Assembly (NCBI RefSeq): GCF_032393985.1
Contig: NZ_CP135918.1
Coordinates: 5,767,724 to 5,831,723 of the forward strand
Direction of reading: 5' to 3'
Source: Fischerella sp. JS2
GTDB taxonomy: Bacteria; Cyanobacteriota; Cyanobacteriia; Cyanobacteriales; Nostocaceae
DNA: 64,000 nucleotides
The position numbers and the translations under genes were made by a program. The notes under the pieces are model-generated. The model did not search any database. It was not told the origin of the DNA and saw nothing but the letters and a program-made list of their open reading frames with translations. This document shows positions 1 through 64,000 of this stretch, in pieces. Each line of letters opens with the position of its first letter. Position 1 is the first letter of the stretch.

Positions 1-17
1 CTGAATAAAGGTATGTT

Positions 18-365
18 TTAGGCAGGTAAGGGAACAGAACGATATTTGAGGTAGTGCAATAACAATCGAACAGAGTATCTCAGCATTTCCTCGGTTTTGG
101 AATAACATAAAGTTTTACGATGAAGACGAGCCAAATAATGTCTAAGCCTTGTGTTTTCATTTTCGACTCGTGTCATGTAGGTCTTACTCACAATTTGGTC
201 ACCATCAGGAACAAAACAAGGGTAAACAGGGTATCCATCTGTGACGTAAAAATAACTCTGCCAACACTGGACAATGTTCCATAACTGTTGGAAAGTAGTC
301 GAACTACGATCACCTAAAACCCAAGCAAGAATACCTTGAGTAAAGTGATTTACCGCCGTCCACAA
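18..365 (-). CDS. IS1-family transposase, C-terminal catalytic (InsB-like) frame
   Basis: This 115-residue frame carries the DDE-type catalytic part of an IS1 transposase. It reads from WTAVNHFTQGILAWVLGDRS through the YVTDGYPVYPCFVPDG block, where the central Asp is expected, to an RVENENTRLRHYLARLHRKT segment typical of the C-terminal part of IS1 InsB. It has no start of its own and should be made as a fusion with the preceding frame by -1 slippage on the A8 run. The coding frame closes at 18, so the open reading frame is complete even though the IS end may not be in the window. Confidence 0.75.
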   Translation of the reverse strand: MWTAVNHFTQGILAWVLGDRSSTTFQQLWNIVQCWQSYFYVTDGYPVYPCFVPDGDQIVSKTYMTRVENENTRLRHYLARLHRKTLCYSKTEEMLRYSVRLLLHYLKYRSVPLPA

Positions 366-709
366 CCAGATTTTATTTTTTTTGAACCAATAAATGTTTC
401 TAATTCATCTAGTTCTCCCACCTGCGGAATTTCCTTTGAATTTGGTGTATCCGCCAATTGTGTACCCACTCGTTTAACCCAATGAATAATGGTAGTATGA
501 TGAACGTTTTTCACCCTTTCAATTCCACGAAATCCCATACCATTGACGTACATTTTTAGGCATTCTTGTTTGATTTCATCCGAGTAGCCCCTGGGTGGTT
601 TATAGACATCAATGAATTGACGACCACAATCACAGCAAATGTGATTCTGTTTACCTCTTTTCTTTCCATTCTTACGGTTATGACAAGATCCACAGCGTGG
701 ACATTCCAT
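350..709 (-). CDS. IS1-family transposase, N-terminal (InsA-like) frame
   Basis: This 119-residue frame begins with a zinc-finger segment (CPRCGS near residue 3, then CCDCGRQF near residue 25) and continues into a helix-turn-helix (GFRGIERVKNVHHTTIIHWV, residues about 58-77). That is the usual start of IS1-type transposases. The frame runs to a poly-A stretch where a -1 shift would continue it as ...KKNKIWLWTAV into the downstream catalytic frame. Without the shift it ends in a short unrelated tail. The element lies at the left edge of the tRNA array region, which fits an accessory or plasmid-derived segment. Confidence 0.75.
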   Translation of the reverse strand: MECPRCGSCHNRKNGKKRGKQNHICCDCGRQFIDVYKPPRGYSDEIKQECLKMYVNGMGFRGIERVKNVHHTTIIHWVKRVGTQLADTPNSKEIPQVGELDELETFIGSKKIKSGCGRR

Positions 710-904
710 GATTAATTGACCTCAATTCATACCGCTATTATGCAACGCCAGATTTTTTGTTTCTCGCTATATCTCTTATCGTCATTTGTACTTCCTCTTT
801 GCCTCGGTACTTAACACCGGGTTTTTTTGTTTGGGTGCGATCGCACGAGATTCTGTTTGGCACACTTCACCAAAGGGCGATCGCCTGGTTGTCATGCTCA
901 TCCC

Positions 905-955
905 CCAAAACTGCACAGTAGACAAATACATACTACATATGTAATATTAGTATTC
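905..955. promoter_or_regulatory. ACTACAT-containing imperfect inverted repeat upstream of small ORF
   Basis: The segment holds ATACTACATATGTAATATT followed by AGTAT, an imperfect dyad. Its ATACTACAT core also occurs in the perfect dyad at 1909-1933 in front of the tRNA array. Both may be operators for the same unknown regulator. This is inference from shared sequence only. Confidence 0.35.
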
Positions 956-978
956 ATTACAAATACTACAAGCCTTCA

Positions 979-1200
979 ATGATACGCAGATTCTCCTCAA
1001 CCATTAGTAGCGCGATGCATTGCCGACCCAGCCAGGGTTTAGGCAGAGTCATTGCGCTGTTTGCGTTTGAGGGAAGAACATATCGCTTTAGCTGCGCCGA
1101 TAAATCTACAAATGTAGGCGTTTTGGGAGCAATTGCCGAATGGCTGAATCGGGATCAACTTATCCAGAGCGGGAGGTGCAGATGTCTAGCACCAACATAG
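979..1200 (+). CDS. Small hypothetical protein (73 aa)
   Basis: A 73-codon frame preceded by a dyad-rich region and followed 22 bp later by a good rho-independent terminator. The product is basic and Ser/Arg-rich at the N-terminus (MIRRFSSTISSAMHCRPSQG), with a short hydrophobic stretch (GRVIALFAF) and a helical middle (VLGAIAEWLNRDQLI). I do not recognise a family. The terminator and the upstream dyad support a real transcription unit, but no strong Shine-Dalgarno is visible. It could instead be a remnant of a longer gene, as the helical segment looks like part of a larger domain. Confidence 0.4.
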   Translation: MIRRFSSTISSAMHCRPSQGLGRVIALFAFEGRTYRFSCADKSTNVGVLGAIAEWLNRDQLIQSGRCRCLAPT

Positions 1201-1222
1201 GGACAAAAGTATCAACTACCTG

Positions 1223-1260
1223 ACCCCCGCTTATCTTCACCAGAGGCGGGGGTTATTTTT
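1223..1260 (+). terminator. Rho-independent terminator
   Basis: An 8-bp stem ACCCCCGC/GCGGGGGT with a 15-nt loop is followed by TATTTTTT. It ends the small ORF unit just before the HNH gene. Confidence 0.75.
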
Positions 1261-1278
1261 TGAGGAGTAAATTAACTT

Positions 1279-1815
1279 ATGGAAGCTCAACCACCTTTTC
1301 AGCAACCACACATATTACAAAACTCAGTGGTGGTGTTCTCCAAAAACTACCTACCACTGGCACGGATTAACATCAAACGCGCTGTTGTGCTGTTAGTCAC
1401 GGGTCAGGCAGAGTCGTTGGATTTCAGCAGCACAAAGCAGTGGGAAGTCCGTTCACCCAGCGTTGTACTACAAGTACCATCACATATCCGCTTAACTGTT
1501 GGCAATCCCGAACGGCATTGGAAAGTACCTCCTGTCAACCGTCGTGAAGTTTTGAGGCGAGACAACCACACCTGCCAATACTGCGGTAGTACCAAGCATT
1601 TAACGCTCTTACATGTAATACCCCGCTCAAAAGGTGGACAGCATACTTGGGACAACGTTGTAACAGCGTGCGAAAAATGCAACTCAACCAAGAGCGATCG
1701 CCTGCCACATGAAGCGGGAATGGTACTGAAAACCAAGCCTAAAGCCCCGATTCACCCAGCAGTGGCATTTGCCGAACAGTTTTGGAATGTACAACGCCTG
1801 AGTGAATCTGAGTAA
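1279..1815 (+). CDS. HNH endonuclease family protein
   Basis: A 178-residue protein with an HNH nuclease domain in its C-terminal half (about residues 90-150). Two CxxC zinc knuckles (CQYCG and CEKCN) flank the catalytic LLHVIPRSKGGQHTWDNV segment. The N-terminal half (VFSKNYLPLARINIKRAVVLLVTG) is the extension usual for cyanobacterial HNH proteins of this size. The start is supported by GAGGAG about 12 nt upstream. The protein probably cuts DNA or acts in DNA metabolism, but its target is unknown. It lies just upstream of the tRNA array. The second HNH gene at 4500 has a different architecture. Confidence 0.85.
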   Translation: MEAQPPFQQPHILQNSVVVFSKNYLPLARINIKRAVVLLVTGQAESLDFSSTKQWEVRSPSVVLQVPSHIRLTVGNPERHWKVPPVNRREVLRRDNHTCQYCGSTKHLTLLHVIPRSKGGQHTWDNVVTACEKCNSTKSDRLPHEAGMVLKTKPKAPIHPAVAFAEQFWNVQRLSESE

Positions 1816-1900
1816 TTGACTTCAAACTCAATCAGAGAGGGTAATACCGCGATTAAATAACACTGCCCTCTCACTTCTCAAAAAATTTTGTAGTACGCCC

Positions 1901-1933
1901 TTGACACATTTATACTACATTATGTAGTATAAA
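1901..1933 (+). promoter_or_regulatory. Candidate tRNA-array promoter with perfect dyad
   Basis: A consensus -35 TTGACA (1901-1906) is followed by a perfect inverted repeat of 12-nt arms around one base (TTTATACTACAT at 1909-1920, ATGTAGTATAAA at 1922-1933). A -10-like TAGTAT (1925-1930) lies inside the dyad with an 18-nt spacer. A repressor bound here would cover the -10. It is the last promoter-like signal before the first tRNA at 2018. Confidence 0.55.
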
Positions 1934-2017
1934 TGTAGTAAAGCAAAAGAGCCTCCCAAAAAGGCACAGAGCTAACACTATCAGAACCATGAAAACTGAA
2001 TAATTGCCACCCAATGT

Positions 2018-2117
2018 GGGGGTGTAGCTTAGTCCGGTTTAAAGCAGTCGCCTGTCGAGCGAAAGATCGTGAGTACCTGCGGAAGCCGCTCCGCGTCTAC
2101 AAATCTCATCATCCCCG
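2018..2117 (+). tRNA. tRNA-Asp(GTC), T-loop interrupted by dispersed repeat
   Basis: Acceptor GGGGGTG/CATCCCC with discriminator G, a D-stem GCTT/AAGC and anticodon loop CTGTCGA. The T-stem GTGAG (2069-2073)/CTCAT is intact, but the T-loop (2074-2104) is 31 nt instead of 7 because it holds a GCGGAAGCCGCTCCGC palindrome. Confidence 0.7.
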
Positions 2118-2120
2118 TGT

Positions 2121-2194
2121 AGCCTTGTGGACAAATAGACAAGTCGCTGTGCCTCTCAAGCATGGAGAAGCGGGTGCAACTCCCGTCAAGGCTT
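2121..2194 (+). tRNA. tRNA-Glu(CTC), somewhat degenerate
   Basis: Perfect acceptor AGCCTTG/CAAGGCT and encoded CCA (2195-2197). The anticodon loop CTCTCAA gives CTC. The anticodon stem has two wobble pairs and the T-loop is TGCAACT rather than TTCAACT, so identity and function are less sure. Confidence 0.6.
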
Positions 2195-2200
2195 CCAAAT

Positions 2201-2271
2201 GTAGGGATGGTGTAACGGCAACATCACAGTCTCCAAAACTGTTGTTCTAGGTTCAAATCCTAGTCCTTGCG
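2201..2271 (+). tRNA. tRNA-Trp(CCA)
   Basis: Anticodon stem ACAGT/ACTGT encloses CTCCAAA (anticodon CCA). The T-arm CTAGG-TTCAAAT-CCTAG is perfect, the acceptor GTAGGGA/TCCTTGC has two wobbles, and the discriminator is G as expected for Trp. Confidence 0.75.
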
Positions 2272-2293
2272 TTCTACTGCGTGTCCTAACACG

Positions 2294-2357
2294 GGAAGCT
2301 TACAAACTGGTTAATCGGTCTATAAAACCGAAGTAGGTTCGACTCCTACAGCCTCCG
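2294..2357 (+). tRNA. Degenerate tRNA-like gene, anticodon ATA (Tyr codon)
   Basis: Anticodon stem TCGGT/ACCGA around CTATAAA, a perfect T-arm GTAGG/CCTAC and encoded CCA (2358-2360). The acceptor GGAAGCT/AGCCTCC has one mismatch. The D-arm is not recognisable and the variable region is about 1 nt, so it is probably a pseudo-tRNA. Confidence 0.45.
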
Positions 2358-2419
2358 CCAAACCTGGAGGCTGAAAAAAACAGCTTCTCAAACTTGCACG
2401 TGGTAGAAATCTCACTCTT

Positions 2420-2570
2420 GGTGCTGTAGGCAAATTGGTAAAGCCACAGGTCTTTCAATCCTGGGTTTGCGGGTACTCTACCCTTCGGGAACGCCTAACG
2501 GCGAACGAGAAGCCGCTGAGTCGCAAAGCGACACGCTGCGCGAACGCGTCTACAATTCCTGTCGGCACTG
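2420..2570 (+). tRNA. tRNA-Glu(TTC) with 84-nt T-loop
   Basis: Acceptor GGTGCTG/CGGCACT, loop CTTTCAA (anticodon TTC) and T-stem GCGGG (2469-2473)/CCTGT (2558-2562). The T-loop is expanded to 84 nt by several nested copies of the GAAGCCGC-type dispersed repeat, the largest insertion in the array. Confidence 0.65.
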
Positions 2571-2576
2571 CCTCAT

Positions 2577-2658
2577 GGGTCGGCTCACCTATTGGTGTAG
2601 GTAACGGTCTGTAAAACCGCCGCGTTCAGTATTGCTGGTTCAATTCCAGCCCGACCCA
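2577..2658 (+). tRNA. tRNA-Tyr(GTA)
   Basis: Intact class II tRNA: acceptor GGGTCGG/CCGACCC, anticodon loop CTGTAAA, long variable arm, T-arm GCTGG-TTCAATT-CCAGC, discriminator A. Confidence 0.9.
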
Positions 2659-2662
2659 TCAT

Positions 2663-2769
2663 GGAGAGATTGCTATTGGCAGGGCAAGCTGTTTGCTAAA
2701 CAGTCGTGGATGCAAGTTCATTGTGGGTACCCTTCGGGAAGGCTTCGCCTACAACTCCCTCTCTCTCCG
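2663..2769 (+). tRNA. tRNA-Ser(GCT) with T-loop insertion
   Basis: Class II tRNA with perfect acceptor GGAGAGA/TCTCTCC, anticodon loop TTGCTAA (GCT) and discriminator G. The T-loop (2728-2756) is 29 nt and contains the CCTTCGGGAAGG-type palindrome. Confidence 0.7.
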
Positions 2770-2774
2770 CCTTT

Positions 2775-2848
2775 GAGAACGTGGTGTAACTGGATAACAC
2801 ATCAGTCTACGAAACTGAAGATTGAGAGTTCAAGTCTCTCCATTCTCG
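2775..2848 (+). tRNA. tRNA-Arg(ACG)
   Basis: Anticodon stem TCAGT/ACTGA around CTACGAA, perfect T-arm GAGAG-TTCAAGT-CTCTC, acceptor GAGAACG/CATTCTC with one mismatch, discriminator G. Confidence 0.85.
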
Positions 2849-2854
2849 CCTTAT

Positions 2855-2931
2855 CCCCCGGTAGCTCAGTTTTGGTAGAGAGCGCTGGTCTGAAAAATCA
2901 GAGGTCGTCGGTTCGATTCCGACCTGGGGGA
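2855..2931 (+). tRNA. tRNA-Phe(GAA)
   Basis: Acceptor CCCCCGG/CTGGGGG, anticodon stem CTGGT/ATCAG around CTGAAAA, normal T-loop TTCGATT, discriminator A. Confidence 0.9.
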
Positions 2932-2940
2932 CTGGCACAT

Positions 2941-3012
2941 TGCCCCATAGCTCAATGGCAGAGCACGCGGCTGTTAACCGCGATGTTGCAAGTTCGACTC
3001 TTGCTGGGGCAG
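2941..3012 (+). tRNA. tRNA-Asn(GTT)
   Basis: Perfect acceptor TGCCCCA/TGGGGCA, anticodon stem CGCGG/CCGCG around CTGTTAA, T-arm GCAAG-TTCGACT-CTTGC, discriminator G with CCA encoded. Confidence 0.9.
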
Positions 3013-3020
3013 CCATTCAT

Positions 3021-3146
3021 TGCCGAGTGGACGACTTGGAAAGTCACCGTGACTCTGAATCATGGAGAAGTTGGTACCCTACCCTTCGGGAACCCTCTTC
3101 GAGGGAACGGGAAGCCACTTCGTGTCTACGACCCCAACCTCGGCAA
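3021..3146 (+). tRNA. tRNA-Gln(CTG) with 59-nt T-loop
   Basis: Perfect acceptor TGCCGAG/CTCGGCA, CCA encoded, anticodon loop CTCTGAA (CTG), T-stem GTTGG (3070-3074)/CCAAC (3134-3138). A compound palindromic repeat fills the T-loop (3075-3133). Confidence 0.65.
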
Positions 3147-3154
3147 CCAATTAT

Positions 3155-3229
3155 TGGGAAGTAGGCGACGTTGGTAAAGCCACCTGATTTTGGCTCAGGA
3201 TCTCGCGGGTTCGATTCCTGCCTTCCCAG
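3155..3229 (+). tRNA. tRNA-Gln(TTG)
   Basis: Perfect acceptor TGGGAAG/CTTCCCA, anticodon stem CCTGA/TCAGG around TTTTGGC (TTG), T-arm GCGGG-TTCGATT-CCTGC, discriminator G. Confidence 0.88.
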
Positions 3230-3238
3230 CCTATGTAT

Positions 3239-3316
3239 GCTCCTGTAGCCCAATTGGAAGAGGCGGCTGTCTCAAAAACAGTCTATTTTGTACGGGTTCG
3301 ACTCCCGTCAGGAGTA
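3239..3316 (+). tRNA. tRNA-Leu(CAA), reduced variable arm
   Basis: Acceptor GCTCCTG/CAGGAGT, anticodon stem GCTGT/ACAGT around CTCAAAA (CAA), T-arm ACGGG-TTCGACT-CCCGT, encoded CCA. The variable region is only about 9 nt, short for a bacterial tRNA-Leu. Confidence 0.75.
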
Positions 3317-3324
3317 CCAGATAT

Positions 3325-3398
3325 CGGGATGTAATTCAGTGGTCTAGAAGCCGTGATTTGGGGTCACGGAGTCGTAGGTTTAAATCCTACCATCCCGA
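3325..3398 (+). tRNA. tRNA-Pro(TGG)
   Basis: Perfect acceptor CGGGATG/CATCCCG, anticodon stem CGTGA/TCACG around TTTGGGG, T-loop TTTAAAT, CCA encoded. Confidence 0.88.
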
Positions 3399-3426
3399 CC
3401 ATTTGCTTCTGTTTTTGTACTAACTT

Positions 3427-3498
3427 GGGTCGTTGGCAGAGCGGGTATGCAGCCGCCTTTTAAGCGGACTTATCCAGGTTCAACCCCTGGGCGACCCA
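3427..3498 (+). tRNA. tRNA-Lys(TTT), first copy
   Basis: Acceptor GGGTCGT/GCGACCC, anticodon loop CTTTTAA, T-arm CCAGG-TTCAACC-CCTGG, discriminator A. Confidence 0.85.
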
Positions 3499-3502
3499 CC
3501 TT

Positions 3503-3575
3503 GGGCTGTTAGCTCAGTTGGCAGAGCAGCTGCCTCTTAAGCAGAAGTGCGTAGGTTCAACCCCTACACAGCCCA
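3503..3575 (+). tRNA. tRNA-Lys(CTT), first copy
   Basis: Perfect acceptor GGGCTGT/ACAGCCC, anticodon loop CTCTTAA, T-arm GTAGG-TTCAACC-CCTAC, discriminator A and encoded CCA. Confidence 0.88.
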
Positions 3576-3584
3576 CCAAATCAA

Positions 3585-3684
3585 ACCCCTGTGACGCAAT
3601 TGGCAGACGTAGCCCGCTTAAACCGGGTTTGTTGCAGGTACTCTTCGAGAAGCCGCTTTGCGTCTACGACTCCTGTCAGGGGTA
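3585..3684 (+). tRNA. tRNA-Leu(TAA) with T-loop insertion
   Basis: Perfect acceptor ACCCCTG/CAGGGGT, anticodon stem GCCCG/CGGGT around CTTAAAC. The T-stem GCAGG (3634-3638)/CCTGT (3672-3676) flanks a 33-nt T-loop. The variable region is about 5 nt, as in class I tRNAs. No group I intron is present. Confidence 0.65.
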
Positions 3685-3695
3685 TTTGGTAACAT

Positions 3696-3769
3696 CGCGG
3701 GGATGGAGCAACGGTGGCTCGTCAGGCTCATAACCTGAACATCGGCAGGTTCAACTCCTGCCCCCGTCA
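3696..3769 (+). tRNA. Initiator tRNA-fMet(CAT)
   Basis: Anticodon stem TCAGG/CCTGA around CTCATAA, an unpaired first acceptor position (C1 opposite C72) and the D-arm sequence GGCTCGTCAGG, all initiator features. T-arm GCAGG-TTCAACT-CCTGC, CCA encoded. Confidence 0.85.
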
Positions 3770-3780
3770 CCAAAATTAGT

Positions 3781-3876
3781 GCTGGTGTAGCTCAATGTGG
3801 CAGAGCAACTGACTTGTAATCAGCTTTGTTGCGGGTACTGCTTCGCAGAAGCAAGCTACAACTCCTGTCACCAGCT
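3781..3876 (+). tRNA. tRNA-Thr(TGT) with T-loop insertion, copy 1
   Basis: Perfect acceptor GCTGGTG/CACCAGC, anticodon stem CTGA/TCAG around CTTGTAA. T-stem GCGGG (3831-3835)/CCTGT encloses a 28-nt loop (3836-3863). Nearly identical to 5178-5273, insertion included. Confidence 0.7.
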
Positions 3877-3881
3877 TCGAT

Positions 3882-3954
3882 GCGGGTGTGATGTAGTGGC
3901 TAGCATCTGAGTGCGCCACACGAGCGCGCATGGGTTCAAATCCCATCACTCGCT
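3882..3954 (+). tRNA. tRNA-Gly(GCC), degenerate anticodon arm
   Basis: Acceptor GCGGGTG/CACTCGC with discriminator T, typical of Gly, and a perfect T-arm ATGGG-TTCAAAT-CCCAT. By position the anticodon is GCC, but the anticodon stem pairs poorly and base 33 is C. Confidence 0.5.
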
Positions 3955-3959
3955 CTCGT

Positions 3960-4031
3960 AGCCCTGTAGCTCAATGGTGGAGCAACTGTCCTACAAACAG
4001 AGGGTTGCAGGTTCAATCCCTGCCGGGGCTA
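3960..4031 (+). tRNA. tRNA-Val(TAC), copy 1
   Basis: Acceptor AGCCCTG/CGGGGCT, anticodon loop CCTACAA (TAC, with C instead of T at position 33), T-arm GCAGG-TTCAATC-CCTGC, encoded CCA. Confidence 0.75.
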
Positions 4032-4040
4032 CCAATTTAT

Positions 4041-4138
4041 GGGAGTGTCGCCTAATGGACAAGGCAACCGTCTTCTAAACGGTTTTATGTAGGTACCTGC
4101 GGAAGCCGCTACCGCGTCTACAAATCCTACCACTCCGA
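4041..4138 (+). tRNA. tRNA-Arg(TCT) with T-loop insertion, copy 1
   Basis: Anticodon stem ACCGT/ACGGT around CTTCTAA, acceptor GGGAGTG/CACTCCG with the terminal pair lost, T-stem GTAGG (4089-4093)/CCTAC. The T-loop is 32 nt. Copy 2 at 5441 lacks the insertion. Confidence 0.7.
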
Positions 4139-4144
4139 CCATTT

Positions 4145-4218
4145 GCCCTTGTGACGAAACTGGCAAACGTGCTGGTCTTAGAAACCAGATTTTGTGGGTT
4201 CAAATCCCACCAAGGGTA
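4145..4218 (+). tRNA. tRNA-Leu(TAG), short variable arm
   Basis: Acceptor GCCCTTG/CAAGGGT, anticodon stem CTGGT/ACCAG around CTTAGAA, T-arm GTGGG-TTCAAAT-CCCAC. The variable region is about 5 nt, unlike normal class II tRNA-Leu. Confidence 0.75.
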
Positions 4219-4227
4219 TTAAAAATT

Positions 4228-4300
4228 GGGTCGTTAGCTCAATGGCTAGAGTTCCCGCCTTTTAAGCGGAGTGATCAGAGTTCGAGTCTCTGGCGACCCA
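4228..4300 (+). tRNA. tRNA-Lys(TTT), second copy
   Basis: Acceptor GGGTCGT/GCGACCC, anticodon loop CTTTTAA, T-arm CAGAG-TTCGAGT-CTCTG, CCA encoded. Confidence 0.87.
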
Positions 4301-4308
4301 CCAAATAT

Positions 4309-4404
4309 GGGCGTTTGGCAGAACGGTTATGCTCCTGACTCTTAATCAGGCGCTCCACAGGTACCCTGCGGGAAGCCACTTCCTGTCTACAACTCCTGCT
4401 CACC
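4309..4404 (+). tRNA. Probable pseudo-tRNA-Lys(CTT) with T-loop insertion
   Basis: The anticodon stem CCTGA/TCAGG around CTCTTAA is perfect, but the 3' acceptor strand does not pair with the 5' GGGCGTT. The T-loop (4362-4394) is 33 nt and holds the GCGGGAAGCC-type repeat. Confidence 0.45.
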
Positions 4405-4411
4405 AAATTAT

Positions 4412-4485
4412 GCCCCTGTAACCCAATTGGAAGAGGTGCCAAACTTAAAATTTGGAAGTTGCTGGTTCAAATCCAGTCAGGGGTA
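4412..4485 (+). tRNA. tRNA-Leu(TAA), second copy, short variable arm
   Basis: Acceptor GCCCCTG/CAGGGGT, anticodon stem CCAAA/TTTGG around CTTAAAA, T-arm GCTGG-TTCAAAT-CCAGT, variable region about 5 nt. No T-loop insertion and no intron. Confidence 0.78.
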
Positions 4486-4486
4486 T

Positions 4487-5171
4487 CGCGGAGATAGAGC
4501 TATGGTGCGCTATGAGGTTTTTCAAGGGGTAGGATTAGTAATCCATTATCAAATTCCCAATGATGGTTAGGGCATAAGCCTACAAGATTAGACAATGCAT
4601 TTATTTCAGAGATTAAGGCATCTTGAGGAAAGCTACTAACAGGTTCAATATGGCAAACTTCAATGTGCTTGTCATATCCACAAATCTGACAGGAGGCTTG
4701 AGGGTATTTTTGGTGAAACAGCTTAGAGGCACTCCTTTGAACTTTGCTTCTAGCAGCCTGCCAAGAAGCACTCTTAGAAAAAACCTCTGCCTTGGTTCTC
4801 TGTAGAAAATCAGGCTTTCTTTGGTTTCCAATAGCAATCTTTCCTTTAGCCTTTTTCAGGCAGGCATCGCAATACTTTCGTCTAATGTAGCCCCCTCCCT
4901 TGTAGGGTTTGAGGTGAACGATTGTGTTGCATCCTAAGCAGTTGATCTGCCTTCCTAGTTTGGGTTTCGGGTGCTTTATATTTGTGTATCTTGTTGAGCA
5001 GGATTTGTTACAAAATCTTCTTTTAGCAAAATCACGAGTTTTTTCTTCTTCACGTCTTATTAAAGGAATCGAACAAAATTCACAAAGCCTTTGAGACACA
5101 AAAACAACCCTAAACCTCTGGCAACACTATAGCTCAATCTCACGTACCGGGTTCAAATCCCGGCTCCGCTA
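4487..5171 (+). pseudogene. tRNA-like gene split by an HNH endonuclease gene
   Basis: A 5' tRNA part (CGCGGAG acceptor at 4487-4493, then ATAGAGCTATGGT) and a 3' part (T-arm CCGGG-TTCAAAT-CCCGG, acceptor CTCCGCT at 5164-5170, then A and CCA) pair at six of seven acceptor positions. They are separated by the minus-strand HNH gene. The 5' part resembles an initiator tRNA. The joined halves lack a complete anticodon arm, so this is not a clean intron. Confidence 0.5.
4500..5099 (-). CDS. HNH endonuclease with N-terminal zinc fingers
   Basis: A 199-residue protein. The N-terminal half has several CxxC pairs (CEFC near residue 6, CNKSC near 30, CLGCN near 55, CDAC near 77), suggesting two zinc-binding modules. 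The C-terminal half has the HNH core: CQICGY, then IEVCHIEPVSSFP, then NLVGLCPNHHWEFD. It lies on the strand opposite to the tRNAs and its stop codon falls within the 5' part of the split tRNA, so it is an insertion in that gene. Phage- and intron-associated HNH homing endonucleases have this layout. Homing into a tRNA gene is the natural guess but is not shown here. Confidence 0.85.
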   Translation of the reverse strand: MSQRLCEFCSIPLIRREEEKTRDFAKRRFCNKSCSTRYTNIKHPKPKLGRQINCLGCNTIVHLKPYKGGGYIRRKYCDACLKKAKGKIAIGNQRKPDFLQRTKAEVFSKSASWQAARSKVQRSASKLFHQKYPQASCQICGYDKHIEVCHIEPVSSFPQDALISEINALSNLVGLCPNHHWEFDNGLLILPLEKPHSAP

Positions 5172-5177
5172 CCAAAT

Positions 5178-5273
5178 GCTGGTGTAGCTCAATGTGGCAG
5201 AGCAACTGACTTGTAATCAGCTTTGTTGTGGGTACTGCTTTGCAGAAGCAAGCTACAACTCCTGTCACCAGCT
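5178..5273 (+). tRNA. tRNA-Thr(TGT) with T-loop insertion, copy 2
   Basis: Same as 3781-3876 apart from a few substitutions, including the 28-nt T-loop (5233-5260). The insertion therefore predates this duplication. Confidence 0.7.
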
Positions 5274-5281
5274 TGACTAAT

Positions 5282-5353
5282 GCGATCGTGGTGTAACGGC
5301 AGCATCAGAGTCTTCCTCTCCTCACGGTACGAGTTCGAGTCTCGTCGATCGCT
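5282..5353 (+). tRNA. tRNA-Gly(TCC), degenerate anticodon stem
   Basis: Perfect acceptor GCGATCG/CGATCGC, discriminator T, perfect T-arm ACGAG-TTCGAGT-CTCGT. The loop CTTCCTC gives anticodon TCC, but the anticodon stem has only two or three pairs. Confidence 0.5.
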
Positions 5354-5358
5354 CTTTT

Positions 5359-5431
5359 AGCCCTGTAACTCAGTTGGTAGAGTGCCTCTTTTACAAAGAG
5401 GAAGTAGCGGGTTCAATTCCTGCCAGGGCTA
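5359..5431 (+). tRNA. tRNA-Val(TAC), copy 2
   Basis: Acceptor AGCCCTG/CAGGGCT, anticodon stem CCTCT/AGAGG around TTTACAA, T-arm GCGGG-TTCAATT-CCTGC, CCA encoded. Better preserved than the copy at 3960. Confidence 0.87.
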
Positions 5432-5440
5432 CCAATTTAT

Positions 5441-5512
5441 GGGAGTGTCGCCTAATGGATGGGCATCGATCTTCTAAATCGATTTGTAGGGGTTCAAGTC
5501 CCTTCACTCCTG
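5441..5512 (+). tRNA. tRNA-Arg(TCT), copy 2
   Basis: Anticodon stem TCGAT/ATCGA around CTTCTAA, T-arm AGGGG-TTCAAGT-CCCTT, acceptor GGGAGTG/CACTCCT, discriminator G. No T-loop insertion. Confidence 0.85.
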
Positions 5513-5518
5513 CTATTT

Positions 5519-5592
5519 GGGGTCATAGCTCAACTGGCTAGAGCGTCCGCCTTGCAAGCGGGAGGTTAGGGGTTCAAATCCCCTTGATTCCA
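5519..5592 (+). tRNA. tRNA-Ala(TGC)
   Basis: Acceptor GGGGTCA/TGATTCC, anticodon stem TCCGC/GCGGG around CTTGCAA, T-arm AGGGG-TTCAAAT-CCCCT, discriminator A. Confidence 0.85.
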
Positions 5593-5597
5593 CTTTT

Positions 5598-5693
5598 GGT
5601 GTTTGAAGCCAAAGCGGTCGCGGCGCCCCTTTGTGGAACCAGTCATAACGGGTACCGCTTCGCGGAAGCAAGCTACAAGTCCCGTCAGACACC
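5598..5693 (+). tRNA. tRNA-His(GTG) with T-loop insertion
   Basis: Acceptor GTGTTTG/CAGACAC with an extra G(-1) opposite C73, the His hallmark. The anticodon GTG sits in TTGTGGA, but its stem pairs poorly. The T-stem ACGGG/CCCGT encloses a 28-nt loop (5653-5680). Confidence 0.55.
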
Positions 5694-5699
5694 CCTCAT

Positions 5700-5782
5700 G
5701 GAAGATGCTGCTCAAGGGAGGGCAACTAGTCTTGAAAACTAGAGCAGGGTCACACCTGGGGGTTCAATTCCTCCATCTTCCG
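5700..5782 (+). tRNA. tRNA-Ser(TGA)
   Basis: Class II tRNA: perfect acceptor GGAAGAT/ATCTTCC, anticodon stem CTAGT/ACTAG around CTTGAAA, long variable arm, normal T-loop TTCAATT, discriminator G. Last tRNA of the array. Confidence 0.88.
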
Positions 5783-6090
5783 TTTTCCACTCTTTTGCCG
5801 ACTCCGCCACGGCGATGTGCTGATAACACAGATACAGGAGGGGCAGTACCTCCCTGGTGGATTAGCTTTTCCGTTGGTTTAATACCAACTAAGATTTTCC
5901 AAAAAACCGCTTTTCTCAATAAAAGCATTTCCACCAATAACGTTATTGGCAAAGAATTTATCTTCAAAACAACATAAATGGGATGCTATCAAGTCATCTC
6001 ATAAAAAAACTGATACTATTGCTGCTAAATAGTGAAAGTTAATCGTGATGAAAGCGCAGTAGTACATTTAGCACGCATCGTCTAAAAATT
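5783..6090. other. Intergenic region between tRNA array and parA, with palindrome
   Basis: No gene is recognised here. It holds small hairpins (GGAGGGGCAGTACCTCCC near 5838; GTTGGTTTAATACCAAC near 5874) and a 16-bp perfect palindrome, CCAATAACGTTATTGG at 5934-5949. Confidence 0.5.
5934..5949. promoter_or_regulatory. parS-like palindrome, copy 1
   Basis: Perfect palindrome CCAATAACGTTATTGG upstream of parA. The same 16 bp, with matching flanks, recurs inside parB at 7197-7212. It may be a centromere-like ParB site or a dispersed palindromic repeat. Confidence 0.4.
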
Positions 6091-6732
6091 ATGATTATTG
6101 GGTTAACGAACCAAAAAGGGGGAGCAGGCAAAACCACTGTATCTGGGCATTTGGCATATTGGTTAAGCCAACGCGGAACAGTGATGGTTGGGGATGCAGA
6201 TGCACAAGCTAGCAGTACCAATTGGATGAAAGACCTGCAACTGCCGTGTAAAACAATGATAGACCCGGATGATTTATTTGATGAACTTCCAGCACTAGCA
6301 GAACAATATGATGCTGTAGTTGTAGACGGTCCAGGTAGCCTGAGTGAGACAACCAAGGCAATCTTATCTAGATGTGACTTGGCTTTAGTACCCTGTAAAC
6401 CAGCAGGTCTAGATATGCACAGTACATCCAAGATGTTACGTATCCTATGACAAGCAAGAGAATTACGTTCGGGAATGCCTCATGTAGGTTTGTTTTTAAA
6501 TCAGGCCAAAAAAGGGACTGTCCTGCTCAAAGATGCCCAAAGAGCATTATCACAGAAAAATACAGGGTTTCCTCTACTAAAAACGATGGTGTATGACCTC
6601 CAAGTAATTGCCGATGCACCAGGGCAAGGCACGACAGTTTGAGGATTAGGGGGAGCAACAGCCAAACGTGCAGCCAAGGACTTTGAGGAACTTTTTACTG
6701 AAGCCTTGGGGGTAGCCAATGGCAAAGGATAG
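6091..6732 (+). pseudogene. parA: ParA-family partition ATPase with two in-frame TGA codons
   Basis: The frame begins MIIGLTNQKGGAGKTT, a deviant Walker A motif (KGGAGKTT, residues 9-16) of plasmid ParA/Soj ATPases. The DGPGSLSE Walker B region and ALVPCKPAG follow. A TGA interrupts it at 6448-6450, where LRIL-x-QAREL implies Arg. Translation stays open and ParA-like (VGLFLNQAKKGT) until a second TGA at 6640-6642, then to TAG at 6730-6732. Both interruptions are TGA and no frame change is needed. Its end overlaps parB by 14 nt, as expected for a parAB operon. The likely explanation is nonsense decay; recoding is a remote alternative. Confidence 0.75.
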
Positions 6733-7636
6733 ACGACTGGTAGAAGATTTCATCTTTAGGGACGAGGAGGCAAATAAAAAGCCGACTACTATGCCTCTAA
6801 GTTTGATTGTGTTGCCCAAAGAGGAACTGCGCTACTACATTGACCCAGAAGAAGTAGAAAAAATAGTTGCTAGTGCCAGAAAAAACGGCATACTCGAATC
6901 GCTTTTGGTTCGTCCTATCCCTGGTAGTAAGCAACATGAAGTAGTAGCAGGGGCAAAACGCTACAGAGCAGCACAGATTCTTGAACTTGCATCCGTCCCT
7001 GTAGTCGTCCGCGAACTTAATGACGAAGATGCCCTAGAAATTGCCCTCATAGAAAACTTTGCTCGTTCAGCACTCACTGACCTTGAAGAAACAGATGGAG
7101 TTGTAAGGCTTTTAGCTGTCAAGCTCAAAATTTCACCCCAAGAAGTACCACCACTGCTGCATCACATCCAAAACCAACTTCGGGGTAGACTCGCCACCAA
7201 TAACGTTATTGGCAATGATGTAATTGCTGTAGTGCAATCTTGTTTAACCTCACTCGGCAACATCAAACTAGATTCATTTATCAGTAATCGTCTGCCCTTA
7301 CTCAATTTACCCAGCGACATTTTAGAGGTGTTGCGCCAGGGGAAATTGGAGACAAGTAAAGCCAAAGCGATCGCACGAGTTGGTGATGAGGAAACTAGAA
7401 AAGAACTGCTAGAGAATGCCATAGCCTACAATCTCTCACTCAATGAAATCAAACGCAAAATTAAAGAAATTGAGCAGCAATTTTTCCCAGAAACCTCATC
7501 AATAAAAGACCAAGTTGATGATACTTTACGCCGCTTCAAACAATCTAAAGTGTGGGATGACCCCAAGAAAAAAGCCAAGGTAGAGAAGCTGTTGGCACAG
7601 TTAGAAGCATTGATGAAAGATGACAAGACCAATTGA
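6719..7636 (+). CDS. parB: ParB/RepB/Spo0J-family partition protein
   Basis: A 305-residue protein with an N-terminal ParB nuclease-like domain: YIDPEEVEKIVASARKNGIL, then VVAGAKRYRAAQIL (the ParB GxxRYRA box, about residues 78-90) and ALEIALIENFARSALTDLEE (the second conserved ParB box). A coiled, basic C-terminal part (residues 230-305) suits dimerisation. It overlaps parA, so the pair forms a plasmid-type partition operon. A 16-bp palindrome shared with the region upstream of parA lies in frame at residues about 160-165 (TNNVIGN). The frame is intact even though parA is not. Confidence 0.85.
   Translation: MAKDRRLVEDFIFRDEEANKKPTTMPLSLIVLPKEELRYYIDPEEVEKIVASARKNGILESLLVRPIPGSKQHEVVAGAKRYRAAQILELASVPVVVRELNDEDALEIALIENFARSALTDLEETDGVVRLLAVKLKISPQEVPPLLHHIQNQLRGRLATNNVIGNDVIAVVQSCLTSLGNIKLDSFISNRLPLLNLPSDILEVLRQGKLETSKAKAIARVGDEETRKELLENAIAYNLSLNEIKRKIKEIEQQFFPETSSIKDQVDDTLRRFKQSKVWDDPKKKAKVEKLLAQLEALMKDDKTN
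7197..7212. promoter_or_regulatory. parS-like palindrome, copy 2, inside parB
   Basis: Identical to 5934-5949, with the flanks CCA on the left and CAA on the right also conserved. It encodes NNVIG in the parB frame. Confidence 0.4.
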
Positions 7637-7730
7637 TGAAACACCAACCAATATTGTGGTACTTAAGTACATTTTATCGCTAGTGAGCGAAGCTGGTACT
7701 GTTCAAAGTTCAACTAATCATGCCATCAAT

Positions 7731-8117
7731 ATGTCCTCTTTTAGCCTGAGTTCTCAACAATGGGAAAACCGCGTCCTACTAGTGTTTGCACCATCTGTTG
7801 AAAATCGTGACTACCAGCAGCAGATGCAGTTATTGCAAGAGTATAAAACTGGTTTTGCAGACCGGGATTTAGTTCAAGTTCAAGTTTTAACTCAAGGTAA
7901 CAGCTATGCCAACGAACAGCAAATAGATGAGTCTTCTACTACCAAGTTGCGCGATCGCTTTAATGTAGGTAAAGACGATTTTCATGTCTTTTTGATAGGT
8001 AAAGACGGTGGCGTTAAGCGCCATGACACTATACCAGTCCAGGCAACAACAATTTTTGCTGAGATTGATGCTATGCCCATGCGACAGCAAGAAATACGAG
8101 AGCAAGGTAGTAAGTAA
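7731..8117 (+). CDS. DUF4174 domain-containing protein
   Basis: From this ATG the 128-residue product is MSSFSLSSQQWENRVLLVFAPS..., which matches the start of the DUF4174 domain. The thioredoxin-like pattern of strands (RVLLVFAPS, DLVQVQVL, DFHVFLIGKDGGVKRHD) and the end AEIDAMPMRQQEIREQ are characteristic. The frame is open back to 7620, overlapping the end of parB, so a longer start with 37 extra residues is possible. I chose 7731 because family similarity begins there. The function of DUF4174 is not established. It follows parB directly and may be cargo of the same element. Confidence 0.65.
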   Translation: MSSFSLSSQQWENRVLLVFAPSVENRDYQQQMQLLQEYKTGFADRDLVQVQVLTQGNSYANEQQIDESSTTKLRDRFNVGKDDFHVFLIGKDGGVKRHDTIPVQATTIFAEIDAMPMRQQEIREQGSK

Positions 8118-8241
8118 TTAGAATTGCACAGATAGCTTTATTTACTGAGTATCTACTGAGAATCAAGTGATTTTCTGGTGTTGGAAACTCCCCTTTCCGT
8201 TTAGGAACTATATTCAAAAATAAATTTTATTCAAAGTTCCT

Positions 8242-9210
8242 ATGACCAGAATTGTTCAAGAATTTCTCGATTTAAGTAACTTTCAACGTGCTTGGGAAAA
8301 GGTAGCAGAAAATCGAGGTTGTGCAGGTGTAGATGGGGAAACTATTGATAGTTTTGCCAGTAATCAGACGCTGAATATTTATCAGTTGCGAGATGCTGTT
8401 GCTAATGGCATTTATCAACCTCGTCCTTGCAAGCAAGTAATAATTCCTAAAAAAAAAAATGGCAGTCAGCGAGAATTAAAAATACCCACAGTCCGGGACA
8501 GAATTGTTCAGCAAGCGTTATTGAATGTGCTTTACCCTGTAATTGAGCAGAAATTTTCCCCGGCTAGTTTTGCTTATCGTCCCAATCTTTCCTATTTAAA
8601 TGCTGTTGAGAAAGTCGCCGATTGGCGAGATAGTGGTTACTGTTGGGTTTTAGATGCTGATGTCGTTAAATTTTTTGATAATATCGATCATCAAAGGTTA
8701 TTAAAAGAAGTTAGATTACACGTCGATCATCCAGGAATTTTATGTTTGATTAAATCTTGGATTTCTGTTGGGATATTAACAGAATCAGGAGTAGTATTAC
8801 CAAAAAAAGGTATCCCACAAGGAGCCGTTATTTCGCCGATGCTGGCTAACATTTATCTGGATGAATTTGACCGGGTGATATCTTCATCAGATTTAAAGTT
8901 GGTGCGCTACGCTGATGATTTTTTAATTTTATCCCAGACTCAAGAGCGAATTTTATCAGCTTACTCAGAAGTCTCTAATCTTCTTGATTCTATGGGATTG
9001 ATGATGCATACTGAGAAAACCCAAATTACTAATTTTGAGCGGGGGTTTCGGTTTTTAGGTCATGGCTTTTTAGAGAATGCCATATTTCCTGTAAATGTTA
9101 AAGATGAAAAGCTGAAATCTGGAATAGAAAAGCTAGAAAAAAATAAAGGTAAAAAAAAGTCTCAAGCTTGGGTCAGAGGAAAAAAAAGAGGAAGTTGCGA
9201 CGTTAGATGA
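8242..9210 (+). CDS. Reverse transcriptase part of an RT-Cas1 fusion (frameshifted)
   Basis: A 322-residue reverse transcriptase of the group II intron-like class found in RT-Cas1 proteins. It has KKKNGSQRELKIPTVRDRIVQ (RT1-2), FSPASFAYRP, VLDADVVKFFDNIDH (palm, first Asp pair), KGIPQGAVISPMLANIYLDEFD and the catalytic YADD at about residue 223. The frame then ends in an unrelated tail. The +1 frame continues from poly-A runs at 9151-9158 and 9180-9187 straight into cas1. The module should capture spacers from RNA as well as DNA. Either a one-base indel or slippage on A8 separates the two parts. Confidence 0.85.
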   Translation: MTRIVQEFLDLSNFQRAWEKVAENRGCAGVDGETIDSFASNQTLNIYQLRDAVANGIYQPRPCKQVIIPKKKNGSQRELKIPTVRDRIVQQALLNVLYPVIEQKFSPASFAYRPNLSYLNAVEKVADWRDSGYCWVLDADVVKFFDNIDHQRLLKEVRLHVDHPGILCLIKSWISVGILTESGVVLPKKGIPQGAVISPMLANIYLDEFDRVISSSDLKLVRYADDFLILSQTQERILSAYSEVSNLLDSMGLMMHTEKTQITNFERGFRFLGHGFLENAIFPVNVKDEKLKSGIEKLEKNKGKKKSQAWVRGKKRGSCDVR

Positions 9211-9331
9211 CCAGATACAAGATATCGCGTCTCTACATCAACCCTATCTGAAAACAACAGAAATAGAATCATCATCTTCATTAAATGAAGATGAGACAAC
9301 ACATGAGCAAAAAAATCTTTGGAATCAAGAA

Positions 9332-10336
9332 ATGGCAGCTATATATTTAATTGAACAAGGGACAAATATCTATAAAGACTATCAACGTTTTATTATTCAT
9401 GTCTCAGAAAAGCCCAAACTTGAAATCCTGATTCGGGAAGTACAGCAAATTCTCGTATTTGGTAATATTCAACTATCTACTCCTGTACTTCAAGTCTGCT
9501 TACAAGAACAAATTCCAGTATTATTTCTCAGCCAAAACGGTAGATATCATGGTCATTTGTGGAGTGAAGAATCTACTCATTTGGATAATCAGGTAATCCA
9601 AATTGAAAGACGTAATGATGATTATTTTCAATTTAGTGTATCTAAAGCTGTTGTTTTGGGTAAGTTAATGAATTCCAAGCAGTTGTTAATGCGATTTAAT
9701 CGAAAACGCAAATTAGAAGATGTGGAAAAGGCTATTTATGGCATTAATCAAGATATTGATGCCTTGGAATATGTAGATGAGTTGGATGCATTGCGTGGTT
9801 ATGAAGGGATTGCTGCTGCTAGATATTTTCCAGCTTTTGGGAAGTTGATTACTAATTCTGCTTTTAGTTTCTCCCAGAGATTTCGTCAACCTCCTATTGA
9901 TGAGGTGAATTCTTTATTGAGTTTTGGTTATACACTTTTGTTTAATAATGTGTTGAGTTTTATTATTGCGGAAGGACTTTCTCCATATATAGGTAATTTT
10001 CATTATGGTGAGAGGCAAAAGGCATATTTAGCTTTCGATTTGATGGAGGAATTTCGATCTCCTATTGTTGATAGTTTGGTTTTAAATATTATTAACCATT
10101 CTTTAGTTAAACCGAAAGATTTTGATGTGGTTGCTAGTACGGGAGGGGTGTATTTAAGCCAATCTGCGCGAAAAGTTTTTTTGAAACAATTTGAAAATCG
10201 GATGAATGAAGAAGTTTCTCATCCAGATTTAATATCTCAAGTGACATACAGACATGCGATTCAGTTACAGGTGAGAAGATATAAACGTTGTTTGTTATCT
10301 GGAGTTCCCTATGAATCTTTTTTAAGGGCAGGTTAA
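9332..10336 (+). CDS. cas1: CRISPR-associated Cas1 (C-terminal part of RT-Cas1)
   Basis: A 334-residue Cas1 integrase. The N-terminal strand domain (AAIYLIEQGTNIYKDYQRFII) precedes an alpha domain with the metal-binding residues in RGYEGIAAARYFPAF (Glu), NFHYGERQKAYLAFDLMEEFRSP (His, then Asp/Glu). The frame is open upstream through an acidic linker (EEVATLDDQIQDIASLHQPYLK) to the poly-A runs that end the RT frame. No convincing ribosome site precedes this ATG, so the protein was probably made as one polypeptide of about 700 residues with RT. It works with Cas2 (10655) at the array that follows. Confidence 0.9.
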   Translation: MAAIYLIEQGTNIYKDYQRFIIHVSEKPKLEILIREVQQILVFGNIQLSTPVLQVCLQEQIPVLFLSQNGRYHGHLWSEESTHLDNQVIQIERRNDDYFQFSVSKAVVLGKLMNSKQLLMRFNRKRKLEDVEKAIYGINQDIDALEYVDELDALRGYEGIAAARYFPAFGKLITNSAFSFSQRFRQPPIDEVNSLLSFGYTLLFNNVLSFIIAEGLSPYIGNFHYGERQKAYLAFDLMEEFRSPIVDSLVLNIINHSLVKPKDFDVVASTGGVYLSQSARKVFLKQFENRMNEEVSHPDLISQVTYRHAIQLQVRRYKRCLLSGVPYESFLRAG

Positions 10337-10654
10337 AGATTTTTGGATTTTGGGTTTCTGGGTTTGGTGGAATTATCAATCCATAAGCCAAGGATTCACA
10401 ATCCTTGGCTTACAGAAAAAATCCTTTTAAGATGAGGGCGTTGTTAAACAAAATATGAATTTACAATTCACAGATGTGTAGAGACGTAGCAATGCTACGT
10501 CTCTATAATAATTTTAGGTAACGCATAATTAAATTCGGTCGATATTTATAATATATTTGGACATCCTAACATACTTATGATTTAAGTTAACCCTTATATC
10601 TTGTCAGTAAAAAAGCTTATATTCTCGTGAAGTATTAATTCTTACTCCTTTCAT
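10337..10654. other. cas1-cas2 intergenic region
   Basis: A 318-bp spacer without a gene. It holds a 13-bp perfect dyad, TAGAGACGTAGCA / TGCTACGTCTCTA (10479-10505), of the dispersed type common in this genome. Confidence 0.5.
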
Positions 10655-10930
10655 ATGTTAGTGCTTGTTGTATATGATATTCCTGATGATAAAAGGCGGA
10701 CTAAGTTATCCAATTTTCTAGAGGGTTACGGGCGAAGAGTACAGTTTTCTGTGTTTGAATGTTTTTTAAGTTTGGAGGAAATGCGGCAACTTTTTGAGAA
10801 ATCAAAAAAACTTGTCATACCATCCCAGGACAATGTGAGATTTTATTGGATTTCGGAAGAAGCTGTTTCCAGAGTGTTAACTATTGGTGGTCAAGAACCA
10901 GCAGCACCACCAAAGTATTATGTTATCTAG
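10655..10930 (+). CDS. cas2: CRISPR-associated endonuclease Cas2
   Basis: A 91-residue Cas2 beginning MLVLVVYDIPDDKRRTKLSNFL, with the conserved Asp at the end of the first strand (YDIPDD). GRRVQFSVFECFLS follows, the segment that forms the Cas2 dimer. The length fits the family. It lies 319 bp after cas1 and 218 bp before the first repeat, so RT-Cas1, Cas2 and the array form one adaptation unit. Confidence 0.92.
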   Translation: MLVLVVYDIPDDKRRTKLSNFLEGYGRRVQFSVFECFLSLEEMRQLFEKSKKLVIPSQDNVRFYWISEEAVSRVLTIGGQEPAAPPKYYVI

Positions 10931-11148
10931 GTTTTAGGATAATTAGGTAGGTTTTGGAACATGGTCATCGACACCACTCACCAAATCCCCAAAACCCTAT
11001 ATTTTTCGTTGAGTGGTGTCGATTGCTTACTAGGTAAGGGTTTAAGATATGTGTTTTGTTCGATTTTTGGGAGGATGTACTATACTTTTAGCAGTGGTGT
11101 CGATTTGGCGGCTGAAACCCTTACTGGGTAAGGGCTGCTAGACGAACT
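10931..11148 (+). promoter_or_regulatory. Leader of CRISPR array 1
   Basis: The leader contains three copies of AGTGGTGTCGA: an inverted pair at about 10968-11022 and a third near 11093. It has a -10-like TATACT at 11081-11086 with TTGTTC at 11057-11062. Right before the first repeat is a hairpin, CCCTTAC-TGG-GTAAGGG. The matching element CTGAAACGCTTACT...AGCGTTTTCAG precedes array 2. Confidence 0.6.
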
Positions 11149-14100
11149 CCCCACCGATTGGGTTAATTCGGATTAGTTGGAAACGAGAGACCGCGTTCTC
11201 GCCGAAGCGAAAGTAGTCCCCACCGATTGGGTTAATTCGGATTAGTTGGAAACGTTACGTGCTCACCGAATTCGAATTTCTGGTTTCGCATTCCCCACCG
11301 ATTGGGTTAATTCGGATTAGTTGGAAACCTGCGCTGGCGCGCGGACGTCTGTTCGTATCACCCCCACCGATTGGGTTAATTCGGATTAGTTGGAAACTGC
11401 ACGATAATTGTTGGCCGCGATTGCGCCTTCGACCCCACCGATTGGGTTAATTCGGATTAGTTGGAAACAATGATTGGAACAGCATTCTGTTGGGCAATAC
11501 TTGGTCCCCACCGATTGGGTTAATTCGGATTAGTTGGAAACTTGCCGTGGCAGAGATTCTGCAACTCGGCTTGCCCGACGCCCCACCGATTGGGTTAATT
11601 CGGATTAGTTGGAAACAAGTGCAGAGCCAGGGTTATCGATGGAAGCGCGAGCCCCCACCGATTGGGTTAATTCGGATTAGTTGGAAACGCGGCGATTAAA
11701 CCCAGGCAACTGCAGAATCCTACCCCACCGATTGGGTTAATTCGGATTAGTTGGAAACACTTACCCACAACCAACAGAGAACCGCCGATGATGCCCCACC
11801 GATTGGGTTAATTCGGATTAGTTGGAAACTTCGTCAGGAGCGGAGCCGATATAGTCTGATTGATCGGCCCCACCGATTGGGTTAATTCGGATTAGTTGGA
11901 AACCCTCGCGATATCCTCCCACGGGTAGATTGACAATGTACAGGGCCCCCACCGATTGGGTTAATTCGGATTAGTTGGAAACTTAACATCTCCTCAATGT
12001 TTTTGATTCGTAGCTTCCCCACCGATTGGGTTAATTCGGATTAGTTGGAAACGTCTACATTTCTGTTCACCTCTATCTTTATTGCCTGCCCCACCGATTG
12101 GGTTAATTCGGATTAGTTGGAAACATTTGAAACAAAGACTTCATCCATTTCACCGAGACGACCCCACCGATTGGGTTAATTCGGATTAGTTGGAAACCCT
12201 ATAATTTGCTGTTGAGTATTTGCAACTCTGGTCCCCACCGATTGGGTTAATTCGGATTAGTTGGAAACGTTTGAGGATTTATACGTGCCGGAATAACAAA
12301 TGACTCCCCACCGATTGGGTTAATTCGGATTAGTTGGAAACACTACGTAATTCCCCTTGTCGTTGATGGCTACAGTTCCCCACCGATTGGGTTAATTCGG
12401 ATTAGTTGGAAACCCTCGTTGCCGCTATCTGCAATCTGGAACTCCCCCACCGATTGGGTTAATTCGGATTAGTTGGAAACATTGCCAAAAAGTTAACGTT
12501 AGATGGCAGCAAAATGACGTCCCCACCGATTGGGTTAATTCGGATTAGTTGGAAACGCGAGAACGTTTGAACCATTATTACCTGAAGCGTTTTCCCCACC
12601 GATTGGGTTAATTCGGATTAGTTGGAAACGCTAAGCTAGTGGGACAGCTGGCATACTTTGTAATCCCCACCGATTGGGTTAATTCGGATTAGTTGGAAAC
12701 AATAGCGTCTTTCGCTTGAGCGGGCTTTACAGGTACCCCACCGATTGGGTTAATTCGGATTAGTTGGAAACGAACAGGGTTAGGCAACAGGATTTGGTTG
12801 ATGTTCCCCACCGATTGGGTTAATTCGGATTAGTTGGAAACTCAATGGTAAGTCCTACTTTGGCTGCCTGTGCAGACAACCCCACCGATTGGGTTAATTC
12901 GGATTAGTTGGAAACTATATCTTGGGTATGGTCAACGCCTGAATAGTTCTGCCCCCACCGATTGGGTTAATTCGGATTAGTTGGAAACCCCGGATGAGGT
13001 CTATAGTAAACAGGTGGTCAGGCTCCCCACCGATTGGGTTAATTCGGATTAGTTGGAAACGCTAAAGAATCCCGAAATGCATCAAAGCGCTGCTGTGCCC
13101 CACCGATTGGGTTAATTCGGATTAGTTGGAAACCACGATCCAATGGCATCACCACAGTGTTCATGTGACCCCACCGATTGGGTTAATTCGGATTAGTTGG
13201 AAACTTTAGCCCACTCATCATCGCCTGAACCCTGACCCGACCCCACCGATTGGGTTAATTCGGATTAGTTGGAAACTATATCCTGTTGGGCATGATGCCG
13301 AATCAGGAAATACCCCACCGATTGGGTTAATTCGGATTAGTTGGAAACCGCTTAGTTTGCTCGCGCACAGGCACATCGCTGTACCCCCCACCGATTGGGT
13401 TAATTCGGATTAGTTGGAAACACCGACATACCCCTTCCTACCTACTTAAAACATAATACCCCACCGATTGGGTTAATTCGGATTAGTTGGAAACGAGCAT
13501 ATCCCGGTCATTACCCGAGTCGCCTGCTACCCCACCGATTGGGTTAATTCGGATTAGTTGGAAACCCACAGCAACAAGTGTCTCGATGTCTCAGAGCCTA
13601 AACCCCACCGATTGGGTTAATTCGGATTAGTTGGAAACCCTAGCGTGTCTTGCCCTATTCCATCTAGGCCCCACCGATTGGGTTAATTCGGATTAGTTGG
13701 AAACAACAGTATCGTTTAGCTGCCATCCGCATTTTTTAGAGACCCCACCGATTGGGTTAATTCGGATTAGTTGGAAACGTTGCAGTTTGAGCCAAGGCAG
13801 ATGGAGCAAATGGACCCCACCGATTGGGTTAATTCGGATTAGTTGGAAACACGTTGCATCAACGTGTGTTGCTGAACTACCCCCCACCGATTGGGTTAAT
13901 TCGGATTAGTTGGAAACCAGTGCATTCCAGTTTTTTCCGCCGCCAGCGTAATCCCCACCGATTGGGTTAATTCGGATTAGTTGGAAACTTTCTAACCGGG
14001 AGATCGCCTGGAAGATTTTCGTACCCCCCACCGATTGGGTTAATTCGGATTAGTTGGAAACGTTCCGGCAGTTAATCGATAAACCCATAATCGTGATTCC

Positions 14101-15993
14101 CCACCGATTGGGTTAATTCGGATTAGTTGGAAACGTCGAGGTGGAGCATCAGAATCTGCCCCTTTTGGACCCCACCGATTGGGTTAATTCGGATTAGTTG
14201 GAAACTCTTGAGCCGCAGCCCAAGCAGGCGGGCCGTCTCCCCCCACCGATTGGGTTAATTCGGATTAGTTGGAAACTTTGAGCACGAGGTGGATTAGCAA
14301 CTGCTTTTTGCCCCACCGATTGGGTTAATTCGGATTAGTTGGAAACGACACGCTGCCCAAGCCGGGTTTGTTGCCGTGCGAGACCCCACCGATTGGGTTA
14401 ATTCGGATTAGTTGGAAACCTCGGGTTGGCGTAGAAACGGCTCGAGCAGTCTTAGGCCCCACCGATTGGGTTAATTCGGATTAGTTGGAAACTTCACGTT
14501 CACCCTCCTCTTGCGAAGGTGGATAAAACCCCACCGATTGGGTTAATTCGGATTAGTTGGAAACAACGAGCGTGAAGCCTACTCCTGCGATCAAGGTGAC
14601 CCCACCGATTGGGTTAATTCGGATTAGTTGGAAACGGGGCGTCAGACTCTCTGATGTTTCTGAACTTACGACTTGCCCCACCGATTGGGTTAATTCGGAT
14701 TAGTTGGAAACGGAGGAGTCCGCCGGTAAACCAGGCAAATGTCCCCCACCGATTGGGTTAATTCGGATTAGTTGGAAACCATTCAATTTATTGGACCCAT
14801 CGGCGGTTCAGACAAAACCCCACCGATTGGGTTAATTCGGATTAGTTGGAAACTCGTTGTTATTCATAGCGTTACTCCAAAACGTCCCCACCGATTGGGT
14901 TAATTCGGATTAGTTGGAAACGCAAGGTTGGCTGCTTCCTGCAATTCTTGGTCTTCCCCACCGATTGGGTTAATTCGGATTAGTTGGAAACGACGGTTAC
15001 CGACCCAGCCAGCTAAAGCGGAGCAGCGTACCCCACCGATTGGGTTAATTCGGATTAGTTGGAAACTAACAGCAGAGTGCTTTGAAGATGGATACCATGT
15101 TCCCCACCGATTGGGTTAATTCGGATTAGTTGGAAACTGCATAGTGGCGCATTCTGCGGCGGTAAAGCCTTCAGAAGACCCCACCGATTGGGTTAATTCG
15201 GATTAGTTGGAAACTTATTGTAACATGCACCTGTAGCGGTTGGACGCCCCCCCACCGATTGGGTTAATTCGGATTAGTTGGAAACTTTTGATGCCGCTTG
15301 GGACATCCCCACCGATTGGGTTAATTCGGATTAGTTGGAAACCTACTCCGCGCTGCAATGAAATAGCCATGGTTACCCCCACCGATTGGGTTAATTCGGA
15401 TTAGTTGGAAACGTCTATAAGGACCTCGCTGGGCGCCGATAGTAGTAGCAGAGTCCCCACCGATTGGGTTAATTCGGATTAGTTGGAAACCAGAAGGTAT
15501 ACAACCTCTGCGTAATTCTTTGCCGTTCCCCACCGATTGGGTTAATTCGGATTAGTTGGAAACTTTTAGACGCAGTGCTGGGCTTTACAGCAACACCGAG
15601 GCCCCCACCGATTGGGTTAATTCGGATTAGTTGGAAACCAGAATAAATTCCAACGCACAAATCCAGGTCGGTACCCCACCGATTGGGTTAATTCGGATTA
15701 GTTGGAAACCCCAGAGGTTATCTGGAAGATCACTCAATTCAGCATCAAAGTCCCACCGATTGGGTTAATTCGGATTAGTTGGAAACCGTAAGAGAACAAA
15801 ACACCCTTGAATTGGAACCATTTCCCCCACCGATTGGGTTAATTCGGATTAGTTGGAAACCTTATGAGCTACACCGGCAAGGCGAGATAGACCTCCCCCA
15901 CCGATTGGGTTAATTCGGATTAGTTGGAAACCCTCAAGTTTCAAAACAAAGAAGATTTTTCGAGGCAGCCCCACCGATTGGGTTAATTCGGAT
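11149..15993 (+). CRISPR. CRISPR array 1, 67 full repeats plus one truncated repeat
   Basis: The repeat is 36 nt. It begins CCCCACCGATTGGGTTAATT and ends CGGATTAGTTGGAAAC. I counted 67 complete copies (first 11149-11184) and one truncated at 15969-15993, giving 67 spacers of about 33-45 nt. The 3' end TTGGAAAC is a typical 8-nt type III crRNA tag, so transcription is on the + strand. The truncated last repeat and the cas2-proximal leader agree on polarity. Repeats are almost invariant; one near 15752 has T instead of the first C. Confidence 0.98.
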
Positions 15994-15996
15994 AAA

Positions 15997-16024
15997 AAAA
16001 GGGAGAGATAATTCTCTCCCTTTT
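15997..16024. terminator. Hairpin terminator closing CRISPR array 1
   Basis: A perfect 12-bp stem AAAAGGGAGAGA/TCTCTCCCTTTT with loop TAAT starts four bases after the truncated last repeat. A-run on one side and T-run on the other make it usable on both strands. Confidence 0.8.
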
Positions 16025-16094
16025 AAAAAAACTTTGCTAAAACTTTCAAATAGATTTACAGCAATTCAAACCCAAGATTCAAGAGCAAATTTTC

Positions 16095-16506
16095 TCAGTT
16101 GTTGAATTCGTAAAAATCACTATCACTTGAAACAACAGTCAAATTATTTTGCAGCGCAATAGCAGCTATCCAAAGGTCATTTTCATCAAAACCCAAATCA
16201 GTGACTCTAGTTTTTCGCCGCTTGTTTTTATCCTTGGGTGCAAATTGATTGAATAAAGCTGATTTTTATTGACCGTAGATAGTTGCTGTAGATTCCGTTA
16301 CCCTGTAGATACGAATATCTTCTAAAAACTCTACTAACCGAGCAAGATTTACTTCTCTGCGCTGAGATTTTCATCGTGAATGTCAGTTCACCCTGCACAA
16401 TTACACAAGTTGCAATATTATTTTCTCCAACTTCACTAAGACGACGAATAACATTTATATTGCCTAAGATAATGGCACTACAATGATTTGTATCGAATAA
16501 ATACAT
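16095..16506 (-). pseudogene. VapC-like PIN-domain toxin, frameshifted
   Basis: The N-terminus MYLFDTNHCSAIILGN has the first PIN-domain Asp. It reads normally to NIATCVIVQGELTF (conserved Glu), then loses frame near 16375. The PIN C-terminus (FDENDLWIAAIALQNNLTVVSSDSDFYEF) is found again at about 16095-16170 in the same orientation, with the last catalytic Asp residues. At least one frameshift separates the halves, so the toxin is probably dead. Its ATG overlaps the antitoxin stop codon (TAATG). Confidence 0.75.
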
Positions 16507-16826
16507 TATTCAAATGGGTTTTCGTCATCAAATTTAGCTTGACCACGGGTAGCATATACTAATTGAAGACATTCCTCAAAATCATCACCTTCCCAAGTTC
16601 CTGCGTGTCGGAGGATAGAACGTCCGGAAGCAGGACGGTATGTAAGTTGCTCTTGCTCGCTGTTCGATTTTGTAGAATCAGTTAACGGGATAGATTCTTG
16701 CTGGACTGGTTCCAACTCCTTTTTTGCATGACTAACCTTAATAGAACGAATCAAATCGAGTGCTTCTATTAGCAATTCCGGTGGTAAAGTCTCTATTTCT
16801 TGAATTAATAAATCTTTAGTAGTCAT
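16506..16826 (-). CDS. Putative VapB-type antitoxin (DUF2281-like)
   Basis: The 106-residue product starts MTTKDLLIQEIETLPPELLIEALDLI, the helical N-terminus of DUF2281-like antitoxins. A Ser/Gln-rich linker follows, then a C-terminal RPASGRSILRHAGTWEGDDFEECLQLVY segment of the type that binds the PIN toxin. I start at 16826 rather than at the upstream ATG at 16883 because family similarity begins here and the longer frame would overlap the next gene. With the toxin broken, this half may be a relic or a solitary regulator. Confidence 0.65.
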   Translation of the reverse strand: MTTKDLLIQEIETLPPELLIEALDLIRSIKVSHAKKELEPVQQESIPLTDSTKSNSEQEQLTYRPASGRSILRHAGTWEGDDFEECLQLVYATRGQAKFDDENPFE

Positions 16827-16872
16827 TTTTACCTCTAATAGCTTCTCTCCATTGTATTGAAAACTCTGGTCT

Positions 16873-17841
16873 CTAAGCCACATTTAACTTTCTATACTTA
16901 GCGATTTTATATTGAATATCATCTAACAAGACAACATCATCAGCTATTTGGGAAAGTTGCTCACTCAACATCCCCTTTTTCGCAACTATAGTAACTTTCA
17001 CACCCCGACGTTGAACTTCTTCAATAGCTGGAATAAAATCCCCATCTCCACTGACAAGAATCACTTGATCTCCACTTTTGACTTCACCAATCATGTCTAC
17101 AGCAATTTTGACATCATCACCAACAGTTTTGAAAGCATTGCTATCACAACGGTGTAAGACAGGGAGTTCTACCACTTCATAACGCAGACGTTTTAAATAA
17201 GCAATGAACCGCTTGTGTCCTTCAGTAACAGGTTCTAAAACACCTGTATAATATTTAAAAGTTGTACAAGTAGCAAATGAAGTGAGTTCTATCCGTAACG
17301 CATCGTAGTCAAGCTCAACTAGCAATCCCTGAAGGGCAAAATTTAAGTTGTTACCATCTATATATACACGAGTGACTGATTCTTGAGATTGGGTGAGGGG
17401 TTTACTAGAGGTTTGTTTTGAGTTTTGAGTAGAACTATCGGGTTTGATGGAAGCAGTTTTCTCATTACTGGCTAACTTGCATTCGAGATGAGCGATTGTT
17501 TTTAAGACTATTTTTTGCTGATGCTGCAATTTTTGCAGTTCAGAAAGGTTAAGGCGTTGACGAGTATCTTGAGTTTGGAATTTTTTTCCCAATTTATTTA
17601 GTTCGTTCTGTGTCTGCTGAAGTTGAGTTTGCAGACAAGAATTTTCTTTTTTAAACTCAGTCAATTGTTCTTGCTTGTTTGTGTCTGAGGTATTTTGTTT
17701 GACAAGTACTTTAGAAGAAATAGCTGCGATCGCAGCCACTTCACCCACTCCTTTCAGCAAAGGTTTCTCTGTGATAGTACCAGTCACAATACATCCAACC
17801 GAGAAACTCATCGTAATTAGAATTGCTCTATCAAATTTCAT
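16873..17841 (-). CDS. Membrane-anchored NYN-domain protein with coiled coil
   Basis: A 322-residue protein with three parts. The N-terminal hydrophobic segment (residues 7-22) looks like a membrane anchor. Residues 55-125 form a Gln/Leu-rich coiled coil. Residues 157-310 form a NYN (LabA/DUF88, PIN-like) nuclease domain with YIDGNN (160-165), VGDDVKIAVDM (240-250) and VSGDGDF (263-269) supplying the acidic residues. NYN proteins usually cut RNA. A second NYN gene lies divergently 250 bp away, and a ubiquitin-like operon follows. Being near CRISPR and these genes suggests a defence or RNA-surveillance role, which is inference. Confidence 0.75.
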   Translation of the reverse strand: MKFDRAILITMSFSVGCIVTGTITEKPLLKGVGEVAAIAAISSKVLVKQNTSDTNKQEQLTEFKKENSCLQTQLQQTQNELNKLGKKFQTQDTRQRLNLSELQKLQHQQKIVLKTIAHLECKLASNEKTASIKPDSSTQNSKQTSSKPLTQSQESVTRVYIDGNNLNFALQGLLVELDYDALRIELTSFATCTTFKYYTGVLEPVTEGHKRFIAYLKRLRYEVVELPVLHRCDSNAFKTVGDDVKIAVDMIGEVKSGDQVILVSGDGDFIPAIEEVQRRGVKVTIVAKKGMLSEQLSQIADDVVLLDDIQYKIAKYRKLNVA

Positions 17842-18097
17842 AAGAATATTTATTTGCTTGTCTTTGATTGCGACAAACTCAATATAAAAGATGAACGGAA
17901 AGGGATTGTTCCAAGTTCAATTTGTCGGGTGCATTAGTCGCACCCTACTTTACTGTTCCACTCATGACAAACAAAATCACCGATTTTACAGGTGTTGTTG
18001 GGGTTCTGTATGTGAAGGAACTCCCCCTTTCCAACCATAGGTTTTAATAACAAACATACAAGCGCAAGCACAAATCCAAAAAACATCAGTGAGGCGT
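17842..18097. other. Divergent intergenic region between two NYN genes
   Basis: About 256 bp without a gene that should hold both promoters. I see no clear consensus promoter. Confidence 0.4.
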
Positions 18098-18670
18098 ATG
18101 AAAACAAATTGTCGCGTGTTAATATTTGCAGATGCAGATAACACTTTCTTCTCAGCCCAAAGCTTTAACAGAAAGATAGACTGGCATAAAATTCGGGACT
18201 ATCTAGCCGATCCCAAGGAAGGTAGAGAACTGATTGAAATGGTGATTTATATTGGTTTACCTCCGGCTAGAGAGAGATTTGAAGAACAACGTAAAACTAA
18301 AGAGAAATTTGTTTATTGGGCAAGAAGTAATGGCTTTCTAGTTGTCTCCAAAGAAGGTAAAGCAAAAGGAGATGAGTATGAAACTAATGTTGATGTTGTA
18401 ATGGCGATGGATGCTGTTGAATTAGCTCTAGAAGTTAAACCAGATATTGTTGTTTTGGTGACTGGAGATTCTGATTTTGCTTATCTAGCAGAAAAACTCA
18501 GAAAGCGTGGAATGCGGGTTGAAGTCGCTTCAGTGGAACAATCTCTAGGTAGTGAATTAAAAAATTCCGCCAATAGTGTTGTGGACTTAATCGAAGTATT
18601 TGATAAATTTAATGCCCAAAATGAAAATCAAAGTTATCACAGAATTGGCAACGCGAATGTCTTTGATTAA
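18098..18670 (+). CDS. NYN-domain (LabA/DUF88-like) protein
   Basis: A 190-residue single-domain NYN protein. RVLIFADADNTFFSAQSF carries the first acidic cluster, AKGDEYETNVDVVMAMDAVELA the middle one, and DIVVLVTGDSDFAYLAEKLRKRG the last. This is the full set for a PIN-like nuclease. GTG at 18089 is an alternative start three codons upstream. Homologues are common in cyanobacteria. Unlike its divergent neighbour it has no membrane anchor or coiled coil. Confidence 0.8.
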   Translation: MKTNCRVLIFADADNTFFSAQSFNRKIDWHKIRDYLADPKEGRELIEMVIYIGLPPARERFEEQRKTKEKFVYWARSNGFLVVSKEGKAKGDEYETNVDVVMAMDAVELALEVKPDIVVLVTGDSDFAYLAEKLRKRGMRVEVASVEQSLGSELKNSANSVVDLIEVFDKFNAQNENQSYHRIGNANVFD

Positions 18671-18954
18671 GAGACGCGATTAATCGCGTCTGTACAATTT
18701 GCGATTAATCGCGTCTGTACAATTATTCAGTTATCAAATTGAATTGCTAACTGTTTAGTATAGCCTACAGCAAGCCCTTTGGGTAGGGACGCTACCTGCG
18801 GAAGCCGCTCCGCGTCTACGCGAACGCAGTCGCACTCTACGAGAAGCCGCTTGCGCGTCTACATGGGGGAAACCCCCAAGACCGCGCTGTCTCACTGCTT
18901 GTAAACATACACTAATTTAACAATTCTTTCGACTGCTCAAACAAAGGAGTAATC
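18671..18954. repeat. Dispersed repeats between NYN gene and Ubl operon
   Basis: Two tandem copies of GCGATTAATCGCGTCTGTAC (18671-18724) are followed by a compound GAAGCCGC-type repeat (about 18780-18862: CTGCGGAAGCCGCTCCGC, then GAGAAGCCGCTTGCGC). The second is the same family that invades tRNA T-loops. The region upstream of 18955 should contain the operon promoter. Confidence 0.7.
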
Positions 18955-19329
18955 ATGACAACAATTAATGGAAAATTAATCGTCCAAGAAGCAAATCAAT
19001 TAGATTCGATTAAACGAAAAACAGAAGAATTGCAAGGAAACTATCAAAATTTAGAGTTACAAATCAGTGCGATCGCTAAACAAAATAACACAAAACATTT
19101 AGAGGAAATTGACAGTGTTAAAAGGTATATCCAAAAGCTAGATAAAAAATTGACTTATCTGGAGGAAACTATCTCAAATCAAACCAAACAATTGTTATTG
19201 CTAAAGGTTTGTGGCGCTGTGGGATTAGTTGGCTTATGGTTCTGGTTTGGAATGAATAATCAACCACAATATCACAAGACTAAACCTTTTAAACACGCTG
19301 AATCTCTGGAGTTAATCAAACAAGTTTGA
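18955..19329 (+). CDS. Coiled-coil protein with C-terminal membrane helix
   Basis: A 124-residue protein, mostly helical and coiled coil (residues 12-80). A single hydrophobic segment, LLLKVCGAVGLVGLWFWFGM (residues about 82-101), is followed by a short polar tail. AAAGGAG precedes the start codon. The family is unknown. It is the first gene of a co-directional set with ubiquitin-like, E2-like and E1-like proteins, so it may anchor that system at the membrane or be a conjugation target. Confidence 0.6.
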   Translation: MTTINGKLIVQEANQLDSIKRKTEELQGNYQNLELQISAIAKQNNTKHLEEIDSVKRYIQKLDKKLTYLEETISNQTKQLLLLKVCGAVGLVGLWFWFGMNNQPQYHKTKPFKHAESLELIKQV

Positions 19330-19404
19330 GACAGTTAGGCTTTTATAGCCTTAGAACCTACGGCTAAATTCATCAAATAATTCAGAAAAAAACGAGGAGA
19401 TTAG

Positions 19405-19602
19405 ATGAGAGCAGTTGTTAATGGGAAACTGGTTGATTTACCAGAAGGTACAACAGTTGAAGATTTAAAAGCCAGACTACCGGAAATTGGTAGTGATGAT
19501 GTCATGGAAGAAGGTTTTAGTGGTACTCGACCAATGAAAAATAATGAAGCCCTCAAAGAAGGCTCAAAAGTATGGACTGTTCCCAAAATTGTTAAAGGTT
19601 GA
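19405..19602 (+). CDS. Ubiquitin-like beta-grasp protein
   Basis: A 65-residue protein. MRAVVNGKLVDLPEGTTVEDLKARLP has the beta-hairpin and helix start of the ThiS/MoaD/ubiquitin fold, and it ends VWTVPKIVKG with a C-terminal Gly. Small prokaryotic ubiquitin-like proteins (Prok_Ub type) end this way so that the glycine can be adenylated by an E1. It lies 8 bp before an E2-like gene and in the same operon as a JAMM-E1 fusion, which strongly supports a conjugation role rather than sulfur transfer. AGGAG lies upstream of the start. Confidence 0.75.
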   Translation: MRAVVNGKLVDLPEGTTVEDLKARLPEIGSDDVMEEGFSGTRPMKNNEALKEGSKVWTVPKIVKG

Positions 19603-19610
19603 GGTGAAGT

Positions 19611-20096
19611 ATGACAATCACAATTAATCCCGATCAATTAGGAAATAAACCGAGTTCGAGAATTATTGAAGAACTCAAACTATTAGAAAAAGTTGCCAAG
19701 AATATTATTGCTGGTAGCAAAACTATTGGTGATACGAAATACACAGCAGTTTTAGTCAAAGGAATGCCTTTATCGTCCAAAAAATTCAAGGCTTCTAATA
19801 CTGATGTTTTGTTTTTGTTACCACCAGAATATCCCCGACTTCCTCCGATTGGCTGCTATCTCAATTATCCTTGGGACACGGTAGGAGAAGGAGACCATCA
19901 TTTTACCAGACAGAGCTACTACGGAGCGCCATTTTTAAGCGATGAAGGATGGTACTGGTATTGTGTTGGACTTGGCGGAGGATTTAATCGAGATAAATGG
20001 CTCAATAGTTGGAAACCTAGCAATCAAGCTGAAAAAGGACATAATCTCGCTACTTTGTTTGTCACAGCACGTTACGCAATCAACACTGATGATTAA
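19611..20096 (+). CDS. E2-like (UBC-fold) protein, Prok-E2 family
   Basis: A 161-residue protein resembling prokaryotic E2 family E proteins. SNTDVLFLLPPEYPRLPPIGCYLNYPW (about residues 62-88) corresponds to the UBC strand with its PxxYP-like turn. A helix and HH pair at 96-97 follow, then DEGWYWYCVGLGGG, in which Cys118 is a candidate thioester cysteine (Cys82 is the alternative). The gene is coupled 8 bp after the ubiquitin-like gene. The family is known mainly from operon predictions. The pairing with an E1 and a JAMM peptidase supports a full conjugation pathway. Confidence 0.75.
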   Translation: MTITINPDQLGNKPSSRIIEELKLLEKVAKNIIAGSKTIGDTKYTAVLVKGMPLSSKKFKASNTDVLFLLPPEYPRLPPIGCYLNYPWDTVGEGDHHFTRQSYYGAPFLSDEGWYWYCVGLGGGFNRDKWLNSWKPSNQAEKGHNLATLFVTARYAINTDD

Positions 20097-20321
20097 CAGT
20101 TAACAATTATTAGTTAACTGTTATCAGTTACGAGTTTGCAATAGTTGCAATAGTTGGGAGACTCTATCTCCAAAACCTCGTTACCAGGTTGAACCTGGTA
20201 ACAAAAAATAAAGCTTGCATATTTTCGTTAAGACCATCATTTGTACTTTGCAAGCTCTAAATGACCAAGGACAAATGACTAATGACGACCAAAATTACGC
20301 TTCAGTAAGGATGAAAAGAGG
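20097..20321. other. Intergenic spacer in Ubl operon with palindrome
   Basis: No gene is seen. The 23-bp palindrome with arms GTTACCAGGTT / AACCTGGTAAC at 20180-20202 recurs at 58497-58519, so it is a dispersed repeat. It could act as an attenuating hairpin. Confidence 0.6.
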
Positions 20322-21722
20322 ATGAATAATCAGAAAAAATCACCCGAAGTTTCTCTACACATACCCCCGCAAATGTGGAGTCAGTTTCGCCAATGTATGC
20401 AAAAATATCAGAGAAGAAATGAAGAAGTCATTGGTTTCTTGTTTTGTAAACGTCATCAGGTATCAAAACACAAAATTCGATACTTCCCCAAAGCTTGGGT
20501 AGTTCCCTCTGGTGATTGCTATGAACGTCAATCTGTGAGTGGGTTAGTACTGAAACAGCCATTTCACTGGTATCTGCTTAAAACCTATCTGAGTGAAGGA
20601 CTTAATGTAGTTCATATTCACACTCATGCTGGTCAAGGAATTCCCGATTTTTCCGGTGTTGATGACCGCTATGAATCTGAATATGCTAAGTTTATCTCGT
20701 CTAGCTTTCATCAAAAACCTCGCTTAATTTCCGGAGTTTTTGATGAGTCATTGCAACAATATCAATTTCGGATTTGGGACAGAAATGGGCTGTCTTTCCA
20801 GAGAATTAAGTGCTATCAATCATGGTTTGAAGTTCCAGAATCTGAAGATTTACTAAACAATGCAGACTTAATGTTTGCTCGTCAAAAAGTTTTTGGAGAA
20901 ACTTGTCAAAAACAACTGAGCGAACTCACAGTTACTTTAATAGGCTGTGGGGGTATCGGTTCAATTTTTGCGGAATTGCTGGAACGTTTGGGTGTGAAAA
21001 AATGGGTGTTAATCGACCCAGACCGTTTAGAAGCAGTCAATCTCAATCGAACACCTGGGGCTACACAGAAAATGGTAGATCAGCAATGGTATAAAGTTGA
21101 CTATGTGAAACATCTGATCAAAAGAATCTACTCTACAGGTTCTTGTGTAAAAGCAATACCAACCTCGGTTGCAAATGAGTCAGTTAAACAAGAAATTGCA
21201 GCTTCAGATTTAATTGTCGTTGCAACTGATAATCATCTTTCTCGACAAATCGCCCAAGAATTAGCTTTGGAATATATGCGTCCTCTGGTTTGTCTTGGAA
21301 CTCACATAGATGTTAAATCAGACAATACACCTCGGATGTATTGTCGTGTGACTGTTCCTCCACTTGGAGGTGGCTGGTGTTTGATGTGTGGTAATATTAT
21401 CAATCTGCAAAGAGCAGCGCTAGAATCAGCCCCTGCTGAGATTAATACACTCGCTGCTGGTGCAGGTTATTTAGAAGGAATCAATGACCCAGCAGTATTT
21501 TGGTTAAATAGTATTTGCGCTAGTACAGGGGTCGGGGTAATTCATGGAATGGTCAGTGGTTTTCTGAATTTAGATTCTGGTCTTGACTGGATTTATGATT
21601 TTCCTAGTTCTAGTTGGCATAAGACGAATACAGAGTATTTAGAAACTCCTGATTGTTATTTTTGTTCATCCGCTTCTGATTTGAAAATTACTTTAGATGA
21701 AGATAAAATAATTATCTTCTAG
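20322..21722 (+). CDS. JAMM peptidase-E1 (ThiF) fusion protein
   Basis: A 466-residue fusion. The N-terminal JAB/MPN domain (about 10-160) has the JAMM set: Glu34/35 in NEEVIGF, HTH (100-102), Ser111 and Asp114. The C-terminal ThiF/E1 domain (200-465) has the nucleotide motif LIGCGGIGS (206-214), IDPDRLEAVNLNR (231-243) and a split zinc site CLMC (353-356) with CYFC (445-448). It should adenylate the ubiquitin-like protein and also process or deconjugate it. Such fusions are known from predicted prokaryotic ubiquitin-like operons. A GAAAAGAGG ribosome site supports the start. Confidence 0.85.
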   Translation: MNNQKKSPEVSLHIPPQMWSQFRQCMQKYQRRNEEVIGFLFCKRHQVSKHKIRYFPKAWVVPSGDCYERQSVSGLVLKQPFHWYLLKTYLSEGLNVVHIHTHAGQGIPDFSGVDDRYESEYAKFISSSFHQKPRLISGVFDESLQQYQFRIWDRNGLSFQRIKCYQSWFEVPESEDLLNNADLMFARQKVFGETCQKQLSELTVTLIGCGGIGSIFAELLERLGVKKWVLIDPDRLEAVNLNRTPGATQKMVDQQWYKVDYVKHLIKRIYSTGSCVKAIPTSVANESVKQEIAASDLIVVATDNHLSRQIAQELALEYMRPLVCLGTHIDVKSDNTPRMYCRVTVPPLGGGWCLMCGNIINLQRAALESAPAEINTLAAGAGYLEGINDPAVFWLNSICASTGVGVIHGMVSGFLNLDSGLDWIYDFPSSSWHKTNTEYLETPDCYFCSSASDLKITLDEDKIIIF

Positions 21723-21947
21723 TTCTAGTTCGATTTTAACTAGCTCTTGCTGATGGAAATTCCAGTTTCCAAGAGTATGTAAAACTTGAAAGTGTTGGTT
21801 CACTAAAAACTTCTTGCACAAATATTTGAAATACTTCCTAATCAACTTCCTTACTTTATAAATGGCAGGGTTGAGGTAGGATTTTGAGGATTCATGCAAG
21901 AAGTATATTCAGTACCTTGAAAACTCAATATATGGGAGACAATTACT

Positions 21948-22675
21948 ATGAGTTTATCTCACCGTAATCATTCAAAAGATAATTATAATAGCTCTTTTGA
22001 ACAGACTCAGAAGGAACCACCCTTGTGGAAATCTCCGCTAATTTGGCTCTGTGGTATTGCGGGAGCATTAATAATAGGAATTCCTCTGCTCATGGACGGG
22101 TTTACCCATCGGGTAATCAGCGTTTTAATGATAGATGTATCTTTGTCAAATCTACCTTACAAAGCATCCCTAGAAGCGCTTTGTCACCAATACATTGAGT
22201 ATTTAGTGGAGGGTGATACTAATATTCAAGGAAAGTTTGCGGATAAGGTAGCTATATTGAGCAATCAGGAATTTCAAGAGCGCGATCGCTTGTTGCTACA
22301 AAACCAGTGCAAACAGATCGCCCTCCAACCACCCGGAATTGGTAAAGCTCAGGGAACTTCCTTAATAGATGCACTTACTCGTTTAGAAACAGAGATTCAG
22401 CATCAACAAAGCCAGGGGAATAATCAATCTGTAGCAGCAGTTATTGTGATTCAATCTGCTGAACTTGTCAATCATCAGCAAAAGATTTTACTCTCATTAA
22501 ATCAAAAATTGCAAGTATTGTCCAGAAAGGAGGCGCTGTAGTAATAATTGGTCCAGCTGTCGATTTGCAAAACCAATTAAGCCGTCAACTGATGTCAGTT
22601 AAGAATACACAAATCTGCACATATGCTGACAATCAGGCTTGTCTGGATTGGCTCTTTCAAATAGTACGGAAATAG
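21948..22675 (+). pseudogene. Membrane-anchored VWA-like protein, frameshifted
   Basis: The first frame (21948-22541) gives 197 residues. It has a membrane helix, PLIWLCGIAGALIIGIPLLM, then ISVLMIDVSLSN, which resembles the DxSxS metal site of a von Willebrand A fold, and GTSLIDALTRLE. Near 22490-22505 the similarity moves to the +2 frame, which reads QKGGAVVIIGPAVDLQNQLS...DWLFQIVRK and stops at 22673-22675. One indel is enough to join them. The shift could be a true mutation or a sequencing error, and an intact gene would encode about 242 residues. Confidence 0.55.
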
Positions 22676-22811
22676 ACCATTCCTGTAGTCTGCTAATCTG
22701 ATTTTAGTAATCAATGGTTGATGGTTAAAAGTTATTAGTTATCAGTTATCATTTAATTTTTTTAGCTATTAACTATCAACAATCTTTCTCAATTTTATCA
22801 AGTAAAAAAAG

Positions 22812-23249
22812 ATGATACCTGAAAAAATTTCATCAAAACGTAGAGCTAGACTTGAACATTGGCTCAAAACTTCCCAAACAATTCTTAAAAAAATGCCTGA
22901 ATATGATCGCATATATATCATGACTGCTATTGAAGAATATGCTAAACATGATTTAGCCAAATCGCAGATTGCTAAATATAATGCTGTGTGCGATCGCCGA
23001 TTATCACGCAACCAACGGCAAATTACCCAATTTATAGTCATTATAGCTGGAAGCTTGATATTTGCAATGGTGCCTCAATTACTTGCCAAACAAGCAGGAA
23101 GAGGACCTTTGGCAATATCAGCTGGGTTAGTCGGTGGTGGACTGGCTAGTTTCTATGCTCATGCTAATGCTACTAAAGTGCTAGTAGGAATCAAGCTAAA
23201 AAAAGATACACAAAATACTCGCAAAGCAATTCTAGAGAAGAAAAACTAA
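22812..23249 (+). CDS. Hypothetical membrane protein (two TM segments)
   Basis: A 145-residue protein. The basic helical N-terminal half (residues 1-72) is followed by two hydrophobic segments, FIVIIAGSLIFAMVPQLLA (about 74-92) and a Gly-rich LAISAGLVGGGLASFYAHA (about 100-118), and a Lys-rich tail. I recognise no family. Only 9 bp separate it from the next two-TM gene, so the two are probably co-transcribed and may form a complex. It belongs to the same + strand series as the ubiquitin-like operon. Confidence 0.6.
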   Translation: MIPEKISSKRRARLEHWLKTSQTILKKMPEYDRIYIMTAIEEYAKHDLAKSQIAKYNAVCDRRLSRNQRQITQFIVIIAGSLIFAMVPQLLAKQAGRGPLAISAGLVGGGLASFYAHANATKVLVGIKLKKDTQNTRKAILEKKN

Positions 23250-23258
23250 GGAGAAATT

Positions 23259-23630
23259 ATGATTCAAGATGAATTCAATTACTCTCAAGATAATCCAGAA
23301 GATATCAATCATAAAACTCAATTAAATCTGCTCAATGATTTAGAGGAATGTCATTATAATAAACCTGACAAAGAAGCGCTGGTTATTAGTGTATCTCTTA
23401 GTGTCATTGAAGCAGTATTTGCCTTTTCAATGATTGCTTCAGCTGGTATTTTTATTGCTTCAATAATTGCCTTATTTCCTGTCGCTTTACTGTGGGCTAT
23501 CAGTCACAAGATGGAAAGCCTACAGGATGTTCTCTCAACCCGATTGAAATTACTCTCAAACAACAGTTTCGCAGAGGAACAAGTTGAAGCAATTATTCAG
23601 AAGAAACTCTTAACAATAACCTACAAGTGA
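23259..23630 (+). CDS. Hypothetical membrane protein (two TM segments)
   Basis: A 123-residue protein. The acidic N-terminus (residues 1-40) precedes two close hydrophobic segments in VISVSLSVIEAVFAFSMIASAGIFIASIIALFP (written across residues about 43-77) and a helical C-terminus. AAGGAGA precedes the start codon. No family is recognised. It is the last gene of the co-directional set. With its neighbour it could be the membrane effector of the ubiquitin-like system, but this is only inference from position. Confidence 0.6.
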   Translation: MIQDEFNYSQDNPEDINHKTQLNLLNDLEECHYNKPDKEALVISVSLSVIEAVFAFSMIASAGIFIASIIALFPVALLWAISHKMESLQDVLSTRLKLLSNNSFAEEQVEAIIQKKLLTITYK

Positions 23631-23639
23631 CCTACATAG

Positions 23640-23963
23640 TATATTGTGGGATTAGGGTGAGCAAATTCGTCTGGCTTTACGCGATTTAAAGATTTGATTT
23701 TTGGTTGACAAAATCTCGACAAAAGCAGGTGATCGATTTATGGTTTGGTTATCAGCTTGATGTTTGGCAGAACGAAGCGGTGGCTAAAACCTGGGGGGTT
23801 CTGCCAAAAACGCTAGAACCTAGACAAGTAAATACTTTGAAGGTTTGAAGTGTCGAGATAAATGAAAAAATGTCTCAACAAGTGTGGCTGAAATTAACCT
23901 CTTTTTGAGATCTGCCAAAACCCGTTCTGAAACGCTTACTATGTAGCGTTTTCAGGGCACAGA
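23640..23963 (+). promoter_or_regulatory. Leader of CRISPR array 2
   Basis: A 320-bp region without a gene. It ends CTGAAACGCTTACTATGTAG then CGTTTTCAG, a hairpin next to the first repeat and laid out like the one before array 1. It also repeats the word CTGCCAAAA (near 23809 and 23921). Confidence 0.5.
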
Positions 23964-24149
23964 CCCGCACCGATTGTGTTAATTCGGTAAGGATGGAAAC
24001 ATTAAACGTGCAAACTCATTATTACCAATACCTAAGGTTCCCGCACCGATTGCGTTAATTCGGTAAGGATGGAAACTGCTGGTTGTGGTACTAGGATGGG
24101 TTGCTTTAAGACCCCGCACCGATTGCGTTAATTAGGATTAGTTGGAAAC
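23964..24149 (+). CRISPR. CRISPR array 2, three repeats, two spacers
   Basis: 37-nt repeats at 23964-24000, 24040-24076 and 24113-24149 with spacers of 39 and 36 nt. Repeats 1 and 2 begin CCCGCACCGATTG and end GGTAAGGATGGAAAC. Repeat 3 starts the same way but ends AGGATTAGTTGGAAAC like array 1, so it is a mosaic. It lies downstream of the minus-strand cmr operon and points toward it. Confidence 0.9.
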
Positions 24150-24253
24150 TAATCAGGTTTAAATTCCGAATTATCTTTTTGAAAACCCGCAGGGTCAAAT
24201 AACCCTTTTGTGAACTTTATTATATTTGGCGTTGGCGATTTTATCACAACAGC

Positions 24254-25390
24254 TTAATAGGGATTTTTATTAACCTCTTCCTCTTTACCATAGCGATATA
24301 GTATTAATTTTCCTTGGTCAGAACGACAGCTAACCCGCACTCCTTGAGTTACTCGAAAATGGTCAACATTTCCCATATTTGTATACTTGTCATACTGCAA
24401 ACCCCCATGTTTTTTGAGAATGCTAACATCACCATTAGATTCTTTTAATAAATAAGAAATTTTAGCGAGAGTTTCTTGGAGCTTTACTCTTGGTTGCTCC
24501 TCTCTTTCTTTATTGTAGTCAGCCTTAAAAGAATCTTGAAATTCTAATCTAGGGAAGGGAAGTAAATCTTCGCAAAGCAGGTCATTTTTACATTGATTCC
24601 AGATTAACTGTCCCCAAGTCGAAAGCGTCATTTTTTCATCAACTTCCGCTAGCATTGTTTCAGGAATCCCTTGGGTTTCACTAATAGAAAGTCCAGCACC
24701 AGCATCCAATAATGCTAGTTGAAGTGTATATGGTTTAATTAGAGAGATATCGACCGCAATGGGTAAGCGAGGAATAGTAATTAATTCAGATTTTTCTCCT
24801 TCAAATATATAAATTATTTCATCGGCATAGAACATCCCAATAGTATTGAGATAACCTTGTAAACTCTTAAAACTACCAACCAGATTAAAACAAATTTTGT
24901 ATTTATTTTCTTTCAATGGTGGTATTGTATCCTGCAACCAAACAATTAATGCATCAATTCCCAAAGAAAAAGCTTCGGTACTAGCAGTAGAAAGCGCGCT
25001 TGGAGAATAAATACTAGTATTATTTAATCCTTGCTTTCTCAGAAAATCCTCAACAATTTTAGCAGTGATTTTTCCTTGGATTGTATCGGTAGCAACGAGA
25101 AAGTGAATATCTTCTTTTCCTTGGCTTAAATCCCCTTGATAAATACCATAAATTCCATTTAATTCTGCACTTGCACGACGAATTTGGGGGATCTTAGCAC
25201 CTGCAAGTTGTTTATCGGCTCTTTGTTTAAGAGTTGCAATAATCTGCTGAACATCCTCTGGTGTTTTCTCCTCACTCAGATTTGCTGTATCCCGCAAGTG
25301 CGAATACCAGTCTTTTTCATCAGGATTAGCTCGGTTGATTTGATTAGTGAGTAAACTAGTACCAATAGTGGAAATAATAGCTCGACGCAT
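24254..25390 (-). CDS. CARF-RelE ribosome-dependent mRNA interferase (Cami1-like)
   Basis: A 378-residue protein. The N-terminal CARF domain begins RRAIISTIGTSLLTN (the TxGTSLL signature of cyclic-oligoadenylate sensors) and contains a Rossmann-like FLVATDT and ICFNLVGSFKSLQGYL. Its C-terminus (about 325-378) reads HFRVTQGVRVSCRSDQGKLI and then LYRYGKEEEVNKNP, the pattern of RelE/ParE toxins, rather than a HEPN domain. CARF-RelE fusions (Cami1) cut ribosome-bound mRNA when type III complexes make cA4. It sits at the 3' end of the cmr region. The assignment to APE2256-type CARF is good; the RelE part is less certain. Confidence 0.75.
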   Translation of the reverse strand: MRRAIISTIGTSLLTNQINRANPDEKDWYSHLRDTANLSEEKTPEDVQQIIATLKQRADKQLAGAKIPQIRRASAELNGIYGIYQGDLSQGKEDIHFLVATDTIQGKITAKIVEDFLRKQGLNNTSIYSPSALSTASTEAFSLGIDALIVWLQDTIPPLKENKYKICFNLVGSFKSLQGYLNTIGMFYADEIIYIFEGEKSELITIPRLPIAVDISLIKPYTLQLALLDAGAGLSISETQGIPETMLAEVDEKMTLSTWGQLIWNQCKNDLLCEDLLPFPRLEFQDSFKADYNKEREEQPRVKLQETLAKISYLLKESNGDVSILKKHGGLQYDKYTNMGNVDHFRVTQGVRVSCRSDQGKLILYRYGKEEEVNKNPY

Positions 25391-25523
25391 GATTATTTTA
25401 GTAGGGTAAAGGTGAAAGATATTTTTATTTTCTGTTGCGATCGCATCTTATGGAGTCTCTTGCAAAAGTCCCAACTTGTCATGTTGAGTGTGATGTTTCA
25501 ACTCTTGCAAGAATAAGGCGCAA

Positions 25524-25751
25524 TCAATAGTCATCGAAATCATCTTGAAAAGAATCGTCATCATCATCTGTATCTGATGCTTCATGACTTGACTGCGGTT
25601 CTGGACAGTCCACTTCTTCAACTTTGTATGCTCCCCAAAGGAAACTTTCAGTTGAGCGATCGCACTGTTCTTCAATTCGCTGTAAGCTTTCTTCATCCAC
25701 AGACTTCTGAGTTGAATCAAAGTTAAAACCGAAAGAATTATCGCTTGACAT
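25524..25751 (-). CDS. Small highly acidic protein upstream of the CARF effector
   Basis: A 75-residue protein starting MSSDNSFGFNFDSTQKS after AGGAAAAAATC. The C-terminal third is almost all Asp, Glu and Ser (DTDDDDDSFQDDFDDY). I recognise no family. The strong acidity and the position directly before the CARF-RelE gene would fit a nucleic-acid mimic or an inhibitor of a basic toxin, but there is no direct evidence. An overlapping frame (25448-25720) is less likely to be coding. Confidence 0.55.
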   Translation of the reverse strand: MSSDNSFGFNFDSTQKSVDEESLQRIEEQCDRSTESFLWGAYKVEEVDCPEPQSSHEASDTDDDDDSFQDDFDDY

Positions 25752-25789
25752 GATTTTTTCCTAAGCTACAAAATCTGATTAACGGGTTT

Positions 25790-25822
25790 AGATTCCCGAC
25801 TTCTGCTGAGAAGTCGGGGATC
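25790..25822. repeat. Dispersed hairpin repeat
   Basis: The arms GATTCCCGACTTCT and AGAAGTCGGGGATC pair around GCTG. A related GACTTCTT...AGAAGTCGGGGATA hairpin lies near 44780-44837. Confidence 0.7.
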
Positions 25823-25905
25823 TGGCTTCTCACGAATTAAAGATTATTATCTATTAAGAGTTCCCTGTTCTCTATTCCCCGTTCCCTTTTAAATTTCCAA
25901 GAAGA

Positions 25906-26400
25906 TTAATCTCGACGGATAACTCTTTTGATGTCTTTATCCTCGTTCATTGCTTTCCTCATTTTTTCGGTAACTCCTAAAGCATTAGGAATAGTGTCTA
26001 GAAATAGCTTGGAATGAGAATAGTCACTGGTGAATACCCAAATATCTCCTAATAAAATTGGTTTCCTTCCTAAGCAACTTCTGCCAAAATCTATCAGTTG
26101 GTATACAAGACCTCTTTCTACCTTAATATCCAGTACCCGATAAAGTTCAACAAAATTGATTTCTTTCCAAAAAACGCCTGTTTTGGTAATTAGCCTTTAG
26201 CTGGTTAAGATATAGTTGGTAGATTTAATTTGCAGATATTTCCAAAATAAATATGGAAGAGGCATAATTGTCCAAAATAGAAGAATTAGCAGTAGATTCA
26301 AAAGTAAATTTTCGGTGAGAATATTGACTAAGGAGGGATGAAATTCTAGAATTCCATATTCTGCCGTTTTGGAAGTGATGATTCCTGCATTTCTTTTCAT
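25906..26400 (-). pseudogene. Bacterial PH-domain (bPH2/YdbS-like) membrane protein with nonsense codon
   Basis: Reading from the ATG at 26400, the product has ILEFHPSLVNILTEN, a hydrophobic hairpin (LLLNLLLILLFWTIMPLPYLFW) and TNYILTS. It then meets TAA at 26197-26199, where the family has Gln (YILTSQRL). The same frame continues RLITKTGVFWKEINFVELYRV to DIKRVIRRD and stops at 25906. A single C-to-T change explains the loss. It lies inside the cmr-to-CARF gene series on the same strand, so it may once have been a membrane partner of this type III system. Confidence 0.65.
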
Positions 26401-26619
26401 ATGTATCTCTGCTCCAGATAGCTATGTAATTGCTTTTTCTGATTGCAATTGAAGTATGACATAGCAGTGGAAACAGAGATTTCCGATTCTGATATCAAGT
26501 TCGGCTAATTGCTTACGATATTATGCTTCGTTGTTGGGCATTGGTCATTGGTTTTTCCCATTACCTATTACCAGCCTACGCAACAGTATAAGTAATAAGA
26601 GCGAACATGATATAAGGTA

Positions 26620-28314
26620 TTAAGATTGCGATCGCGGCCAAAGTTGCTGAAAACCTTTTGGTCGGTCTTGTTGTGAATTGAGAAATTGTAGAAACTGTCT
26701 TGACTCAGTAGAATCATCTGGAAAGAGTGTCATCAGTTCTAAGTATCCTGGGGTAGTTTTAGGAATAGGTTTGCTGGGATTTTGTGGATCTTTGACTAGG
26801 CGAACAAGGGGATACATGCGATGCCAGAGTCTACCAATGTATCCCATTTGACCAGTAATTGATGAACGGTAAATTGAACCCTCAGCCTGGACTCCCCTAA
26901 TTGCCTCTTGGTAGGGGCCATGCAGCCAAAAGATAGCTTCAGAGTCTTCTTTGTCACTGGCTTGTCGTCCCCAGACTTGCACCGTTTGTGGATGCCAGGC
27001 TTCGCGCCAGGGAGCTTTTTGCCCACAATTGGAAGCTATGCCCTGAAGTTGCATCCACTCTTGGGCAGTTTGCCGCACTTTGTCAATAAATTCACCCACC
27101 TGTTCTAGTTTACGCACTTGCACATCTCGAACGAGCGATCGCTCCCCTGACCATTGCCAGTGACAGCCAATTAAAGGCTTATATTCATCCTCGTAGTATT
27201 CCTCGTAAAATAGGCGATGGTCTGCCCGTCGCCAGGATTTGCCAAAACCACCTAACACAAAAGCGAATCGCGTTAGATCCGCCACCAATTTTTTCAAGAC
27301 TTCCTCATGTTGTGGGTCAGCAAGTTGACAAGCCAGCAACCACACCAATTCTCCTTCAACACTGTAAGTGGGCTGGGCATAGGAACCTCTGCCAAACGTT
27401 CCTATCTCCAGACGAGAATCCCGAAAACTCATACCCAGCAGCCCGATATTTCCATTACCTTGGACGCTACCAAACAGATGATTAACAATCCGATCTCCCA
27501 TATCTGCATTAGTCAGCCCACCAAAAATTCGCAAAGCATGACCCCGCAAAGCTGCTCTGAAGACATTAGCGCGAAACTCTCCTGTCCCGTCAATTAGCTT
27601 GGCAGCTTGCCCCTGACCTTTGATGCGAGTACGGTAAATAATATTACCAGTATTTTGCTGTGGTTGTCCGTAGCCAGCACAGACGCGACAACCAATCCCC
27701 GTCGAAAGTGCTTTTTCCCAGATAATCCAGATTGTCTCCCATTCTGATGCTGCCAGTTCTTCGATACTGGAAATGCCAAATTGAAGTTCCGGTTTATACA
27801 GAGAAATCTGAATAAAAGCACCACCATCTTTGTTCCCTGTTTTAACTTGCCAATTCTGCTGCGGATGAACGATATCTACTAAGTTTTCAGTCCAGGCGGT
27901 ATCAGTAGGATAGCCGCCATGAAAACGTAGGATACCAGGTTGCAATTCTCCACTAGCAGAAGTTTTGCCACAATAGTGTTCTGCTTGTTCTTTTGTGCAG
28001 GCGCGACGGAAAATACCCTTCATACTGCTACCTGGATAAAAGGGCCAGCCCCTCGCACCAATGACTGGGCGAATTACACCGTCATCCTGTCCACTATTAG
28101 TGATAAATCGCCAAGTCAAAGTGTAAGTGCGGGTTTGGACTTCAGCACTAGGTTCGGGAAGTTTGGGATAAGCCTTGTCTACCCATTCCGAAGCCCAACG
28201 TGTAGCATCCTGTTCTGGCGCACCAGGAACAAGCCTTTGGATTTGGCAACGTCCATTAATCTGCGCCCGAAACATCATCGGAACTTTTTTAGCTGGTTCG
28301 GGAATTACAGGCAT
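26620..28314 (-). CDS. Double-RAMP type III-B protein (Cmr6-like plus Cmr1-like)
   Basis: A 564-residue protein with two RAMP modules. The first (residues about 50-230) has the Cmr6-type VIGARGWPFYPGSSMKGIFR loop and an LSTGIGCRVCAGYGQ glycine-rich loop. The second (about 245-370) has EFRANVFRAALRGHALRIFG, HLFGSVQGNGNIGLL and LGGFGKSWRRADHR, as in Cmr1 or Cmr6. No separate cmr1 is present, so this gene may supply both ends of the Cmr backbone. It starts at the last base of cmr5, so the two are translationally coupled. Confidence 0.75.
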   Translation of the reverse strand: MPVIPEPAKKVPMMFRAQINGRCQIQRLVPGAPEQDATRWASEWVDKAYPKLPEPSAEVQTRTYTLTWRFITNSGQDDGVIRPVIGARGWPFYPGSSMKGIFRRACTKEQAEHYCGKTSASGELQPGILRFHGGYPTDTAWTENLVDIVHPQQNWQVKTGNKDGGAFIQISLYKPELQFGISSIEELAASEWETIWIIWEKALSTGIGCRVCAGYGQPQQNTGNIIYRTRIKGQGQAAKLIDGTGEFRANVFRAALRGHALRIFGGLTNADMGDRIVNHLFGSVQGNGNIGLLGMSFRDSRLEIGTFGRGSYAQPTYSVEGELVWLLACQLADPQHEEVLKKLVADLTRFAFVLGGFGKSWRRADHRLFYEEYYEDEYKPLIGCHWQWSGERSLVRDVQVRKLEQVGEFIDKVRQTAQEWMQLQGIASNCGQKAPWREAWHPQTVQVWGRQASDKEDSEAIFWLHGPYQEAIRGVQAEGSIYRSSITGQMGYIGRLWHRMYPLVRLVKDPQNPSKPIPKTTPGYLELMTLFPDDSTESRQFLQFLNSQQDRPKGFQQLWPRSQS

Positions 28315-28748
28315 TATTTGTCACCTTTATAACGTTGTGTCCACCAAACAATACAGTCACACAGTTGCGTCAGCACTGCTAACGCCACCCGTTGGTCAGC
28401 TATGTTCAATTGCCAGAGTTTATCGGACATTGCTTGAATCTCGTTAACATTGTTGATGTTGACAGGATCGTTGGGAATTTCAACTCCGGCCTTTGCCATA
28501 ATTGCGACTAGTGCATCCCAAGTTTCTTTCCAATACTGAGACTTTTCCCGTTCTTTAGCTACAAGACGCAAATGTTCTCCCCAAAAACGCTCCAACCCGT
28601 AAGCAACCGCCATCCGCATTTTGTAAGATTGATTGAGAGACTTTTCATCTCGCTGTTTGGCATTTATTACCAATTTTTGTGCTTCTCGGTCTAGTCCGTA
28701 AGATTTCCAAGCCATTATTGATATGCTCCTCCCAAAGTAACTTGACAA
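28314..28748 (-). CDS. cmr5: Type III-B small subunit Cmr5
   Basis: A 144-residue helical protein: SYKMRMAVAYGLERFWGEHLRLV, YWKETWDALVAIMAKAGV, and a C-terminal QRVALAVLTQLCDCIVWWTQRYKG. This matches Cmr5 small subunits, which line the crRNA-target duplex. Its start overlaps the end of cmr4 by 34 nt and its stop touches the next gene. Size and position support the call more than any catalytic motif, since Cmr5 has none. Confidence 0.8.
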   Translation of the reverse strand: MSSYFGRSISIMAWKSYGLDREAQKLVINAKQRDEKSLNQSYKMRMAVAYGLERFWGEHLRLVAKEREKSQYWKETWDALVAIMAKAGVEIPNDPVNINNVNEIQAMSDKLWQLNIADQRVALAVLTQLCDCIVWWTQRYKGDK

Positions 28749-29524
28749 CGACCGAACCCAATTGACTCCAGGCCACCAAAATAAAGTTCATCAGATACAT
28801 CATTACCAAAGGGTTTCCAGCCTGCTTCCTTCAGCGCAATCGGAAACACCAGAATACTTCCTTCGGGTAAAGCTTCCAGGTTGAAAAATGCACCGCCGTC
28901 TACTTTCTTTTCGGTATCTGACAGTTTTACCCGGCTTTGGCGGTAAAGCGCCATGTCATGCAGCATGGCAATATCATTGTTGGCTACTACAACCAAGTTG
29001 TCTGCATTCAAATTAGATCCAGCCGGTATCCAGGCTGATAGGTCTGCTTCATGCTCGATTTCGATAAAGCCCAGATTGAAAAACAAAACTTTACGATTAG
29101 TGTCAACTTGACGACCCTGCAAAGCTCTAGGTGCAGTATAAGGTTCGGGCAGAGTTGCGGAGATTTGAGTAATTTGCTTGTAACGTTTGAGCAGCCAAGG
29201 ACAAGTAACCCAAACAATTGGTTGACCAGGACAGAAAACAGGTAGCCATACTAAAGAAGCATACTCAAATTTGACCAGTGCTTCGGTTGTCGTGTTTTCC
29301 TCTCCTGAGATAGCTTCATGACCGTACCATTTTCTTTCCATACCTCGTTCGTGCGATCGCATATCTGCACGGAAGCGACCACGAATTGAACTTCCAGGGA
29401 TAATCGCAGTTTGGGTAAATTGGTCGCGGAAGATTAGGTTAAGATTGCCAGTTTCTTCACCCGCACTGGCTCCAACATGCAAAGGAGCCATAGTTTCGAT
29501 GATACCGTAGGCTTTTTTGTACAT
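28715..29524 (-). CDS. cmr4: Type III-B backbone RAMP protein Cmr4 (Cas7)
   Basis: A 269-residue Cas7-type RAMP. It begins KKAYGIIETMAPLHVGASAGE, the strand and HVG motif typical of Cmr4. AIIPGSSIRGRFRADMRSHE (the RAMP loop), SLVWLPVFCPGQPIVWVTCPW and a C-terminal glycine-rich YFGGLESIGFGRCQVTLGG follow. Cmr4 subunits form the filament and cut target RNA every 6 nt. An Asp within residues 20-40 is expected to be catalytic, but I could not place it with certainty. Confidence 0.85.
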   Translation of the reverse strand: MYKKAYGIIETMAPLHVGASAGEETGNLNLIFRDQFTQTAIIPGSSIRGRFRADMRSHERGMERKWYGHEAISGEENTTTEALVKFEYASLVWLPVFCPGQPIVWVTCPWLLKRYKQITQISATLPEPYTAPRALQGRQVDTNRKVLFFNLGFIEIEHEADLSAWIPAGSNLNADNLVVVANNDIAMLHDMALYRQSRVKLSDTEKKVDGGAFFNLEALPEGSILVFPIALKEAGWKPFGNDVSDELYFGGLESIGFGRCQVTLGGAYQ

Positions 29525-29539
29525 TTATATTTCTCCAAA

Positions 29540-32496
<2,957 letters not shown>

Positions 32497-32678
32497 TTAG
32501 ATATGGTTATTAAGGCTGCTGGAGTTTCAGTAACACCTAAATTTAGCAGGTAGATGGAAAGGGCAATTTCCAGTATTTAGACTAACTTCAGTGAAACAGG
32601 AACGCGGTAAGAGCATTTCAAAATTCCCCTTATAACCGCGTTTACCCTTTTTCTCCTCTTTTTATCTGAGTCCTAAAT

Positions 32679-33017
32679 TTAAGGTCTCAGTATTTCTTGT
32701 ATGGACACCCAGATCACAGTAGCTGCACCTACAAACAGGGTAATAATGCTATCATCACTCAATAACTTCGTTAATTGTTGTAATAGTTGCTGTGAAGTAA
32801 TTATTTGATGGATTATACTACCACCTGATATCACTGTAAATGTACTAGTTGTCAAAGTGACAAATTGTGGTAAACTCAATTGCCAAGGCTTTCCCAAATA
32901 GATTGCAACAACCAAATGACATGTAATATAAACAACAGTTAAGCTAATCCAAACAATTAACTTGTTTCGACACATATAACCCTCATTATTATCTACAAAA
33001 AATTTCCAGAGATTCAA
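32679..33017 (-). CDS. Hypothetical membrane protein
   Basis: A 112-residue protein with three likely hydrophobic segments: LIVWISLTVVYITCHLVVAIYL, FVTLTTSTFTVISGGSIIH and DSIITLFVGAATVIWVSI. It may start at an internal ATG (MCRNKLIVW), 14 codons later. It lies upstream of cmr2 on the same strand, 182 bp away. Membrane proteins are frequent neighbours of type III loci, but nothing else ties it to them. Confidence 0.45.
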   Translation of the reverse strand: MNLWKFFVDNNEGYMCRNKLIVWISLTVVYITCHLVVAIYLGKPWQLSLPQFVTLTTSTFTVISGGSIIHQIITSQQLLQQLTKLLSDDSIITLFVGAATVIWVSIQEILRP

Positions 33018-33503
33018 TCATTACCAAGGCAATTACTTAGGTATGCAAGCATCAAAGAATGCGAATTGATCGCATTACTGTTGAATATGCAAAGCCTCGT
33101 TATGTGAGATTAATCTCGAAGTTTGTAGATGAGGTGGTAGGCTCTTTTGTATAAAATATCTGAAAAACTCTCGCTTCTGTTTGATTTTTGTAGCGTTCTT
33201 CTGGTGAATGACTTGTAGAAGCAGACTTGGAGTTTTTTCTAATTCTGAGTTGAACTTGCAACCTATACTTATTAAAAAGTATGATTTTAGACCATTAAGC
33301 CTTTGCTGGTTTCTGCTGAGGCTTGCTGTCTATTGTGAACATATGATTATCAGGTGTGCCTGTCAAACGTTTAACTGTCACGGTGGGATTCCCCCTTGCA
33401 GCGTCTGATATTATCCTTTTCATAGAAAAAATCCTCGTTTTTGAACGATATTTAAAATAAGTCGGTAGGCACAAATAAACTATGTATAGAGGTTATGATT
33501 TGA
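33018..33503. other. Intergenic region upstream of DUF5674 gene
   Basis: About 490 bp in which I see no convincing gene. It has a GAGATTAATCTC palindrome near 33104. The segment ATCAGGTGTGCCTGTCAAAC at about 33349-33368 recurs in diverged form at about 34416. Confidence 0.4.
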
Positions 33504-33836
33504 ATGATTCTGCTGTTACGCAGTCGCGCCACACCTGAACAACTTGAACAAATGTTGGAACAGCATAAGTTCTACATCAAAACCGCAGTGGATATTGAAC
33601 GTCAGATGTTGGTTGGTGGTGGTGAGCTGCACGCTGATTGCGAAGAAAAGTTGCTAGATGACGGCAGTAGGCAACAAGACATTTGGGCTGCCAGCTTCAT
33701 GCCTTTGACTGGGAAAATCATCTATGAGTCTATGGTCAATCTTCGTCCTCGCCAAAACCGCTCAATGGAGATATTGGACTCTAATATTAAAGAAAGAGTA
33801 GTGCAAGTTATTATTGAGTTCCTGGAAAACCTATGA
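33504..33836 (+). CDS. DUF5674 family protein
   Basis: A 110-residue protein matching DUF5674. It begins MILLLRSRATPEQLEQMLEQ and continues IKTAVDIERQMLVGGGELHADCEEKLLDDGSRQQDIW, with YESMVNLRPRQNRSMEI near the end. The dense conserved His, Asp and Glu residues (GGELHADCE) suggest a metal or enzymatic site, but the family has no known function. It overlaps the next gene by 4 nt (ATGA), so they form a pair. Confidence 0.8.
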   Translation: MILLLRSRATPEQLEQMLEQHKFYIKTAVDIERQMLVGGGELHADCEEKLLDDGSRQQDIWAASFMPLTGKIIYESMVNLRPRQNRSMEILDSNIKERVVQVIIEFLENL

Positions 33837-34207
33837 TCGAAGTGACACCACAACAGCAAATTTTTATACAAGATGATGTTCCTACCCGTTTGCATCATTT
33901 AGCTGCACACTTATCACAAATTGAATTTTTGTGGACTCAGGCATCATCCCCAGATTTGATAATGACTTTGGTCAATGAAAGCAGGTACTTTATTGAGTGG
34001 ACTGTACCAGACATGGTAAAGGCAGATGATATTGACCGAGCCGCAGAGTTAGTTGACTTAATTCGTCTTCTGACTCGTTGGCTATTCCATTGGGACAACT
34101 TCTGGTCTGATGCTGAACAAAGGCAATCTGCTGCTAGGCAAACCCAAGATTGGTTGCGTCGGGTTCTGGAGATTTCTGGTAAAGAGCCAGAATCACTTAG
34201 TGCGTAG
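33833..34207 (+). CDS. Hypothetical partner of DUF5674 protein
   Basis: A 124-residue, probably all-helical protein (IQDDVPTRLHHLAAHLSQIEFLW, DDIDRAAELVDLIRLLTRWLFHW, RQTQDWLRRVLEIS). Its ATG overlaps the stop codon of the DUF5674 gene, a tight two-gene unit of the type seen for toxin-antitoxin pairs. I recognise no domain. A regulatory or antitoxin-like role is only a guess from size and coupling. Confidence 0.6.
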   Translation: MIEVTPQQQIFIQDDVPTRLHHLAAHLSQIEFLWTQASSPDLIMTLVNESRYFIEWTVPDMVKADDIDRAAELVDLIRLLTRWLFHWDNFWSDAEQRQSAARQTQDWLRRVLEISGKEPESLSA

Positions 34208-34369
34208 TTATAAATAGAGCTACGTTTTTAATTTTGAGAAATTCAAGTTAAAATTGATTTTATCAAATTTATGTAATTTAAGATAAAATCCTCAATTAAT
34301 AAAACTCATTAAGTTGAAATTTAAGCTAACATTAAAGAATAGAATCAAATATCTTTGATTCGTACTTAA

Positions 34370-34405
34370 CCCTACCGATTGGGTTAAATTGGATTAGTTG
34401 GAAAC
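34370..34405 (+). CRISPR. Orphan CRISPR repeat
   Basis: A single 36-nt copy starting CCCTACCGATTGGGTTAA and ending TTGGATTAGTTGGAAAC. It differs from the array 1 repeat at only a few positions. There is no second copy nearby, so it is a relic of an array or a solo insertion. Confidence 0.75.
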
Positions 34406-34592
34406 GAAACGCAATAATCAGGTGTACCTGTTAAATGTTTAATTTAAAAAATACTGAATAGCAAGATGAAACGGTACTAAAATCGAAAATTAAAACACCA
34501 AATCATTCTTGCTTTCAGTATTCACTATTTAACTAGATAAAATTTATTTTACGAAAAAACAAAATAATTTTTCGTAACATTATTGTATTGAT

Positions 34593-35582
34593 TTAACACT
34601 TCGTCAAATGAATCAATACCTCAGCCAATTTTTGTACCATCGGACGGGTTGATAAATTTTGTCCTCGCTTTAGTCCATATACACTACCTGTAAGTAGCGG
34701 ATTTTGCTCTAGCAGTTCATTTGTTCTCTGTTTCCAGTCATCACGGAGATATACTTCGTCCTGTTGTGCATCCAATTGGCTATGAATCTTAGCAATCACC
34801 TTCAGTCCCAACAACAGACAAAAATCTTCCCACTCAGCAAACTTACTTGTATCTCCTGACAAGATCACCGCATGGGTCGCTGGCTGCATAATGATTTTAT
34901 TTTCTGGTGAGGTTTTACCGCCAACATCAACAATGTTAATTAACTGGTTAGCGCTCTTGACCCACTTGGCTGCTTCTTGTGCAAATTCTGGGGTCACATC
35001 TGCTTTATTGCTGGGTTTTATGTCTTTGGCTAGTGGCTGGTTTTTTTCATAAGTTTCTTGATAATGTGCCCCTTCGCCATCAGGACAAGCGGTAATCACG
35101 TAGGGATAAGGTGCGCCCAAATTACTCAAAATTGCCTTTTTTAATGCCTCTCGCAAACAGGACTTTCCAGAACGTGGTGGTCCACACAATACTACTTTGA
35201 TGATAGAACGCTCTGGTTGGGATTCTTTTGTTTCAATCACATCCCCCACTTTATATTCTGCGGAACCATGAGCAGAGGTGACTATATAGGTTTTGTATCT
35301 TATTGCACCAGTTGGTGTACCGATTTTACCGCCAAGTTTTGGGTCAAGTACAGCAACAAGTTCGTATAAATGAACCAGTTTATGGGAGAGAACATAGGCG
35401 ACAGGGACAGATTGGGGTCCGTCAATCAGGATGCGATGTCCACCGGGAATTTGCCTAGAGTCAATCATCTGCTCTAATTGTTCCAGAGCATCGCGCACAA
35501 TGCGATCGCCCTGAGCTGGTAGGACACGGTTAAATCCGACTCGTAATACCTCGCCTTCTAGTTTGAGCTGGTAGCTATGCAT
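34593..35582 (-). CDS. csx3: Csx3-AAA fusion, putative cyclic-oligoadenylate ring nuclease
   Basis: A 329-residue protein. Residues 1-120 form a Csx3 domain: LEGEVLRVGFNRVLPAQGDRIV, HRILIDGPQSVPVAYVLSHKL and VLDPKLGGKIGTPTGAIRY. The His residues near 67-71 and Asp80 are candidates for the cA4-degrading site. Residues 125-329 form a P-loop domain with Walker A GPPRSGKS (134-141) and INIVDVGG. Csx3 (Crn3) breaks down cA4, and fusion to an AAA domain is known in cyanobacteria. It would reset the CARF-RelE toxin. It lies minus-strand, divergent from the WYL regulator. Confidence 0.85.
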   Translation of the reverse strand: MHSYQLKLEGEVLRVGFNRVLPAQGDRIVRDALEQLEQMIDSRQIPGGHRILIDGPQSVPVAYVLSHKLVHLYELVAVLDPKLGGKIGTPTGAIRYKTYIVTSAHGSAEYKVGDVIETKESQPERSIIKVVLCGPPRSGKSCLREALKKAILSNLGAPYPYVITACPDGEGAHYQETYEKNQPLAKDIKPSNKADVTPEFAQEAAKWVKSANQLINIVDVGGKTSPENKIIMQPATHAVILSGDTSKFAEWEDFCLLLGLKVIAKIHSQLDAQQDEVYLRDDWKQRTNELLEQNPLLTGSVYGLKRGQNLSTRPMVQKLAEVLIHLTKC

Positions 35583-35711
35583 AGATGATTATGGATGTGT
35601 TTTGGAACAGTCTCACTATCGCATAGAGGAGGAAAGGGGGTTTTCCAGGCTTGGAAGGTAAGGTTTCCAAAGGGTTGTTAATGTAGAGTGACAGCTTTGA
35701 AAAAACATCTT

Positions 35712-37184
35712 ATGTCTAACCTTGAACAGTTTCCCTTGTTTCCTAACTTTCGACTTTTACAAAATTTAGTCGATGGTTCGCTTAACCAAAGCCAAAATTT
35801 GATTACAGCTATGCGGCGATGGAGATTGATCAATTGGTTCTATGGAGATGGAGAACAAAAACCTCACATAGAATCAGAGTCAAAAGACGGATTAACATTT
35901 AATGAGTGGTGTCAAGAATTCTTGAAATTGCAGCCCCCTCATCAATCAAATCATCCTCGAGGTAAGTCACTAGAAAAGACTGAAGATATCTTAAAACCTC
36001 ATAATTCCCAATGTCCTTGTTATAAAACCACAAAAGATTGGCTAGATTTTTACGGAATTTCTGTTGCTCAATGGCAACAAGATGTGCAAAAGCATAGTGC
36101 AATATCTAAACAAGTTTTTCAGCAGATATTAAAAGAACGTATATTTGCTAAAACTCGTAAAACTCTACAAAATGATATTAATTTCCTTAAAGATAGGGAG
36201 TGGATTCAATTTGAATACTCTTTATCTAAAAGACAAAATGAAATTTATCAAGTTGAGCAGTTACCTAGTTGGATGGCAGAAGAATCTCCTCAATCAACAC
36301 AAGAAGAACCTAATTTTCTTGGTGGCTTAAATCCTACTGAATTAGCTGACTTAGCTCAGGCTTTAGATATGCTAACTTTTCTCGACCCTAAATTAGCTCC
36401 AATTGCAGACCGAATTTCTCAGGAAGTTTCTGGAACCCGCCGAGTTTTTTTACATGTTGATTATATTGTTCCTGAAGATATTCAATTTGAAGTTGATGAC
36501 CTTCAAGATAAATTACAAGAAAATTGGCGTTCAGATGAAATTAAGCCAATCTTATTTAATTATCACAGCGCTCGGTTAGGTAAAAGGGAGTGCCTTGTCT
36601 ATCCTGTCTGTATTTACTATGTTCAACGTGCTAAATATCTTTGTGCTTATGGCATTAATCCTGATGGAAATATGAACTGGTATAACTATCGTCTTGAGCG
36701 TATTAAATCAGAAAAAATTTTAGAGTGGTCAGATGCTCGTATTCCTGAGTTTTTATTGGAAAAATATCGCGTCAACAATCTTCCTCTACCCCAAGATGTT
36801 CAAGATGATATGAAAAAAGTTTGGGGTTTTGATTTTTATCAGCCCTCTCGTTTGATGTTGCTTCGCTTCAACCGCAATTTTCACGATTCGCACATTAAAG
36901 ATACCTTTCGCCATGAAACATTCACTCTTGTAAAATCCCATCGGGGAAAGCTTTCGTTAATCCAAAAATATGCTAATAATTCAGAACAAGAAAAGCAACT
37001 CATAGAAATTTTGCAGCGTTTTCCAGAGGATGCTTACTATACAGCTATGTATCGCGTGAATGATAACAATGTGATTATGCGTTTGAGAGCTTGGGGTCCA
37101 AATGTAGAGATATTGTTACCTGGAGATTTACGCTCGCGCATGGCGAAAGACATTCAAGAAACTTGGAAATTTTACCAAAATTAA
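35712..37184 (+). CDS. WYL-domain CRISPR-associated regulator (TIGR03985-like)
   Basis: A 490-residue protein. The N-terminal part (SNLEQFPLFPNFRLLQNLVDGSL, then a winged-helix-like region with NDINFLKDREWIQFE) precedes a WYL-type ligand-binding region (LVYPVCIYYVQRAKYLCAYGINPDGNMNWYNYRLERI, residues about 290-330). Large WYL proteins of this kind occur beside cyanobacterial CRISPR loci, and one in Synechocystis represses a cas operon. GTG at 35688 is an alternative start. The likely role is repression of the cmr or csx3 genes. Confidence 0.75.
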   Translation: MSNLEQFPLFPNFRLLQNLVDGSLNQSQNLITAMRRWRLINWFYGDGEQKPHIESESKDGLTFNEWCQEFLKLQPPHQSNHPRGKSLEKTEDILKPHNSQCPCYKTTKDWLDFYGISVAQWQQDVQKHSAISKQVFQQILKERIFAKTRKTLQNDINFLKDREWIQFEYSLSKRQNEIYQVEQLPSWMAEESPQSTQEEPNFLGGLNPTELADLAQALDMLTFLDPKLAPIADRISQEVSGTRRVFLHVDYIVPEDIQFEVDDLQDKLQENWRSDEIKPILFNYHSARLGKRECLVYPVCIYYVQRAKYLCAYGINPDGNMNWYNYRLERIKSEKILEWSDARIPEFLLEKYRVNNLPLPQDVQDDMKKVWGFDFYQPSRLMLLRFNRNFHDSHIKDTFRHETFTLVKSHRGKLSLIQKYANNSEQEKQLIEILQRFPEDAYYTAMYRVNDNNVIMRLRAWGPNVEILLPGDLRSRMAKDIQETWKFYQN

Positions 37185-37324
37185 ATTAATTTCGGGTCGG
37201 GTTGAATGAAAGTTAAATCTATTCTCTTCCCCATGATTAGGTTGAATTTTGTTTCCTCAACTTAACCAGCATCATTCTAGTTGAATGATAGTTAAAGCCT
37301 ATATAAATACATACCGAAAAAATC

Positions 37325-37918
37325 ATGAGTTCAAACGCCTTAAAAAAACCCAAATTAACCTACCGCTTTGAGTTAGCCTTAGTCTATGCAACTCGACTCC
37401 ATGCTAACCAATTCAGAAAAGGTAGTGATATTCCCTACATTAGTCACCTGTTGAGTGTGGCAGCACTAGTATTAGAAGATGGTGGTAGTGAAGATGAAGC
37501 GATCGCAGCTCTACTCCATGATGCAATAGAAGACCAAGGTGGGGCAAAAACTCGTGAAGAAATTCGTCAACAGTTTGGGGAAAAAGTAGTCAGTATTGTT
37601 GATGGGTGTACTGAATCAGAAGTTATTCCCAAACCTCCTTGGAAAGAACGTAAACAAGAATATATAGAACGAATGCGTCATGTTTGTCCTGAAGTGCAAC
37701 GAGTTTCCCAAGCTGATAAATTACACAATGCCCGTTCAATTTTAACGGATTGGTATCTCCAAGGAGAAACTGTTTGGAATAAATTTAAAGGAGGTAAAGA
37801 AGGAACACTCTGGTACTATCGCAGTTTGTTAGCAGTGTATACTGAAGCGGGGTCAAGTTTTCTGAGTGAGGAATTAGGGAGAGTTATTGCACAATTGGAG
37901 CAAGTTGCTTCGATATGA
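37325..37918 (+). CDS. HD-domain phosphohydrolase (RelA/SpoT hydrolase-like)
   Basis: A 197-residue HD protein. ALVYATRLHANQFRKGSDIPYISHLLSVA has the first His, AIAALLHDAIEDQGG the HD pair, and VSQADKLHNARSILTDW the last Asp. This is the arrangement of SpoT-type and small alarmone hydrolases, so it may cleave (p)ppGpp or a related nucleotide. No synthetase domain is present. Its 3' end overlaps the truncated dnaB gene on the other strand by 35 bp, at a likely rearrangement junction. Confidence 0.75.
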   Translation: MSSNALKKPKLTYRFELALVYATRLHANQFRKGSDIPYISHLLSVAALVLEDGGSEDEAIAALLHDAIEDQGGAKTREEIRQQFGEKVVSIVDGCTESEVIPKPPWKERKQEYIERMRHVCPEVQRVSQADKLHNARSILTDWYLQGETVWNKFKGGKEGTLWYYRSLLAVYTEAGSSFLSEELGRVIAQLEQVASI

Positions 37919-38612
37919 AGCAACAAACTCCGACAGGCAGATTGTGGAGCAGTATCATCTGGAGAGCTAAAAAGCTAGCAATAAAAGACTTCCCCATTGA
38001 AGGTCTGCCTGCAACTATGGTGAGTGTGCCGCCTTCAAATCCCACTATCAATTTGTCTAAGTCATGCAGTCCTGTTGGGTAAATAGGGTTGGATGACTCT
38101 AATTCTGAGTAAGCAGCAGCAGTAATTGTGCTGTTATGCTCAGTGTTCGTACAAAATCTTTCATTAGAAATTTGAAAAATTTTCTGTTCTGAGTGGTCAA
38201 GTATAATCGGCAACTCAGTTTCTGTGTCATAGCCGAGCTGCACAATTTCTAACCCGGCTTTAATCAACTGCCGCCGCAAATACTTGTCCATGATCAACGC
38301 TGCTAAAGCGTCGATGTTGATTGCTGATACCGTGCGGTCTACAAGGGACGCAAGTTTATTTCTGCCGCCAATGGGTGTAAGTAAATCACGCTCAGCAAGC
38401 CAGTTTGTAACAGAGAGCAAATCTGTAGGTTTGCCTTGGTTATGAAGACATAGCGCTGCTTGGTAAATATCTTTGTGGGGATTGATATAAAAAGCTTCTG
38501 GAACCAAATAATCGCTTATCCTACCCATTGCTTCTGGGTCAAGCATTATCCCGCCTAAAATCGCTTCCTCTACTTCGATGTTTTGGGGTGGTAGTCGGTC
38601 AAGGCCAATCAC
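37884..38612 (-). pseudogene. dnaB: Truncated replicative DNA helicase DnaB
   Basis: The 242-residue frame has the full DnaB N-terminal domain (LPPQNIEVEEAILGGIMLDPEAM), the linker, and the start of the RecA-like domain with Walker A AGRPSMGKS. It then ends within about 30 residues, so the Walker B, DnaB4 motif and arginine finger are missing. The 3' boundary coincides with the end of the HD gene. Most likely it is a remnant of a plasmid or second-copy dnaB cut by a rearrangement. Its start overlaps the upstream hypothetical gene by 4 nt. Confidence 0.8.
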
Positions 38613-38983
38613 GTCGTACCTCCGTTATTCTCACGATTTTGGCTTTGCGACTCTTCCCAAGCTCTCTGAGCCTGTCGCTGCTGTTGTTCAAGTTCTCGGC
38701 GAAATTCGTCTAGAGCATTTTTGGCTGCAACCTGAGTTTTAGTTTTTTTGACTTGTGCTTGTTTTGAAGCTAGATACTTTTCGTAATAAATCTCCCAACG
38801 GTTTTGTCCGGCTTTGTTTTTATGTGCCAGCCAAGCTTCAATGTCATTTACTTCTTGGCTAAGGTTCTTTGTCTTTTCCTGACAAAAATTCAAAAAATTC
38901 GCTCGCTCCTCTTCTGAGAGAGTCTTTATAAAATCTGAATAAGTATGATTGATCTGAGAGATGCTAGGATCTTTGCCTGACAA
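38609..38983 (-). CDS. Hypothetical coiled-coil protein upstream of dnaB
   Basis: A 124-residue, very polar, helical protein (FIKTLSEEERANFLNFCQEK; QAQVKKTKTQVAAKNALDEF; Gln/Arg/Glu-rich end). Its stop overlaps the dnaB start (ATGA), so they were one transcript, perhaps a plasmid replication operon in which it could be a helicase accessory or initiator-binding protein. No family is recognised. Confidence 0.55.
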   Translation of the reverse strand: MSGKDPSISQINHTYSDFIKTLSEEERANFLNFCQEKTKNLSQEVNDIEAWLAHKNKAGQNRWEIYYEKYLASKQAQVKKTKTQVAAKNALDEFRRELEQQQRQAQRAWEESQSQNRENNGGTT

Positions 38984-39006
38984 GGGTTTCAGAGGAGTTT
39001 TACACG

Positions 39007-39694
39007 TTGCACGTGCTAAAAAGCTGGCGTGAGGCGTTTCCCAACTTAGTCAGCTACACAAGGTTTGTGGAACTGATGCCTTGGTGTTTGATATTATTGT
39101 GTTGTTTCTTACATACACGCACGGGAAAGGTTACAGGGATTAGTTTTATCGATTTGACCCCAATAGATGTTTGTCACAATTGTCGCTCCCATGCACATAA
39201 AGAAAGTGTTTAAAGGATTAGTTAAATGGGGTAAGAATTCGGTAGGGTGGCACTTCAGCTTTAAACTTCATTTAATTATTAACGACTGTGGAGAATTGTT
39301 GGCATTCAAACTAACTCCTGCAAATGTTGATGACCGTCAACCAGTCCCAGACATGACTAAGGACTTGATTGGTAACGCCAGTTGCTTCAAGTCGGCAGAG
39401 CCGCCCAACGTACTGGCTCAACTATTTGGTGACAGGGGATATATCTCACAAAAACTTTTTGAGGAACTATATCAACGAGGGTTACAGTTAGTTACTAAAT
39501 CTAAAAAGAAGATGAAAAACCGTTTGGTAAAAATGATTGAGAAAATTCTTTTACGCAAACGCGCAGTAATTGAGTCTGTTAACGACCATCTCAAAAATAT
39601 GTGTCAAATTGAACACCCTCGACCTCGCAGTGTGTTTAACTTTTTGGTCAATCTGATGGCTGGTTTGGCTGCTTACACCTATTTGCCCAATTAA
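39007..39694 (+). pseudogene. IS982-family transposase remnant
   Basis: Two frames together give the C-terminal two thirds of an IS982 transposase. The first (39007-39213) reads LVSYTRFVELMPWCLILLCCF then TGISFIDLTPIDVC. The second, after a frameshift near 39190, reads VGWHFSFKLHLIINDCGELL and ANVDDRQPVPDMTKDL, then LFGDRGYISQKLFEELY and IESVNDHLKNMCQIEHPRPRS. The N-terminus is missing. The DDE residues Asp (FIDLTP), Asp (GDRGY) and Glu (VIESVN) are all visible, but the gene is broken. It marks the right edge of the accessory region. Confidence 0.85.
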
Positions 39695-39822
39695 CCGTCG
39701 ATTGACATTTATCCAAAAGATTTGCCTGCCCTGCCTCCTGCCATTTTTTAGTTCGTCGAACTCACGTTAAACAGACTAGCAACAACCGCACTCCCCTAAT
39801 TGCTGCTGGAATTTTTTCAGGT

Positions 39823-40245
39823 TTGGGACTAGGAGGGTTCGTTGATGGTATTCTGCTGCATCAGATTTTGCAATGGCATCATATGTTAAGCAGCATTCAA
39901 CCCTTGGTCAGCAAATCTAACATAGATTTAAACATGGTTTGGGACGGTTTGTTTCATGCGTTGGACTGGATAATAACCGTTATCGGAGTGGTGTTGCTAT
40001 GGCGTGCCGGAGGACGCGATGATGTACCTTGGTCAGCAAATACCTTCGTTGGATCTTTACTCATCGGTGGTGGATTATTGAACCTAGTTGAAGGATTAAT
40101 AGACCATCAAATTCTTGGTATTCATCATGTCAAAACAGGAGTGCATCAATTAGCTTGGGATTTAGGATTTTTAGGTAGCGGTGTGTTGCTAATTGTAATT
40201 GGGTGGTTCATGCTACAAGCCTTTCCCCAAACAACTGATAAGTAG
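39823..40245 (+). CDS. DUF2243 membrane protein, 5' end uncertain
   Basis: A DUF2243 protein with four membrane segments. FVDGILLHQILQWHHMLSS, the signature near the N-terminus, is followed by VWDGLFHALDWIITVIGVVLLW and a second histidine-rich loop, LIDHQILGIHHVKTGVHQLAWD. Family similarity begins about 9 residues upstream (NNRTPLIAAGIFSG), but no ATG exists there. TTG at 39823 is the only start-like codon close by. The true 5' end may have been lost when IS982 inserted. Function is unknown; the histidines suggest metal binding. Confidence 0.75.
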   Translation: MGLGGFVDGILLHQILQWHHMLSSIQPLVSKSNIDLNMVWDGLFHALDWIITVIGVVLLWRAGGRDDVPWSANTFVGSLLIGGGLLNLVEGLIDHQILGIHHVKTGVHQLAWDLGFLGSGVLLIVIGWFMLQAFPQTTDK

Positions 40246-40293
40246 GTAACAAGGGGGAAGATTTGTCTCAAGAATTTTGTGAAATGGTATCAA

Positions 40294-41055
40294 CTATCGA
40301 AAAAATTCCAAGCGATACCTATACAAAGCAACTGGACGAGAACCAGCTTTAAAATAATCGGGATCTTGTGGTGAAAGGTAAACAGCAGTAACTTGATCCC
40401 CTTCTATAGCTGGATTAGCAGTAGATAAATTGCGGTAAGCAGTTGTAGATTCTACAGAGTTGAAATAGGGACGTCCACCACCTTTAAATAGTTGTTGAAA
40501 AACTTCGGTTGTTATAAACCTACCATCGGATGTAGTTTCTGTAGCCCGTGCAGAAACAATTGAAACTAGCTGGCGTTCATGACGTAAAAAGGTTATCTGC
40601 CGATTGGGTGAATCTGGATCTACTTTGACACAGATGACAGCTGCGTCGCCCAAATAAGCCCGTGCCAAATTTAATCCGTTAAACGCTCTATCCGCAACTA
40701 CTGCTGATTTAGTATTTGCAACAGAATTAATTTTTAACCCAGCAACAGGTGTGGTTTCTCGTACAAATCTTACTGGAAATTTAAGAGGTCGATTCAGATA
40801 CTGACGATTTCCCTCAAACCCAGGAGTGACAATATCAGGAGCTAAAGGTGCAACCATATCTACAAGGGTGCTAACAAGTTGCCAATCACCCGCCATCCAG
40901 TCAGGATATACTAAATCTCCCACAGCAGGTTTTGTGGAAGTTATTTTTTCCCAAATAGGGAAACTATCTAAACGTTTGGCTAATTCTCCTGCTTTTGCAT
41001 CTCCACTCCACAGCAGGAATAAAAAAATCAAGCAAAAACTCCAGATTTTCCTCAT
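40294..41055 (-). CDS. Exported conserved cyanobacterial protein (DUF6816-like)
   Basis: A 253-residue protein starting MRKIWSFCLIFLFLLWSGDAKAGEL, a clear signal peptide with cleavage expected after AKA. The mature part has YPDWMAGDWQLVSTLVDM, FEGNRQYLNRPLKFPVRFV and ends DPDYFKAGSRPVALYRYRLEF. It resembles conserved cyanobacterial lumen or periplasm proteins of unknown function. I chose the start at 41055 because it places the signal peptide properly; a start nine codons upstream is possible. Confidence 0.65.
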   Translation of the reverse strand: MRKIWSFCLIFLFLLWSGDAKAGELAKRLDSFPIWEKITSTKPAVGDLVYPDWMAGDWQLVSTLVDMVAPLAPDIVTPGFEGNRQYLNRPLKFPVRFVRETTPVAGLKINSVANTKSAVVADRAFNGLNLARAYLGDAAVICVKVDPDSPNRQITFLRHERQLVSIVSARATETTSDGRFITTEVFQQLFKGGGRPYFNSVESTTAYRNLSTANPAIEGDQVTAVYLSPQDPDYFKAGSRPVALYRYRLEFFR

Positions 41056-41082
41056 GTTAACTATCAGCACAATAATTTGCAA

Positions 41083-41719
41083 AGTGTAAATTTTTTTTAG
41101 ATTAAAAGCTCATCTAATTAGAAATTATGTTGCAATTTCGTTACTAAATTTAGCTATCCAATAAACAAACTCAATAAAAACATTGCCTGATGACAAAACT
41201 ACTGAAGTGTGTGTGGTCTTCAAAGTCTGTTTTTCTGCTTAAAGAAGCTGAATGAGAAAAAGACTCATAATTTGGCTAAGCCTGCGTATTTTCTACATGT
41301 TTTGTCTAAAAGTAATGTAAATTGATGCTTTTTTGCTTGATATTAGTATCCATTAAGTGCTTAAGAAGTATAAACAGATAAAATTTAAAGTTTTAATTTA
41401 TACTTGTAAAATCGTTTTTCTAGTGTTATTACTGAAAACATATCAAAAATAAATAGTTTAATTAGTAAAATTACTCATTCTAATAAGCGAATTCTATATT
41501 TATACTTCTGAATGATGTGACAACAAAAATGTAAATAATTTTGCAAAATAGCAATTATCAACCTTGCTTATTGGTAAAAAGTTGTTAAAGTAAGATGTGA
41601 ATTTAATTGAGAACCGAGAACTTCTCATTGTTGAATAGTAGTCAGTTAAAACCGACAGGATATTCAGTTATTAGGGTGTAATCTTTCATAAATTACTTTA
41701 TTTATGTTTGGATGAACTA
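41083..41719. other. AT-rich intergenic region
   Basis: About 620 bp, very AT-rich. I see no gene or repeat, only upstream sequence of the DUF4388 gene at 41720. Confidence 0.4.
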
Positions 41720-42592
41720 ATGAACTTATCTAGTTCCTTCACTGACTTTTCTTTGGCTGAGTTATTTCAAATAATTGACAAAGGCAGAAAATCTGGGTGT
41801 TTAAGTGTATGTACTTTACCAGATATTCATACTCCTGAATCGAAATCGCAATATTATTACATTTGGTTCAAACAGGGGCGTGTAGTTGCAGCAGCTAATC
41901 GCTTAAATGGTCAGGGTTTAGTCTACAAAATTACTCAAAGAAAGTGGTTAAATCAGCCATTAATAGAACAATATCGACAAATATTTTCCACTGACAAGCC
42001 TCTTGGTTTATATCTGAAAGCACAAGGATTACTCAACACTGAACAATTAAATTTATTATTTGCAAGTCAACTTCATCAGGTGCGACAGTTATTTGAAATT
42101 CAAAAAGGTGTATTCAAACTTGATAGCAAAGCACCTTTGCCTACTCAAGAAATGACAGGGTTAAGTCTGAAGGCTACAGAAGTAGCTCTCATGGCTTTAA
42201 GAACACTAAAAAACTGGAAAATATTAGCTGATGCACTTCCAGATGCTAGTTCTGCTATACGCAGTATTGCCCAAGGTAAACCACAAATTCATTTACATGC
42301 TTTAGAGTGGCAGGTGTGGGAATTCGCTAATGGTAGTGTTGCTTTAAGTGCGATCGCATCTCAACTCAATCAACCAATAGCTTTAGTTCAGCAAGCAGCT
42401 TTTCGGTTAATATTAGCTTGTTTAGTGGAAGAATTTCCCTTGATATCATCAACACTAGAACTGAGTGATTACCCAGTAGATTTAAACTTAGTTAATTCCT
42501 TTGAATTACGACAATCTCCAGTCATGGAAACAATCAAGCTCAGCACTTTATTTCTACAGAATCTCGTTGGCTTTTTGAGGAGTAATAATTGA
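41720..42592 (+). CDS. DUF4388/PATAN-domain protein, copy A
   Basis: A 290-residue protein. It opens MNLSSSFTDFSLAELFQIIDKGRKSGCLSV, the DUF4388 (PATAN) signature, followed by YYYIWFKQGRVVAAANR. A linker and a C-terminal winged-helix-like region (WEFANGSVALSAIASQLNQP) complete it. PATAN proteins work with Ras-like GTPases in motility and polarity control. The stop codon overlaps the start of the GTPase gene (TGATG), so the two are made together. Copies B (45228) and C (46537) are close paralogues. Confidence 0.8.
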   Translation: MNLSSSFTDFSLAELFQIIDKGRKSGCLSVCTLPDIHTPESKSQYYYIWFKQGRVVAAANRLNGQGLVYKITQRKWLNQPLIEQYRQIFSTDKPLGLYLKAQGLLNTEQLNLLFASQLHQVRQLFEIQKGVFKLDSKAPLPTQEMTGLSLKATEVALMALRTLKNWKILADALPDASSAIRSIAQGKPQIHLHALEWQVWEFANGSVALSAIASQLNQPIALVQQAAFRLILACLVEEFPLISSTLELSDYPVDLNLVNSFELRQSPVMETIKLSTLFLQNLVGFLRSNN

Positions 42593-43140
42593 TGGAAATC
42601 CTACGCATTGTAGTAACTGGAGGCGTAGGTGCAGGTAAAACAAGCTTGATTCGTACCATCAGTGAAATAGAAACGGTAGATACCGATAGAAAAGCAACTG
42701 ATGAAATTGCACTCCTGAAAGACAAAACTACAGTTGCATTAGACTTTGGGCGATTAACTATCGCACCCAACCAATCGCTACATCTTTATGGCACACCTGG
42801 ACAAGCACGCTTTGATTTCATGTGGGATATCTTAATTCAGAAAGCCCATGCCTACATTTTGCTAATTGATGCACACCGTCCAGAACATCTGCGCCATAGC
42901 CGAAAAATTCTTCAGTTTATGAAGCATCGAGTACAAATACCATGTTTAATAGGGTTAACTCATACAGATTGCCCTGATGCTTGGCAGATGGAAGATATAG
43001 CCTTAGCTGTGGGACTATTAGACGAAAACAACAGATTACCGATAATATCTATTAATCCTACACAAGCTGCTTCTGTAAAAAAAAGTTTAATTGCCTTGTT
43101 GGAAGAATTTGCTAAATATTACCAGTATTCCACAGAATAA
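42592..43140 (+). CDS. Ras/MglA-like small GTPase, copy A
   Basis: A 182-residue GTPase. It has P-loop VTGGVGAGKTSLIRTIS (GxxGxGKT), the switch region with TTVALDFGRL, YGTPGQARFDF (the DxxG-equivalent GTPGQ) and THTDC (the TKxD-like base motif). These are features of prokaryotic MglA/ARF-like GTPases. It partners with the preceding DUF4388 protein and with the Roadblock/LC7 protein downstream, a usual trio in bacterial GTPase modules. A paralogue sits at 47415. Confidence 0.85.
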   Translation: MEILRIVVTGGVGAGKTSLIRTISEIETVDTDRKATDEIALLKDKTTVALDFGRLTIAPNQSLHLYGTPGQARFDFMWDILIQKAHAYILLIDAHRPEHLRHSRKILQFMKHRVQIPCLIGLTHTDCPDAWQMEDIALAVGLLDENNRLPIISINPTQAASVKKSLIALLEEFAKYYQYSTE

Positions 43141-43176
43141 CAAGTTTGACTTGTGTAACGTTTTTTGTAAATCTTT

Positions 43177-43230
43177 ACCTTCTGCCTTCTGCCCTCTGCC
43201 TTCTGCCTTCTGCCCTCTGCCCTCTGCCTG
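43177..43230. repeat. Heptanucleotide tandem repeat (STRR)
   Basis: About seven tandem CCTTCTG / CCCTCTG heptamers, a short tandemly repeated sequence typical of heterocystous cyanobacteria. Confidence 0.85.
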
Positions 43231-43604
43231 TCTTAGTAAAAGATAAGACAAGTAACAATTTTTATCCTGTTATCCGGAATTTTCCTTGTTACTTGTACTT
43301 GAGTTGTCTCAATTCTTGGAGTCAGCTATTGACCGCAGATGATGCGATCGCCATCACGCTATTCATAGTCTGCTGTTTAACTGCTATGCCTCTGGGCTAC
43401 TTACTAAAGCTACTTACCAGGGCATTTCAGAAAAAACCCTCTGTGTCGCTAGAATCACACTTGTTAACAAAAACACATTTACCAGAATCAACAATTGCGG
43501 AAAATACAGCACACTCGTTACCAGTGGTAACAGTAGACTCTGTATTCACAACAACAGCCCAGAAGACTCATGCATCTGTATTAAATATTGTAGAGGACAA
43601 ATTC

Positions 43605-43973
43605 ATGATTAACGTCTCAATGTTGCAAGACGAACTGCAAAACTTTGTGTCTGGAACCTCTGATGTTCAAGGTGCGGCTTTAGTAAGTCCAGATGGCTTA
43701 GCTTTGGCTTCTGTGTTACCAGGTGGGATGGATGAAGAACGAACTGCTGCTATGTCTGCATCTATGCTGTCCTTGGGTGAACGCATTGGCCGTGAACTGG
43801 TTCGTGGCAATGTAGAACGTATTGTTGTGGAAGGAGAAAAAGGCTACGGCGTCTTAGTTGCTTGTGGTAGTGATGCAGTTTTATTAGTACTTGCTGGTGC
43901 AGGAGTCAAACAAGGTTTACTGTTTCTAGAAGTCAAACGCGCTGTATCTAGAATTGCGCCTTTGTTAGCCTGA
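43605..43973 (+). CDS. Roadblock/LC7-domain protein
   Basis: From this ATG, preceded by AGAGGA, the 122-residue product is a clean Roadblock/LC7 domain: MLQDELQNFVSGTSDVQGAALVSPDG, then RIGRELVRGNVERIVVEG and DAVLLVLAGAGVKQGL. Such proteins act as GTPase-activating partners of MglA-like GTPases. The frame is open back to 43146 and would add a membrane helix (DDAIAITLFIVCCLTAMPLGYLL) and a linker, so a longer membrane-bound form is possible. Part of that extension is an STRR repeat. Confidence 0.75.
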   Translation: MINVSMLQDELQNFVSGTSDVQGAALVSPDGLALASVLPGGMDEERTAAMSASMLSLGERIGRELVRGNVERIVVEGEKGYGVLVACGSDAVLLVLAGAGVKQGLLFLEVKRAVSRIAPLLA

Positions 43974-44073
43974 CTAGAAACACAAAACAGTCCATACACA
44001 AGTGTTTGGATTACCAATTTCATTTCTTAAGTTTCCCATCTCAAATTGCATTAAATTTACAGGAGCATCACAG

Positions 44074-44538
44074 ATGTTACGTCCTACCTTAGGGGATTTT
44101 AGCAGTATTATCTGTTTTAAAGCAGCAATTACAGGTATGGAAGAAGCTTTGGGCGAAAAAGCAACTGCGATCGCTTTAACTGCGGCAGGTCGTTATCGTG
44201 GCAAAACCTTAGCTCAAGAATTAAACCTAGCAAACTCGTCAATGTCCTTAGAGGAACTGGCCGACAAACTCAATCATGTTTTGGGTAAAGATGGTACTTG
44301 TCTGTGTATAGTCGAGAAAATTTTCCAAGAAAATAATGAGGTAATCAAGGTAAATACATCAGAAACCTTATGTTCTGCGGGCGAACCCCAAGGTTCACAG
44401 CGTAAATGTACTTATACTCTTGGTGCTATTTGGGGTGTACTAGAACAAACTTTTAATCAACGCCTGCAAGGCAAGCATACCGAATCTGTATTGCGCGGTG
44501 GCAAATATGATGTATTTGAATTTACCAAATTGTCATAG
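44074..44538 (+). CDS. Conserved hypothetical protein in GTPase module
   Basis: A 154-residue protein starting MLRPTLGDFSSIICFKAAITGMEEALGEKATAIALTAAGR after AGGAGC. A C-terminal part with CTYTLGAIWGVLEQTF follows. It resembles conserved cyanobacterial proteins found beside Roadblock and GTPase genes, but I do not know its function. It is the last gene of the first PATAN-GTPase-Roadblock unit. I chose 44074 because the upstream extension is not protein-like. Confidence 0.6.
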   Translation: MLRPTLGDFSSIICFKAAITGMEEALGEKATAIALTAAGRYRGKTLAQELNLANSSMSLEELADKLNHVLGKDGTCLCIVEKIFQENNEVIKVNTSETLCSAGEPQGSQRKCTYTLGAIWGVLEQTFNQRLQGKHTESVLRGGKYDVFEFTKLS

Positions 44539-45227
44539 GTTAATTGTTTCGTTGTTAGTTGATATTGCTTACTAATAACTTCCCACTACTACCAAGTGAA
44601 AGCAAAATAATATTTCAGGGTGCATTATTCACATACCCTGCACTACCAGAAATCAATTTAATTTGTTGATATTTATTTTACAATGAACTTTATTAGAGGA
44701 AAAACGAACACAAATGCACACAGATAAGCACAGATATAGCAATCATATCTGATTTATAAAAATTGAGAAAGCCATATCCCTGACTTCTTGTAAACACCCT
44801 TAAGGTAGCTTCCCAGAGGGTAGAAGTCGGGGATATTTTTGTTCACGAATGATTTAGGAATACTATAGATTACTCAGTGGGCATCTGTGTTAATTAACCA
44901 AAATCAAACTGGACAATTCCCAAAAAACCTTATATTGCTTCTTCAATTCATATAAGACGTGAAATTATAAAAATCAATATATTAATCAAAAAATATAATA
45001 TTAAAGTAAATACTCTCAAATAAATTAAGAAAAATTTCTTAATTGTCAAAAAAATAAGCAAAAAACAGTAAGCTTTCGTTATAAATTCTATATAATACTC
45101 TTATAGTTGCGAGAGCTTCAGCAAAAATAAAATTTCCAAAAATATTAGGTATAAAACTCGCAGCAAGCACAAGCATAAATTCCGGGGTGCAAATTCGGAA
45201 AAATAGATTTTTAAAATACTTGAAATC
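44539..45227. other. Intergenic region with hairpin repeat and promoter
   Basis: About 690 bp without a gene. It has a long hairpin (GACTTCTT ... AGAAGTCGGGGATA, about 44780-44837) of a family also found at 25790. TATAAT at 45091-45096 is a likely -10 for the DUF4388 copy B gene. Confidence 0.5.
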
Positions 45228-46109
45228 ATGAGCCTACATAGTTCTCTGGCGGATTTTTCCTTGGCTGAGTTGTTTCAAATCATAGATCAAGGAAGAAGAT
45301 CGGGTTGTTTAATTGTCTGTAAATTGTCAGATGAGAATACTTCAGCAGCGAAATCCCGATACTACTTTATTTGGTTTCGGCAAGGACGTATAGTCGCTGC
45401 GGCAAATTGCTTGGATGGTCAGGGTTTAATCGGTAAAATTAGGCAGCGTAAATGGGTACAGCCACAAGTCATAGATAAATTTTATACTAATACAGAGACA
45501 GGAACACCCCTTGGTTTATGCCTAAAAACAGCAGGATTGTTGAATGCTAAGCAACTCAATTTATTATTTGCCAGTCAATTACAGCAAATTCGGGAGCTTT
45601 TTGAAATTCAAAAAGGTGTTTTCAAACTCGATAGCAAAGCACCTGTGCCAAGTAAAGAGATGACAGGATTAAGCGTTAGGGCAATAGAAGTTGCTTTGAT
45701 GGCTCTGCGAACGCTAAAAAATTGGAATGCTTTAGCTGATGCAGTTCCAAATACTAGTTCTGCTATGTGCAGCATTATTCAAAACAAACCGCATCTCCAC
45801 TTGAAACCTTTGGAATGGCAAATATGGGAATTTGCAAATGGCAGTATTTCCTTAAGTGCGATCGCTCATCAACTTAATCAACCACCAGCTTTAGTTCAGC
45901 AAGCAGCTTTCCGACTAATGATTGCTGGTTTAGTAGAAGAAGTTCCTTTATCGTCATCTATCCTAGAACTGAAAAATTATCCTCTAGATGTTAATGAGGT
46001 AAATTCCTCTAGTTTGGCAAAGACAAAATTCACACAGCCGGAAACGTTCAAGATAAATACCTCATTTTTACAAAACCTATGTGGATATCTAAAGAGCAAT
46101 ATTTCATAA
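45228..46109 (+). CDS. DUF4388/PATAN-domain protein, copy B
   Basis: A 293-residue paralogue of the genes at 41720 and 46537. It starts MSLHSSLADFSLAELFQIID and shares the FASQLQQIRELFEIQKGVFK block and the C-terminal helix-turn-helix-like segment. Unlike copies A and C it has no GTPase gene directly after it. It is a single-gene unit with its own TATAAT promoter at 45091. Confidence 0.8.
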   Translation: MSLHSSLADFSLAELFQIIDQGRRSGCLIVCKLSDENTSAAKSRYYFIWFRQGRIVAAANCLDGQGLIGKIRQRKWVQPQVIDKFYTNTETGTPLGLCLKTAGLLNAKQLNLLFASQLQQIRELFEIQKGVFKLDSKAPVPSKEMTGLSVRAIEVALMALRTLKNWNALADAVPNTSSAMCSIIQNKPHLHLKPLEWQIWEFANGSISLSAIAHQLNQPPALVQQAAFRLMIAGLVEEVPLSSSILELKNYPLDVNEVNSSSLAKTKFTQPETFKINTSFLQNLCGYLKSNIS

Positions 46110-46399
46110 AAATCATCTAAAACCTCAAGTTTACGATTAGCTTATTAGATATATATCTGAGTCAGTTTTAACTGATAACTTGTACTAGTCGCAGTAATCG
46201 AGAGACGAAGTCTGCAATTTAATGGACTTTAACTATGAGCCTTGCACTTCAGTTGATCGCGTACTCAGGGCTAGTTACAAGGTATGAAAAATCAAGCAAC
46301 AAACATCATAATGAATAAATAAATTGGTTAAAAAAATAAACAAAAATCCATAAATTAAAAAAAATAAGTAAAAATTCAGGATTTTAATAATAAACTGTA

Positions 46400-46405
46400 T
46401 ATAAT
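46400..46405 (+). promoter_or_regulatory. Likely -10 box of DUF4388 copy C
   Basis: TATAAT followed by ACTCATTAAT, the same surroundings as the box before copy B (TATAATACTC at 45091). The upstream region was duplicated with the gene. Confidence 0.5.
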
Positions 46406-46536
46406 ACTCATTAATTAATACGAAAGTTTAAGCATAAGTTTCACTATGAATTTATGTATAAAACTTGCAATAAGCATCGTCATAAATTACCAGGGTGTAA
46501 GTTTAGAAAAACAACTTTTTGAGAATACTTGAATAA

Positions 46537-47418
46537 ATGAGCATATCTAGTTCATTGACGGATTTTTCCTTGGCTGAATTGTTTCAAATCATAGACCAAG
46601 GAAGAAAGTCTGGCTGCTTAACTGTCTGTAAATTACTAGATAGTCATGGCGCAGGAGCAACATCCAAATATTATTTCATCTGGTTTCGACAAGGACGTTT
46701 AGTTGCTGCGGCAAATAGCTTAGATAATCAAGGTTTAATTAGTAAAATTAAACAACGTAAGTGGGTAAAGCCGCAAATTATAGATGGATATAATGCGATC
46801 GCATCAGCAAGAACACCCCTTGGTTTACAACTAAAAACAGCAGGAGTGCTAAATGGCGAGCAACTAAATTTGTTATTTGCCAGTCAGCTACAGCAAATTC
46901 GAGAGCTTTTTGAAATTCAAAAAGGTGTATTTAAACTAGATAGCAGAGCGCCGCAGCCAAGTAAAGAAATGACAGGGTTAAGTCTAGGGGCTACAGAAGT
47001 GGCGCTGATGGCTCTGAGAACTTTAAAAAACTGGGACGCCTTAGCTGATGCTTTGCCAGATGCTAGTTCGGCTCTACACAGTATTACTCAAACTAAACCA
47101 CTCCTTCACTTGCACGCTTTGGAGTGGCAGGTATGGGAATTTGCTAATGGTAGGGTTTCTTTGAGTGCGATCGCTCATCAACTCAACCAACCAGTTACTT
47201 TAATTCAGCAAGCAGCTTTGCGACTCAAGATTGCTGGTTTAGTAGAAGAAGTTCCTTTATCAACATCTACGCCAGAACTAAATGACTATCCTTTGGATGT
47301 TAACTGTGTAAATTCTTCTGCTCTAGGAAACAAAAAATTCATAGAACCAGAAATGCTCAAAATAGTTACTTCTTTTCTGGACAATCTGGTTGGGTATTTA
47401 AGGAGCAATATTTCATGA
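46537..47418 (+). CDS. DUF4388/PATAN-domain protein, copy C
   Basis: A 293-residue paralogue starting MSISSSLTDFSLAELFQIID. It shares LFASQLQQIRELFEIQKGVF with copies A and B. Its stop overlaps the start of GTPase copy C by 4 nt (ATGA), the same coupling as in the A unit. Copies B and C are closest to each other, so the likely history is a duplication of a PATAN-GTPase unit followed by a second duplication of the PATAN gene. Confidence 0.8.
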   Translation: MSISSSLTDFSLAELFQIIDQGRKSGCLTVCKLLDSHGAGATSKYYFIWFRQGRLVAAANSLDNQGLISKIKQRKWVKPQIIDGYNAIASARTPLGLQLKTAGVLNGEQLNLLFASQLQQIRELFEIQKGVFKLDSRAPQPSKEMTGLSLGATEVALMALRTLKNWDALADALPDASSALHSITQTKPLLHLHALEWQVWEFANGRVSLSAIAHQLNQPVTLIQQAALRLKIAGLVEEVPLSTSTPELNDYPLDVNCVNSSALGNKKFIEPEMLKIVTSFLDNLVGYLRSNIS

Positions 47419-47972
47419 ACACCATTCGCATTGTCGTCACGGGTAGCGTTGGTGCAGGTAAAACCAGCTTAATTCGCACAATTAGTGAGATTGAAGTGGT
47501 TGATACCGATAAAAGAACTACGGATGAAGCAGCACAAATAAAGGCAAACACTACGGTAGCGTTGGATTTTGGCCGTCTCACCTTTGCACCAAACCAAGCA
47601 ATGCACCTTTATGGCACACCAGGACAACTGCGATTTGACTTTATGTGGGACATCTTGATTAACAAAGCCCATGCGTATATTCTCTTAGTGAATGCTCACC
47701 GTCCTCAGGATTTCCGTCATGGTCGTCGGATTCTGAATTTTATGAAGCAACGGGTGCAGATTCCGATGTTGATTGGGCTGACACACACAGATTATGCAGA
47801 TGCTTGGGAGATGGAAGATGTGGCGATCGCTTTGGGACTTTTGCATGAAGCCAGTCGACCGCCTCTGATTGCTGTAAACCCTACCGAACAAGCCTCGGTT
47901 TTCCAGGCTTTGATTGTACTTGTTGAACAATTAGAAACAACAAACAACTATCAACAAACAACTATTAACTAA
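47415..47972 (+). CDS. Ras/MglA-like small GTPase, copy C
   Basis: A 185-residue paralogue of the GTPase at 42592. It has P-loop VTGSVGAGKTSLIRTIS, TTVALDFGRL, YGTPGQLRFDF and LTHTDYADAWEME. It is coupled to DUF4388 copy C by an ATGA overlap. The end converges on the minus-strand gene at 47965, with which it shares 8 bp. Confidence 0.85.
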   Translation: MNTIRIVVTGSVGAGKTSLIRTISEIEVVDTDKRTTDEAAQIKANTTVALDFGRLTFAPNQAMHLYGTPGQLRFDFMWDILINKAHAYILLVNAHRPQDFRHGRRILNFMKQRVQIPMLIGLTHTDYADAWEMEDVAIALGLLHEASRPPLIAVNPTEQASVFQALIVLVEQLETTNNYQQTTIN

Positions 47973-48375
47973 TCTCTGCCAAGGGTGCAGGCTGCCAAAC
48001 TTCTCCATACTTTTCCCGGAGAGTGTACCAAGCCTCTACTTGCCCCGGTTCATACTCACCCGGCTTACCCCACTGTAAAAATAGACTCAAAGCAGGTTCC
48101 TGTTTATCGTCTATAAATCGGATTGCATAAGTGGTGAAATTACCCCGTTTCGCTTCACCTGTTTCAAATTTCACTTGAGTAATTTTGTCCATATTTAAGT
48201 GAAATTCAAAACCTTCTGTATGCATATTTGCGTATTTACCCTTAGGTAACTCTGCATAGAACAACTTTTCGATTTTGCCCCGTGCTTCCAATACTGCGGC
48301 GCTGCTAGTGACAATTAAACGCAAAGTTCCCAAAGTTTCGCAAGCTTCCAAAAATTCTTTTAATGTATTTGTCAT
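47965..48375 (-). CDS. ChuX/HutX-like putative heme-binding protein
   Basis: A 136-residue protein (TNTLKEFLEACETLGTLRLIVTSSAAVLEARGKIEKLF, KYANMHTEGFEFHLNMDKI, SLFLQWGKPGEYEPGQVEAW). It resembles the one-domain heme-utilisation fold (ChuX/HutX). His51 in ANMHTEGFEFHL is a possible heme ligand. No heme transport genes are nearby. The family call rests on overall similarity of pattern and is moderate; otherwise it is a conserved cyanobacterial protein. Confidence 0.55.
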   Translation of the reverse strand: MTNTLKEFLEACETLGTLRLIVTSSAAVLEARGKIEKLFYAELPKGKYANMHTEGFEFHLNMDKITQVKFETGEAKRGNFTTYAIRFIDDKQEPALSLFLQWGKPGEYEPGQVEAWYTLREKYGEVWQPAPLAEIS

Positions 48376-48414
48376 TTGTCATTTGTCCTTTATTAATAGT
48401 TAGTAGTTAGTGGG

Positions 48415-48520
48415 TAGAGACACGATGTTCCTCGCGTCTGTACATTAGTTGTTAGTTGTTAGTTGTTAGTTGTTAGTATTTTTACTACTAACCATTAACC
48501 ACTAACCACTAACCAATAAC
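48415..48520. repeat. Dispersed palindrome and heptanucleotide repeats
   Basis: ACGATGTTCCTCGCGTCTGT (about 48422-48441) is a copy of the palindrome at 63935-63960. It is followed by TTAGTTG heptamers and by AACCACT / AACCATT heptamers. Confidence 0.7.
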
Positions 48521-48526
48521 CAATCA

Positions 48527-49480
48527 CTACTTTTCATACTGTTCGTATGCATTCACAATACGTTGAACTAGGGCATGGCGTACGACATCTTTTTGGCTAA
48601 ATTCACAAAAAGCGATTCCTTCCACATGCCTCAAAATCTTGATTGCCATTGTCAACCCAGATTCTTGATGCAATGGTAAATCAACTTGTGTAATGTCGCC
48701 TGTGACGACCATACGGGAGTTAAAACCCAAGCGAGTCAACACCATTTTCATCTGGGAAGTTGTAGTATTTTGGGCTTCATCCACAATCACAAAGGCATTA
48801 TTGAGTGTGCGCCCCCGCATGTAAGCTAAAGGAGCAACTTCAATCACACCTCTTTCCATCAATGATGGTACTTTTTCTGGATCGATAAATTCATTGATGG
48901 CATCGTAAAGTGGACGCAGATAAGGATTGACTTTTTGTTGCAAGTCTCCTGGCAAAAAACCAAGTTTTTCACCTGCTTCAACAGCAGGGCGAGTGAGAAT
49001 TAGCTTTTCATACTGGTTAGCCAGAAGTGCTTGTACTGCTACAACTACCGCCAGGAAGGTCTTACCCGTACCAGCAGGCCCGGTACAGAAAATCATGTCA
49101 TGCTTGTGTAGGGCTTGGATATATTGCTTTTGCCGAAAAGTTTTAGCGCGGACTTCTTCGCCTCGACGAGTTTTAGCCAGGACATCTTTTTGCAAATCTC
49201 GCAGTTCATCTTCTCTATGAGTGTCTAAAGCTTGACGAGCAGTGAGAATATCAGCACTAGAAACAATATTACCTTTGCTCCACAGATATTCGAGCGATCG
49301 CACTAATCGACAAGCCAAATCAACTTGTTTGTCTGTTCCAGAAATATGTAGTTCCTGTCCTCGCAGCACCAGCTTGGCCCCTGTTTGCTTAGACAGAGTT
49401 TTAAGATTTTCTTCTCCTTGTCCAGCTAGAGTGATTGCACTTGCAATATTCGGCAGTTCAATTGTTAAGGCATCTGCCAT
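48527..49480 (-). CDS. phoH: PhoH-family ATPase
   Basis: A 317-residue PhoH protein. A KH-like N-terminal part (LKTLSKQTGAKLVLRGQELHISG) precedes the P-loop ATPase with FCTGPAGTGKTFLAV (Walker A) and ILTRPAVEAGEKLGFLPGDL. The signatures FVIVDEAQNTT (Walker B) and VTGDITQVDLP complete the domain. PhoH proteins of this type are linked to RNA metabolism and ribosome maturation. The gene is near rpsU, rpsP and ffh. Confidence 0.92.
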   Translation of the reverse strand: MADALTIELPNIASAITLAGQGEENLKTLSKQTGAKLVLRGQELHISGTDKQVDLACRLVRSLEYLWSKGNIVSSADILTARQALDTHREDELRDLQKDVLAKTRRGEEVRAKTFRQKQYIQALHKHDMIFCTGPAGTGKTFLAVVVAVQALLANQYEKLILTRPAVEAGEKLGFLPGDLQQKVNPYLRPLYDAINEFIDPEKVPSLMERGVIEVAPLAYMRGRTLNNAFVIVDEAQNTTTSQMKMVLTRLGFNSRMVVTGDITQVDLPLHQESGLTMAIKILRHVEGIAFCEFSQKDVVRHALVQRIVNAYEQYEK

Positions 49481-49819
49481 AGTTTTTACTGTATTACCAA
49501 TAGCTTATATTTACAGAAATTACTGTTCTAATAAGTAACATGTCCGCTTAAACACTTATGTTATGCTTCGGTATCGGTAATGGGTAATGGGTAATTGATA
49601 ATTAAGAAAATGATGATTTTCCCAATGCTCAATACCTAACAGCGAAGCATAATTATAATATCGTAAGCAATTAGCCGCTCTCTGTGCCCTTTGCCTTGGC
49701 CGAAGGGTAGATTAAAAACATTTACTTTGTTCAATTTCTACTTTAAAGCTATTAATTTCCTAGTTTTGACTAACCTGCAATTTGCAATTTTTTGGTTATA
49801 AAGGGTTAAATAAAATCCT
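49481..49819. other. Intergenic region between rpsU and phoH
   Basis: About 340 bp with dispersed repeat fragments (GGTAATGGGTAATGGGTAAT near 49577) and no visible gene. Confidence 0.4.
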
Positions 49820-49860
49820 ATGAAAACCCACCCCTGTTTAGGGGTTTCTAGGGGTGGGAA
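49820..49860 (-). terminator. Terminator of rpsU
   Basis: A 9-bp stem with arms CCCACCCCT (49827-49835) and AGGGGTGGG (49850-49858). On the minus strand it is followed by TTTTC. It lies 115 bp beyond the rpsU stop. Confidence 0.65.
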
Positions 49861-49974
49861 AGTCAAGCATTTCACTTTATATGGGTTTGACTACAACAAC
49901 TGTTTGCAAACCTCTAATCCAGCTGTCAACTTTGTAGTTAATTGCTAACTACAGACTGCTAAAAGCTTTTAGTC

Positions 49975-50151
49975 TTAGTAGCGACTACCTTTACGTGCAG
50001 CCTCCTCTTTGCGCTTGCGGCGCAGACTAGGTTTTTCGTATCTTTCTCGGCGCTTGACTTCAGATAAAATTCCAGCTTTTTGAATTTTCTTTTTAAAGCG
50101 TCTTAGTGCCGAGTCAATCGACTCATTTTCACCCAAACGGACTTCAGCCAC
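49975..50151 (-). CDS. rpsU: 30S ribosomal protein S21
   Basis: A 58-residue S21: [40 protein letters not shown], then [17 protein letters not shown]. The length and basic composition are typical. It begins at GTG (50149-50151), and a near-perfect AAGGAGGTGA lies about 10 nt upstream and fixes this start. Gene order next to the KH protein and rpsP is not an operon with phoH, since a terminator separates them. Confidence 0.92.
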
Positions 50152-50213
50152 TCTCTGGTTTCACCTCCTTACAGAGATTATCTGAGTCACTTACTCCAGT
50201 TGTATGTTTAGAC

Positions 50214-50642
50214 CTAGTGGGAACGAGATTTAATCACAGGACGGCTTCCGTTAGCGCGTCTTTCTCTTGATTTCGGGGGCAATCGCTCTTCTCCCTCTTC
50301 TTCAAAAGCAGCGTTCTCTCGACTAACACCATTACTGCCATAGATATCTAAGTATACTGAGTGACCAGCAGCTTCAGCAGCAGCAGCAATGACTGTACGA
50401 ATCGCCTGGATGTTGCGTCCTCCCCGACCGAACACTTTACCTTTGTCTGTGCTTTCAAAAGCGATGCGAATCCAAGCTCGCTTACGGGTGTGATACATTT
50501 CACAATCGACGCTCAAAGACTCAGGAAATTCTAAAAACGGCTGCATTAAAAAACGTACTAACCCAACGTAGTCAGGACTTACTGTTGGGGATTTTGTGAC
50601 AAACTTAGGAAGCGGCTTTTGCACTGACCTGTTCAAAGACAT
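50214..50642 (-). CDS. KH-domain RNA-binding protein (KhpA-like)
   Basis: A 142-residue protein with the short KH domain of Khp[53 protein letters not shown] (GxxG in GRGGRN). An Arg/Glu-rich tail follows. The usual partner of rpsP, it overlaps the 3' end of that gene by 38 nt if it starts at MSLNRS. It acts as an RNA chaperone in the cytoplasm. Confidence 0.85.
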
Positions 50643-50865
50643 TGGCTTTCTGTAGGATGCGACGCACGGTGTCACTCGGTTGGGCACCTTGTTGTAGTCG
50701 CTTGACGATCCCGGGAACATCTAGTCGTACTTCATCGGTTCTGGGGTTGTAGTATCCCAGTTCTTCCAGGGGACGACCATCGCGGCGAGCAAGGCTGTTA
50801 ATAGCAATTATGCGATAGCTCGCTTCCCGCTTTTTACCGTATCGCTTCAAGCGCAATTTAATCAT
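50605..50865 (-). CDS. rpsP: 30S ribosomal protein S16
   Basis: An 86-residue S16: [58 protein letters not shown] canonical sequence and length. It lies downstream of ffh, with the KH gene following. Confidence 0.97.
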
Positions 50866-50999
50866 GATTGAGGGACTATTCTCCTATTGTTAGCAACGAG
50901 TTGGCAGTCAGTTTGTGTTAGTTCTTCTTTTAAAGAAGATCATAACTTGCATACTAGAATGCTAATTTTAGCACTTGCACGGGCTTAACTGCTATTAGT

Positions 51000-51035
51000 C
51001 AATTGTCAATTGTCAATTGTCAATTGTTATTTGTC
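51000..51035. repeat. Tandem TCAATTG heptamer
   Basis: Four to five TCAATTG heptamers in a row between ffh and rpsP, another STRR. Confidence 0.75.
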
Positions 51036-51082
51036 AAAAGCCAATGGCTAAGAACTAATAACCAATGACCATTGATCCTTAA

Positions 51083-52543
51083 CTATAAAGTACCAAAGCC
51101 TTTCTTCTTTTTATCCTTCTTGGGCTTCTTTTTGCTACTAGCACCGCTACTATAACCCCGCCATCCGGGAGGAGTAGGACGATTGCCCCCAGCAGCTACA
51201 GGATTGCCCATACCGTCGCCAAACATTCCCGGCATACCAGGAAAGCTACCCTGGCCCATTTGCTGCATGAGAGAACGCATCTTTTGGAAGTCACTTACTA
51301 GCTTACTGACATCCGCTTCTTTGTAACCACTTCCGCCTGCAATCCGTCGTCGTCGACTAGGCGAACTAGCCAATAAATCTGGATTTTTGCGTTCTTCTTG
51401 GGTCATGGAATTGATCATTGCTTCGCAGCGCTTGAGCTGAGTTTCTCCTTGCTGCAACTGATCACTGCTCAGTTTATTCATCCCTGGAATTAGCTTCAGG
51501 ATGCCACCCAAGGAACCCATGTTTTTCAGCAAGCGTAGTTGCTTAAGAAAGTCGGTAAAGTCGAACTTGGCCGCGAGAATTTTTTCTTGCATTTTCTCGG
51601 CATCAGCCAAGTCAAACTCTTGTTGGGCTTTTTCCACCAAAGTGAGAACATCGCCCATGCCAAGAATTCGCGAAGCCATGCGATCGGGATAAAATGGTTG
51701 CAGAGCTTCGACTTTCTCACCAACACCAACAAACTTAATTGGCGCTCCTGAGATTCTGCGTACTGATAACGCTGCCCCTCCACGACTATCACCATCCAGC
51801 TTGGTGAGAATTGCACCAGTAATACCAATTTGTTCGTGAAAAGTACGAGTCAGATTAGCTGCTTCTTGACCAGTCATGGCGTCCACAACCAAGAGAGTTT
51901 CGTGGGGTTGGACGACTTCTTTGATCCGAGCTAGTTCTGCCATCATATCTGCGTCTATTTGCAGACGTCCGGCAGTATCAATAATTACAGTGTCAATGTT
52001 TTCGGCCCTGCCGCGCTCTACACCCAAACGAGCTATTTCTACAGGGTCAGCATCACTTCCCATTTCAAACACTGGTACGTCAATTTGTTTACCCAGTGTG
52101 ACCAGTTGCTCGATCGCTGCTGGACGATACACGTCTGTTGCTACCATCAAGCAAGTGCGATCAATTTTACGTAGGTGTAAAGCCAGCTTAGCAGTTGCAG
52201 TAGTTTTACCTGTTCCCTGCAACCCAGCCATTAGAACTATCGTGGGGGGATTTTGTGCTTGTTCTAGGGGTACATTTGTTTCCCCCATGACCTGAACCAA
52301 TTCATCGTAAACAATCTTGATGAACTGTTGGTCAGGACGCACGCCAGTAATAACCTCGGCTCCCTGCGCCTTAGCTTCAACTTCGCTAATAAATTCTTTA
52401 ACTACCTGGAGATTGACATCTGCCTCCAACAGGGCGCGGCGGACTTCCCGTAAAGCATCCTGAATATTAGATTGGGATATTTTGTCCTGTCCCCGCAGTT
52501 TTTTCCAAGCAGCTTCTAAACGGTCAGCAAGTGCATCAAACAT
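51083..52543 (-). CDS. ffh: Signal recognition particle protein Ffh
   Basis: A 486-residue SRP54 GTPase. The N domain (ALADRLEAAWKKLRGQDKIS) precedes the G domain with AGLQGTGKTTATAKLA, DTAGRLQIDADMM and TKLDGDSRGG. A methionine-rich M domain (KMRSLMQQMGQGSFPGMPGMF, about 410-450) and a Lys-rich end follow. It binds 4.5S RNA and signal peptides. The usual ffh-rpsP-KH order is kept. Confidence 0.97.
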   Translation of the reverse strand: MFDALADRLEAAWKKLRGQDKISQSNIQDALREVRRALLEADVNLQVVKEFISEVEAKAQGAEVITGVRPDQQFIKIVYDELVQVMGETNVPLEQAQNPPTIVLMAGLQGTGKTTATAKLALHLRKIDRTCLMVATDVYRPAAIEQLVTLGKQIDVPVFEMGSDADPVEIARLGVERGRAENIDTVIIDTAGRLQIDADMMAELARIKEVVQPHETLLVVDAMTGQEAANLTRTFHEQIGITGAILTKLDGDSRGGAALSVRRISGAPIKFVGVGEKVEALQPFYPDRMASRILGMGDVLTLVEKAQQEFDLADAEKMQEKILAAKFDFTDFLKQLRLLKNMGSLGGILKLIPGMNKLSSDQLQQGETQLKRCEAMINSMTQEERKNPDLLASSPSRRRRIAGGSGYKEADVSKLVSDFQKMRSLMQQMGQGSFPGMPGMFGDGMGNPVAAGGNRPTPPGWRGYSSGASSKKKPKKDKKKKGFGTL

Positions 52544-53939
52544 AGCAATTAAATTTGTTTACAGGTAGTTAGCTATATAACAGTTTTAGTTATCAGTAAA
52601 GAGCGCATCTTCGTATTTAGGTTTAAATTTTCCACCATCAGTCTGTTCACTGATAACTGTTCACTGTTCACTGGTTTATGGGCTTTTGCCTGAGACAGAC
52701 TTTAGCCAATTCTAAATCACAAGACTAGAAATTCTGGTAGATTTTTGAAGGTGCTATTTACCAGCTTAGTAGTTTTGCTCTCTAAGTGTTGCCATGAAAT
52801 ACGTATGTAATTGAATGTATATATAATGAATTTTACACTTAGATTATTTTTTACTTCAATATTTTTGAGAATAATCAAAACTGATTAAGTACAAAATAGT
52901 ATAAGTAAGCTCTTGTGTTGTCATATAATTATTAAAATTATTGTGTAATCTTAGATTATATCTCTTCCTTTGTCAGATGGAGCTAACTCTGATGTTTTTT
53001 ATTCTGGTCTCATCAATGAGTCTCAATTTAAATTGAGATGTAAATAAGCGTTTTCAATAAATAGCTATTTAGAGCTATTACTTTAGATAAGTTTTTAGAT
53101 ATCGAAATTTGAAGACAAAACAACAATTACTATATTGTAGTTTCTTTGAAAGACAGATACTGAGACAGCAAGAGCTAGATTAGCGTTATTTGGCATTAAA
53201 GTAATATAACTATATCTATATATAACAATTTAATCTTGAATTACTCTCAAGCTAGACCCCTACAGGCAATAGCCCACAACAAGGGAAGGAAAAATCGACC
53301 AAAGATAACACAGATGGCTCATGAGTTGGCTGTTAAGAATCCCCTATTTTTATTTTCGAAATAGCCTCTCATGAAAAAATTCCACTAACCTTGAGATGTA
53401 AATACCTCTTTCCTGTTCCCTATTCCCCGTTAAGAGTCCCCTATTTTCAAGTTCGACACTCATGTGATCAATCACACAGCGATCACATAAAAATCCTTTC
53501 CCAATCTCTATTCTTAAGACAGATGGCTTATGGGAAAAACTTTATAGTATCTTAATTTTAAGTACAAATTAGCCTACACAGGCTAAATCAAATACAAAAT
53601 TTTACCGACAAAAAATAATTTTTGCCTATTGACATCTGGAAAGTTTCAGATAAAAGTGTAAAAATTATTACTACTTATCATGGGTTAAATTCTATCAATT
53701 TATTCTTAATTCATTCTAGATTGCTAAGCTAGAAGGCATATTCTACTTAATTTTTGAATTAAGTAATAGATTTTATCAATGTTTTTACTCTTAACTTTTA
53801 ATTAGGAAACATAGCCTTGATTTTCTAAAATTACATTAGTTTTAGTATCAGAGGTTGTGAATTTTCTTATGAAAAAAAATATTTATATTTTCACTCATAG
53901 TTATCTTTGATATTACTTTTAGTTGATTTTCCGAAGAGA
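52544..53939. other. Long AT-rich intergenic region
   Basis: About 1.4 kb without a recognisable gene on either strand. It has a partial repeat (ACAGATGGCT near 53310 and 53519) and CTGTTCCCTATTCCCCGTT-type low-complexity sequence. I see no RNA gene I could support. Confidence 0.5.
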
Positions 53940-53954
53940 ATGGAGGATATTAGC

Positions 53955-55265
53955 ATGACTATAGCCAATCGTAAAAAGATTAATTTTAGTAAAAAAGCTA
54001 AAGCAAAATTAATTTTATCGGTTTTGCAAATGACTTTAATTAGCTTAGGTTTGATAATGATGCTGCTGATGACAAATGGTGAACCATCTCTCTTTGTAAT
54101 AATTGTGAGTTTTATATTAGCCATTTTTCTTGTGGGTTTTAATCAAAAAATATTGCTAAATAAATCACTTCACAAACTCTTCAATAATTTCGGAAATTAT
54201 AATTTTTTGTTCAATCATTTTTTTAAAAATAGCAATGTTAAAAATTTGAAAATTAACCAAATTCAAGAAAATGATGTGAACAAAAATATACTTCAAACAA
54301 AAATCAATCAGGAAATAATAGGTCAAGATTTAAATACTGCAAGCTTAATTCTTGCTAACTTAAGTGATGCTGAATTGGTAGGTGTTAATTTTAGCAATGT
54401 TTACCTGAATGGAGCGAATCTCAGTGGTGCTAACCTCAGCAAGGCTAATCTTAACTACGCTAACCTCAGTGATGCTAATCTTAGCGGTACAAAACTTGTA
54501 AGTGTTCAGTTAGTGAGTGCTAATCTTAGTAGCGTTCAACTAATAGGTGCTGATCTCAGCAATGCAAATCTTGAACATACTAATCTTAGTAGTGCCGACT
54601 TGAGCAATGCTGAGTTAGTGGATGTAAACCTCAACAGTGCTAACCTTAGTGATGCTCGGTTTATAAGTGCAAATCTTACTAAAGCTAATCTAATTGGTGT
54701 GTATTTGTGGAATGGTAATTTGAACAATGCTCAATTGGTCAATACAAACTTAAGTAATGCTTACATGAGCAGTGCTAAGTTAAATTATGCCAATCTTAGC
54801 TGTGCTGTTCTCAAAAATACTCAGTTGAGTGGGGCCAGACTGAGAAATGCCAACCTGAAGAATGCTAACCTTTGTGGTACACAGTTGGTGGGTGCTATAT
54901 TAGCTCATGCCAACTTAGAAGATGCAAATTTAGAAGATGCAAATTTAGAAGGTGCTGACTTGCGTGGAGCTAATTTGAGTGGTGCAAACTTAAAGTGTGT
55001 GAAAATTAACCAGGCAACAAAGTTAGATGATAAATGGCGTTTAATTTGGGAAATTTTAAATTATAAAAATAAGCGCACAGATTTAAGAAATGCCGATTTT
55101 GAGGATGCAAATCTCCAAGGTGCTGACTTAAGAAATACTGATTTGAGTGATGTTAAATTTACACGAGCGAAAGTAGACAATGCTCTGTTTGGATATAATC
55201 AAGGACTTTCTTTGGAGATGAAGCTAGAGTTAAAACTACGAGGGGCAGTTTTTGAGGATGATTAA
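53955..55265 (+). CDS. Pentapeptide-repeat membrane protein
   Basis: A 436-residue protein. Two N-terminal hydrophobic segments (LILSVLQMTLISLGLIMMLLM and VIIVSFILAIFLVGF) anchor it in the membrane. A stretch from residue about 130 of more than 45 A(N/D)Lxx pentapeptides follows (SLANLSDAELVGVNFSNVYL), forming a right-handed beta-helix. GGAGG eight nt before ATG at 53955 decides the start over the ATG at 53940. Pentapeptide proteins are abundant in heterocystous cyanobacteria (e.g. HglK, HetL), but no specific function can be given. Confidence 0.85.
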   Translation: MTIANRKKINFSKKAKAKLILSVLQMTLISLGLIMMLLMTNGEPSLFVIIVSFILAIFLVGFNQKILLNKSLHKLFNNFGNYNFLFNHFFKNSNVKNLKINQIQENDVNKNILQTKINQEIIGQDLNTASLILANLSDAELVGVNFSNVYLNGANLSGANLSKANLNYANLSDANLSGTKLVSVQLVSANLSSVQLIGADLSNANLEHTNLSSADLSNAELVDVNLNSANLSDARFISANLTKANLIGVYLWNGNLNNAQLVNTNLSNAYMSSAKLNYANLSCAVLKNTQLSGARLRNANLKNANLCGTQLVGAILAHANLEDANLEDANLEGADLRGANLSGANLKCVKINQATKLDDKWRLIWEILNYKNKRTDLRNADFEDANLQGADLRNTDLSDVKFTRAKVDNALFGYNQGLSLEMKLELKLRGAVFEDD

Positions 55266-55548
55266 AAAGCGATCGCTTCTTTGTTGAGAGTTTTAGTAAA
55301 CCACCGTGTTTGTTACTGCCATGAGTAGCAATATCTCAGGGTGGTTTCATAAAAGTAGAGAAAATTTGAATTAATTCCTTCCACCCAGAGATATTTATGT
55401 TAAGGAACCACAAAAGACACAAAGAACACAAAGAGTTTAAGAAGTTGGTAGGGATTGGTAATTTTTATCGGATCGTATCAAACCATCTTGCTTCCCCTTA
55501 TCCCAATCCCCAATCCCTATTTTCAACTCAGCAATGATTAAAGGCTAA

Positions 55549-57783
55549 TTAGATTTTTGCAGCGATTGAAACTTTTGCGTTAACTGTTAACTGCGCTGTA
55601 ACTGGTATTAGCTGCACTGCACAGGCTTTTAATTCTGGTTGTAGAGAATCGGGACAAGATTCAGGATGGGTGAGGGCATTAGCTTCGGCGTTGTCTGCCC
55701 ACAGCGCCCCCCAATGCATGGGGACGAACACTGTACCAGGGGTGATCGCTTTGGTAATTTTGGCGGGGAAGAAAGTTTTAGCACGGCGCGATCGCACTTC
55801 CACTAATTGGTTATCAGTAATTTCTAATCTAGCAGCATCACGGGGATGAATTTCGATAAATGGTTCGGGGTGCATTTGCCGAGTTTTTTCAATTCGACCG
55901 GTACGTGTCTGGGTATGCCAATGTCCGTAAAGCCTACCAGTGGTTAGCACAAAAGGATAATCAGGATCTGGTGGTTCTGCTAGTCCCCGTGAGTGATATG
56001 CCCCAAATCTAGCGCGTCCGTCGGGGGTGTGAAAGCGGAGATCGGTGTATAGCCTTTTAGATGACGGAGTGCTGGGACTTTTGTAATGGGGTGAAGTTTT
56101 CTCCCCATCTTTCCCTCCAACTATCTCTTCGATGGGGTGTGGCCATTGAGTCGGGCCTTGGGATTGCAATTGCTCATGACTTAATCCTGTCATATCGCAG
56201 GGGCGATCGCGAGTTAATTTGACAAACTCTGCATAAACTTCGGCGGAGTTAGCAAAGGCAAATTCCCCGACAAAACCCAATCTCCGCCCAACTTCAGCAA
56301 AGATTTCCCAATCTGCTTTCGCTTCTCCTGGTGGACGGCGAAATGCTGGACACAGGGTAACTGTACGCTCAGAATTGGTCATAACGCCAGTTTTCTCACT
56401 CCATTGGGCAGCAGGTAGGAGGACATGAGCATAACTAGCAGTTTCTGTGGGGTAATAGGCGTCTTGGTAAATAGTAAAAGGCGATCGCATCAACGCTGCT
56501 TTGGTTCGTTCTAAATCTGGCATACTCACCGCCGGATTAGTAGCAGCGATCCATAACAAGCCGACAGTCCCATCTTCCAAGCCAGTAATCATATCCCAAG
56601 CTGTCAAACCAGGATAGGGTGAAATTTGCCCCCGCTTCAGTCCCCAAATTTCTTCTACTTGCGCGCGGTGCTGGGGATTTTTCACTAAGCGATAACCAGG
56701 TAACAAATGCGCTAAGCCTCCCGCTTCTCTACCTCCCATTGCGTTGGGCTGACCTGTGAGGGAAAATGGCCCCGCCCCTGGCTTGCCAATCTGTCCGGTC
56801 ATTAAGTGCAGATTAATAATTGTTCTAACCTTAGCTGTTCCTTCGGAAGATTGATTCACACCCATTGACCACAGGGACAATACCCGTTGTGATTCACCCC
56901 AGTACCTAGCTGCTGTTTCCAAATCTTTGACATCGATCCCACAACGGTCAGCTACTATTTCTGGAGAATAATGACGGATTACCTCAGCATAGGCGGGGAA
57001 GTTAGCAGTACAGTCATCAATAAACCCGACATCAATGTGGTTCCAACGCATCAACAAGTGAGCAATACCATTCAACAAGTCGATATCTGTACCAGGACGA
57101 ATTGCTAGATGTAAATCAGCAGCTTCTGCGGTTGGTGTACGACGGGGATCAACCACAATCATTTTTGCCTTACGGTTCTTTTTGTGGTATTTCTCTAGTC
57201 GGTTGAAAATGATGGGGTGACATTCAGCTGTATTAGTACCAATCAAGAATGCACAGTCAGTTAATTCCAAGTCTTCGTAGCAACAGGGAGGCCCATCCGC
57301 ACCAAGGCTTTGGATGTAACCAGCTACAGCACTAGACATGCACAAGCGGGAGTTAGCATCAAAATTATTGCTACCCAAGCATCCTTTGAGCAATTTCTGG
57401 GCTATGTAGTAGTCCTCGGTTTGAAATTGACCAGAACCATACATGCAGATCGCTTCTGGTCCCTGAGTGAAACGCACAGTTTGAATGCGTTTGGTGATCA
57501 AATCAAAAGCTTCATCCCAACTCACGCGTCGAAACTTCTGGTCTAGGGAGTCACGCACCATTGGGTAATACAACCTGTTTTTATCTAGAGACTCAGCGAT
57601 CGTTGCACCTTTAACGCAAACCATGCCTTGACTAGATGGATGGGCTTTATCGCCCCGCACGCGCCAAATTGGGTTCCCTTGACTGTCTCGATGAGTTGCT
57701 TTGCCTGGTTGGGCTGGCGGTGAAACTTCTAGACCACAGCCAACACCACAGTAAGGACAGAGTGTTTTGGTAATTTCAGTCAT
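55549..57783 (-). CDS. narB: Ferredoxin-nitrate reductase
   Basis: A 744-residue Mo-bisMGD enzyme reducing nitrate to nitrite with ferredoxin. The N-terminal CPYCGVGC motif binds the 4Fe-4S cluster. Mo-cofactor motifs include [16 protein letters not shown] and [20 protein letters not shown] low-complexity stretch, [20 protein letters not shown], looks like an in-frame repeat insertion (DNA 56086-56115) related to one in nirA. It is the last gene of the nirA-nrtP-narB series. Confidence 0.95.
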
Positions 57784-58648
57784 GGAAATCGCACCATGTT
57801 CCTTGATTATTTAAATATTGAAGTCAAGATTTTTAGACGGAAGGTTTCAAAAATTACTGTATTTTCAAGACTTTTCTATCTAATTTAAATTCCTGAAAAA
57901 ATGCATTCCAAAAATTAGATTATATTAAATATCAAATAGGCAAATTTTAGTCTCTTTAAATTCGATTAATTACTTGTAAAAGTATATTTACTCAATTAAA
58001 TAGTAAATCAAAAATACAAAATGTCATGTCTGATACAGTTCGTTATTCTTTAAACTGATTTTATATTATTTAATTTATAAAAAATAGTTATGCATATTTT
58101 TGAAAAATACAATCACAATGAGCCAAATTAATATAGAAAAATAATCTAATGTATCGCCAATCAAAGTTAGTTTTTAATTATATTTTTTAAATAAAATGCA
58201 TGTTTACAGTAGGAATTCAATCTTTCAAAGTCTTATGGAGAGAGCTAATTTGCTACTAAGAGTGAAAAAATAACTTAATTAATTTCTAGCTAATTAGTTA
58301 ATGATTGCTGACAATTTAAACATGAATAGTAATTAATTATTAACTCAAATTTCATCAATCTTTATTAACTGAAACTTTATATCTTAATTCGGTTGCCTGA
58401 AAAAATAGTTTTTGGTAAGTTTATTTATAAAATTAATATCAAAATTCATAAATTACACCAAGTTCAATAATCGGGAAGTAAAGCCTCCAACTCCTCGTTA
58501 CCAGGTTCAACCTGGTAACGAAACTAGAGTATTCGGCTTTTATAGAGAATGGTGCAAGATATTAGACAAGAAGCAAATCCTAAGTAAGTTCCAAGGAATT
58601 TTAGGTTATGCCCCAATGCTATTCAAAGCTGAAATCAGCGCTTTTCTC
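57784..58648. other. Long narB-nrtP spacer with palindromic repeat
   Basis: About 865 bp of AT-rich sequence. The only clear feature is the palindrome at 58497-58519. The length suggests that narB could have its own promoter. Confidence 0.5.
58497..58519. repeat. Dispersed palindrome GTTACCAGGTT/AACCTGGTAAC
   Basis: Perfect arms around one base. A second copy lies at 20180-20202. Confidence 0.85.
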
Positions 58649-60166
58649 CTACTTTAATTCCTCGTTGAAAACGGGGAGTATTTCGGCTGCCAATTCAGGA
58701 CTTTCGCCTTCATGATGCTCAGCAAAAGAACCCTTTGGTTCTTTAAGGAAGAACCAGCATAAGAAAGTAACAATCAGCGCAGTAACTCCCAAAGTTTGGA
58801 AGAAGATTCGATTTCCGACTTCACCATCAGGTAACAAGCTGTATAAGGTGAGGTAAGCCACGGCTCCCACATTGCCATAAGCACCAACGTTACCAGCTAT
58901 TTGACCAGTAACTCGCCGCTTAATTAGAGGCACGATCGCAAACGTCGAACCTTCCCCTGCTTGCACAAAGAAAGAACAAGCCATAGTTACAAGAATTGCT
59001 AGGGGTAGCCACCAATTGCTATTTACTCCGCTCATTAGCAGATAACCAATACCTATACCAGCAGTCAATACAGTCATTGTCCATCTACGACTACCCAAAG
59101 TATCAGAAATCCAGCCACCACCAGGACGTGCAAACAAATTCATAAATGCATAGCTAGCAGCAATCATTCCTGCCAACACTTTACTTAAACCGAAGCTTGT
59201 CTCAAAAAATCCGGGAAGCATGGAGACAACTGCAAGCTCTGAACCAAAATTAACAAAGTAGGTTAGTTCCAGTAGAGCAACCTGAGAAAACTTATAGCGA
59301 TCATCAGGAGAATAATGCTTTTTCCCTGTCATCAATTCATGATTCACATCCCAGCACTTATAGGCTTGGAAGAGGTATAAACCGACTAACAGAAGGTAGA
59401 CAATTAACAATTGACTTTGACTGAGTAAACCAATTTGAGCAATACGCCAAGCTAATACGCCTAAGATGCCGACTAGGGGAATATTCATTAACATCAGCAG
59501 CCAAAAACTTCCACGGCTAGTTACTTCTATACCACCGTGGCGTTTAGGTTGTTGATATACCTTACCAGATGGAGTATCTTGAGCGTTGAATAGATAAATA
59601 GCTCCGTAAATAGCGGCGATAATTCCAGTTAGGGCGATCGCTAAACGCCAGTTAATTTGCCCAGCAGCTAGAAATGCTGTTCCTACAGCAATAGAAGGCA
59701 GGGTAAAAGCCGCTGCTGCTGAACCAAAATTACCCCAGCCACCATAGATGCCCTCAGCTATGCCAATCTCTTTGGGAGGAAACCATTCAGCAACCATACG
59801 AATGCCAATCACAAAACTAGCGCCGACAATACTCAATGCCAAGCGACTAATCACTAACTGGCTAAAGTTCTGTGCCATTGCAAAGCCAATACAGGGAATA
59901 GCTGCATACATCAACAACAGTGAATAAGTAATTCGCGGCCCGTATTTGTCTAAAACCATACCTATGATGATACGTGCTGGTACGGTAAGGGCAACGTTAC
60001 AGATAGCGATAGTTCTGACTTGTCCTTCAGTTAAACCGATCGCTTCTTTTACTGCTGTTTGAAATGGAGCAAAGTTAAACCAAACTACAAATGATAAAAA
60101 GAACGCAAACCACGTTAGATGCAAGATGCGGTAACGGCCTTGAAATGATAATAATCCTTTAAGCAT
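58649..60166 (-). CDS. nrtP: Nitrate/nitrite permease NrtP (MFS)
   Basis: A 505-residue MFS transporter of the NarK/NrtP type with about 12 membrane helices. FFLSFVVWFNFAPFQTAVKE lies in the first helix. RIIIGMVLDKYGPR, the MFS loop, GIAEGIYGGWGNFGSAAAAF (nitrate signature) and GGGWISDTLGSRRW follow. The loop after helix 6 is long. It imports nitrate and nitrite and serves the cluster in place of an ABC-type NrtABCD. It lies 142 bp after nirA. Confidence 0.93.
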   Translation of the reverse strand: MLKGLLSFQGRYRILHLTWFAFFLSFVVWFNFAPFQTAVKEAIGLTEGQVRTIAICNVALTVPARIIIGMVLDKYGPRITYSLLLMYAAIPCIGFAMAQNFSQLVISRLALSIVGASFVIGIRMVAEWFPPKEIGIAEGIYGGWGNFGSAAAAFTLPSIAVGTAFLAAGQINWRLAIALTGIIAAIYGAIYLFNAQDTPSGKVYQQPKRHGGIEVTSRGSFWLLMLMNIPLVGILGVLAWRIAQIGLLSQSQLLIVYLLLVGLYLFQAYKCWDVNHELMTGKKHYSPDDRYKFSQVALLELTYFVNFGSELAVVSMLPGFFETSFGLSKVLAGMIAASYAFMNLFARPGGGWISDTLGSRRWTMTVLTAGIGIGYLLMSGVNSNWWLPLAILVTMACSFFVQAGEGSTFAIVPLIKRRVTGQIAGNVGAYGNVGAVAYLTLYSLLPDGEVGNRIFFQTLGVTALIVTFLCWFFLKEPKGSFAEHHEGESPELAAEILPVFNEELK

Positions 60167-60308
60167 TCAAACCTTCTTCAGTTGTTGATTATTGGTGGTT
60201 AGTGGTTAATTAGCAATCGGTATTTTTCCCATTCCCCATTACCCTTCGGGTTCGCTAGTTTGCCATCTGGCACCAAGCCAAGACGGCAAGTAGTCTCACC
60301 GATAACCA

Positions 60309-62000
60309 CTAATAAGTGACTAAGGCTTCTTGTCTGGGTTTGGCTCCGAAATGCTGAATCAATAAATCTCGCAATACAGGCAGTAAATCTTCACAGGGGA
60401 CGCCTTTTTGGACGCAGGTTCCTAGATGGGCTTCTTTGCCGACTTTACCACCCATGTAAATATCAACCCCTTCTACAGCTTTGCCGTTTTTGCGGGTTTT
60501 GGTTCCCATCAAGCCGATATCTGCAACTTGGGGTTGTCCGCAGGAGTTGGGGCAACCAGTCCAATGAATTCGCACCGGACGAGTTAGTTCTAAATCGGCT
60601 TCTAAGGCTTTGATTATCCCTAAGGCGCGGTTTTTGGTCTCAATCAAGGCAAAGTTGCAAAATTGAGCGCCTGTGCAGGAAACGAGCGATCGCGTTAGTG
60701 GTTTAGGATCAATACTAAATTTTTCTAGCAATGGTTCTGCTAAAAATAACACTAAGCGCGAATCAGGAATATTAGGGATAATAACGTTCTGCTCAACGGT
60801 CAACCTGATTTCACCATTGCCGTACACATCCGCTAAACGTGCGATTTCAAACATGTCTTCGGCTGTCAACCGACCAACAGGAATGTGTAATCCTACGTAG
60901 TTTAATTCTGGTTGTTTTTGTTTGTATACGCCGATATGGTCGCGTTTTTCCCAATCAATTTCGTCTTTAGGTGCTGCTGGTAACAACGGCTTACCCAAAC
61001 GCTGTTCGACTTCTGAGCGGAATTTCTCTAAACCCCATTCGTCGATTAACCACATCAGCCGCGATTTTTGACGGTTAGCACGTAAGCCGTGATCGCGGAA
61101 AACTTCTAAGACGGTTCTACATACGGCAACTACATCTGCTGGTGGAACCCAAGCATCTAGGGGAATGGCAGCTTCACAGCGTTTAGCGGAAAAGAATCCA
61201 CCCACGAGAATGTTGAAGCCAAAGACTTTATTGGTGGAGTGATAGGGAGGTGGGGAACTCGGGGCCCCCACTCCCCCAAGGGAGTGGGGATTAGGGGCAG
61301 TGGGGAGGTAGGAAGGTGGGGTGAAATCTTTCTCCCCATCTCCTAATCTCCCTATTCCCCCATCTTCACGGAAGGCAGGTACAAAAGCTAAATCATTGAT
61401 CTCCGCATGAACAGAATTATCGCGTCCGCCGGTGATAGCAATATTAAACTTCCGTGGTAAATTAGTAAACTCTGGGTTGCCTTCGCCTTTGTTGGTAAGC
61501 ATGTCTTGAATTTGTTGCACCAACTCGCGCGTGTCGAACAACTCATCGGCATCTAATCCTGCCACGGGATCGCCAGTAATGTTGCGGACGTTATCCATTC
61601 CTGACTGCACACTGGTTAAGCCCACTGTATGAAATTTATGGAAAATTTCTGGTAAATCCTCAATCCGAATGCCTCGTAATTGAATATTCTGCCTAGTAGT
61701 AATGTCAGCACTGCCATCATCACCATAACGCTGCACTACTTCAGCTAGTACTCGCATTTGAGCAACTGTGACAATACCATTTGGCATCCGCATCCGCATC
61801 ATAAATTTGCCTGGAGTGACTGGGCGAAAAAATACTCCCACCCACTTCAAACGATGCTCACGATCAGTTTCGTCCATTGCCTCCCACCCAATGGAGGCAA
61901 ATTTCTCTATCTCTGCTTTGACGGCAAGTCCATCTTTTTCTGCCTTAAATTTCTCGAATTTATTGAGGTTGGCCGTGATGGTAGTTACTGCTTCTGTCAT
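60309..62000 (-). CDS. nirA: Ferredoxin-nitrite reductase
   Basis: A 563-residue siroheme/4Fe-4S nitrite reductase. MRMRMPNGIVTVAQMRVLAE and TTRQNIQLRGI open the first half. SCTGAQFCNFALIETK and WTGCPNSCGQPQVADIG are the cluster-binding CxxxxxC/CxxxC motifs. About 45 residues between FREDG and FGFNILVGGFFSAKRC (DNA about 61225-61370) are low-complexity, repeat-derived and absent from normal enzymes. First gene of the cluster, behind an NtcA promoter. Confidence 0.95.
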   Translation of the reverse strand: MTEAVTTITANLNKFEKFKAEKDGLAVKAEIEKFASIGWEAMDETDREHRLKWVGVFFRPVTPGKFMMRMRMPNGIVTVAQMRVLAEVVQRYGDDGSADITTRQNIQLRGIRIEDLPEIFHKFHTVGLTSVQSGMDNVRNITGDPVAGLDADELFDTRELVQQIQDMLTNKGEGNPEFTNLPRKFNIAITGGRDNSVHAEINDLAFVPAFREDGGIGRLGDGEKDFTPPSYLPTAPNPHSLGGVGAPSSPPPYHSTNKVFGFNILVGGFFSAKRCEAAIPLDAWVPPADVVAVCRTVLEVFRDHGLRANRQKSRLMWLIDEWGLEKFRSEVEQRLGKPLLPAAPKDEIDWEKRDHIGVYKQKQPELNYVGLHIPVGRLTAEDMFEIARLADVYGNGEIRLTVEQNVIIPNIPDSRLVLFLAEPLLEKFSIDPKPLTRSLVSCTGAQFCNFALIETKNRALGIIKALEADLELTRPVRIHWTGCPNSCGQPQVADIGLMGTKTRKNGKAVEGVDIYMGGKVGKEAHLGTCVQKGVPCEDLLPVLRDLLIQHFGAKPRQEALVTY

Positions 62001-62224
62001 GATTAATCATTCAGTCAATGGTCATTAGTCATCGTCATTAGATACTGGCCATTAATCGTCGGTCATGTGACTTTGGATTTAGGATTTTGGATTGATGCTA
62101 CGGATTAATCCGCTTTCTTGTACCATCAAGGAATTATTAATTATTAGCCTTCTTAAAAAGGACTCAAATATTCGGTCAGTTGGTCAATTCTTTTGGAATA
62201 CTGAATCTTAATCTTGATTCACAT

Positions 62225-62275
62225 GCATTTAGGTTAAAGTTGTAAACACATAAAAATCGTATAGCTTGTTACGAA
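62225..62275 (-). promoter_or_regulatory. NtcA-activated promoter of nirA
   Basis: A perfect NtcA site GTA-N8-TAC (62259-62272) is followed on the minus strand, after exactly 22 nt, by the -10 box TAACCT (62231-62236, TAN3T form). This is the canonical class II NtcA promoter. The 5' leader to the nirA ATG would be about 225 nt. Confidence 0.88.
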
Positions 62276-62561
62276 ATATCTGCAAAAATGCACATAATGT
62301 ATCAAAAATATGCATTTAGTGCATTAAATCTAACCCAAAAATAGCCGTAAAGCTCTTAAATACTTGCGTTCGCAAGTTTTTGTTGTGTGTTGATTATTGT
62401 GTGTTGATTGTTGTACGCTGCGGGAAAGCAACAACCGCCAAAGATTAAAATCCTTTGCTTATATAAAGCTAAAGTCCTCTCAAGACGACTGATAAAGTAG
62501 CCACCAACAACTGCAACCGTTATCAGTTATTCAGTTATCAGAATAATTCCCAAGGTGATAA

Positions 62562-62600
62562 CTGTACCCTACGGGAAGTCTATGAGCGCGTCTACACTGT
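62562..62600. repeat. Dispersed GCGTCTAC-type repeat
   Basis: GTACCCTACGGGAAGTCTAT followed by GAGCGCGTCTAC has the ends seen in the tRNA T-loop insertions. Confidence 0.6.
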
Positions 62601-62644
62601 CTACTATTAACTGATTGACAACCACTAACTACTAATTACAAACA

Positions 62645-63859
62645 GTGAATAATATCAACCAGCTTTTATTGCAAGCACAAGCAGCACAAGACACTGCTGA
62701 CTGGCAGTTGTTAATTTATTATCTGCATAAGTTAGTTCTAGAAAAGAAACCAAAAAACTTAGAAATACTAGAAAATGAAGCAGAAATACTGAAATTAGCA
62801 CTTTCAGTTCTGGCAATGGGGGATTTTCAGCAACGCTGGGAAATAGCCAAGGTGATTAAATATCTGGGAGCGATCGCTATTCCCTCACTGATAGAGATAT
62901 TGACAGATGAAGAGGCGGAAGAAGAACTGCGCTGGTATACAGCACGGCTTTTGGGAGAATTTCAGCACCCTGATGCAATTTCTGCCCTAATAGAATTACT
63001 GAAAACAGAAGATGACGAAGACCTCAGGGCAATGGCAGTATCCGCACTAGGACAAATGGGTATACTTGCGATTGCTGCCTTAACAGAACTTTTGAGAGAT
63101 AACGAAACACGTTTGTTGGCAGTGCGATCGCTTTCCCTGATTCGTCATCCAGAAGTTATTACACCTTTGTTGAGTGTAGTAGAAGATACCTCAGTGGCTG
63201 TTCGCGCTACTGCAATTGAAGCTCTTGGTAGCTTTCATGATCAACGTGTACCACCAGTACTGATACGAGCTTTGGATGACATTGCTGCCCCAGTGCGGCG
63301 AGAAGCTATACAGGGTTTGAGCTTCCGTCCAGAATTACGCGACACATTAGATTTAGTTACAAAACTGCAACCCAGGCTCTATGACTTTAATCTGGAGGTT
63401 TGTTGTACAGCCGCAGTTGCTTTATCACGTATAGGTGGTGACGATGTTGCTAAGTATTTATTTCAGGTACTCATGTCACCCCATACACCAGTAAAATTAC
63501 AAATGGAATCTATCCGCGCTTTAAGCTGGATGGAAACGCCTTCTAGCTTGGAATATCTCTGTACAGCGCTTAACCAACTAGAATCAGTGGCACTATGTCA
63601 GGAAATAGTAACTGTTCTAGGACGAATCAAACAACCACAGTTGACGCCAATAGCAACGGAGATATTATTAGCAATATTGCAAAAACAACACTCAGCACTC
63701 GAAAATGCCGCATTCAAAGGAGCCATCGCTTTATCATTAGGACAATTAGGCAGAATCGAGACTAAAGAAGCTTTAATTACCCTAACAAAAGATGCTGATG
63801 AACTAGTGAGACTACATGCGATCGCAGCCCTGAGAAATCTTGAGGTGAGAAGAGAGTGA
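62645..63859 (+). CDS. HEAT-repeat protein divergent from nirA
   Basis: A 404-residue protein built of HEAT repeats from about residue 70 onward (for example AIPSLIEILTDEEAEEELRW, DAISALIELLKTEDDEDLRA and EVITPLLSVVEDTSVAVRA). It starts at GTG. Such proteins mediate protein contacts or act as bilin lyase components. Its position, divergent from nirA, recalls nirB of Synechococcus, but I cannot show homology. It may share control with the nir promoter region. Confidence 0.75.
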   Translation: MNNINQLLLQAQAAQDTADWQLLIYYLHKLVLEKKPKNLEILENEAEILKLALSVLAMGDFQQRWEIAKVIKYLGAIAIPSLIEILTDEEAEEELRWYTARLLGEFQHPDAISALIELLKTEDDEDLRAMAVSALGQMGILAIAALTELLRDNETRLLAVRSLSLIRHPEVITPLLSVVEDTSVAVRATAIEALGSFHDQRVPPVLIRALDDIAAPVRREAIQGLSFRPELRDTLDLVTKLQPRLYDFNLEVCCTAAVALSRIGGDDVAKYLFQVLMSPHTPVKLQMESIRALSWMETPSSLEYLCTALNQLESVALCQEIVTVLGRIKQPQLTPIATEILLAILQKQHSALENAAFKGAIALSLGQLGRIETKEALITLTKDADELVRLHAIAALRNLEVRRE

Positions 63860-63934
63860 AGGGGATGGGGGGAGTGTGGGGAGTGGGCGTTGGGCATTGG
63901 AAATAACCAACAACTAACCACTAACTACTAATAT

Positions 63935-63960
63935 ACAGACGCGATGTTCCTCGCGTCTGT
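63935..63960. repeat. Dispersed palindrome ACAGACGCGA/TCGCGTCTGT
   Basis: Ten-base arms around TGTTCC. A partly degraded copy lies near 48420. ACTAACTACTAACC-type heptamers follow to the end of the window. Confidence 0.8.
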
Positions 63961-64000
63961 ACCCACTAACTACTAACCACTAACTACTAACAATCAACTA

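Follow-up and report, generated by a model that had tools for sequence, protein, structure and literature searches.

The small dispersed repeats (SDR) of Nostoc punctiforme (Elhai et al. 2008, Genome Res 18:1484) are reportedly units of 21–27 nt with a hairpin structure that lie in heptameric repeats, nest within themselves and are confined to one group of cyanobacteria. To my knowledge, neither a hot spot in tRNA T-loops nor a one-base exchange forms part of that description. Bacterial 23S rRNA intervening sequences are hairpin inserts that RNase III cuts from the RNA, and, like the inserts considered here, they occupy loops of a structured RNA gene. REPIN/RAYT elements, as outlined in PMC3116915, are likewise tiny hairpin-forming repeats, thought to be non-autonomous mobile DNA; the present element differs from them in its target rule and in that no partner transposase was identified for it. 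The genes that carry the inserts also have a described counterpart, the trn operon or L-array of Anabaena PCC 7120, a long redundant tRNA array with an adjoining HNH gene and a TrcR-type site (PMC10272220; PMC9938897). As portrayed in PMC10272220, that operon is silent in standard culture and induced by antibiotics that target translation, and TrcR represses rtcB along with it; the main text of PMC10272220 contains neither the word "T-loop" nor the word "insertion".

The window (the whole 64,000-nt stretch of Fischerella sp. JS2 that was analysed) carries an array of this kind, on the chromosome, unlike that of Anabaena PCC 7120. Its features are:

1279–1815, plus strand: HNH endonuclease ORF (178 aa), upstream of the array
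1912–1930, no strand assigned: inverted ATACTACA/TGTAGTAT, match to the TrcR site published for the trn operon (motif as given in PMC10272220)
2018–5782, plus strand: long tRNA array (trn operon / L-array)
2018–2116, plus strand: tRNA-Asp(GTC), insert 2075–2099 (25 nt) in the T-loop
2420–2569, plus strand: tRNA-Glu(TTC), insert 2475–2552 (78 nt, nested)
2663–2768, plus strand: tRNA-Ser(GCT), insert 2729–2751 (23 nt)
3021–3145, plus strand: tRNA-Gln(CTG), insert 3076–3128 (53 nt, nested)
3585–3683, plus strand: tRNA-Leu(TAA), insert 3640–3666 (27 nt)
3781–3875, plus strand: tRNA-Thr(TGT), insert 3837–3858 (22 nt)
4041–4137, plus strand: tRNA-Arg(TCT), insert 4095–4120 (26 nt); paralogue at 5441–5513 without insert
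4309–4406, plus strand: tRNA-Lys(CTT)-like, insert 4363–4389 (27 nt), acceptor stem degenerate, assigned by eye
5178–5272, plus strand: second copy of tRNA-Thr(TGT), insert 5234–5255 (22 nt)
5599–5692, plus strand: tRNA-His, insert 5654–5675 (22 nt)

Conserved tRNA order, the HNH gene upstream and the predicted TrcR site mark the array, judged from its sequence, as a trn operon. Of 14 plasmid relatives, 9 have an annotated HNH endonuclease in this position and 12 have TGTAGTAT upstream of tRNA-Asp, at a distance of 92–95 nt. Outside this redundant array, ARAGORN finds 43 distinct tRNA sequences in the genome, covering all 20 amino acids. Since ARAGORN is unable to report inserted tRNAs, its output is weak evidence that the chromosomal tRNAs are empty, and a model of the inserted tRNA, with which 150 of 977 candidates were scored, provides the better check. 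RF00005 alone misses several inserted tRNAs, so scanners and a covariance model were built for the purpose.

All ten tRNA genes singled out in the initial annotation do have T-loops of 28–84 nt: eight were recovered by the scanner, one more (Ser 2663) by a relaxed pass, while the degenerate acceptor stem of Lys 4309 made assignment by eye necessary. Each of the ten reads G53-T54-[A...A]-C56-R57-A58, the insert beginning and ending with A and sitting, as had been claimed, between T54 and C56, so that U55 is replaced by the insert. The TTC motif had been considered lost, which is true of U55 but not of C56, R57 and A58, all of which are kept. Judged by the same thresholds, the inserted tRNAs are no worse paired than normal tRNAs: acceptor stems are free of mismatches in 93 of 101 inserted and 766 of 822 normal tRNAs, and stem scores do not separate the two sets (p = 0.67 and 0.78). 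The 101 cases are those of a strict scanner, which accepts only G-T-A and A-C-R-A as the two junctions and excludes T-stem mismatches, and their uniformity is therefore partly by construction; the relaxed pass and the same-threshold comparison complement it. Some array tRNAs are degenerate, among them Lys 4309, those with GCTCTTTC T-stems (for which excision scars were considered as a source) and those with inserts in the anticodon loop.

The element is about 22–27 nt long and consists of two adjacent mini-hairpins with A at both ends. Eight of the ten window inserts are single units of 22–27 nt, and in the other two (Glu 2420 and Gln 3021) a second copy is nested within the first. The inserts had been assigned to one family with further copies at 18780 and 62562. 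Both copies exist, but the inserts comprise several related types of two small hairpins rather than one sequence, and 62 distinct inserts occur among the 101 strict cases. The two further copies are:

18780–18870, plus strand: element mosaic outside tRNA genes
62562–62596, plus strand: element copy in a CACTGTT-type repeat, AACTGT[A...A]CACTG

Two search patterns find 50 and 49 matches in the 7.02-Mb genome, and the density of element copies in the array is, by two patterns, about 118- and 120-fold that of the genome. A first regular expression for genome copies performed near chance (53 matches against 42 in the reversed sequence) and served only as a lead, and a two-hairpin detector was noisy, with 38 matches where reversed controls gave about 22. 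As to a preference for T-loops, the genome-wide picture is mixed: most copies lie outside tRNA genes, yet T-arms are preferred. The hexamer GTTCRA is occupied in 10 of 33 instances in the array (plus strand, by hand) and in 1 of 610 in an 800-kb sample (Fisher p = 3e-13), or in 4 of 33 and 1 of 610 (p = 3e-5) when the same automatic detector is applied to both sides, these p-values being post hoc because the array was chosen for its inserts. Insertion into array T-arms is thus roughly 70–185 times as frequent as insertion into this hexamer in the sample. The T-arm scanner, run on both strands of 800 kb of the genome, gave one match, unrelated to the element.

What the element does to its target is visible where an empty site survives in a neighbouring repeat unit, as it does for 28 of 57 copies in the genome, in and outside tRNA genes. 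Exactly one base has been exchanged for the element in 26 of these 28 (T 19 times, G 5, C 2); the C that follows it was fixed by the search pattern, and the T before the element is absent in 12 of the 57. The same exchange is found within short tandem repeats and within the element's own hairpin loops, which argues that placement reflects a choice of target (TTC, mostly) and not selection for hairpins in tRNA. Nested copies, which also occur in L212 (Tyr) and L242, obey the rule as well. Orthologues of tRNA-Leu(CAA) offer a direct comparison, with GGGTTCAATTCCC when empty and GGGT[ACCC..GTCTA]CAATTCCC when occupied, the 5' 55 nt being identical; 19 of the 30 loci read are empty, and the occupied ones may reflect vertical inheritance or repeated insertion. 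Many inserts end in GAAC, and TTC is what the empty sites read, so a duplication of TAC at the target site was rejected.

Copies on the opposite strand bear on the same point. In 48 array loci there are about 130 inserted T-arms and 13 elements elsewhere, a proportion inflated in favour of the T-arm because elements with a 2-bp first hairpin were seen in T-arms and missed elsewhere, and because 40 of the 48 loci were picked for holding a match. Three of the 13 lie on the tRNA strand and 10 on the opposite strand, the latter remaining from 20 modules of which 8 proved by eye to be ordinary tRNA sequence and 12 made up the 10 elements. They include copies at TTC beside the anticodon stem of tRNA-Arg(ACG) (5 loci) and in the anticodon loop of tRNA-Phe (3 loci), where the antisense element destroys the anticodon. 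The tRNA-Arg(ACG) copies in L212, L225 and L226 begin with another base, and those in L212 and L225 look as if the element had simply been added in front of C, without loss of a base. Given the one-base exchange and these antisense copies, the target core appears from the sequences to be TTC (more loosely N-C) on either strand. T-arms are strongly over-represented among the targets beyond what this core would explain. Of the two options that the initial annotation had left, target-site preference is supported, with TTC in place of GGTTC as the core, and selection for hairpins is not.

Comparison of orthologous arrays, which the annotation had proposed, turned up the same T-loop junction in other genomes: arrays chosen by homology alone hold 21 cases in 14 relatives. 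At E ≤ 1e-9, a level to be compared with the 1.7e-7 reached by normal tRNAs outside the array in this genome, 74 of 217 genomes of the family have inserted-tRNA matches (counted from the result table). Across the order, inserted tRNAs occur in 30 of 291 genomes and 22 of 122 genera.

The inserts are probably tiny mobile repeats of the SDR type, site-specific at TTC, favouring the T-arm and tolerated in a redundant trn operon. Set against the description of SDR given above, the element fits in unit length (22–27 nt in the eight single inserts), in its many dispersed copies, in its embedding in short tandem repeats with one-base exchange, and in self-nesting. It would exchange one base, mostly the middle T of TTC with C following, for its entire length, inserting on whichever DNA strand carries TTC. 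Its favoured target would be the T-arm, where TTC stands in a hairpin loop, which would place sense-oriented inserts at position 55 of tRNA T-loops. Further targets would be short tandem repeats, the anticodon loop of tRNA-Phe, whose TTC is on the opposite strand, and the TNC hairpin loops of the element itself, where insertion would give rise to nested copies. An enzyme supplied from elsewhere presumably moves the element; none was found for that role. Redundancy may account for the tolerance: in a redundant and normally silent operon, damage to one gene would be cheap and survivors would be visible, whereas inserts would not persist in essential tRNAs that have no second copy.

A hairpin, and not only a hexamer, may be what is recognised, and the antisense copies favour DNA over RNA as target, with an RNA-mediated route as the less likely alternative. 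Tentatively, the element could recognise TTC where it stands in the loop of a small DNA hairpin, whichever strand carries it, and swap itself for the middle base, with its hot spot in the T-arm (at the base that becomes pseudouridine 55) and secondary sites in the tRNA-Phe anticodon loop and its own TNC loops. No evident hairpin loop surrounds the copies in tandem repeats or those at the foot of the tRNA-Arg anticodon stem, so recognition of a hairpin is not proven.

It is unlikely that the inserts were instead selected, the enlarged T-loop helping the tRNA, for example by protecting it from tRNA-cleaving toxins or antibiotics or by acting as a switch for processing within a stress operon. Recurrence across the order, the intact acceptor stems and induction by antibiotics in Anabaena, as portrayed in PMC10272220, speak for such a role. 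Against it stand the variable sequence and length of the inserts, the empty tRNA-Leu(CAA) loci, the same junction in non-tRNA repeats and the antisense copies that destroy anticodons. Quite improbable is an intron, cut from the transcript by an endonuclease before the halves are rejoined (e.g., by RtcB). Paired T-stem and acceptor stem would hold the halves together with 12 bp, but removal of [A...A] leaves a 6-nt loop without U55, or with A55 if one A is kept, and bacteria are not known to possess a splicing endonuclease for tRNA. What does favour an intron is the joint repression of rtcB and the trn operon by TrcR that PMC10272220 reports for Anabaena. Neutral decay, in which random small insertions gather in dead tRNA genes, is disfavoured and has little likelihood: the silence of the operon in standard Anabaena culture (so described in PMC10272220), its redundancy here and the degenerate tRNAs would suit it, but about 130 of 143 elements (a sample biased by locus selection) lie at one base of the T-loop, and the stem scores equal those of normal tRNAs. 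An assembly or sequencing artefact, for which nothing was found to speak, is negligible, as independent plasmid records and many genomes show different inserts at the same base.

If the inserts are mobile repeats, they would make an unexplained class of tiny mobile repeats testable, since they offer a hot spot, clean pairs of empty and occupied sites and a junction rule precise to nearly a single base. They also provide a natural set of tRNA genes in which position 55, a base of the tRNA elbow, carries an insert of at least 22 nt. The operon being inducible in Anabaena, this set allows one to study how much alteration a tRNA tolerates and whether such inserts are removed in bacteria.

A side finding is a Ro60/Y-RNA-like system, with tRNA-like and 23S-like modules in its RNAs. 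The window holds one such RNA:

2275–2405, plus strand: Y-RNA-like RNA with tRNA-like T-arm and anticodon-like hairpins

Pfam TROVE found no match among the proteins scanned or in this genome, the Ro60-like protein had no sequence match in PDB, and with Rfam the YrlA model reached 20.1 bits in L222, below its cutoff of 69. Boxes of TrcR type in the vicinity of the Y-like RNAs were set aside, being at about chance level in 18 kb by estimate. The protein encoded beside the RNAs is Ro60-like in predicted structure: the best AlphaFold model has a pLDDT of 81 (the other four 56–68), and the 12 PDB structures that match it best are Ro60/Rsr/TROVE proteins (TM 0.57–0.67, 14–18% identity). Around the Ro60-like gene, 104 Y-like RNAs occur in 37 of 50 loci.

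The large T-loop inserts that the initial annotation reported in ten tRNAs of the window are confirmed, and all ten share one junction: the sequence reads stem-G53-T54-[A...A]-C56-R57-A58 in 10/10, the base at position 55 being replaced by the insert. T-loops reach 28-84 nt. Of the inserts, eight consist of one unit of 22-27 nt, and those of tRNA-Glu (78 nt) and tRNA-Gln (53 nt) hold a copy within a copy. A scanner requiring G-T-A and A-C-R-A junctions found eight of the ten, a relaxed pass found Ser, and Lys 4309, whose acceptor stem is degenerate, was recognized by eye; among array tRNAs called by Rfam at gathering threshold, 4 of 26 carry the insert. The setting, within a cyanobacterial genome of one 7.02-Mb contig (window at 5,767,724-5,831,723), is as follows.

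Window 1279-1815: HNH endonuclease gene, upstream of the array
Window 1912-1930: inverted TGTAGTAT box, upstream of the array
Window 1990-5800: long tRNA array, 21 genes (ARAGORN) or 26 (Rfam at gathering)

In tRNA order the array matches the trn operon (L-array) of Anabaena PCC 7120, with which it shares the upstream HNH gene and inverted box. The published account describes the Anabaena operon as plasmid-borne, with 26 genes, silent under standard culture, repressed by TrcR (as is rtcB) via the TGTAGTAT site, and activated by translation-targeting antibiotics (PMC10272220). Fourteen related arrays, picked by array homology alone, come from Nostoc, Tolypothrix, Calothrix and Kovacikia plasmids. 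Nine have an annotated HNH gene upstream, and in 12 the box precedes tRNA-Asp by 92-95 nt. ORFs resembling ParA and ParB were seen by eye directly downstream of the window array, at 6091-7636; the ParA-like one is short and ends at 6450. Some plasmid relatives have such ORFs beside the array too, and for this reason the chromosomal array region looks plasmid-derived. The array is partly duplicated (Thr, Val, Arg; 3781-4137 and 5178-5513), one copy of tRNA-Arg with an insert and the other without. At 4488-5173 a minus-strand ORF (4500-5099) with a motif judged HNH-like by eye seems to be flanked by the two halves of a tRNA, much as a homing endonuclease would interrupt such a gene.

The tRNAs recovered elsewhere in the genome comprise 43 distinct sequences (45 loci) for all 20 amino acids, every one of normal length, leaving aside hits at 3,691,626 and 2,643,371 and tRNA-like hits at 4.94 Mb. 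Inserted tRNAs lie beyond what ARAGORN reports, and a better check is a covariance model built from 18 of them: with 150 of 977 candidates scored, every match it has beyond the array is 71-73 nt long.

In the 14 plasmid relatives the scanner detected 21 T-arms with an insert, some belonging to tRNA types whose window copies are empty (Gly, Val, Tyr). At E<=1e-9, against a background in which normal tRNAs outside the array in the window's own genome get down to 1.7e-7, the model matched 74 of the family's 217 genomes (counted by hand). Across the order the matched genomes number 30 of 291 and the genera 22 of 122, and 7 of those 30 genomes belong to the same family. All 49 matching loci that were read (40 stretches from 32 genomes, plus nine more) have an inserted T-arm, seen solely by the relaxed or manual pass in two of the 40 stretches (L233, L237); the match in L222 is a Y-like RNA rather than a tRNA. 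Arrays L032, L033, L035, L037 and L038 have CTCTTTC in place of the T-stem 5' strand in tRNAs of several kinds (Thr, Val, Tyr, Leu), breaking the stem.

Positions were tallied on both strands of 48 array loci: the window, the 40 stretches and 7 plasmid loci. Plasmid records read earlier were left out where their length equals that of the plasmid carrying one of the stretches (8 of the 40). About 130 elements lie in T-arms and 13 elsewhere, a share inflated because the 40 loci were picked for a match and elements with a 2-bp first hairpin are missed outside T-arms. The tRNA strand gave 101 strict cases, 24 relaxed modules and 11 unassigned modules; by eye, 23 of the 24 and 6 of the 11 are further T-arms. 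Two more belong, as second modules, to elements included above; a relaxed and an unassigned module together form a single non-tRNA element in L215, and two modules lie upstream of arrays (L214, L235). Of 20 modules on the opposite strand, 8 are ordinary tRNA sequence and 12 form 10 elements, none in a T-arm.

tRNA-Arg(ACG), beside the anticodon stem, antisense: L044, L212, L225, L226, L247
tRNA-Phe anticodon loop, antisense: L224, L229, L236
tRNA-Gly 3' end, antisense: L229
tRNA-Arg(TCT) anticodon region, antisense: L215

In L035 (4819-4928) and L215 (near 4105), large perfect hairpins fill the anticodon region of tRNA-Arg(TCT).

The junction is seen in tRNA-Leu(CAA) orthologues whose 5' 55 nt are identical: the empty site reads GGGTTCAATTCCC and the occupied site GGGT[ACCCTGCGG...GTCTA]CAATTCCC. 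Among 57 GTCTAC-type copies in the same genome as the window, for which the search pattern imposed the C after the element, the preceding base is T in 45 (GT in 40), C in 11 and A in 1. A neighboring repeat unit displays the empty site for 28 of these, and in 26 of the 28 precisely one base was exchanged: T in 19, G in 5 and C in 2. The element's own loops serve as sites, CCC-T[A...A]C-GGG in the window Gln and CTC-T[A...A]C-GAG in Glu, with self-insertion by the same rule in L212 and L242. The antisense copies in L247 Arg (CTTT[A...A]CAG, against CTTTTCAG in L031) and L224 Phe (TTTT[A...A]CAG, against TTTTTCAG in the window) obey it too; those in L212 and L225 Arg retain TT and resemble plain insertion before C.

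The junction by itself does not explain the density in T-loops. Of 610 GTTCRA sites in an even 800-kb sample of the genome, 1 carries an element; of the 33 in the window array, 10 do when counted by hand (about 185-fold, p=3e-13) and 4 when the sample's detector is applied (74-fold, p=3e-5). Array copy density is 118 and 120 times the genome's by two patterns. This excess and the recurring one-base exchange support target-site preference, one of two options the initial annotation had offered. I infer that the preferred target is TTC within a hairpin loop. The antisense Phe anticodon-loop copies agree with this and suggest that the target is DNA, not RNA. T-arms of Y-RNA-like RNAs also carry elements (L217, L221, L222/L304). 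Less easily reconciled with a hairpin-loop target are the copies in tandem repeats and those at the base of the Arg anticodon stem. As non-coding DNA makes up just a fraction of the genome, tolerance of inserts would presumably account for a few-fold excess. The annotation's other option, selection for T-loop hairpins, is unsupported, the tRNA-Leu(CAA) site being empty in 19 of the 30 best-matching loci read.

Inserted tRNAs, in sets both pre-filtered for pairing, are as well paired as normal ones: at identical thresholds acceptor stems lack mismatches in 93/101 inserted and 766/822 normal tRNAs (p=0.68), and neither acceptor score (p=0.67) nor T-stem (p=0.78) differs. Good anticodon stems amount, as raw percentages, to 62% and 71%. 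Another 29 T-arms, several with a T-stem mismatch, were seen by relaxed or manual reading alone. Equal pairing is compatible with either recent insertion or continued constraint; it is not proof of function.

The small dispersed repeats described by Elhai et al. in 2008 are reportedly 21-27 nt long, form hairpins, lie within heptameric repeats and nest. By that description the element agrees with them; it seems to be of a known kind, notable for where it lives and for how sharply its insertion site is defined. A search of a limited set of open-licence papers found no report of T-loop inserts in trn-operon tRNAs.

Y-RNA-like RNAs were also found, built on a recurring scaffold of a lower stem, a YCCYAA / AACTTGCAC internal loop and an upper stem.

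Window 2275-2405: tRNA-like RNA in this scaffold, between Trp and Glu
L301 (7809, 7955, 8783), L302 (9378) and L303-L305: further scaffold RNAs

Lower-stem pairs covary across 113 distinct sequences, and the 5' motif is present in 22 of 25 genomes; matches to Rfam fall below thresholds. By eye, some other copies seem to bear a segment resembling 23S helices 69-71, others one resembling the sarcin-ricin loop with the GTPase centre, or a permuted tRNA; some hold nothing. The copies cluster with a 482-aa HEAT+VWA protein. Around its gene, 37 of 50 loci hold Y-like RNAs, 104 in all: 75 have a T-arm, 15 are bare, 4 show the helix 69-71 motif, 3 combine sarcin-ricin and GTPase-centre motifs, and 7 are of other kinds. 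The protein matched neither Pfam TROVE nor, by sequence, the PDB, and the 12 best PDB structure matches of its predicted model are all Ro60/Rsr/TROVE (best model pLDDT 81, the other four 56-68). I read the RNAs and protein as a divergent Ro60/Y-RNA branch; the RNAs may be mimics or decoys of translation parts. In L304, at 11514-11906, a ribosomal protein L7/L12-like ORF lies within the Y-like RNA cluster, directly ahead of the Ro60-like gene.
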